This document shows, in pieces, positions 1 to 34,611 of a DNA stretch of 34,611 nucleotides (position 1 is its first letter; every line of letters starts with the position of its first letter). The stretch covers positions 1 through 34,611 of the forward strand of contig JAJEAX010000021.1 in NCBI GenBank assembly GCA_022822565.1, written 5' to 3'. Both the position numbers and the translations under genes were made by a program. Under the pieces are notes generated by a model. That model was given only the letters and a program-made list of their open reading frames with translations, ran no database searches and was not told the DNA's origin. Origin of the DNA: Candidatus Latescibacterota bacterium. GTDB taxonomy: Bacteria > Latescibacterota > UBA2968.

Positions 1-88
1 CCTTATCCTCACTAACGATAATAAAATAAGCGACATACAAAGCAAATGCAATTTTTCAATTTTGTGACGATTGTGAAACATTTTTGTC

Positions 89-118
89 TTGCATATCAGG
101 GGTTCAGGGTTATATATT
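89..118 (+). promoter_or_regulatory. Putative sigma-70-type promoter for the HU/IHF gene (TTGCAT, 18 bp spacer, TATATT)
   Basis: TTGCAT at 89-94 and TATATT at 113-118, just upstream of the HU-family ORF; motif match by eye only. Confidence 0.35.
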
Positions 119-159
119 AGCCCAATGCCTTGATAATACCAGTGAAATGGGGGGATCGA

Positions 160-456
160 ATGACAATGACAAAAAAGGATATAGCATTAAAAATATCTGA
201 TCGTCTGGGAATCAAAAAGCAACTCGCTTATGAGATTGTAAATACGCTTTTTAACGCTATGCGCGAAAATCTGATTGACGGTGATCGGATCGAAATCAGG
301 GGATTTGGCGTGCTGGGTATCAAGCCGACCAAACCGAAACCCGCTGCACGCAACCCTCGCACAGGTGAGATTGTTTATGTTCCGGCTCGGAGAAAGAGCT
401 ATTTCAAAGCCGGTGTTTTAATCAAGAAAGCATTGCACGAGCCTTTGGATGCATAG
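160..456 (+). CDS. HU/IHF-family DNA-binding protein
   Basis: Translation MTKKDIALKISDRLGIKKQLAYEIVNTLF...GDRIEIRGFGVLGIKPTKPKPAARNPRTGEIVYVPARR has the HU/IHF signature (RGFG, ARNPRTGE). Start at 160 preferred over 130. Confidence 0.95.
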   Translation: MTMTKKDIALKISDRLGIKKQLAYEIVNTLFNAMRENLIDGDRIEIRGFGVLGIKPTKPKPAARNPRTGEIVYVPARRKSYFKAGVLIKKALHEPLDA

Positions 457-539
457 GATAGAAATTTAGTCATAATACACAAGTTTACACTGCAAACGGA
501 GCAGCATAAGTATTATCTTAAAATCAACAGGCATGCAAA

Positions 540-573
540 GAAGGTCCAGCTAATAGCCGGACCTTCTTTTTTT
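540..573 (+). terminator. Rho-independent terminator (GAAGGTCC...GGACCTTC + T tract)
   Basis: Perfect 8-bp stem 540-547/559-566 followed by TTTTTTT; lies between the + HU gene and the convergent small ORF. Confidence 0.85.
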
Positions 574-593
574 ATTATAACGTCACCCTTTCC

Positions 594-875
594 TCAAGCC
601 TGTTCGTCTGCTATTGCTGCCGCATCATCTACTTCTGCTTCAGCCTGGCTATTCGATGTCAAAAACTCATACGCTTTATTCAACACCAATACAGCTTTGG
701 GAATGTCGTTTACGTTCAGGCTATTGGTCCTTTGCCAATTCCCATCTTTATCCAAATAACTTCGCTGAAATGAAACTGTGCGTACGGTGAAAGAATCTCC
801 ACCACGCGTGTATTCATTTTCGAAAATCGAAGCACTGCACAGACCATGCCGAAATGTAATTTCGGGTTGTGCCAT
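594..875 (-). CDS. Conserved small hypothetical protein (VSFQRSYLDKDGNWQRTNSLNVNDIPKAVLVLNKAYEFL core)
   Basis: Complete 93-aa ORF between a terminator and the LTD gene; compact hydrophilic core and acidic/Ala C-terminal tail. Confidence 0.7.
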   Translation of the reverse strand: MAQPEITFRHGLCSASIFENEYTRGGDSFTVRTVSFQRSYLDKDGNWQRTNSLNVNDIPKAVLVLNKAYEFLTSNSQAEAEVDDAAAIADEQA

Positions 876-909
876 CCTGCATCACCTCCCTTCTATTAGA
901 TTTTGCTTC

Positions 910-3900
910 TCACTTCAAGAGCGAGACGCGCTGTGTAAATGTCGCTTTCTTATCTTTTAGAAAGACTATATAGATTCCAGAACCCACAGATACTCCAGCA
1001 TCATTTTTACCATCCCATATACGTCGATAATATCCGGCGGGTAAATGTTGTTGAACCAACCGTCTGATAGGTTGCCCCAGGATGTTATATATAGTTACAT
1101 AAACAGGGCCTCCTGCCGTGTAAAAACTCAATACAGTGGCTGTATTAAAAGGATTGGGTGATGGGTAAATGCCCCATTTGCGATCCTCCATTGCCAGACC
1201 ACCAGGTATAGAATCGTCAGAGATAAGACCATTAACCGTCTGGTCTTTACCCTCAGAAACACTGGGTTTTCCCGATACGCTGTCCACACCAATCATTGAT
1301 GATGTGCCCGGCGACATCGCGTGCCTGCCTGAGATTTTGGGATGTAATAGAGGAGGATCATCAGGTGAGAACAGCCAGGAAACATCTGGTGTCGCTTTTG
1401 GTACGCGCACAGACCGCACCACGGTCTTACCATCGGGCATGATCAGATGGACGACATCGCCACCGCTACTGAATCCATTGCCAATCCGACCCCCGGCAGA
1501 CAAGACGGTACCGGGAATACCCACAGGTGTTCCCCCACCAAAAATGGTGATATAACCGCCGGGTATAAGCAGGACATCATCGGGAAAAGGAAAGAATCGA
1601 GCGACAATAATATCGTCATCGCCGAGCAGCCACCCGCTCAGGTCGAGGGTATCAACACCGATATTGGTCAATTCGACAAAAGCATCTGCGTGCCGATCGA
1701 CAATCCTATCGTTGTTGGCATCCACCTGTTCGGGCAACATCAGGATTTCGGAAAATACGATGTCATAGGAGACAGTTAGGCCCTGGTGTTGATCCGGATC
1801 ATCGCCCTGCCCTAAGCGTCCGACAGAGATAGACTCTTCTTCGTATATCTGATTGTGTAACAGATAATTGCCATTATCATCTCTCGCATAAGATATACCT
1901 TTGGGCGCGTTTTCATACGTCATTTTGGAGATCACTGTGCTTCCATCTGGCGCCAGCAACTGCACGGTATCGCCTCCATTGGACAGGCCGTCGCCAATGC
2001 GACCGTCATCGGCAAATATCCGCTCGCTAACGGGCATATCCCCCCCACCAAAGAGCACTACAACTGCTTGCGTATCGAGCACTGTACTGTCGGGGAATCG
2101 AAAAAGTTTTTCCACAGGTACATCGTCGTCACCGAGGTAATAGCCACCAATATCGATGGGATGCACGCCCAAATTAGCTATCTCGACAAACTCATCCTGA
2201 TAGGTGTGTCGCCCCCCATCGCCATTGGTATCGCCAGCATCGCCTGCGGCGGGATTGGGATAGACTTCAGAGATCACAAGGTCTTTGGGAAGTTGTGTGT
2301 TGAGCGTGTCTCGATTTGCTATATCTATTGAAGGCCCTTCCTGTCCGTCTGATGATGTGCCTGGCGACATCGCGTGCCAGCCGGGGATTTTGGGGTGTAA
2401 GATCGGTGGATCATCCGGCGAAAAAAGCCATGAAACATCTGGCGTCGCCTTTGGTACGCGCACAGACCGCACCACGGTCTTACCATCGGACATAATTAGA
2501 TGGACGACATCGCCACCGCTACTGAGTCCATTGCCAATCTGACCCTCGGCAGACAATACAGTACCGGGAATGCCCACAGGTGTTCCCCCACCAAAAATGG
2601 TAATATAACCGCCGGGCACGAGCACGACATTATCGGGAAAGGGAAAGAATCGAGAGACAATGATATCGTCATCGCCGATCATCCATCCGCTCAGGTCGAG
2701 GGTATCAACACCGATATTGGTCAATTCGACAAAGGCGTCTGCATGCCGATCAATAATTCCATCGTTGTTGGCATCGACCTGTTCGGGCAACATCAGGATT
2801 TCGGAAAATACGATACCATCCGGGACAGTTAATGTATCGGTCAATACCTCAGGCTCAATCGGATCATCTCCAGGTTTTAAGCGTCCGACTGAGGTGGAAT
2901 CTTCTTTGTATATATCATTGTGTAACAGATAATTGCCGTCGTCATCTATGGCAAAGGATATGCCCCTGGTAGATCGTTCATAAACCATTGAGGCGACCAC
3001 TGTGCTGCTATCGGGTGCCAATAACTGCACGGTATCGCTCCAATTTGACAGACCGTCGCCAATGCGACCGTCATCTACAAAGATCCGATTGCTAACGGAC
3101 ACCTCCCCCCCACCAAAGAGAACTACAACTGTTTGCGTATCGAGCACTGTGTTATCGGGAAATCGAAATAAGCGATCTGCCGGGGCATCGTCATCGCCGA
3201 GAAAATAGCCGCCAATGTCAATGGGATGCACGCCCTGGTTCGCCACTTCGACAAATTCGTCCTGATAGGTGTGCCGCACGCCATCGCCATTGGTATCCCC
3301 TGCTTCACCCCAGGCGGGATTGGGATACACCTCCGAGATTACCAATGGCGGTTTTTCCTTTTCCAACACCCGGATATATGTGTGACTACTTTCTCGACCA
3401 CGCCAGAAAAATCCAACTTCTGTCTCGCCAGCACGCACAGCAACCACCCTATCGCCCTGTTCGATCCTCACGATAGTGGTATCCCACGATACCCATAAAA
3501 CTTCGTCTTCAATACGCCTCGTTTCCCCAGTTTCGTAGCTATAAATCACGGGTATCAGTGAAATGGATTCTCCTTCTATCATGTCCAGATATTCTGGCAG
3601 AGACTCGAATTTGTCGAAAAGCGACCGCGGTTTGCCTGGCGAAAACAATCCCTTGCCAGGGTCAGCACTGTGCAACACCCACCCGCCAGTCCCTTCAGGA
3701 TACCGCACGAGGGATTGATCCTTACCTCCATCTTTACCCCATACTGCACTTGCAATTGTATCGTTTGAAGTTGGATTTATCAAAAACACCGCGTCTCCCG
3801 CATTGCTCAATCCCCCACCGATCTTGCCGTCATCGACAAAGACCTGACCCTCAAATTCAGATTTAATTTTTACCTCATCTCCACCACCAAAAAGCACGAT

Positions 3901-4188
3901 GTATTCGCCCGGAGCAATCTTTGTGCCTTCGGGAAAAGTGAATGGTTTCTTTGCGTTGCGATCTGACAACTGCCACTCACCGATCGCAATAGTATCCAAT
4001 CCGGTATTCAGTATTTCCACAAATTCGTCTTTATTGCCGTCCCGAGTCCCATCCCTATTGGCATCACCCCGATCCCCCGATGGCGGGTCTGCAAGGACCT
4101 CATTGATCACAACATCCGTTTCAGCACCCAAAACGTGTCCTCCTCCAAGCATCCCCAACATCACAACAACAATTCCGTATCTCATCAT
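910..4188 (-). CDS. Large secreted/surface protein with multiple lamin-tail (LTD) domains and a C-terminal FlgD-Ig/T9SS type A-like sorting domain
   Basis: Signal peptide (MMRYGIVVVMLGMLGGGHVLGAE); five LTD-type blocks (VINEVLADP.../VISEVYPNP.../VFSEILMLP...); C-terminus YPSPNPFNTATVLSFYTAGGPVYVTIYNILGQPIRRL...GVSVGSGIYIVFLK. AGGAGGT Shine-Dalgarno upstream of ATG at 4188. Confidence 0.88.
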   Translation of the reverse strand: MMRYGIVVVMLGMLGGGHVLGAETDVVINEVLADPPSGDRGDANRDGTRDGNKDEFVEILNTGLDTIAIGEWQLSDRNAKKPFTFPEGTKIAPGEYIVLFGGGDEVKIKSEFEGQVFVDDGKIGGGLSNAGDAVFLINPTSNDTIASAVWGKDGGKDQSLVRYPEGTGGWVLHSADPGKGLFSPGKPRSLFDKFESLPEYLDMIEGESISLIPVIYSYETGETRRIEDEVLWVSWDTTIVRIEQGDRVVAVRAGETEVGFFWRGRESSHTYIRVLEKEKPPLVISEVYPNPAWGEAGDTNGDGVRHTYQDEFVEVANQGVHPIDIGGYFLGDDDAPADRLFRFPDNTVLDTQTVVVLFGGGEVSVSNRIFVDDGRIGDGLSNWSDTVQLLAPDSSTVVASMVYERSTRGISFAIDDDGNYLLHNDIYKEDSTSVGRLKPGDDPIEPEVLTDTLTVPDGIVFSEILMLPEQVDANNDGIIDRHADAFVELTNIGVDTLDLSGWMIGDDDIIVSRFFPFPDNVVLVPGGYITIFGGGTPVGIPGTVLSAEGQIGNGLSSGGDVVHLIMSDGKTVVRSVRVPKATPDVSWLFSPDDPPILHPKIPGWHAMSPGTSSDGQEGPSIDIANRDTLNTQLPKDLVISEVYPNPAAGDAGDTNGDGGRHTYQDEFVEIANLGVHPIDIGGYYLGDDDVPVEKLFRFPDSTVLDTQAVVVLFGGGDMPVSERIFADDGRIGDGLSNGGDTVQLLAPDGSTVISKMTYENAPKGISYARDDNGNYLLHNQIYEEESISVGRLGQGDDPDQHQGLTVSYDIVFSEILMLPEQVDANNDRIVDRHADAFVELTNIGVDTLDLSGWLLGDDDIIVARFFPFPDDVLLIPGGYITIFGGGTPVGIPGTVLSAGGRIGNGFSSGGDVVHLIMPDGKTVVRSVRVPKATPDVSWLFSPDDPPLLHPKISGRHAMSPGTSSMIGVDSVSGKPSVSEGKDQTVNGLISDDSIPGGLAMEDRKWGIYPSPNPFNTATVLSFYTAGGPVYVTIYNILGQPIRRLVQQHLPAGYYRRIWDGKNDAGVSVGSGIYIVFLKDKKATFTQRVSLLK
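1290..3350 (-). repeat. Internal tandem duplication (~1.05 kb period), two LTD domains per unit, inside the LTD gene
   Basis: Near-identical DNA about 1050-1067 bp apart, e.g. GATGATGTGCC(C/T)GGCGACATCGCGTGCC at ~1300 and ~2351; CCCCCACCAAAAATGGT at ~1535 and ~2586; CCTGATAGGTGTG at ~2195 and ~3262. Confidence 0.9.
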
Positions 4189-4372
4189 ATTGACCTCCTG
4201 AAATGTTTTGTTTTTTGATTCGCCCATGACTTATGCAAATCGCGTGCCAGAATTGGGAAAATATCACAAGAGGCGTTAAATCAGTAAGTTACGTCCCTGG
4301 AGGTCTGTATAACCAAATAGCATTAGGGAACGAATCGTTCAATTTTTCAGCAATGGGTGAATCAAATTTTTC

Positions 4373-4401
4373 AAAAAAAAACCGGCCACCAAAGTGACCG
4401 G
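4373..4401 (-). terminator. Rho-independent terminator on the minus strand (CCGGTCAC-TTTG-GTGGCCGG + T9)
   Basis: Stem 4382-4389/4394-4401 with one G-U pair on the minus-strand transcript, followed by nine U (4373-4381). On + the same stem has a C-A mismatch and no U tract. Confidence 0.6.
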
Positions 4402-4476
4402 GATTCATTTTTGCTTGACGTATATGGAAAAAACGTGTTATTGATTACAACGTCTAACCAACAGGAGGATAAGACT

Positions 4477-5253
4477 ATGGACTGTAAATTACCCGAAGAC
4501 TTTCACACCGTTCTCCAAATCGAGAATGCATCTGAACGCTTTGACGAAGCCTTGCAAGTCGCCGAAAAAATTTCTGATGCTGGTGTCAGATTGTATCCCA
4601 ACATGGACCACGCAGCGATCTTTACAGATCCCCCTTACCTCGTTGCGGGACCTCTAAAAACAATGGGTTATATTGCGGGTTGGGACACCAAGTGCTACCC
4701 CTCCCCTGTCGATGAACAGGATTATATCAATGTGCCATCGGGATTGCCTCCCGGGCATTCCGCCCTCGCACGGGGCTGGTTTCACTATGTCGCAGTGGTT
4801 CATCCCGTTGACCAACCCGCACTCAGTCAGATGCTTGGCCAGGGATACGGCAATCCCTTTATCCACCATCTCACCTGGGGCATCGTACCACCAGATCGAA
4901 ATGGCGGGGATGATTTCGATTATGCATGCCGGGTTATTGCTCACATGGTCAACACGCGACAACGCATTGGAAGTTATCTCAATGAAGAACCGGGAACCCT
5001 GATTATGGCGTTGCCACCCGATATTACACAACACCCGAGGTTTGAAACCACCCTTCCTCAGTTGCTCGACGGATTAGACACCGATTCTTACCAGATTGAA
5101 ACCATGCAAGGTGGCGGGTTTCTGATTCAGTTTTTTGTGCTAACTGGCGGGCGGATTGAAGTTGCACTTCGCATCAATACCGAGCAGACCTTTAATCCCA
5201 AAAGTGTACACAAAATCTCAGAAGACGAAATCAGTACCCAACAGACAGACTGA
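4477..5253 (+). CDS. Hypothetical protein (~258 aa)
   Basis: ATG at 4477 preceded by AGGAGGATAAGACT; the longer ORF start at 4357 would read through the terminator hairpin. No family recognised. Confidence 0.75.
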   Translation: MDCKLPEDFHTVLQIENASERFDEALQVAEKISDAGVRLYPNMDHAAIFTDPPYLVAGPLKTMGYIAGWDTKCYPSPVDEQDYINVPSGLPPGHSALARGWFHYVAVVHPVDQPALSQMLGQGYGNPFIHHLTWGIVPPDRNGGDDFDYACRVIAHMVNTRQRIGSYLNEEPGTLIMALPPDITQHPRFETTLPQLLDGLDTDSYQIETMQGGGFLIQFFVLTGGRIEVALRINTEQTFNPKSVHKISEDEISTQQTD

Positions 5254-5258
5254 TTCGG

Positions 5259-6749
5259 CTAAAGTGCCTTCCGAAGTCGCGCGGAGCTGATATTGAGTTC
5301 ATCTCGATATTTGGCGACCGTGCGCCGCGCGATATTAATGCCCTCTTCTTTAAGAATAGCCGCTATGTGTTGATCGCTCAATGGATCCTGCACGTCTTCA
5401 CCGCCAATGAGCTTTGCAATTTTTTCTTTTACACTTCTGGCAGAGACATCGGCGCCATCGTATCGACTCAATCCTCCATCAAAAAAATATTTCAACTCAA
5501 AAACGCCATGCGGTGTTTGCACATATTTACCATTGCTCACGCGGCTGATAGTCGAAATGTGCATCTGCACCTTATCAGCTACCTCTTGAAGCACCATTGG
5601 CTTGAGAAAACCAGGTCCTCGTTCGAAAAATTGAACCTGATTTTCGACAATACATCGCATGACTTTTAGCATAGTTGCGCGTCTTTGGTGTATCGCATTG
5701 ATAAACCAGCGCGCAGAATTGAGTTTTTCAACGACAAATTTTTTGGTCTCTCGCAATTTTGGATCATCTCGCCCCGGTTTATCCGATTGTCTGAGCAAGG
5801 TGCGATACATTGGACTAATACGCAATTCGGGCAGGGTGTGGTCGGTCAGAGAAACGACGTACTCGTCGCCGATCTTTTGAACTTCGAGGTCGGGAATGAT
5901 ATGATTGAGATTCAATGCGGGTTCGGGTTCAATATTGGGCTTGGGATTGAGCGATGCGAGGACTTCCTCAATAACACGCATATCATCCATACTTGTATCG
6001 AGTGCCAGACTTATCTGGCTAAAACGGCGGTTGATCCAGTCGTCGAGGTGATTGCGCACCACATTTGCAACCAAACCGTTTGTGATATTTTTTTCTTTTA
6101 ATTGAATCAACAAACACTCTTGAAGGTTTCGCGCACCAACACCTACCGGGTCAAATGTCTGGATAATCCCCAAAACGCATTCCACCTTATCGATATTGAC
6201 CCCAAGTTCATCTGCCATTTCTCCTGTCGAACATCCCAAGAACCCATCTTCGCCAATATTGCCAATTAAGTATTCGGCTATGACGCGATCACTCGGCGAA
6301 AGATCCGACATTGTCACCTGTTCTAAAAGTGAATCTCGTAGCGTTTTTGGAGTGGTCCTGTCGTTGTGCCAGTCTTCAGTATTGGATTCAAATTCTTCGC
6401 GGGGACTGGCATACCCGGATTCGTTTAAGTAGTGATCCCAGTCATGTTCATCAAATATGTCTGAATTGAGTGTATCTAAGTCCGGGTCTTCAAATTCCAA
6501 TTCTTCTACGGGTTCTTCATCCTGGTCTTCGTCCTCGGTTTCGTCATCCAGTTCAGCTTTGGGTTCTTCTTGTTCCAAATCCAATGTAATATCTTCGTCA
6601 ATTTCCAGGAGAGGATTGATCTCCAATTCTTGTTGAATTAACTTCGCTAATTCCAGAGTTGGCAATTGAAGCAGGCGCAAAGATTGGATGAGTTGCGGGG
6701 CCAGTTTCTGCTGGAGCAACTGAGATTGTGTGTGATCAAGACCAATCAT
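5259..6749 (-). CDS. rpoN: RNA polymerase sigma-54 factor RpoN
   Basis: N-terminal LAPQLIQSLRLLQLPTLELAKLIQQELEINPLLE, acidic region II, C-terminal RpoN box ARRTVAKYRDELNI. Confidence 0.97.
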   Translation of the reverse strand: MIGLDHTQSQLLQQKLAPQLIQSLRLLQLPTLELAKLIQQELEINPLLEIDEDITLDLEQEEPKAELDDETEDEDQDEEPVEELEFEDPDLDTLNSDIFDEHDWDHYLNESGYASPREEFESNTEDWHNDRTTPKTLRDSLLEQVTMSDLSPSDRVIAEYLIGNIGEDGFLGCSTGEMADELGVNIDKVECVLGIIQTFDPVGVGARNLQECLLIQLKEKNITNGLVANVVRNHLDDWINRRFSQISLALDTSMDDMRVIEEVLASLNPKPNIEPEPALNLNHIIPDLEVQKIGDEYVVSLTDHTLPELRISPMYRTLLRQSDKPGRDDPKLRETKKFVVEKLNSARWFINAIHQRRATMLKVMRCIVENQVQFFERGPGFLKPMVLQEVADKVQMHISTISRVSNGKYVQTPHGVFELKYFFDGGLSRYDGADVSARSVKEKIAKLIGGEDVQDPLSDQHIAAILKEEGINIARRTVAKYRDELNISSARLRKAL

Positions 6750-6752
6750 AGA

Positions 6753-7301
6753 TTACACTTTCTTTACAGTATCGCCGATCTGTATCGCGCCAGAGCGAAT
6801 AACCTTTGCATTGATCCCGCGCAACTGAAGCTGTTTGCCCACGGGAGAACTAATAAACTTTAGTGCGTCCAACCCAAAACGCGCAGCAAATTTTTTACAG
6901 CCCGTATGCGGTTGATCTGTGACTTCGATCACCGCATCTCCCAGACTCAGTTGGGTGCCCGGCGGTACATTCTCCTCGCTCAAATCGAAGTCCATATACA
7001 ACTGATCTCCCGCCAGTGACCAACGCTCTTTTTTTTGTGCTAATAGAGCAATCACGCGTGCGTTCATGATATTGAGTTGCATGTCTGGATGGGCCGACCC
7101 ATCTGCGGTTAGAGAACTGCCGCGTGTTTTCCAGTTGTCGCCCACGAGCCCTTCAACCAGATCGAGTTCGCCAACTTTCAGGACCTCTCGCGCCTCAACC
7201 TGCGGCCGGCGCACAATCAACTCTAACACGCCCGCATTTGTGGGCGACTGACGGATGTCTTCTAATCCCGCTTCTAACTCTGCCAGTGTTACATGTTTCA
7301 T
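6753..7301 (-). CDS. MOSC domain-containing protein
   Basis: GLVGDNWKTRG...QLNIMNARVIALLA...GDQLYMDFDLSEENVPPGTQLSLGDAVIEVTDQPHTGCKKFAARFG is MOSC-like. Confidence 0.85.
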   Translation of the reverse strand: MKHVTLAELEAGLEDIRQSPTNAGVLELIVRRPQVEAREVLKVGELDLVEGLVGDNWKTRGSSLTADGSAHPDMQLNIMNARVIALLAQKKERWSLAGDQLYMDFDLSEENVPPGTQLSLGDAVIEVTDQPHTGCKKFAARFGLDALKFISSPVGKQLQLRGINAKVIRSGAIQIGDTVKKV

Positions 7302-7392
7302 TTTTATCCTCATCAGTGTTCAGTAAATGGAAGAAGCAACTTTAAATAATAACAAATAACGGAGAGGGTTGTAAACTCTTTTTCCAAATTTG

Positions 7393-8118
7393 TCACGAAT
7401 CGAGGCGAAACCGGTCGCCCAGATAAATGCGACGCGCCTCGTCGCTTGCTGCCAATGCCCGGGGGGTGCCTGAGAGAAGTATCTTTCCCTCAGAAAGCAA
7501 ATAGGAACGATCTGTAATTGCGAGCGTTTCTCGCACATTGTGATCGGTAATCAAAACCCCGATATTGCGGCGTTTTAGTTCGGCGATAATATTCTGAATA
7601 TCTTCCACCGCACGCGGATCCACGCCGGCAAAAGGTTCGTCGAGTAGCATAAAGAGCGGATCTCGAGAAAGTGCCCGCGCGATTTCCAGCCGGCGCGTTT
7701 CCCCCCCCGACAAACTATCAGCGCGCTGGTGCGATAAATGTCCAACTCCCAGGTCTTCCAATACCTTGTGGGCGCGGTCCAACCGTTCTGCCTTACCCAT
7801 TTTCTCGTATTCGAGAACGGATAGGACATTTTCCAGCACGGTCATCTTTCTAAAAACCGTAGATTCTTGTGCCAGATAACCTATGCCCAGCCGTGCGCGG
7901 CGATACATCGGCAATGCAGTAATGTCCCGGTCGCCTAAAAAAATGTATCCGGCATTTGACGAAATTGCGCCGACAATGAGGTAAAAACACGTCGTTTTTC
8001 CCGCGCCATTAGGCCCTAAGAGTCCGACAATTTCGCCGGGATTGACAATCAAGTTGACCTGATTGACAACCAGGCGGCGCGCGTATTTTTTTACCAGCCC
8101 CTCGGCTCGCAGGTTCAC
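7393..8118 (-). CDS. lptB: LPS export ABC transporter ATP-binding protein LptB
   Basis: Walker A GPNGAGKTT, LSGGETRRLEIARALS, LLDEPFAGVDPRAVEDIQ; next to lptA/lptC; ATGA overlap with the upstream gene. Confidence 0.96.
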   Translation of the reverse strand: MNLRAEGLVKKYARRLVVNQVNLIVNPGEIVGLLGPNGAGKTTCFYLIVGAISSNAGYIFLGDRDITALPMYRRARLGIGYLAQESTVFRKMTVLENVLSVLEYEKMGKAERLDRAHKVLEDLGVGHLSHQRADSLSGGETRRLEIARALSRDPLFMLLDEPFAGVDPRAVEDIQNIIAELKRRNIGVLITDHNVRETLAITDRSYLLSEGKILLSGTPRALAASDEARRIYLGDRFRLDS

Positions 8119-9428
8119 GGCGCATCCTCCAATTCAGCGGTGTAGTGCCCTCGTACATCCCCCTCAGCTCGAATAGATAACAACCGTCCGGGATCAAAGT
8201 TCAAAAGGAGATAATCCCCAGAAACCGTTACATCGTCGCTATCTCTCGTGACCCGCGTGCAATGTGCTTCATCGAAAATTGCCATCTGGTCTAACTCCCC
8301 ATTGGAAAACCACAACACACACCGCTTGCCCCCCAGGCGGCTTTCCGATAGGCTATCCCGGGCAATATAAGAACCGAGGCAGCCACCAGACAGTGTCAAA
8401 CTATCCAGTTTTCCATCTCGATAGGCCAATATGAGATCACCGCCAGACATTACTGCCCGCGACGTATCTCGCTCGCTCAGATCGAGCATTACATTTCCCC
8501 ATGCGTGCATGCGCTGCGGGGTCTCGTCGCGAAAGACAATCCGAGCAGAATCTGAGCGTATTTTTTGCGAATGACCATTGTCAAAAGCCATAGCATGGAT
8601 GAGCGTGCTATCCGAAAGCTCCAACGCGCCAATGGTTTGGTCAGACATTTCAATGAGAATTTTTTCGCCCTGTGCAGAAACGGAATCGCGCCTACCGGGA
8701 TTGGCCCAGGTCATTAGGGGCTTACCAGAAAGGACGATCACAGAATCCGCGTACGCGCCGGACCTGGCTTTTCCCCGCGTGTATCCCTGTCGCAAGATGA
8801 GGTTGCCATTGAGAAAGAGTTCACGCCCGCGATTGACAAAGGCAATGGAATCGGACTGCGCCTCGAGAGTATCGCCGCGTTCCCCCACCACTTGTAACTG
8901 CGTATGGCCCTGTAGATTTCCGCGCTCGCGGATCAGATCGTAGCGCAATTGGGAAGCGCGAAGTCTGCGGCCTTCGGGCAAGAGAAGGGCGACATCACCC
9001 TCGGCAATGAGCGAGTCTTCCTTGCTCAAAAATCGCACGACACGCGCCTCAAGCGTGCGCTGATCGTCGCTTAGCAAGACATGCCCCCGAAACGTCGCGA
9101 TGTCTTCGCGGTCCTGGAAAACAAGTGTATCGGCGCGAATTTCTCGTACTGTGTCTTTGTAACTCACCTGATGTACAAAAAGATAGGTCGCATCCCCAAC
9201 GCGCACATGTGCAGAATCGGCTTTTACAATAAGTTGGCGCAAGCTGTCTTCATACACCACGCCTCCGCGGTAATTGCGCTGCGTCTGGTCATTCAAAAGC
9301 AGCGTTTCCACCCAATCTGCACTGAGCTTCTGCTCGGCATATACCTCCGTACAGATACATATAAGCAGAACTCCGAGAAAGCCCCGGAGTTCTGATCGCA
9401 AAAAAAAATAATGTCTGATATTTTTCAC
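8115..9428 (-). CDS. lptA: OstA-like/LptA-type organic solvent tolerance protein
   Basis: Beta-jellyroll OstA-type repeats, signal peptide VKNIRHYFFLRSELRGFLGVLLICICTEVYAE; GTG start at 9428 overlaps the lptC stop (GTGA). Larger than canonical LptA. Confidence 0.8.
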   Translation of the reverse strand: MKNIRHYFFLRSELRGFLGVLLICICTEVYAEQKLSADWVETLLLNDQTQRNYRGGVVYEDSLRQLIVKADSAHVRVGDATYLFVHQVSYKDTVREIRADTLVFQDREDIATFRGHVLLSDDQRTLEARVVRFLSKEDSLIAEGDVALLLPEGRRLRASQLRYDLIRERGNLQGHTQLQVVGERGDTLEAQSDSIAFVNRGRELFLNGNLILRQGYTRGKARSGAYADSVIVLSGKPLMTWANPGRRDSVSAQGEKILIEMSDQTIGALELSDSTLIHAMAFDNGHSQKIRSDSARIVFRDETPQRMHAWGNVMLDLSERDTSRAVMSGGDLILAYRDGKLDSLTLSGGCLGSYIARDSLSESRLGGKRCVLWFSNGELDQMAIFDEAHCTRVTRDSDDVTVSGDYLLLNFDPGRLLSIRAEGDVRGHYTAELEDAP

Positions 9429-9988
9429 GGCTTTTTGCGTCTCATCCGCGTATTTACAAATAAAAGCGTCCACTGTTTCAGGTCCGATGATGCATTAAAA
9501 CCCACCCCTGTCTCTATACCGTCGGGCCGAGAAATCGTCACATGGCCCTCGCCCATAATGCGATTCTCATCGCGCTGCCAACGCAGCGAATCCGTTTGCA
9601 ATTGCGTACAGTCTCGCGCGACCACCACGACAGATTCAAACACTTTCATATCGTCGCCCGATGCGTTTATTTCACCCCGTTCAGCCCTCAGTGTGGAAAC
9701 CGTATCGCCCTGGGCATTAAAAAAGACAACCCGAACACCATCGGAAAACCGCGCGGGTTCATCTTCTGACACCTGTTGAAAAGAGCCAGCGCGAACCTGC
9801 GCCCGGGATTTGCCACGATCTGTAATGTGCGTGGACCAGTGCCACATTTCCCGGTTAACCGGCGCGTCATTCGCCGCTTGCTCTATCCGGTCAGCAGAGG
9901 CGCAGGCACACAGGATGCACAACAGAACCTCAGACGCTTTTTTCAGAAACTGACGTATCACCAACTCGTGCCTTTGCGTGAGCGACAA
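9425..9988 (-). CDS. lptC: LPS export system protein LptC
   Basis: Single hydrophobic N-terminus; GVRVVFFNAQGDTVSTLRAERGEINASGDDMKVFESVVVVARDCTQLQTDSLRWQRDENRIMGEGHVTISRPDG is LptC-like; synteny with lptA and lptB. Confidence 0.9.
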   Translation of the reverse strand: MSLTQRHELVIRQFLKKASEVLLCILCACASADRIEQAANDAPVNREMWHWSTHITDRGKSRAQVRAGSFQQVSEDEPARFSDGVRVVFFNAQGDTVSTLRAERGEINASGDDMKVFESVVVVARDCTQLQTDSLRWQRDENRIMGEGHVTISRPDGIETGVGFNASSDLKQWTLLFVNTRMRRKKP

Positions 9989-11711
9989 CAGCTTCTACAA
10001 AACCGTAAAATAAAGGGGCTGGTTGTTCGAGGCGCGACTTAAATTCGGGATGGGCTTGCGTAGCGATAAAAAAAGGATGATCGGGCAACTCGATAAATTC
10101 CATGAGTTTGGTGCCATCTTCTCGGCGGTGATATCCGGAAAAAATCAGACCAAATTCATCGAGCAAATCGACGAATTTGGGCGATACTTCATAGCGATGG
10201 CGATGGCGTTCAATCACACAGCGCTCGCTGTCGAGAAGAACACCCAGACGGAAAGCCTCCGCCGGATTCTTTCTCAGTTGATCGATGCGCCAGGCGTCTT
10301 CTTCCAGGCGCCCTGTGCGTTCATACAGATCGAGTACGACACTCTCTCGGCGGAGTACAGCCACATATCCCCCCAGGCGCATCGTGCCGCCGAAACGACT
10401 TTCTTCAATAATTTCTCGTTGGTTCATCTGAATATCGATCACCGCATGGGGTGTATCGGGATCATTTTCCGCTGAATTGGCATCTTTCAACCCCACCACA
10501 TTTCGCGCATATTCAACAATGGCCATCTGAAGCCCATAACACAGTCCGAGAAATGGCAGACCGTTTTCTCGCGCATAGCGAATCGCTTCAATCACCCCTT
10601 CAGCCCCTCCTTCACCAAAGGCCCCCGGCACAATAATGCCATCAAATTCTCCAAGCACATCTTCGCCCCTCCCCATTTCGAGGCTGGCCGAATCAATCCA
10701 TGAAATATCGATGCGCGTGTCCAAATTAGCACCGGCGTGTTCGAGTGATTGGTTCACAGAAATATACGAATCGGTAAATTCGTAATCGCCGATCTCGACA
10801 TATTTCCCAACCATTGCCACTTTAACCGTCTGTGAAGGCTGACGAATCTTCTGTACCAACTGCGTCCACCGCGTCCAGTCGGGTTCTTTTTTGGGTTTCA
10901 GCCCCAGGTGCGCGAGCATTTTAACACCGACCTGCTCGCTTTCATAATGGATCGGAACCTGATACACGATATCCAGATCTGGCGCAGAGATAATGCGATC
11001 TTTTGGGATATTGGCGGAAACCTCAATTTTGCGTTTTCGCACCTCATCAATCGGTCGCGTGGCGCGGCAAATAATAAAGTCGGGCACCATGCCATGCCCG
11101 CTGAGCAGTTTGACTGCGTGTTGCGTGGGTTTGGTCTTCATCTCGTTGATATGACTGGGGACGGGCAAATAGCTAACCAGCACATACATAATATTGGCCT
11201 CGCCAATTTCTCGCTCCAGGCCCTTCATTGCAAAGAAAAATGGGATATTCTCATCATCGCCAATGGTGCCGCCAATTTCGACCAGCGCGATATCGGCCCC
11301 CTGTGCCGCATGCTGAACCCGATTCTTGATCTCGTCGGTAATATGCGGGATTGGCTGAACGGTCTGTCCGAGATATTCGCCCCGCCGCTCGCGCTCGATA
11401 ACCGCGTGGTAAATTTGTCCGGTCGTAAGATTGTTCGTGCGGGGCAAATCCAGGCCGAGAAACCGCTCGTAGTTGCCCAGATCGAGGTCGATCTCGCCCC
11501 CGTCATCCGTGACCCACACCTCGCCGTGTTCTGTGGGCCTGAGTGTCCCGGCATCGTAATTCAAATAGGGATCAATCTTTATGGCCGTGGTTTTATAGCC
11601 GTAATACTGCAAAATTTTACCGATAGAAGCCGTGGCGAGTCCTTTCCCCACGCCACTGATCACCCCCCCGGCAACCACGATGTATTTCGGTTCGCGATCA
11701 TGTTTTTTCAC
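9930..11711 (-). CDS. pyrG: CTP synthase
   Basis: KYIVVAGGVISGVGKGLATASIGKILQYYG, DPYLNYDAGTLRPTEHGEVWVTDDGGE, glutamine amidotransferase LGLCYGLQMAIVE. Likely GTG start at 11711 with AGGGAGGACAAT upstream. Confidence 0.97.
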   Translation of the reverse strand: MKKHDREPKYIVVAGGVISGVGKGLATASIGKILQYYGYKTTAIKIDPYLNYDAGTLRPTEHGEVWVTDDGGEIDLDLGNYERFLGLDLPRTNNLTTGQIYHAVIERERRGEYLGQTVQPIPHITDEIKNRVQHAAQGADIALVEIGGTIGDDENIPFFFAMKGLEREIGEANIMYVLVSYLPVPSHINEMKTKPTQHAVKLLSGHGMVPDFIICRATRPIDEVRKRKIEVSANIPKDRIISAPDLDIVYQVPIHYESEQVGVKMLAHLGLKPKKEPDWTRWTQLVQKIRQPSQTVKVAMVGKYVEIGDYEFTDSYISVNQSLEHAGANLDTRIDISWIDSASLEMGRGEDVLGEFDGIIVPGAFGEGGAEGVIEAIRYARENGLPFLGLCYGLQMAIVEYARNVVGLKDANSAENDPDTPHAVIDIQMNQREIIEESRFGGTMRLGGYVAVLRRESVVLDLYERTGRLEEDAWRIDQLRKNPAEAFRLGVLLDSERCVIERHRHRYEVSPKFVDLLDEFGLIFSGYHRREDGTKLMEFIELPDHPFFIATQAHPEFKSRLEQPAPLFYGFVEAVVAHAKARVGDTSVSEKSV

Positions 11712-11732
11712 ATTGTCCTCCCTGTATTTCAC

Positions 11733-11763
11733 AAAAGAAAATCGGCGGGAGATTACCGCCGAT
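11733..11763 (-). terminator. Rho-independent terminator/attenuator between gatC and pyrG (ATCGGCGG-taatctc-CCGCCGAT + TTTTCTTTT)
   Basis: Perfect 8-bp GC-rich stem 11741-11748/11756-11763 followed on the minus strand by a T-rich tract; ~22 bp upstream of the pyrG start. Confidence 0.75.
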
Positions 11764-11771
11764 ATCTGTAT

Positions 11772-12059
11772 TTACTCAATCACTCTGGGGACGCGGAAGT
11801 GGCCTTGTCCGGAAAGCGGAGCATTTGCCAGCGCGTCCGACCGATCCAATGACTGCCCCATTACATCGTCTCGAAACGCATTTTCCAGGGGGAGTACATG
11901 CGCTGTTGGGGCTACCTCTGTTGTATCGAGTTGATCAAGCACCGCTACATATTCGAGCATGCGGTTCAAGTCTTCGATTAGTTGCGCCTCTTCTTCCGGC
12001 GCGAAATCCAGGCGCGCAAGTTGCGCCACTTTTTTAACATCATCTTTTGAAACAGGCAT
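11772..12059 (-). CDS. gatC: Asp-tRNA(Asn)/Glu-tRNA(Gln) amidotransferase subunit GatC
   Basis: VSKDDVKKVAQLARLDFAPEEEAQLIEDLNRMLEYVAVLDQLDTTEVAPTAHVLPLENAFRDD...; canonical GatC pattern. Confidence 0.96.
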   Translation of the reverse strand: MPVSKDDVKKVAQLARLDFAPEEEAQLIEDLNRMLEYVAVLDQLDTTEVAPTAHVLPLENAFRDDVMGQSLDRSDALANAPLSGQGHFRVPRVIE

Positions 12060-12126
12060 AGTGAGTAGTGTTTGATAAGGTTTTTGACTGTCGGCGGCAT
12101 TTTACGGATATGTCTTGTATAATTAT

Positions 12127-13089
12127 TCAAGGTGTCGGTAACAACTGCCAACTCCCGTCACGAAGGGCCAAACGAGACGTGCTAGTCTTGTCATCCCTTC
12201 TTAATGCCTGTTCGGTACGTCGACTGTCGTTGATAAATTGGCTAGATTTGAATGCAAATATACTATTTGCATTAGTTTTTTGATACCTAAATACTTCGAT
12301 ACCTTTACCTATTATGCAGGTAATTCCGTCGAAACGTATGTATCTGTCGTGAGCGTATGTACTAAAAACGTGATTTAGAGATAGGTGTAAGGTAATCTTT
12401 TTAATATTTTTTAGTCCAAGTTGAGAAACTCTGTTCTTCAGTTTTCTTGTAATCTGGTCTGAGCCAATCAAATCTGTGCCTCCTGCATCTGGAGATGAGT
12501 AGATTGTGACGTAGCATTTAGACGAATCGCTCTCAAGAAATTGAAACAGATTAAGTAAATCTTTCTGGCCATTATCTAAGTTCCGGACTGCATATCTATC
12601 TACGATGGTAATTTGTTTTGAAATCTTGGCAAGCATTTGAAAACGTTCTGCCCAGAGGTCAACTATCGGCTGGCCTATCGGTATATTGCAATTGGCAATT
12701 TGTCTTGCGGATTCAAATTTATCGGATTCACTAACATTGTGTAGTTCGACGGCCTCAACATCCCCACAATATTTAGTTGGATTCAGGCCGAACACCAGCG
12801 CACGAGTTTCTTCTATAAGCGCAAGTTCAAACTTATGATGATACTTTGCCAAGTCCTCAGGATCATCTATACTTGCCCAATCAATTTTACTGGTATCCTG
12901 CCATAGAGGATAGCCATTAGATTGAAATGTTGTGTAATATTCACGCAGTTGATGCTTAAGAATAGAGTTTTGGGAATCGACATCTACTAAAATACCGTAG
13001 GGACTCCAATGATTTTTCAACAGGTTTCGTATATGGTAAGGTTTTGCATTAGAAAGTGCATCAGGTTCAATAGTGAATTTTACTAACAC
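12127..13089 (-). CDS. Protein with C-terminal MIT_C (MITD1-like) phospholipase-D-like domain; putative effector of an AAA-ATPase defence pair
   Basis: GTG start preceded by GGAGGGGAGG. C-terminal YAHDRYIRFDGITCIIGKGIEVFRYQKTNANSIFAF resembles MITD1 ([22 protein letters not shown]) and satisfies H-x-[K/R]-x4-D. 16 bp downstream of the ATPase ORF, same strand. Confidence 0.75.
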   Translation of the reverse strand: MLVKFTIEPDALSNAKPYHIRNLLKNHWSPYGILVDVDSQNSILKHQLREYYTTFQSNGYPLWQDTSKIDWASIDDPEDLAKYHHKFELALIEETRALVFGLNPTKYCGDVEAVELHNVSESDKFESARQIANCNIPIGQPIVDLWAERFQMLAKISKQITIVDRYAVRNLDNGQKDLLNLFQFLESDSSKCYVTIYSSPDAGGTDLIGSDQITRKLKNRVSQLGLKNIKKITLHLSLNHVFSTYAHDRYIRFDGITCIIGKGIEVFRYQKTNANSIFAFKSSQFINDSRRTEQALRRDDKTSTSRLALRDGSWQLLPTP

Positions 13090-13105
13090 CCCTCCCCTCC
13101 CTTCC

Positions 13106-14653
13106 TTATTCAGCTATCAATTCGTTGAATCCCTCGTCAAAGAAGCCGTGCGGCCACTCGTCAGTGAAATCACCATCTTCGTCAAGTTCCAGAATCTCAA
13201 TCTTACTACCGTCATCGCCAGAGTTTACGTAAATCACTGAAACGTCATCAGGGTTAAGAGTTTCTTCACGAATACGCCGCTGAATGCGTCGTATCAGCAG
13301 TTCACTGTGTGTTTCGACAATCCACTGCTTCTCATCCTCGCCCTGACTTGTCTTAATCATCAAGTCAGCGATGTTAGCCTGAAGCCTGGGGTGAAGATGT
13401 ATCTCCGGCTGTTCGACGCAGATTATTGCGTTTTTCTTCGAGACGATGCCTTCGATTACTATTGGCAGCAACTGATTTATTCCGAACCCTACATCGGCAA
13501 GAGTTACCAAGGTTTTTGTGCGGTTGTCCTCAAGAATAATGGAAAAATATTTGCCTGTCCGTTGTTCTTCTCCGAATTTTTCAATATCTAGGTGATAAGG
13601 GATTTCAAATAATTCAAACCACCTATTTACCTCTTGTTTGATATTAGCATTATGGTAGAGAATATGAGGTGTAAATTCTCCTCGAATACCTGCGGAATCC
13701 CGTTCCCTATCTGAAACTGTATAAAATCTTTCCGGATAATTCCGCAATGGCCCCATATAAGTGATTGAACGCAGGAGATTTTCATAGCTTGACGGAATAT
13801 CTTCCAGATTAAGTTTCTCTATTTGTTCTAGTTTTATTTTGGATGTCAGAGTCTTTACCTGTTTCCTTACTAGCAGTTCTTGTTTCTGATATTCCTGTAT
13901 TAATTTTTCTGCTAGTTCCTTGCTCCCCGCTACTAATCTTTCTATTTCTATTTTTTTTATAGGCTCTATTTTCTCTTTCTGTATTATTTTCTGTATCTCA
14001 TCCCATTTCCTTTCGAATTCCTTCAAGCTTATTTTTTCTTTCTGCACCGTTTCAGGTTCTGGTGCCAGTTCGGTTCCCTGTCTCTGTAAAATTCTCTGCG
14101 TCCTTTTCAAGCCCAGTATTTCTATTACTGGTAAAAAGTTTTTATCTAAAGATGATAGTTTTCTTGGAAATATTTCACGGCTACCATTAACACCGGCGAT
14201 TGATAGCTGCGATGTATCCCAAGTATTTGTATCGTGCTCGTAATCCAATTTAGCATCAAGGAGTACTTCATTCCCCTCAAGAATTTGATATCCTATTTCT
14301 GACAAGAACGAAGAATTTTCCATAGCAATTAAAGTCAAATCTACGCTAGATTTAGCACTAGATGAATTATTGAAAGTAACGCCTATTTCCAACTCACGAT
14401 TTATGTCGTGCTTGTGGAGCAAGAAAAGAAAGTTACCTAAGTCTACATATTCCCCTTTATATATCAGCTCTCTTCTATCACTGTCACGCGACCATTCGCC
14501 GACGAGCGACTGCTTTAGCATGAGTAGTGCTTGGATGATGGAGCTCTTCCCACCGGAGTTGGGGCCATAGATAAGGGTAATTTTAGACATTGGAGCTTTT
14601 TGTTCTTTGTCTCCAAACGCCTTGAAATTTTTCAATCTGAGGTCTGAAAGCAT
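13106..14653 (-). CDS. OLD/RecF-like AAA family ATPase with DUF3696-type C-terminus
   Basis: Walker A IYGPNSGGKSSIIQALLMLKQSL; Walker B region AIICVEQPEIHLHPRLQANIADL; IVETHSELLIRRIQRRI; C-terminal DGDFTDEWPHGFFDEGFNEL; charged coiled-coil-like insert. Confidence 0.9.
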   Translation of the reverse strand: MLSDLRLKNFKAFGDKEQKAPMSKITLIYGPNSGGKSSIIQALLMLKQSLVGEWSRDSDRRELIYKGEYVDLGNFLFLLHKHDINRELEIGVTFNNSSSAKSSVDLTLIAMENSSFLSEIGYQILEGNEVLLDAKLDYEHDTNTWDTSQLSIAGVNGSREIFPRKLSSLDKNFLPVIEILGLKRTQRILQRQGTELAPEPETVQKEKISLKEFERKWDEIQKIIQKEKIEPIKKIEIERLVAGSKELAEKLIQEYQKQELLVRKQVKTLTSKIKLEQIEKLNLEDIPSSYENLLRSITYMGPLRNYPERFYTVSDRERDSAGIRGEFTPHILYHNANIKQEVNRWFELFEIPYHLDIEKFGEEQRTGKYFSIILEDNRTKTLVTLADVGFGINQLLPIVIEGIVSKKNAIICVEQPEIHLHPRLQANIADLMIKTSQGEDEKQWIVETHSELLIRRIQRRIREETLNPDDVSVIYVNSGDDGSKIEILELDEDGDFTDEWPHGFFDEGFNELIAE

Positions 14654-14739
14654 AAACTTCCCTTTGTTTTTGTGAATAAGGCTTTCAAGCCTGCTTCAGC
14701 TACAAATATGAACTGAACAAGCCTCAGAATCAAATGGAT

Positions 14740-15046
14740 TTAGCCAGGTTTTTGATCGACATAGACAAACTTAAGCCACACATCATTGAGGTGTTCGAAG
14801 TCTTTGTCTGTTGACAACAGTACAGCATCGACAGCATGTGCTGTGGCCGAAATCCAGATGTCGTTCTGCTTCATCGGGATAGCTGGTTTAGGTGGCGGCG
14901 TGCTATCGGGAGACGTGACAGACAATGGACGTAAAGACCATCGTTTCCGGATCTTCAAAGCTGTGTACCGTTCGCGCCTGGAGCGCCCAGGGTGCTGATC
15001 GACAAAATCCCAATAACAGACCGGTATCCAGCAAGAAGTTGCTCAT
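14740..15046 (-). pseudogene. Decayed VapC-type PIN-domain toxin (internal deletion plus frameshift)
   Basis: My reading from ATG at 15046 gives MSNFLLDTGLLLGFCRSAPWALQARTVHSFEDPETMVFTSIVCHVSR*. A different frame carries the VapC C-terminal half PMKQNDIWISATAHAVDAVLLSTDKDFEHLNDVWLKFVYVD (within ORF 14740-14958). The middle PIN segment is missing. Confidence 0.8.
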
Positions 15047-15058
15047 GATATTCAGGAC

Positions 15059-15514
15059 TTAATCCAGTTGCGCCAGAAGCTCTTCTACAGGTTCATTACC
15101 GGGCCATGTGCCGCATAAACTCAGGACATTGAAGGATCTGGCCTGCTTTTCTTGTTTCGGTGTTAAGCCTCGGGGCTTAAGCATCTCGGCAGAAGGAAGC
15201 TCTTCAAATACGGCATCTCTGTCCTGATAGGGTCTAAGTCGATGAGCTTCGATTAGCCGAGGTTGGCCATTAGCTTTGAAGTGGATCATGCCTTGAACAG
15301 TAGCACGCTTGCCCCATAATGGGTGCAATGCCTCAACATTGAGTTGATCCGATTGTAGGCGACCAAACATTTTTCTGCCATCACCCAATTTAAGAAAAAA
15401 GCGGCTGCTATCATGTTTAATCTCTTCGAGCCAGCCGCTGATGATGAATGCCCTAATCCAACCTTTATTTTCCCGAAGGCCGCTCAGGCGAAATTGATAG
15501 CGTCGCGTGTTCAT
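15059..15514 (-). CDS. Putative antitoxin / hypothetical protein upstream of the VapC remnant
   Basis: Intact 151-aa ORF ending 13 bp before the VapC ATG, same strand; C-terminal PGNEPVEELLAQLD is antitoxin-like. Confidence 0.6.
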   Translation of the reverse strand: MNTRRYQFRLSGLRENKGWIRAFIISGWLEEIKHDSSRFFLKLGDGRKMFGRLQSDQLNVEALHPLWGKRATVQGMIHFKANGQPRLIEAHRLRPYQDRDAVFEELPSAEMLKPRGLTPKQEKQARSFNVLSLCGTWPGNEPVEELLAQLD

Positions 15515-15570
15515 GGGAACTCCCTTTATCTGTCGGTCAGCGTTTTACGGCCTTGCCTAAAGAAGTGGGT

Positions 15571-17739
15571 TTACCCCGGCTGTAGATTAGCAAATTTGAT
15601 CATGAGAGTTTTGGTCCCGCCGTCAAATCGCACTTTCAGTCTGGCCGTTTGTCCCGATCCAGAGCGGCTTTGAATCTGTCCGCGTCCCCATGCGGGATGC
15701 ACGACCCAGGATCCGACATCCATTAAAAACGGTTCTCCCGGATTGACCCGTCGGGCGGGTTCTCTGCCCGATTTTCGGCGTGGAATGCTGCTGACCTCAC
15801 TGATTTTAAAACCGGCATCGAGCAGGTCTTCGGGGATCTCGGACAAAAATTGCGACGCCGAACAGGAAATCGAGCCGCCGTATCGCTGCCGCCGCATTGA
15901 GTATGACAAAAAGAGCCGATCCTGGGCGCGGGTAATGCCCACGTAAAAAAGGCGGCGTTCCTCCTCCAACGCATCTTCCGTATTGTCCTCATCGCCAGCA
16001 GGTCGCAAAATCGGAAACAGCCCTTCTTCCAGGCCAGCAACAAACACAATGGGAAATTCCAGTCCTTTGGCACTGTGCAGAGTCATCAGCGTGACCGCAT
16101 CTGCGGCGTTTTCCCACTGATCCACATCTGTCACCAGCGAGACTTTCCGCAGATACGCCTCTAAAGAGACATCGTCGGACTGTTCGACAAAAATCTGAAT
16201 ATCCGTCAGCAATTCCGCAACATGCGCTCTTCGCGACATCTGTTCTTCTGGCAGGAGTTTCTCAAAATCGCGCAAATATCCGGTTTCATCGACAATTTCT
16301 TTTGCGAGTTCATCCGCAGGGATCGTCTGCATATCCAGGCGAAATTCTTCGACCATGTCGTAAAACCGCTGCATCGCGTTGGCTGTGCGCTTCGGAATCG
16401 TATCAATAGCGTCTAAATGTGCAAGTGCCTGGTATGGCGCAAGCCCCTCGCGCATGGCAAACTCATCGAGCCGTCCCGTAGATGTCGTTCCAATGCCGCG
16501 CCGCGGTGTGTTAATCACGCGCCAAAAACTGATGGAATCGCGCGGATTGACCACCAATTTGAGATACGCGAGCACATCCTTGACTTCCTTCCGCTCGTAA
16601 AATCGCACATCCCCCACGATTTGATACGGGATATCGGCGCGTCTGAACCCTTCTTCGAGCGCGCGAGACTGTGCATTGGTGCGATATAACACCGCCATAT
16701 CCCGGTAGGTATGCGCGCGCTTAAAGTCTCGCGCCACACCGGCGATCCAACGGGCTTCTTCTGCTTCATCGGCGCATCTTTTCAAACGGATTTTCTCGCC
16801 GCGCGCACGATCTGTCCACAGTTCTTTTCCCTTGCGCCCCGCATTGTTGCGAATCAGGGAATTGCCTGCATCCAGGATAATCTGCGTCGAACGGTAGTTT
16901 TGCTCCAGACGCACGACAAGCGCGTTGGGATAATCGGCTTCAAAATCGAGAATATTGCGAATATCTGCGCCACGCCACGCATAGATGCTCTGATCGTCAT
17001 CGCCAACAACACATATATTTTGATGAACTTCGGCCAAATAACGCGCAAAAAGGTATTGTGGGCGATTGGTATCCTGATATTCGTCGATTAAAATATGTGA
17101 AAACTGCGTCTGATAAGTTTGGCGCACATCTTCGTGATCGCGGATTAACTCCACGCTCAATGTCAACAAATCATCAAAGTCAACGGCGTTATTCTGCTTT
17201 AGAGCATCCTGATAGTGGCGAAAAACCCGCGCGATTATTTGTTCCCGAAATGTGCTCGCTCGCTGGGCAAACACATCGACTCCCACCATAAGGTTTTTCG
17301 CCTGGCTGATCCGCGTGCGAATCAAACGCGCAGGAAAATCGCGTTCGGAAAGTTCTTCATCAGCGATAACTCGTCGCAGAAGCGCGAGTTGGTCTGTTGC
17401 ATCGTAAATCGTAAAGTTGGACCTCAGTCCCACTCGTTCGGCCTGTGATCGCAAAAGACGCGCACACAAACTGTGGAACGTGCCAATCCACATGGCGTTG
17501 CACGAACGATGCAGCAAGTCTTCAACGCGCTCGCGCATTTCGCCCGCGGCTTTGTTGGTAAAAGTCATCGCCAGAATCTGGCGCGGATCAACACCGCATT
17601 CACTCAACAGATAAGCGATACGCCGCGTCAAAACACGCGTTTTGCCGGACCCCGCCCCCGCGAGAATGAGTACAGGACCATCTACGGCCTGTACAGCTTT
17701 GCGTTGTGGATCATTTAATCCGTCGAGAATCGAAGACAT
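15571..17739 (-). CDS. pcrA: ATP-dependent DNA helicase UvrD/PcrA (SF1)
   Basis: LNDPQRKAVQAVDGPVLILAGAGSGKTRVLTRRIAYLL, ILIDEYQDTNRPQY, VVGDDDQSIYAWRGAD, TLMTLHSAKGLEFPIVFVAGLEEGLFP, EERRLFYVGITRA. Confidence 0.97.
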   Translation of the reverse strand: MSSILDGLNDPQRKAVQAVDGPVLILAGAGSGKTRVLTRRIAYLLSECGVDPRQILAMTFTNKAAGEMRERVEDLLHRSCNAMWIGTFHSLCARLLRSQAERVGLRSNFTIYDATDQLALLRRVIADEELSERDFPARLIRTRISQAKNLMVGVDVFAQRASTFREQIIARVFRHYQDALKQNNAVDFDDLLTLSVELIRDHEDVRQTYQTQFSHILIDEYQDTNRPQYLFARYLAEVHQNICVVGDDDQSIYAWRGADIRNILDFEADYPNALVVRLEQNYRSTQIILDAGNSLIRNNAGRKGKELWTDRARGEKIRLKRCADEAEEARWIAGVARDFKRAHTYRDMAVLYRTNAQSRALEEGFRRADIPYQIVGDVRFYERKEVKDVLAYLKLVVNPRDSISFWRVINTPRRGIGTTSTGRLDEFAMREGLAPYQALAHLDAIDTIPKRTANAMQRFYDMVEEFRLDMQTIPADELAKEIVDETGYLRDFEKLLPEEQMSRRAHVAELLTDIQIFVEQSDDVSLEAYLRKVSLVTDVDQWENAADAVTLMTLHSAKGLEFPIVFVAGLEEGLFPILRPAGDEDNTEDALEEERRLFYVGITRAQDRLFLSYSMRRQRYGGSISCSASQFLSEIPEDLLDAGFKISEVSSIPRRKSGREPARRVNPGEPFLMDVGSWVVHPAWGRGQIQSRSGSGQTARLKVRFDGGTKTLMIKFANLQPG

Positions 17740-17765
17740 AAGTCAGTTGTCAAAGCCCCCAAGCC

Positions 17766-18791
17766 CTAATCCCCTGTTACCAGTTTTCTTTTTATCCAGG
17801 TATTATTCCGTGCAGACGCAGTCCTTTTTTTCGCAGCCGCGTGCTCTTGCAAAGTGCGTGTAAAAATATGGCCGCCTTCGCCGGTAGCGACAAAATACAA
17901 ATAATCGACATCAGCGGGAAAAAGAGCAGCCTCGATAGATGCACGTCCAGGACTGTTAATCGGGCCGGGTGGCAATCCCGCATGGCGATAGGTATTATAG
18001 GGCGAATCGTAGCTATAATCCTTATAAAATAGTCGCCGGGGTCCATCGGGAAGAGCGTATTGCACCGTGGGATCGGCTTGCAGACGCATGCCTTTTTTAA
18101 GGCGATTGTGATAAACTGCCGCAATCGTATCTCGCTCGGAATCCCAACTGGTTTCCCCTTCGATAATAGATGCGAGCGCGATCACCTCGTGAATACTCAT
18201 TTCGAGTTCCCGAGCGCGTCTCTGGAGCCGCTCATCAAAAACAGCGCGACAATGCTCAACCATCCTGCGCAGAACTTGTTGTTCCGATACTGTTGTCGAA
18301 AAATTATAGGTTTCGGGGAACAAATAGCCTTCCAGGTCTTGGGCCTGTACGGAAAGGGTTTTGCAAAAAGTGGGACTGTTCATCAACAACAGCAATTTTT
18401 TTTGGTCGAGATTTAATTTTTCCGATAGGATCGCCGCAACTTGTTTTTTTTCTAAACCCTCGAGAACCGTGACATTTTGCGTGATATCGCGCGGACGCTC
18501 CAATTCGAGCAAAACCTCCCAGGTGGTCATCTGTCCATTAAAGGGATGAATACCGGCCTTCAGGCGGCGACTACTCCCATTGATCTGTGCGAGAAACTGC
18601 AGCAGGTGCGGGCTGTGGATCAGGCGTTTCAGATAGAGTTGTTGACTGATTTGTTTAACCGTTGATCCATGCCGAATCTCGACCTCTTTCTTCCCCACTC
18701 CCGTCGGTCGATTCAAAATAAAAATCCCTGTACAAGCACCCAAAATGCATACAATAGGCACAATGCTCAAAATAAAGAGAAATCGTTTCAT
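17766..18791 (-). CDS. mltG: Endolytic murein transglycosylase MltG (YceG-like)
   Basis: LEGYLFPETYNF, VIALASIIEGETSWDSERDTIAAVYHNRLKKGMRLQADPTVQYAL, SPYNTYRHAGLPPGPINSPGRASIEAAL, DYLYFVATGEGGHIFTRTLQEH. Confidence 0.97.
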   Translation of the reverse strand: MKRFLFILSIVPIVCILGACTGIFILNRPTGVGKKEVEIRHGSTVKQISQQLYLKRLIHSPHLLQFLAQINGSSRRLKAGIHPFNGQMTTWEVLLELERPRDITQNVTVLEGLEKKQVAAILSEKLNLDQKKLLLLMNSPTFCKTLSVQAQDLEGYLFPETYNFSTTVSEQQVLRRMVEHCRAVFDERLQRRARELEMSIHEVIALASIIEGETSWDSERDTIAAVYHNRLKKGMRLQADPTVQYALPDGPRRLFYKDYSYDSPYNTYRHAGLPPGPINSPGRASIEAALFPADVDYLYFVATGEGGHIFTRTLQEHAAAKKRTASARNNTWIKRKLVTGD

Positions 18792-18797
18792 GAGAGG

Positions 18798-19208
18798 CTA
18801 TCTCCCTTTGTGCTGCAAATAGGTTTCGAGGATTAATACAGCAGCCAGGCGATCTACTTCTCCTTTGCGTTTTTTTCTTTTCATGGTATGCAACTCGCGT
18901 TTTGCTCCTACCGATGAAAGTCGTTCATCAAACATGCGAACTGGTATATTGCACAAAACAGCGAGTTGAGAAGCGAAATTTTCTGCGACCTGCGCCATGT
19001 CCCCGCGGCTGCCATCCATGTTTAAGGGCAAGCCAACCACCACTTCCTCTGCTGCCTGGTCCCCCGCGACCTGTGCGACCTGTGCTATACTGTCACTGAA
19101 ATTGCGAACTTTAAGTGTGGGCAATCCCCGAACAGAAATTTGCAATTCGTCGCATACTGCAAGCCCAATGCGGCGCCTGCCAAAGTCAACGGATAGAATA
19201 CGCGCCAT
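18798..19208 (-). CDS. ruvX: Holliday junction resolvase-like protein RuvX/YqgF
   Basis: ILSVDFGRRRIGLAVCDELQ, VVVGLPLNMDGSRGDMA, MFDERLSSVGAKRELH, VDRLAAVLILETYL. Confidence 0.96.
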   Translation of the reverse strand: MARILSVDFGRRRIGLAVCDELQISVRGLPTLKVRNFSDSIAQVAQVAGDQAAEEVVVGLPLNMDGSRGDMAQVAENFASQLAVLCNIPVRMFDERLSSVGAKRELHTMKRKKRKGEVDRLAAVLILETYLQHKGR

Positions 19209-19210
19209 AA

Positions 19211-19387
19211 TCAGGGTTGTTTGTTCGTATGCCCTCGCAAACGATCCCGCTTTTCCATTGCAATCTTGTGGAGGACAATCGCGAGTTCACGCGCATTGCC
19301 CTGTCCGCGTTTTGCAGATGGCAACAGGTCGTCTCTAAGGGCTTCTATTTCATCGATATGTGCCCGAAGGACCAGTGGATTATTCAC
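19211..19387 (-). CDS. Small hypothetical protein (~58 aa)
   Basis: Likely GTG start at 19387 (VNNPLVLRAHIDEIEALRDDLLPSAKRGQGNARELAIVLHKIAMEKRDRLRG), overlapping the upstream ORF stop and abutting ruvX; the longer ORF starts at 19453. Confidence 0.5.
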   Translation of the reverse strand: MNNPLVLRAHIDEIEALRDDLLPSAKRGQGNARELAIVLHKIAMEKRDRLRGHTNKQP

Positions 19388-19745
19388 CCTTATTCCTTTT
19401 GTTGGTATGACCATTGCGGTGGGGCTTTCCAAATTGTGGAGGCATCCCCCCATACAGGGATTCGACAGCCGAGGTGTCGGTAACAGGGCGATCCCATAGC
19501 GATTTGATGACGGATTGGAACATCACCTGCAGAGATCGTTTGCGGTTTTTCAGGCAGAGCTTGCGAATGCGCTTTCGAGAGGTGCGCCTGGGTTCTTCGC
19601 GGATAAAATCAGCCGCACTAACCCCTTGCTCGTGTGCGTGTTCCATCAGATTGCTAAACGCCTCGATATCTGCATTGTCCGTCAAAACGGACAATATGCG
19701 ATCATCTTCGCTAAAATCTGGCTTTTCCATTTTCCTCTCCTTCAA
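19380..19745 (-). CDS. Hypothetical protein, basic/Arg-rich (121 aa)
   Basis: ORF in the same operon orientation, overlapping the next ORF; no family recognised. Confidence 0.55.
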   Translation of the reverse strand: MKERKMEKPDFSEDDRILSVLTDNADIEAFSNLMEHAHEQGVSAADFIREEPRRTSRKRIRKLCLKNRKRSLQVMFQSVIKSLWDRPVTDTSAVESLYGGMPPQFGKPHRNGHTNKRNKGE

Positions 19746-19810
19746 GCAAACTTAAGCAATGCTCGCATTTCTGTCAATCAGTCAGCCTAAAAAAATTAAG
19801 TGGATTGCCT

Positions 19811-22800
19811 TTATCGAATATACTGAAAAAAAGTATCCTTTGCCACCCGTGTCCCCGCGACGAGATCCTCAATAATTACAAAAAGGCGATTTTGCCCTGC
19901 CTGTGCGTGTTCGAGGTGTACTTCGAGGGGCAAGCGTTCCCAATCGCTGTTGCCCACCTGTGTATAGGACAGCGCGACCTCGGGTTGGTCAACATTCCCC
20001 CGCCCGCGTCTTTGCTCTGTTCTCGTTGCCTTGACTGCGGTTGTCACGCGATAGCGAGTCTGTCCAAACTCGTCTTTTGCCAAATTGTACACTTCGCAAT
20101 AAAACGCCAGTGGATTGGGCGCGCGAACAGTCCTTCGAGGATTGGGAACAACTTGCCAATTTCCCCTGCGAAATCGCGTATCGCGCAGCGTATCCGATAG
20201 ACTTTTAACGAGCAAGAGATCGCTGATATGAAGCTGTTCTTCGTCGTATTCATCAATCGTCACATCGAGCGCGAACACCCCTTGCTTCGCGGTCATAGCA
20301 TCGGTAACAGTCAGTGTGAGATGATACATGCCTGCGGGCACATCCTGGCGCGTGATATCCACAACTTCCCGAGTGATGACATTTGAAGTATCTACAAAAT
20401 GCTGCACTTTTTGCGCGTTTCGATATACCACGCGGTATGCCGAATCGGCCAGCGCGACCGCGCGTTCAAGCACCACCTGGGGCTGCTGTCCGTCTGTAAC
20501 GACGAGCAAATTTTCAAGCGGTATGCCATAAATAATATCTACGCGGGTTCTGCCTGCACTCCCCCGAAAGTCCGCCAGATCAAAATAAAAAGTGCCCAGC
20601 GACAAGTGAGGTGCTTTGCGAAATTCATCGGACTGGCTCACTGTGGCGTTTTTGTAGCGAATTGCCGGAGCGTGTTCGGCAATGCGAATATTGTCTCTGA
20701 GCATAGTGGGCGGAATAGGCGGAATAGGCGCGAAATCAAACCCGGAGACGCCACCCAATTCGCGTGTAAAATCGATGACTATGCCGCCATCCACCTCGGT
20801 ATATACCCACGACTCCCAGGGCACGATACTGCGATCGTGTTGCATGGTAACAGGCGCGTACGCCTCCTGAGAAGGGTCGCTGCGAGAGACTTCTTCACTG
20901 CGTCCTTCAACCGAGCCAAAGGTATTTTGATCGGGTATATCGAGCACCTCTCTTTCGCGCTCAGCAGCAAATCCACGATCGCTTCTTATGGGAAAAACCG
21001 GTCCAATCAATTCGCTTTCATTGGGATTCCGATACAATTCTCGGTACACCTTTTCCTTCACTTCCTGCACGCGCGTTGAGGGTAGCGAGGGAATCCATCC
21101 CGAGCGGGCGCGATAATCGGGTTCACCGTAGCGAATATAGACCTCGCCGCGCCTGTCCCAGGGATAGTTTTCCCGCCCAAATGACCAGCGCGCCATCCAG
21201 ACCCGTTCGTAGTGCGCCAGTTGTCGCTCGTTGTATGCGCTGGACAAATTCGGATTTTTTGCACGCCAAAAACGCGCCACATAATTTCTCTTTCCCGCTT
21301 CGTCAAGCGCGCGATAAGTCCCTATTTCCCCATCCAACAACAGCACCTGAATATCGTCGTAAAGCTGGCGTTCGCGCGCGTTAATTTGCGCGAGAAATCG
21401 CTCGAATAATTGGGTCGATTCCTCAAAGCGTTTCACCCGCAACGCTTTGATTGCCATAATGGGTAACAAATGCGAGGCTTCGGGTTTTTCGCGTGCGATG
21501 GGCGCGATAAAGCGATCTATATCCCGATAATTTTTCAACTGCAACAGACTTCTACCCAACCGTTCAGCGACTTCATCGTCAGGGTTACGCGTCAAATACG
21601 CCCGGTAAAACGTCCGCGCTCTCTGATGATCTTCGCGGTCGGCATACCAATCGCCCAGTACGCGGTATGGCGGGAGATATGTCGAATCGCGCCGAATAGC
21701 GTTTTCGGCAATTTTCACGCCATCAACCATCCCCTGATCGAGAAGAGCCTGCGCGAGATAGCTATACGCATCCAGATAATCTGGATCAGTTCGGATTGCA
21801 GATCTGAGTGCTTGTACTCCGTCATTGAAACGCCCACCTCGCCTCAGCAACACCAGCCCTTTTCCCGCGCTTGCCTCTGCCAAAGCATCGGGGAAAATCA
21901 TAGCTTTTTCAAATGCTTCTTCAGCCTGCTTGAGCAGTCCCCGCTCAAGATAGGCATGTCCGAGCACACTCCACGATTTCCCATCTTTTGCAAGGTCGCG
22001 CAACGCCGCAATCTGGGTTTCTGCTGCCCCTGCCCCGTACTGCGCGAAGTCTTCACCAAGTCGTCCAATGGTCGCAGACACAATATCCGCTATTTTGTCC
22101 CATCGCCAGACTCTTCGCCCAGTTGAAGACCCCATCCAGAGAATTTGTCCGGTCTCTACGTCAATCAAACGCAACACCACCCCAAAATTATCCATTGATC
22201 CATCTTTACCCAGTACAAGCAAGCTGCCCGTCAGGATGGCTTCTGCAAGCGTTGTTTCCGATGCTTGTCGTCGCAAATCAGGACTGATGCGAGCAAACTG
22301 CTCGCGCCCCTGTCCCCCTTTTAATGCCCCCGGTACGAGGGAAAACAGGCCATCGCGCTGAATCGCATTTTTGAAGTGCATTTCACAGTCGGCAGCAAGA
22401 GGCAGATATTCTGTCGTGTAGAGTGGTTGCATGAGAACATGGTGTGGCAAATGTTCAGCGTCTGGCGCGGGTACAGGTGTTTCCTCTTCGGCAAACCCAA
22501 GCGAAGACCGCACTTCGACAGCGGGGATCTCTCCCACAGACCGATGTGCCCGCGTCCACACCCACGCGGGATTGTCCCGCGAATCACCCGTCCAGACAAT
22601 TATACCCGTCTGAAGATCAATGAGCTTGAGTTTAATTGTATAAATGCCCGTAAACGCGACAGAACCCGTCAAAAGATAGGTGGCGGGAACCTTTTTGCTA
22701 AGGAACTCGCGCAGCTGGGGTGAGAGCTGCTTATCGACCTGGTTTATATCTCCTGTCGATACATCGGTTTCTATTAAAACAAAACGCGCCCTTCCCAGAG

Positions 22801-23008
22801 CGGGATGATATGCGCGGCGGTAGAGTTCATAGGCGATGCGATCGGCCATATAGACGCCGTAATCGCCATTGTAAGGTGAATAAAAGGGCGCGATTGCCAA
22901 TCGAAAGGTGGCTGGCGACTGAGAAAAAGCACTGATAGGCAACAGTAAGGTGGATAGTACAAAAAGATATACCCAATAGAATATTTTTCGCTTCAGCAAT
23001 AGCATCAA
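19811..23008 (-). CDS. GWxTD-type domain-containing protein with CsgG/FlgO-like N-terminus and TPRs
   Basis: Signal peptide; AIAPFYSPYNGDYGVYMADRIAYEL; TPR-like repeats; RFWRAKNPNLSSAYNERQLAHYERVWMARWSFGRENYPWDRRGEVYIRYGEPDYRARSG matches the GWxTD-domain pattern. Confidence 0.85.
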   Translation of the reverse strand: MMLLLKRKIFYWVYLFVLSTLLLPISAFSQSPATFRLAIAPFYSPYNGDYGVYMADRIAYELYRRAYHPALGRARFVLIETDVSTGDINQVDKQLSPQLREFLSKKVPATYLLTGSVAFTGIYTIKLKLIDLQTGIIVWTGDSRDNPAWVWTRAHRSVGEIPAVEVRSSLGFAEEETPVPAPDAEHLPHHVLMQPLYTTEYLPLAADCEMHFKNAIQRDGLFSLVPGALKGGQGREQFARISPDLRRQASETTLAEAILTGSLLVLGKDGSMDNFGVVLRLIDVETGQILWMGSSTGRRVWRWDKIADIVSATIGRLGEDFAQYGAGAAETQIAALRDLAKDGKSWSVLGHAYLERGLLKQAEEAFEKAMIFPDALAEASAGKGLVLLRRGGRFNDGVQALRSAIRTDPDYLDAYSYLAQALLDQGMVDGVKIAENAIRRDSTYLPPYRVLGDWYADREDHQRARTFYRAYLTRNPDDEVAERLGRSLLQLKNYRDIDRFIAPIAREKPEASHLLPIMAIKALRVKRFEESTQLFERFLAQINARERQLYDDIQVLLLDGEIGTYRALDEAGKRNYVARFWRAKNPNLSSAYNERQLAHYERVWMARWSFGRENYPWDRRGEVYIRYGEPDYRARSGWIPSLPSTRVQEVKEKVYRELYRNPNESELIGPVFPIRSDRGFAAEREREVLDIPDQNTFGSVEGRSEEVSRSDPSQEAYAPVTMQHDRSIVPWESWVYTEVDGGIVIDFTRELGGVSGFDFAPIPPIPPTMLRDNIRIAEHAPAIRYKNATVSQSDEFRKAPHLSLGTFYFDLADFRGSAGRTRVDIIYGIPLENLLVVTDGQQPQVVLERAVALADSAYRVVYRNAQKVQHFVDTSNVITREVVDITRQDVPAGMYHLTLTVTDAMTAKQGVFALDVTIDEYDEEQLHISDLLLVKSLSDTLRDTRFRRGNWQVVPNPRRTVRAPNPLAFYCEVYNLAKDEFGQTRYRVTTAVKATRTEQRRGRGNVDQPEVALSYTQVGNSDWERLPLEVHLEHAQAGQNRLFVIIEDLVAGTRVAKDTFFQYIR

Positions 23009-23020
23009 ACTCGGCCTTCC

Positions 23021-23797
23021 TCAATTTATGGGTACCGACAGGGTAACCTGGGCGGGTCCGACCACCAGATGATCCAGTACATTCGATAACCAGACCGCAG
23101 CGAGCAAGCCCAGCACGAGATTGGCCCGCCCAGCGCGAGATTTTGCGCGTTCAAAATTTTGGGCAAACGCATCGGAATCCGTGCCTGCTATGGGTTGCCC
23201 CAGTTGCAAATCATTCAAACGCGTACCGCGATAGGTATTGTACGCACTGCGATAGGATATATCGCTCACAAGCCAGGCCGCCGCGAGCACTGCAGAAACC
23301 CCCATAAAGCCATACCCCCGTTTTTTGTGCCCGCGGTACAACTGTCCCCAGCCCGGCAAAAGAAGCGAGCGGCTCGCTGCACCCCAAAACGTGGTTTTTC
23401 CAAGGGTTTGTCGTAGCGTTATGCGGCGCATGTCCGAAAGCAATGCCCGCGTACCTGCAAGTGCCCGATCCGGGCCAATATCCATAATTCCCTTGTTGAC
23501 CTCTGGATCCAGGTGAAATGCCTCGACAAGTGCCAAACGCGCACGAGCCGTATCGCCAGAAGCCATGTGAATGCGTCCCAGATCAAAAAAAATTTCGGCT
23601 CTCCGACTCTGTTGTGACCCGTCGAGCAAGGGGACCACGCCCAATAAGCGCGGAAGATGAGAAAGCGTCTCAAACGCGCCAGCAAAATCTCCCGCGCGAT
23701 AAGCAGCCTGCGCTTTTTCAATAGTTTCTCGATCATCTGCCCATGCTGAACCCATTGTCAGCCAAAATAACACCCAGACAAATAGATTACGGTACAT
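23021..23797 (-). CDS. TPR-like / DUF5683-type membrane protein
   Basis: Signal peptide; tetratricopeptide-like AQAAYRAGDFAGAFETLSHLP; SLLLPGWGQLYRGHKKRGYGFMGVSAVLAAAWLVSDISYRSAYNTY. Confidence 0.7.
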   Translation of the reverse strand: MYRNLFVWVLFWLTMGSAWADDRETIEKAQAAYRAGDFAGAFETLSHLPRLLGVVPLLDGSQQSRRAEIFFDLGRIHMASGDTARARLALVEAFHLDPEVNKGIMDIGPDRALAGTRALLSDMRRITLRQTLGKTTFWGAASRSLLLPGWGQLYRGHKKRGYGFMGVSAVLAAAWLVSDISYRSAYNTYRGTRLNDLQLGQPIAGTDSDAFAQNFERAKSRAGRANLVLGLLAAVWLSNVLDHLVVGPAQVTLSVPIN

Positions 23798-25316
23798 ACG
23801 TTATGATCTCCCCATTGTCGCCTGAAAGATGTAAGAGATTCAGGCTCGAACTACCGATAGTTAGATCGCCTGCTGAGAAGGCGCCCCCAGGCAGAGGCCA
23901 CGAGAAAAGCTCTTCTCCATTTGCCCGAAACATATGCACCTGCGTGCGATCCAGTACAAAAATCTGACCTGCAGCATTGAGTGCGAGAGCACGCGGTTCG
24001 ATATGAGGATACAGCACAACCTCCCACATGATATTGCCGAGCCTCTCACCAGAAAAGTGCAAAACCCCCCGTTGAATCCCATTTGTCCATGCAACCCAGA
24101 TAACACCATTGTGAATGGCTATATCCACGGGATTTCCATGTTCGAGATCGAAAGTGCCCACAGGAGAACCCCCGGCAGAATAGGCGCGCAATTGCCCATC
24201 TGTTGCAACGTAAACCCGCTTTTGATCGTCCTGAGCCAACCGCACCTGCGAAGATGCGCTCATCCAATTGTCGGGAATATGCCACACCGTGGTGTTATTA
24301 ACCAGTTCAATCCCCACAACTACAACGCGCCCTACCGAATCGATCCCTCCGATATAAGTGTGTGGAGAAACAACCCGAAGTCCTGTCAGCGAAGGCCCAG
24401 CCAGATCTACTGATTGCGACACGAGGTCGTTCAATTGCGGGAAAGAAGTTCCGACAAGGTGGCGCAATATATGTGGCCTATCGGGAATATCGACATTCAG
24501 GGTATGCCGAAGCCGGGAAAGAGAAGTCTGGTCAGGGCGAACAATTAGTGCCATCATATCGGCTTCGCCAGCGGGATCCGCAGCCGAAAGTCGCATCCTC
24601 TCAGTGGTTTCGCGTAGGGGCTCTACGATATGCCGTCCCGCTTCGCGATAAAATTGTACGCGCACACTGCGGCTTGTGTGTTGCGCACCCGTTGAGAGGC
24701 GTGACCTGATGGCATAAGTATAAAGGCGATTGTCAGCTATTGACCGATCCTCAAAGGATGTCTGCTGTGGGTCTTGCGTAACAAAGATCGTCTCGTAATC
24801 GCCTCCTGCTGGTGCGCGCACAACTTCATAGGTCACCACCTCACCCGCTTCCGCTTCCCAGCCGAGTTGCACAGTAAAGGCAACGGGATTGCGCCGAATT
24901 TCGCGTAAACCAGCACCCGGGATGAGTATCTCGACGCCGGAAGAATGCACCAGGCCGCCCACGCTATGTTCGGCAGTCACGCGGTATTGTATCCGCTCGC
25001 CAGCAATCAGTTCATCATCTCGAAACGTCCCCACAGTCGCGTATCTGCTCTGGGCATCGGCTCCGGATGAACGCTTGACATCTCTAAAAGCAGAAATATT
25101 ATCCCGGCGCTGGAGGACAAAGTTTTCAACGCGTTTCTGCCCGAGATACTCCCACTGCACAGCGACCATTCCCGTATTCGCCTCATAAACGACATCAATA
25201 ATGTGAATGATCGGTGTATTATATGGGTCTATACTCAAATCGCGTTGGGGGTTATAACATCCCATCAAAATGCCCACAGCACACAGAAATATCATATAAG
25301 AGAAGCGATTTGCCAT
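23787..25316 (-). CDS. Putative lipoprotein with fibronectin type III-like domains and C-terminal beta-propeller-like repeats
   Basis: Lipobox MANRFSYMIFLCAVGILMGCYN; FN3-like strands (VQLGWEAEAGEVVTYEVVRAPAGGDY...RLYTYAIRS); repeated D/G-x-x-V-W/V-x-D blades toward the C-terminus. Confidence 0.7.
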   Translation of the reverse strand: MANRFSYMIFLCAVGILMGCYNPQRDLSIDPYNTPIIHIIDVVYEANTGMVAVQWEYLGQKRVENFVLQRRDNISAFRDVKRSSGADAQSRYATVGTFRDDELIAGERIQYRVTAEHSVGGLVHSSGVEILIPGAGLREIRRNPVAFTVQLGWEAEAGEVVTYEVVRAPAGGDYETIFVTQDPQQTSFEDRSIADNRLYTYAIRSRLSTGAQHTSRSVRVQFYREAGRHIVEPLRETTERMRLSAADPAGEADMMALIVRPDQTSLSRLRHTLNVDIPDRPHILRHLVGTSFPQLNDLVSQSVDLAGPSLTGLRVVSPHTYIGGIDSVGRVVVVGIELVNNTTVWHIPDNWMSASSQVRLAQDDQKRVYVATDGQLRAYSAGGSPVGTFDLEHGNPVDIAIHNGVIWVAWTNGIQRGVLHFSGERLGNIMWEVVLYPHIEPRALALNAAGQIFVLDRTQVHMFRANGEELFSWPLPGGAFSAGDLTIGSSSLNLLHLSGDNGEIITYVP

Positions 25317-25538
25317 TTTTTGTGCCTGAAGAAAAGGAATGTTTTGATCAACGGGCTTCAATATATTGATATGAATAATGAATAAACAAGTAGTTTTGTC
25401 GAACAAGGGCTTGCAAAAATATCTTGCCTTTCCTTTACGGCGGTGTTAAAATTTATCAAGTATAAGTGCCCAGCAGTCAGCAAAACAAGCCGAAAGCTCA
25501 ATCACATAAGCCCGCAATTCTTTCTGCCGAGAAGAATC

Positions 25539-26225
25539 ATGAACGAAAAATCAGATAAGTGGATCACGCCAGAAATTCCGCGTACCAAAAATCCAGATTG
25601 TGATCTCAAACGCACTTATAAGCGCATCTTTCGCATCAGCATGGGGATTGCATTCATCTTGCATGTGGGCATAGGGATGATGTTTCCTACATTCACAGCC
25701 GGCACGCGCAAAATAGAGCGACGCACCATCGTTATAGAGAACGTCGATATACCGGAAACCCGTCAAATTCACCGCGCACCGCCACCTCCACGGCCATCCA
25801 TTCCCATTGCAACCGAAAGCGAGGATGTTCCCGACGACGTCACTATTGAAACCACTGACCTCGATTTCGATAAAGTCGATCTCCACGTGCCACCACCCCC
25901 TGGTGAGGACACCGTAATAGAGGAACCAGAAGAAGAAATACTCGAATATTTCATGGTCGAAGAAAAACCCGTGCTCATCAAGCGAGGAACACTGGTATAT
26001 CCCCCAGTCGCTCTCAGGGCGGGTATTGAGGGCACCGTTCACTTGAAAATACTGGTTGACAAAGCCGGAGTAGTCGAACAGGCCGTTGCTGTCAAAGGCA
26101 AAGAAGTTTTTTACAAAGCGGCCCTTCAGGCCGTTAATCAATATCGTTTTAAGCCAGCCCGTCAAAATGATAGACCTGTTAAAGTCTATCTCGTCATACC
26201 CATACGTTTCCGAATTACTCGGTAA
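25539..26225 (+). CDS. TonB family protein (energy transducer)
   Basis: One N-terminal TM, Pro-rich linker (APPPPRPSIPIA...PPPPGEDTVIEEPEEE), C-terminal TonB domain YPPVALRAGIEGTVHLKILVDKAGVVEQAVAVKG...AALQAVNQYRFKPARQNDRPVKVYLVIPIRFRI. Confidence 0.95.
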   Translation: MNEKSDKWITPEIPRTKNPDCDLKRTYKRIFRISMGIAFILHVGIGMMFPTFTAGTRKIERRTIVIENVDIPETRQIHRAPPPPRPSIPIATESEDVPDDVTIETTDLDFDKVDLHVPPPPGEDTVIEEPEEEILEYFMVEEKPVLIKRGTLVYPPVALRAGIEGTVHLKILVDKAGVVEQAVAVKGKEVFYKAALQAVNQYRFKPARQNDRPVKVYLVIPIRFRITR

Positions 26226-26228
26226 TCT

Positions 26229-26266
26229 AAACACCCCCCGACAAACCTGACGGAGGGTGTTTTTTT
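26229..26266 (+). terminator. Rho-independent terminator after the TonB-family gene
   Basis: ACACCCcCCG-acaaacctga-CGGaGGGTGT stem followed by a T tract. Confidence 0.85.
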
Positions 26267-26308
26267 ATGCGTTTGTGAACTTCTGGTGAGGCTTCGCAGT
26301 CACACCAT

Positions 26309-27049
26309 TCATTTAAGCATTTGCAATTCTACCCACAGTTCCCGATATGCCTGAGTTGCCTTTGAACGCGGCCTGAAGCATGCCACTGGTTGTCTCGCCC
26401 AGCCCATCCGTTCCACATCTGTCGTGTACGGAATTTGAGCATTCAGAAATTTTCCCTCTCGCTCGCCCACCTGCGCGACCGTGTCCTTATGCATTGTTTT
26501 CCGCTGTTCCACCATTGAAAAAAACGACACCAATTTTCCGCGTTTCAACTTATTTTTTTTAAAAAAATCCACCAATTTTTGATGCGTCAACATCGACAGA
26601 GTTGTCGGGATACACGGAACAACCACATAATCGGCCGCCCTGAAAACATGCTCGGCCAGGAGCGTCAGGTTGGGCGGGCAATCGAAAAAAATATAATCGT
26701 ACTCTTTCCGCATCGGCGTCAACAGACGCTTTAAGTAGCTTTTGTTTTTCGCCCGGTCGTCCAATCCCAAATCCAGATTGCGAAAAGACATGGCCGAAGG
26801 CAATAAGTCCAGACCTTCAAAGTCCGTCCCCCGAATATTATTCTCTAAATGCTTGCCCCCCTTCAAGAAACGCTTGCGTCCAAACTTCTTCTTTGCGCGG
26901 ATACGGAAATAAAAAGCCGCAGCCCCTTGCGGGTCTAAATCGCACAGCAATGCAGTAGCACCGGATTGAACCGCTTCATAAGCCAGATTCACAGCGGCGG
27001 CGGTCTTCCCCACGCCACCTTTCATGCTATACAACGCAAAGATACTCAC
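26309..27049 (-). CDS. Orphan ParA/MinD-type ATPase
   Basis: SMKGGVGKTAAAVNLAYEA, LLCDLDPQGAAAFYF, DYIFFDCPPNLTLLAEHVFRAADYVVVPCIPTTLS; no ParB ORF nearby. Confidence 0.92.
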   Translation of the reverse strand: MSIFALYSMKGGVGKTAAAVNLAYEAVQSGATALLCDLDPQGAAAFYFRIRAKKKFGRKRFLKGGKHLENNIRGTDFEGLDLLPSAMSFRNLDLGLDDRAKNKSYLKRLLTPMRKEYDYIFFDCPPNLTLLAEHVFRAADYVVVPCIPTTLSMLTHQKLVDFFKKNKLKRGKLVSFFSMVEQRKTMHKDTVAQVGEREGKFLNAQIPYTTDVERMGWARQPVACFRPRSKATQAYRELWVELQMLK

Positions 27050-27058
27050 ACTCGTTCC

Positions 27059-28588
27059 CTATCGAAACAAATCGCGGTACAAACGAACATTTTTCTTTCC
27101 CGAAAATGTGGCAAAAGCACTGGCAAATTCGTGCCGAACAACCTGCTGCTGGCTGTGCAAACGCGCGATAAGCCCGCCGATAGCCGCAGCGCAAAGCAGA
27201 CGATCTGTACGCCGACTGCGGGACAACACCTCGTTCAAATAGGCCATCAATTCCTGCTGTTGTACTGATAAATCGTTAAAATCCCCCAGATTATCCTGCA
27301 ATTTCTTCATATATCCGATGAGTTTGTTCATCTTATCTTTGGGAAAAAGCGAGGCAAAAAATTCTAACAAATACCGCAATTTTTTGCAATCAATTCGCAG
27401 ATTGTGCAATGCCTCATCCGGCGTATCGTCTCCAATCGCCTGCCCTCTTTTGAGTACCTGTTTAAAACGCTTATAAATAAATTTTCGCGCGAGAGCTATG
27501 GCAGGTATAGCGGAGCCCTTCCCTCCCCGAGACTGTACACCCTGCAAAAAAGCCGCCCATGAATTCATCATGTCCAGATATTCGGGTTTATCGAGAACCT
27601 GCACCATGTCGTTAAGGGCACGCCGACGTTCGCTCTTTAAGCGCGAAAACACGGCGTCCAACCCGGGTTGTAGCGATTGGGGCAACAAGGCGCGATAAGT
27701 CTCTTCTTCGAGCAAATACACGTCCAGATCTCGCAACCGATTGGTCGATCTGTTCAATTGCCGGAACTCATCCTTAAAATGTTCTACGGCATCTTTGGGC
27801 AAAACGCCTTTAATTTGACTCAGCGCTGACCGTGTGCGCCGAATCGCAACCCGAAAATCATGCAGAAATTCCGTATCCCAATCCGCGCGAATACCCGCTT
27901 CATTTTGGCGCATTACATCGTGTAGACATTGCAAAATCTCACCTGTTGCCTCCCTGCCACTCGCATCGCGATTCAGGCCGAGATTGAGCTTTGAAGAATA
28001 ATCGCCCGGCACGCATCCTGCGAGATTCATCACGCGCTCAAATACATCCTCTGCCGCATGTGCAATATCCAACTTCATAAAGCGACGGCGCAAATTCTCA
28101 AAATCGCGTTCATATCCCCGTACGCTTTGCAATGCCAGAGTCGCAACGTGTCCGTTTTCTGTACTGGTATGCGTGAGAAATAACCGAACAACTGTCTTTT
28201 CATCTGTATTCAAAACGCCAAATCCGCAAACCTTCTGCTCCACCTGTGCTCGAAGTAACAGCGCTCGAATAGAGAGCGCGTCCCGCAATGTGTCGCGCAA
28301 CTCGCCCTCTGGGAACATCCACCAGAAGCGGCCTTCCAGATTTTGTTTCATCTCGATCTGATCGTGTACCAAAGGGTATTCACCATCTACAATTCGTTGT
28401 AAATACACCGTGCTTCCCGTTTGTATCAGCGCGAGTCCCTTCCGATACAACCGCCAGTCAAATGTGTCGAAATACCGCACCGTCTTTTCAACTTCAGATA
28501 CATGCAGCAGACGCTCGGGCGCGAGTTTTTCGACCACATCTCGTCCATGCGGATCACTTAATACATAAGTTTCACTGAGCGTGATCAT
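27059..28588 (-). CDS. CHAD domain-containing protein with degenerate CYTH-like N-terminus
   Basis: FLHDFRVAIRRTRSALSQIKGVLP, LNRSTNRLRDLDVYLLEEETYRALLP, ALHNLRIDCKKLRYLLEFFASLF, LQDNLGDFNDLSVQQQEL: conserved His/basic CHAD motifs. Confidence 0.93.
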   Translation of the reverse strand: MITLSETYVLSDPHGRDVVEKLAPERLLHVSEVEKTVRYFDTFDWRLYRKGLALIQTGSTVYLQRIVDGEYPLVHDQIEMKQNLEGRFWWMFPEGELRDTLRDALSIRALLLRAQVEQKVCGFGVLNTDEKTVVRLFLTHTSTENGHVATLALQSVRGYERDFENLRRRFMKLDIAHAAEDVFERVMNLAGCVPGDYSSKLNLGLNRDASGREATGEILQCLHDVMRQNEAGIRADWDTEFLHDFRVAIRRTRSALSQIKGVLPKDAVEHFKDEFRQLNRSTNRLRDLDVYLLEEETYRALLPQSLQPGLDAVFSRLKSERRRALNDMVQVLDKPEYLDMMNSWAAFLQGVQSRGGKGSAIPAIALARKFIYKRFKQVLKRGQAIGDDTPDEALHNLRIDCKKLRYLLEFFASLFPKDKMNKLIGYMKKLQDNLGDFNDLSVQQQELMAYLNEVLSRSRRTDRLLCAAAIGGLIARLHSQQQVVRHEFASAFATFSGKKNVRLYRDLFR

Positions 28589-29048
28589 CGGGCGCACCTC
28601 TACATGCGAGGGTTGCATTTTTGTAACGGTCATCATCGGTCACATCTCGTCCAAACCACGACGGAGGGACAAAGCGCGAACTTTCATCCACGGTCTCAAA
28701 CTCGACTTCTGCCACCACCAGACCCTTCAGGCGGCCGCGGTACACATCCAGTTCAATTACCCATATCCCTTCGTCGATCTCATAGCGCACTTTTTCGACC
28801 CACCTGCCTTCAGTCAAAGGCCAGAGGGTATCAAATTGCGCTCGGCTCAATTCCACCTCGACTTCCGTCCGCTGCACACCTTTGCCCTGTTTCACAGTCT
28901 GATAAAATCGCTCGCCTTTGCGACGCAGCCGAATCTCCGTGCCATCCTCCCCTACCGAGAGATAGCCCTGTGAGATTTCTACGCCCTTACAAGCCGCCAG
29001 ATCCGGCATTTTTCGCACGCAAAACTTCCGCTCAATTTCTTTTGTCAT
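28572..29048 (-). CDS. CYTH domain-containing protein (triphosphate tunnel metalloenzyme family)
   Basis: TKEIERKFCVRKMPDL...GYLSVGEDGTEIRLRRKGERFYQTVKQGKGVQRTEVEVELSRAQFDTLWPLTEGRWVEKVRYEI...VAEVEFETVDESSRFVPPSWFGRDVTDDDRYKNATLA: classic ExExK and CYTH residues. Confidence 0.95.
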   Translation of the reverse strand: MTKEIERKFCVRKMPDLAACKGVEISQGYLSVGEDGTEIRLRRKGERFYQTVKQGKGVQRTEVEVELSRAQFDTLWPLTEGRWVEKVRYEIDEGIWVIELDVYRGRLKGLVVAEVEFETVDESSRFVPPSWFGRDVTDDDRYKNATLACRGAPDDHAQ

Positions 29049-29290
29049 GACAAAACGCGCGTTCCCAGATGTGAAAAGGAGGACAGGATGCTTTATCCCC
29101 AATAATTAATGATAACAAACCTCATCGCCGAAAGCAATTTTTAAGATAATACACAGGGTTTGATGTAGCCATGCTTTCTCTATCCGCAAGTACGACAAAA
29201 ACACTTGACAACGACTGCCGAAAACGCCTTCTTGCCAGCCATGCGCAAGAAATGGCCCTTGTAGTTCCTACACTTAGAGGAGATTAGAAG

Positions 29291-30322
29291 ATGGACAATT
29301 CGATGCGTGACACACTCGCACGACAAGGCTATATCGTCGTGCCCAATGTACTCAATCAACAGCAGTTGGACGAGCTCAATGAAGTCTATGATCAGCATAT
29401 CTTTGAGCGGAAGGAGACGCTGTCCACGGCCCGCACCGACAAACAGAACCGCTTCTACATCGGCGAGCGCGACAAGCACAAGACAACTGACCGGCACGGC
29501 AACACCTACATAGGGAGAAGGTTCTGGAGCAAGGCCTACAGAGACCTTATCGACAACGAGACCATGCTGCCCATCCTTGAAGAGCTTCTCGGCGACCCGG
29601 CGTGGGGCCATGCCCCAGCACACATGCCGGAAGAGCTTCGCCCCTCGTTCCGGTTAGATCACGACAATGTACACTACAAGCCTGGCCGGAAACCGACAGA
29701 CGGCGAGGACAAAGGCGGGACGCTCCACGGCGGCCCGGGTGCCTTTCATATCACGTGTGTGTATGAGCTCAAGACAGTCGGACCAGATGACGGGGGCTTC
29801 GGGTGTGTTGTTGGCACACACAAGCCGGCCAATGAGCAGAAACTGATGGGCATTGCCGGCGACTGGCGGCGGAACTGGTGCGATACGGAATGGACGTCGA
29901 AGTTGCCGAACTGGGATGGCGATGTGCCAGTACACCGCGTCGAGGCCAGGGCTGGGGACTGCATTTTGTTCACTGAGAAGCTCAAACACGGTACGATTCC
30001 GTGGGCAGGGAGCGACGAGCGCCGTACCCTCTTCTACAAGTATGTTCCCTTCGGCATGCACCACGGCGACGCGGCGTACGACACCAACGACCCCGAACTC
30101 ACTGAGCGGCAGAAACGGATCCTGGAGTTCTCGCCGTGCTGGTTTAACGATCCTCGAGAGGACAAAGACTACTCCGCGAACCCGGCACTGACAAAGCTCC
30201 ATCCACTGGCGCGTGTGAAGAGCGACCCGAGCGTGTTGCTGCCGGGCATGTCGCCGCCGCACATCCGGCTGACGGACGAGACCAGGGCGATGCTGAGGGC
30301 CGAACAGAATTCTTTGGCGTGA
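29291..30322 (+). CDS. Phytanoyl-CoA dioxygenase (PhyH) family protein
   Basis: RQGYIVVPNVLNQQQLDELNEVYDQHI; FRLDHDNVHYKPG; GPGAFHITCVYELKTVGPDDGGFGCVVGTHKPANEQ; GDCILFTEKLKHGTIPWAGSDERRTLFYKYVPFG (Fe/2OG ligand-type HxD...H...R). AGGAG upstream of the ATG. Confidence 0.93.
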   Translation: MDNSMRDTLARQGYIVVPNVLNQQQLDELNEVYDQHIFERKETLSTARTDKQNRFYIGERDKHKTTDRHGNTYIGRRFWSKAYRDLIDNETMLPILEELLGDPAWGHAPAHMPEELRPSFRLDHDNVHYKPGRKPTDGEDKGGTLHGGPGAFHITCVYELKTVGPDDGGFGCVVGTHKPANEQKLMGIAGDWRRNWCDTEWTSKLPNWDGDVPVHRVEARAGDCILFTEKLKHGTIPWAGSDERRTLFYKYVPFGMHHGDAAYDTNDPELTERQKRILEFSPCWFNDPREDKDYSANPALTKLHPLARVKSDPSVLLPGMSPPHIRLTDETRAMLRAEQNSLA

Positions 30323-30341
30323 ACCTCGGGGGCGAGGATTT

Positions 30342-32798
30342 CTACAGGCCGATGAGGTAAGACAGCTTCAGCAGAAGGGCGCGGTTGCGTTCGTGGAGGC
30401 CGCCTTCCGTGCCGTAACCTTGATCGTACACAAGATAAAGGTCGCTGCCTGGGCGAAAACGGTAATTCAATAGGAAATTTGTACTGAATACTTCTGAATC
30501 ATTGTTCCACTGGGCGAACACTTTCACGTAGAAGTCCGTGGTGAATGAATACTGGAGGCGGTTGCTCAATACGTGAATGTTCAGATTGGCGTGTGGTAGT
30601 CTGAGCCAGTTAATTTCATAATCCGTTTCGAGCGAAAGCCTTCCCACAGGACGGAATAAATTGGTTACCCAGACCCGATATCTGCGCCCCGTATAGTAAT
30701 TTCCCACCTCCAGGGATACACGAGGGCTGAGCTTTCGGATTCGACTGCCAAACAAACGCATTTTGAATGTCGTAAATTCGTATTTCCCGACAGGGATGTC
30801 GGTTGTCATCCTCCTTGACGGTCTGAACGGCCCCTCGACCACATCGTAGGTTCGGGTTATATCGAAAATGTACCAGTCGCCGGAACTGAATCCAGTGAGT
30901 GAGTACAAACTGGCAATCCAGAATTTTACTTCGTTGTTTGCGTTGGTAAATACACGAAAATACGGGCGGAAATATATCGATCGTATGCCCAGGACGCCTG
31001 GTCGTGGTCGATAACCCAGCTCGGAATAATAGCGGTTCAGGCCCCGGAGCCCACGCCTTCGATTCACGAATCCGACCGCTGGATTGAAATTGTTCTCGAT
31101 CTTCATGTAAGAAAACCGGGCGGAGTAAATCGTACCTGAATAACCCGCTTCGATAAATGCGGCATCGTCTTCATCGGTATTTCCTGCGTCCCATGTGCGG
31201 GCGTAAAACGCCGAAACGTTGAAGTTTGGCGTAGGCGAAAAGGAAAAGTCCAGTCCGCCGGCGCGATTGTAGGCACTGCCCGTTTGTTTGTTGACAAACA
31301 TGAAACCGAGATTCGAACGGGTGAACACATCCTGCTTTACGCGCAGGATCGAGAAGTCGGATTTATTCGAAAGGCCATTCGAATCCATCATGATGTGCAT
31401 GGCACCAATGCCGGTACCGCCTGTTTTGCCTACCAGTTTGCTGCCCAGGAGAATTGGGACGGGCTGGCCGTTTTCGAGTCCAATTCTTCGGCTGTAGAAC
31501 AACAAGGTAGGGGGGCGTGTATCTCCGCCTCGCATAGAAGCCGCTTCTCCAAAGTCAAAGAGGCTCGCGCTTTCCAGGAAGAAATCCCGTTTTTCCGGGA
31601 AGAAGAGCGGAAACTGCGTGAGGTTGACCTGTTCCTGGTCGCCCTCTACCTGGGCAAAGTCTGTGTTGTAGGACAGGTCCAGGGTCAGGTTCTGGGTGAC
31701 GCCATATCGGAGATCGACGCCGGCTTCCACGTCCGGCTGATAGGTGCGATCCACTGCTTCGAGATTTCTGAGCGTGCCCGGGAGGATATAAGGTTTGATT
31801 TGCAGGAGGTTCTTGCGGTCAATGGCGGTCAATCCTTTCAACGCTGCAAGGTCCGACATATAATAGCGTGATAGAACTGCCGACGATCGCTTGCCTACCA
31901 TCAGGGTTGTGCTTTCGTTTTTGGACGCGATGAAACGCGACAGGTTGATCCCCCACGTGAGATCCTCGCCTTCCACAAAGCGCAGTTGATCGAAGGGAAT
32001 GGCAATCTCCGCCGTCCAGCCTTGTTGATGCCGTCGTGTTTTTGCTTCCCAGATGCAGTCCCAGTCCTGATTTCGGGTGCGACCTTCCTGAGACAACAGC
32101 ATATCTTGCCTTGCGCCCAGCGAATTGATGAAAAAGGCCACGCCGTTTTGCCTGGCGTCATAGGGGTCCAGTATGATCTGAACGTTGTCATCCACGGCAA
32201 GTTCTGAGTCTCGTTTCATGTTGTTCGCGACGATGCTGTTGGGGGCCGAATCGTAACATTCTACGCCAAAGTAGATCTTCTGCTGGTCATATACAATGCG
32301 CGCTACTGTTCGCTCCGTGGCGGGCACGAAGTATTTGGGCCACCTTTGGATGAACCCTTCGATGGGTCGCGCCTGTTGCCAGACCGCATCATCCAGCCTC
32401 CCATTCAGAACAGGGCCTGTCGAAACGCGTGTCGCGTGGACTTCGCGGAGCGCCCGCATTCGTTCGGGAGGTGCCATTTCGCCGTTCAACCTGGCGACTT
32501 TTTGAGACGGCGCGAGGGCACTTTCTTTTGTCTCCACGACGCGCGCGACAAGCCGATCACCCAGCTCCTTGATGACTTCCAGTTTAACACCATTAAATCC
32601 ACCACCTTGGAGCACGCCGAGCCGACTCAGCACGGGCGCGGAACCATTCAGGCCGGAGATGTAAACGAGATCGCCGTGTACCTGATTGACAACGCCGATA
32701 GCTCCAAGGCTTTCCTCTCCACAAGCTGGTTCCTCTGTCGCGACGTGTGAAAACAGCAGGATGAAACAAGTGCTACCAACACATAAAGCACGAGCCAT
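30342..32798 (-). CDS. DUF5916 / CBM9-like N-terminal domain outer-membrane beta-barrel protein
   Basis: LNGRLDDAVWQQARPIEGFIQRWPKYFVPATERTVARIVYDQQKIYFGVECYDS...LTWGINLSRFIASKNE...FPEKRDFFLESASLFDFGE...LFYSRRIGL; many alternating beta-strands at the C-terminus. Confidence 0.9.
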   Translation of the reverse strand: MARALCVGSTCFILLFSHVATEEPACGEESLGAIGVVNQVHGDLVYISGLNGSAPVLSRLGVLQGGGFNGVKLEVIKELGDRLVARVVETKESALAPSQKVARLNGEMAPPERMRALREVHATRVSTGPVLNGRLDDAVWQQARPIEGFIQRWPKYFVPATERTVARIVYDQQKIYFGVECYDSAPNSIVANNMKRDSELAVDDNVQIILDPYDARQNGVAFFINSLGARQDMLLSQEGRTRNQDWDCIWEAKTRRHQQGWTAEIAIPFDQLRFVEGEDLTWGINLSRFIASKNESTTLMVGKRSSAVLSRYYMSDLAALKGLTAIDRKNLLQIKPYILPGTLRNLEAVDRTYQPDVEAGVDLRYGVTQNLTLDLSYNTDFAQVEGDQEQVNLTQFPLFFPEKRDFFLESASLFDFGEAASMRGGDTRPPTLLFYSRRIGLENGQPVPILLGSKLVGKTGGTGIGAMHIMMDSNGLSNKSDFSILRVKQDVFTRSNLGFMFVNKQTGSAYNRAGGLDFSFSPTPNFNVSAFYARTWDAGNTDEDDAAFIEAGYSGTIYSARFSYMKIENNFNPAVGFVNRRRGLRGLNRYYSELGYRPRPGVLGIRSIYFRPYFRVFTNANNEVKFWIASLYSLTGFSSGDWYIFDITRTYDVVEGPFRPSRRMTTDIPVGKYEFTTFKMRLFGSRIRKLSPRVSLEVGNYYTGRRYRVWVTNLFRPVGRLSLETDYEINWLRLPHANLNIHVLSNRLQYSFTTDFYVKVFAQWNNDSEVFSTNFLLNYRFRPGSDLYLVYDQGYGTEGGLHERNRALLLKLSYLIGL

Positions 32799-32883
32799 AA
32801 AAAACCTCGAATAATGAATGATGTCGAGCCCACGTATGATACTTGACGTAGGGCAGCGTGATACGGATTTCTTCTTGATCTTT

Positions 32884-32920
32884 GATTATTTATGAGTTAT
32901 TCTGGCGTAAGAAAATAATC
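32884..32920. promoter_or_regulatory. Candidate operator: inverted repeat GATTATTT-N21-AAATAATC between the divergent DUF5916 and LysR genes
   Basis: Perfect 8-bp inverted repeat at 32884-32891 and 32913-32920, 42 bp upstream of the LysR start. Confidence 0.35.
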
Positions 32921-32962
32921 TCCGACTATTGATAGACAAAATTGATAATTACAATAGGATAT

Positions 32963-33925
32963 ATGAATAAAACGAATAGATCAAAATTCAGGCTAGAGAC
33001 CGACTTGATCAGCCTCCGTTCTCTGATCGCAGTCGTGGAAGAAGGCGGGTTCTCGGCGGCGGCGAATCGGATCAATCGCACACAGTCTGCTATCAGCCTT
33101 CAGGTCGCCAAGTTGGAGGAACGGCTGAACGCGAAGCTTTTGGAGCGTACCAGTCGATCCATCGCGTTAACGCCCGCTGGTGAAACTTTTCTAAGCTATG
33201 CCCGGCGAATTCTCGAACTGGCAGACGAAGCGGTTCTGTCTGTTACTGCGCCAAAGGAAACAACGCGACTTCGGGTAGGCTTTGTGCAATATCTTGCTCC
33301 GCAGCATCTGCACATCCTGCTTGCCCGTTTTCGGCAGGCGCATCCAAATTGTGACTTAAGCCTGGTTCTCGGGGGCGCAGGGGGCGCAAAATTGCTGGAG
33401 GCGATGGCGCGTGGTGAGCTGGATGTCGTTTTTGTGGATCCTGGTATGGCGCACGGTGAGGCAGACGGTGCCCTGGCAGGCTCCAAGGGCAAAGTGCTTT
33501 GGGAAGAACCATTGGTCTGGACGGGAAAGGTGAATCCTTCGGATGATCCATCTGCCCCGATTGAGCTGGTTTTGTTGCACCCGCCGTGTAGTTTTAGACA
33601 GATCGCCTTCGAAGCACTCACCAAGATCGGAACGCCGTGGAAACTCTCGATAGATACCAACTCTGTACAGGGGGTACAATCCGCGATTCGCGCCGGATTG
33701 GGTGTCAGCGTGCTGCCGCTCTCGGCTGTTCTGGAGGGCATGCCGATTAATGAAGGTGACTTGCCTGAACTCCCGAGAACGTCTGTGATGAGCTACACCA
33801 GCACGGATCTGTCGCACCCTTATGCGCAGCGGTTCATTGATTTTCTCCTCGAGCGTATGAAGGACAGCTTTAAGGTGAACAAGGACGTTTCATTTGGTGC
33901 AAGCAATAGCGCACCAGAATCATAA
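32963..33925 (+). CDS. LysR family transcriptional regulator
   Basis: N-terminal HTH LISLRSLIAVVEEGGFSAAANRINRTQSAISLQVAKLEERLNAKLLERTSRSIALTPAGETFL; LysR substrate domain. Confidence 0.97.
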   Translation: MNKTNRSKFRLETDLISLRSLIAVVEEGGFSAAANRINRTQSAISLQVAKLEERLNAKLLERTSRSIALTPAGETFLSYARRILELADEAVLSVTAPKETTRLRVGFVQYLAPQHLHILLARFRQAHPNCDLSLVLGGAGGAKLLEAMARGELDVVFVDPGMAHGEADGALAGSKGKVLWEEPLVWTGKVNPSDDPSAPIELVLLHPPCSFRQIAFEALTKIGTPWKLSIDTNSVQGVQSAIRAGLGVSVLPLSAVLEGMPINEGDLPELPRTSVMSYTSTDLSHPYAQRFIDFLLERMKDSFKVNKDVSFGASNSAPES

Positions 33926-33977
33926 ATACCGCTTTCACGGAGCTACATTTTTACAGAACTTTTTGGACTTGCCCCGC

Positions 33978-34189
33978 ACAGTTGGACCAGGTGACGGGGG
34001 CTTCAGGTGTGTTATTGGCACACACAAGCCGGCCAATGAGCAGAAACTGCTGGACATTGACGGCGACTGGCGGCGGAACTGGTGCGACTGGCGCGTGTGA
34101 AGAGCGACCCGGGTGTGTTGCTGCCGGGCATGTCGCCGCCGCACATCCGGCTGACGGACGAGACCAGAGCGATGCTGAGTGCCAACTAG
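33978..34189 (+). pseudogene. Phytanoyl-CoA dioxygenase remnant (internally deleted partial copy of 29291-30322)
   Basis: 33978-34087 aligns without gaps to 29774-29883, and 34088-34189 to 30206 onward; the intervening 322 bp are absent, shifting the frame. A handful of mismatches counted by eye. Confidence 0.92.
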
Positions 34190-34611
34190 AACTTTTTAGC
34201 CAAATGAGAGGGAAATCAGCAGAGGGCGTTTTGGAAGATTCTCCTCATTGGAGATTGAGCATAGACAGTTTGTTGGAGAGGGATTCAGGCAGGGACGGCT
34301 TCTCTTCTTTTTAGCGAAACGTGGGCGTGGTCATTGTGTGTGCTGGGGAGATTGTACACACTTTCACCATGTTCTGTTTTCAGTGTTTTTCCCCGGCTGT
34401 CCCGTATAGGACGAAAGCCCATTGCCCGGAAATACTCGGTGCGAATACTGCGACTGTTCAGTAAGATATTTCATAGTACACGACAAAACTTCGCAACGTA
34501 TTGTGTCACAAAGAATTAAAAAAATGAAAATTGCTCAATTTGGGCTTTTGATCCAGTATGCACAACACATCTGCTGAGTTTATGTGGGAATCCATCTCTT
34601 GGACAAGCAGA

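Follow-up and report, generated by a model that had tools for sequence, protein, structure and literature searches.

What does a ParA-type ATPase do when its gene lies beside one for a CHAD protein, a domain that binds polyphosphate (polyP), and not beside a gene for ParB? We address this question for a cluster of three genes for which a sequence-only reading had suggested that the ATPase distributes polyP granules over the nucleoid, with the CHAD protein as the cargo adaptor. A 2025 review of organelle positioning (PMC13052382) describes the positioning of polyP granules as unresolved, says of the use of energy that it ‘remains to be seen’, and names only AlgP, which tethers the granules to DNA passively.

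Organization of the locus

The window (i.e. the whole stretch of DNA that was analysed, 34,611 nucleotides of contig JAJEAX010000021.1 from a Candidatus Latescibacterota bacterium) contains a minus-strand operon with the following features:

26309–27049, minus strand: ParA-type ATPase, 246 aa, GTG start (Pfam, motifs, AlphaFold)
27059–28588, minus strand: CYTH-like + CHAD protein, 509 aa from the ATG at 28588
28572–29048, minus strand: short stand-alone CYTH (triphosphate tunnel) protein, 158 aa, ExExK motif (EIERK) intact
26225–26308, no strand assigned: ParA/TonB-C intergenic stretch with the hairpin-like acaccctccgtcaggtttgtcggggggtgttt, a probable terminator, read by eye

All three of the tightly packed minus-strand open reading frames (ORFs) described earlier were recovered. 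The overlap of about 17 bp reported between the CYTH and CHAD genes is 17 bp, given a CHAD start at the ATG at 28588, and the gap of about 10 bp between CHAD and ParA is indeed small but measures 9 bp (27050–27058). The CHAD frame is open up to a longer ATG at 28636, which would give a protein of 525 aa; this start is unlikely because two genomes of the same genus have a stop between both ATGs, and we therefore place the start at 28588. Pfam matches were obtained for all three proteins (ParA/AAA_31, 5e-34; CHAD, 1e-62; short CYTH, 6.5e-6, above its cut-off), and the short CYTH protein has both the Pfam domain and the N-terminal ExExK motif (EIERK) by which CYTH/triphosphate tunnel (TTM) proteins are recognized. 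Each of the seven loci of the same genus that were read over their full length keeps the order CYTH-CHAD-ParA, and the short CYTH gene stands beside CHAD-ParA in 7/80 loci of the wider survey described below.

A promoter and terminator scan of the cluster gave counts at the level of shuffled sequence, and the hairpin acaccctccgtcaggtttgtcggggggtgttt was not among its matches. Convergent to ParA lies a gene for a TonB-C domain protein (window 25536–26222); its synteny is conserved within the genus, and it was not found near ParA in loci of the sister family. The neighbour cluster ‘c10’ was dropped as an antisense ORF over ParA.

A separate branch of ParA ATPases

The intact KGGVGKT previously noted in ParA is present. 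Together with DLDPQG and D123, it provides the deviant Walker A motif (KGGxGKT), the signature lysine, and the Walker A' and B aspartates of A/D ATPases, and the residues concerned (K10, K15, D37, D39, and D123) are invariant in 53 homologous ParA sequences. The AlphaFold model (pLDDT 88) has the ParA fold, with Soj structures at a TM of about 0.8; in Foldseek, chromosomal Soj/ParA proteins rank on top (25–26% identity), BcsQ reaches about 14%, and McdA structures reach 16–18%.

ParAs of this subfamily share 46–58% identity across many phyla. In a phylogenetic tree, they are monophyletic and stand apart from 16 other ParAs (split support 1.0; stem of about 1.52 substitutions per site); a grouping with ParB-linked ParAs, which had been named as a check on the sequence-only reading, is thus absent. 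The subfamily is also delimited by a gap in profile scores: among 185 Gammaproteobacteria, 26 genomes match at E <= 3e-63, and the next match is at 5e-40. Specific to the subfamily is a flexible basic loop after Walker A' (aa 48–73; pLDDT about 60), the mean net charge of which (+6.5; other ParAs, about -2) is reversed in sign relative to most of them; this loop could bind DNA or polyP. As regards ATP-dependent binding to the nucleoid, K184, H187, and R219 are conserved and the basic loop is present, but the position that we align with a second conserved Soj arginine is occupied by Tyr or Phe.

One locus (L049:5992–7674) encodes a fusion of a subfamily ParA with an HAD domain that resembles sucrose-6-phosphate phosphatase (Pfam S6PP, 5e-65). 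Assignment to a defence system was rejected, the single PADLOC match being weak and covering Walker A only.

Linkage of ParA and CHAD genes across genomes

We surveyed the best 80 ParA loci found among 84,980 species genomes. In 62 of these loci, the gene immediately upstream of ParA is a CHAD gene in the same orientation, and in one more CHAD is convergent (63/80 adjacent); 33 of the 62 same-strand pairs overlap by 4 bp (ATGA), as is typical of coupled genes. The hosts are labelled as Pseudomonadota, Desulfobacterota, Chlorobiota, KSB1, Dadabacteria, Verrucomicrobiota, Latescibacterota, Bacteroidota, and others (at least eight phyla, several of these labels belonging to MAGs and being taken as given). 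Among relatives, CHAD is adjacent to the orthologous ParA in 15/15 and lies within about 1.5 kb of non-orthologous ParAs in 0/15; the single congener without this ParA is also without CHAD. Chance or local synteny is therefore ruled out, since the linkage repeats in many phyla and is missing for other ParAs. Conserved linkage to CHAD, CYTH, or ppk genes had been proposed as a test of the idea, and the survey bears it out. An ATPase gene linked to the gene for a cargo coat or adaptor, as in McdAB-like organelle positioning, is accordingly what is found in the 63 loci.

The 17 loci without adjacent CHAD belong to 16 Methylococcales and kin and one acidobacterium, and 16 of these 17 genomes carry one CHAD of the same type elsewhere, most often beside SixA or PstS. 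Among the 185 Gammaproteobacteria, ParA is present in 16 of the 18 genomes with this CHAD type and is adjacent to it in 15 of the 16 (Fisher p = 1.6e-14 for co-occurrence, uncorrected for phylogeny), and shorter CHAD proteins abut ParA in two further carriers (L139 and L130, the latter with a Pfam match of 3e-29). This CHAD type is lacking in 10 of the 26 gammaproteobacterial ParA carriers, and for several of these carriers the stretch read contains no polyP gene; the association is thus strong but not absolute. Distance matrices of ParA and CHAD correlate at r = 0.79, a value for which the species tree is uncontrolled.

The CHAD protein and neighbouring polyphosphate genes

The protein that the sequence-only reading called CHAD does have a CHAD domain, but the AlphaFold model (pLDDT 91.7) reveals a second, CYTH-like domain at its N-terminus, which goes undetected by Pfam. 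A close relative of the CHAD part is CtCHAD of Chlorobium tepidum (6qv7/6qva, with the polyP complex solved), to which it is 42% identical over the domain. In CtCHAD, mutation of H253, R256, R260, R296, and R418/Y419 weakened polyP binding (PMC6537752). Across 45 relatives, the equivalents of R256, R260, R296, R418, and Y419 do not vary, and that of H253 is kept in 44/45; together with the Pfam match, these conserved contacts mark the protein as a CHAD protein (phosin) with a basic polyP-binding cavity.

In the model, the N-terminal half has a degenerate TTM/CYTH fold. In the CHAD proteins linked to ParA, the first strand has no ExExK, and in the five sequences that do match the pattern the match lies elsewhere; from this loss of the motif we conclude that the domain is probably not catalytic. 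It is no universal dock for ParA either, since the proteins beside ParA at L130 and L139 consist of CHAD only. The CHAD proteins have no conserved basic peptide at the N-terminus like that of ParB or McdB; their N-termini vary in length and are unconserved before the first strand. The contact site for ParA, if any, must therefore lie elsewhere.

A gene for PPK1, PPX/GppA, PPK2, SixA, Nudix, short CYTH, PhoU, or PstS occurs within 6 kb in 28/63 CHAD-adjacent loci versus 0/17 others, and the polyP link postulated for ParA gains in strength from the PPK1, PPX, PPK2, SixA, and Nudix genes nearby. The fullest cluster (L038) reads SixA-PPX-CHAD-ParA-CYTH-Nudix-PPK1, another (L046) reads PPK1-CHAD-ParA-SixA-PPX, and Paracoccus plasmids retain CHAD-ParA-CYTH-Nudix-CYTH. 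Within the taxonomic order to which the window belongs, four genomes have PPK1 as the next gene after ParA, and in the genome of the window itself PPK1 is on a separate contig; at L132, PPK1 and ParA overlap, and no CHAD separates them. PPK1 was found in 17/20 carrier genomes tested.

Possible functions of ParA

An ordinary DNA-partition ParA that came to lie beside CHAD by accident would explain the ParA fold and the plasmid-borne state of some members of the subfamily. The sole ParB of the genome (PF02195), however, is encoded on another contig (C396) beside a canonical Soj, as expected from the earlier remark that ParA has no ParB partner, and because the host thus has its own chromosomal Soj-ParB pair, the cluster ParA is not the segregation ATPase. 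There is no ParB near ParA in any of the 80 loci, so that the adjacent ParB of a ParABS system is missing throughout; the Paracoccus plasmid copies likewise have CHAD, not ParB, beside ParA. With ParA on a separate branch of the tree and the CHAD linkage conserved over phyla, which by itself largely refutes the DNA-partition reading, we find that reading hardly credible. Taken together, the conserved CHAD linkage, the polyP neighbours, the lack of ParB, and the retained CtCHAD contacts make a role in polyP biology very likely, and we are confident from the linkage that ParA works with CHAD and polyP.

Such a role could be that of a regulator or assembly factor of polyP metabolism, with an ATP-dependent dimer recruiting or switching PPK1, CHAD, or CYTH at the granule much as BcsQ does in cellulose synthesis. 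This would suit the PPK1 genes that adjoin ParA without CHAD (L132) or stand beside ParA in the order of the window, the BcsQ-like profiles that score on ParA, and the missing canonical adaptor peptide in the CHAD proteins; yet Foldseek places Soj/ParA above BcsQ, the full ParA motif set including the signature lysine is invariant, and in most loci the partner of ParA is a granule-coat protein and no enzyme, and we regard the regulatory role as unlikely. ParA might also be a passive tether of polyP/CHAD to the nucleoid, or a condensate nucleator, that sets granule size and number without directed movement (i.e. an AlgP-like outcome with an ATPase). The flexible basic loop could bind polyP or DNA, and DNA tethering alone suffices for AlgP to position polyP granules (PMC9239181, PMC13052382), but the entire ATPase site is strictly conserved, the lysine of the sandwich dimer included, which points to a nucleotide cycle and renders a purely passive function quite improbable.

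We consider it probable, by analogy, that ParA positions polyP granules on the nucleoid. ParA-family proteins that have a dedicated cargo-coat partner and an intact ATPase cycle, such as McdA and ParC, are positioners where they have been studied (PMC10241942), and polyP granules occupy the nucleoid region (PMC6537752); nucleoid positioning is therefore the simplest reading. We also incline, if narrowly, to the broader proposal of a widespread ParA-CHAD system dedicated to the ATP-driven spacing and partition of polyP granules on the nucleoid; its cargo would be polyP together with the CHAD coat, and related members may serve glycogen or PHB. In this scheme, the CHAD protein would coat the granule through polyP binding, for which the fold is known from the literature and the residues are conserved here, and ParA, to judge by its intact Walker motifs and signature lysine, would form an ATP-dependent dimer on the nucleoid. 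As in the McdAB system, granule-bound CHAD might then contact ParA, stimulate ATP hydrolysis, and free ParA from DNA, so that granules would travel and spread over a ParA gradient and be divided between daughter cells. The polymer would be made or trimmed by the short CYTH enzyme and, elsewhere, by PPK1, PPX, PPK2, SixA, and Nudix. We infer the part of CHAD as cargo adaptor from gene linkage and from polyP binding by the CHAD fold, no ParA-binding motif having been recognized.

Several observations weigh against positioning. The usual element by which partners contact the ATPase dimer of ParA is a short basic N-terminal peptide (PMC12204374), which was not found in the CHAD proteins; the aligned Soj arginine is Tyr or Phe in ParA; and about one-fifth of the members lie away from CHAD, some of them by glycogen phosphorylase or PHB-related genes. 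Ralstonia CHAD knock-outs were without visible phenotype (PMC6537752), in a strain that may or may not carry this ParA.

Relation to known systems

McdA/McdB resembles the ParA-CHAD pair in that the gene for an orphan, non-ParB ParA ATPase lies beside the gene for a coat protein of a cytoplasmic storage or metabolic body, and in the Brownian-ratchet mechanism, which for ParA-CHAD is proposed only. It differs in belonging to another ParA branch (16–18% identity to McdA structures), in its cargo, which is the carboxysome and not a polymer granule, and in its adaptor, the place of which is taken here by a CHAD protein that binds polyP and has no basic N-terminal peptide of the McdB type. Soj/ParAB systems, the top structural matches, share the ParA fold and ATPase motifs, whereas identity is about 25%, no ParB partner is present, and the branch is separate. 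Phosins and other CHAD proteins (Tumlirsch and Jendrossek 2017; CtCHAD, PMC6537752) have the polyP contact residues in common with the CHAD protein described here, the N-terminal CYTH domain of which is, unlike theirs, degenerate; no ParA partner or positioning role has been proposed for them in the literature examined (including PMC6537752). AlgP of Pseudomonas aeruginosa (PMC9239181) has the same cargo, and presumably the same nucleoid scaffold, but is a histone H1-like DNA tether without an ATPase.

The ParA-CHAD-ppk cluster is known earlier only from Acidithiobacillus, as folD-ppk-parA-CHAD in a single genus (PMC6416229, 2019; PMC10892726, 2024), although an earlier remark elsewhere is possible. 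In those papers, which focus on cAMP or copper resistance, ParA was assigned to the partition of chromosomes or plasmids; they contain no positioning hypothesis and no survey of ParA outside the genus. In the full-text literature searched, outside of which lie preprints and most subscription papers, we found no proposal that assigns a ParA to polyP granules, so that independent work is possible. The cargo class would be new for ParA/MinD positioning, the mechanism still being hypothetical, and the CYTH-CHAD proteins, for which the structure of a polyP complex has been solved and the role has not, would gain a likely function. With an ATPase branch defined, its partner gene and diagnostic sequence features described, and carriers in culture named (including Methylotuvimicrobium buryatense, Methylomonas, Ruegeria, and Oceanospirillum), the question of polyP positioning becomes directly testable.

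Other neighbourhoods of the subfamily

In seven Methylococcaceae loci (L052, L065, L072, L077, L081, L082, and L083), ParA (near 6001–6750) has no adjacent CHAD and lies directly upstream of glycogen phosphorylase, and in three others (L078, L080, and L107) it is found beside an MgtE Mg2+ transporter. A distant member with 39.5% identity on plasmid pMAQU02 of Marinobacter nauticus VT8 (L148, 1673–6747) has genes for acetyl-CoA hydrolase and pyruvate kinase, as well as phbB, next to it, neighbours that hint at a storage-polymer theme wider than polyP.
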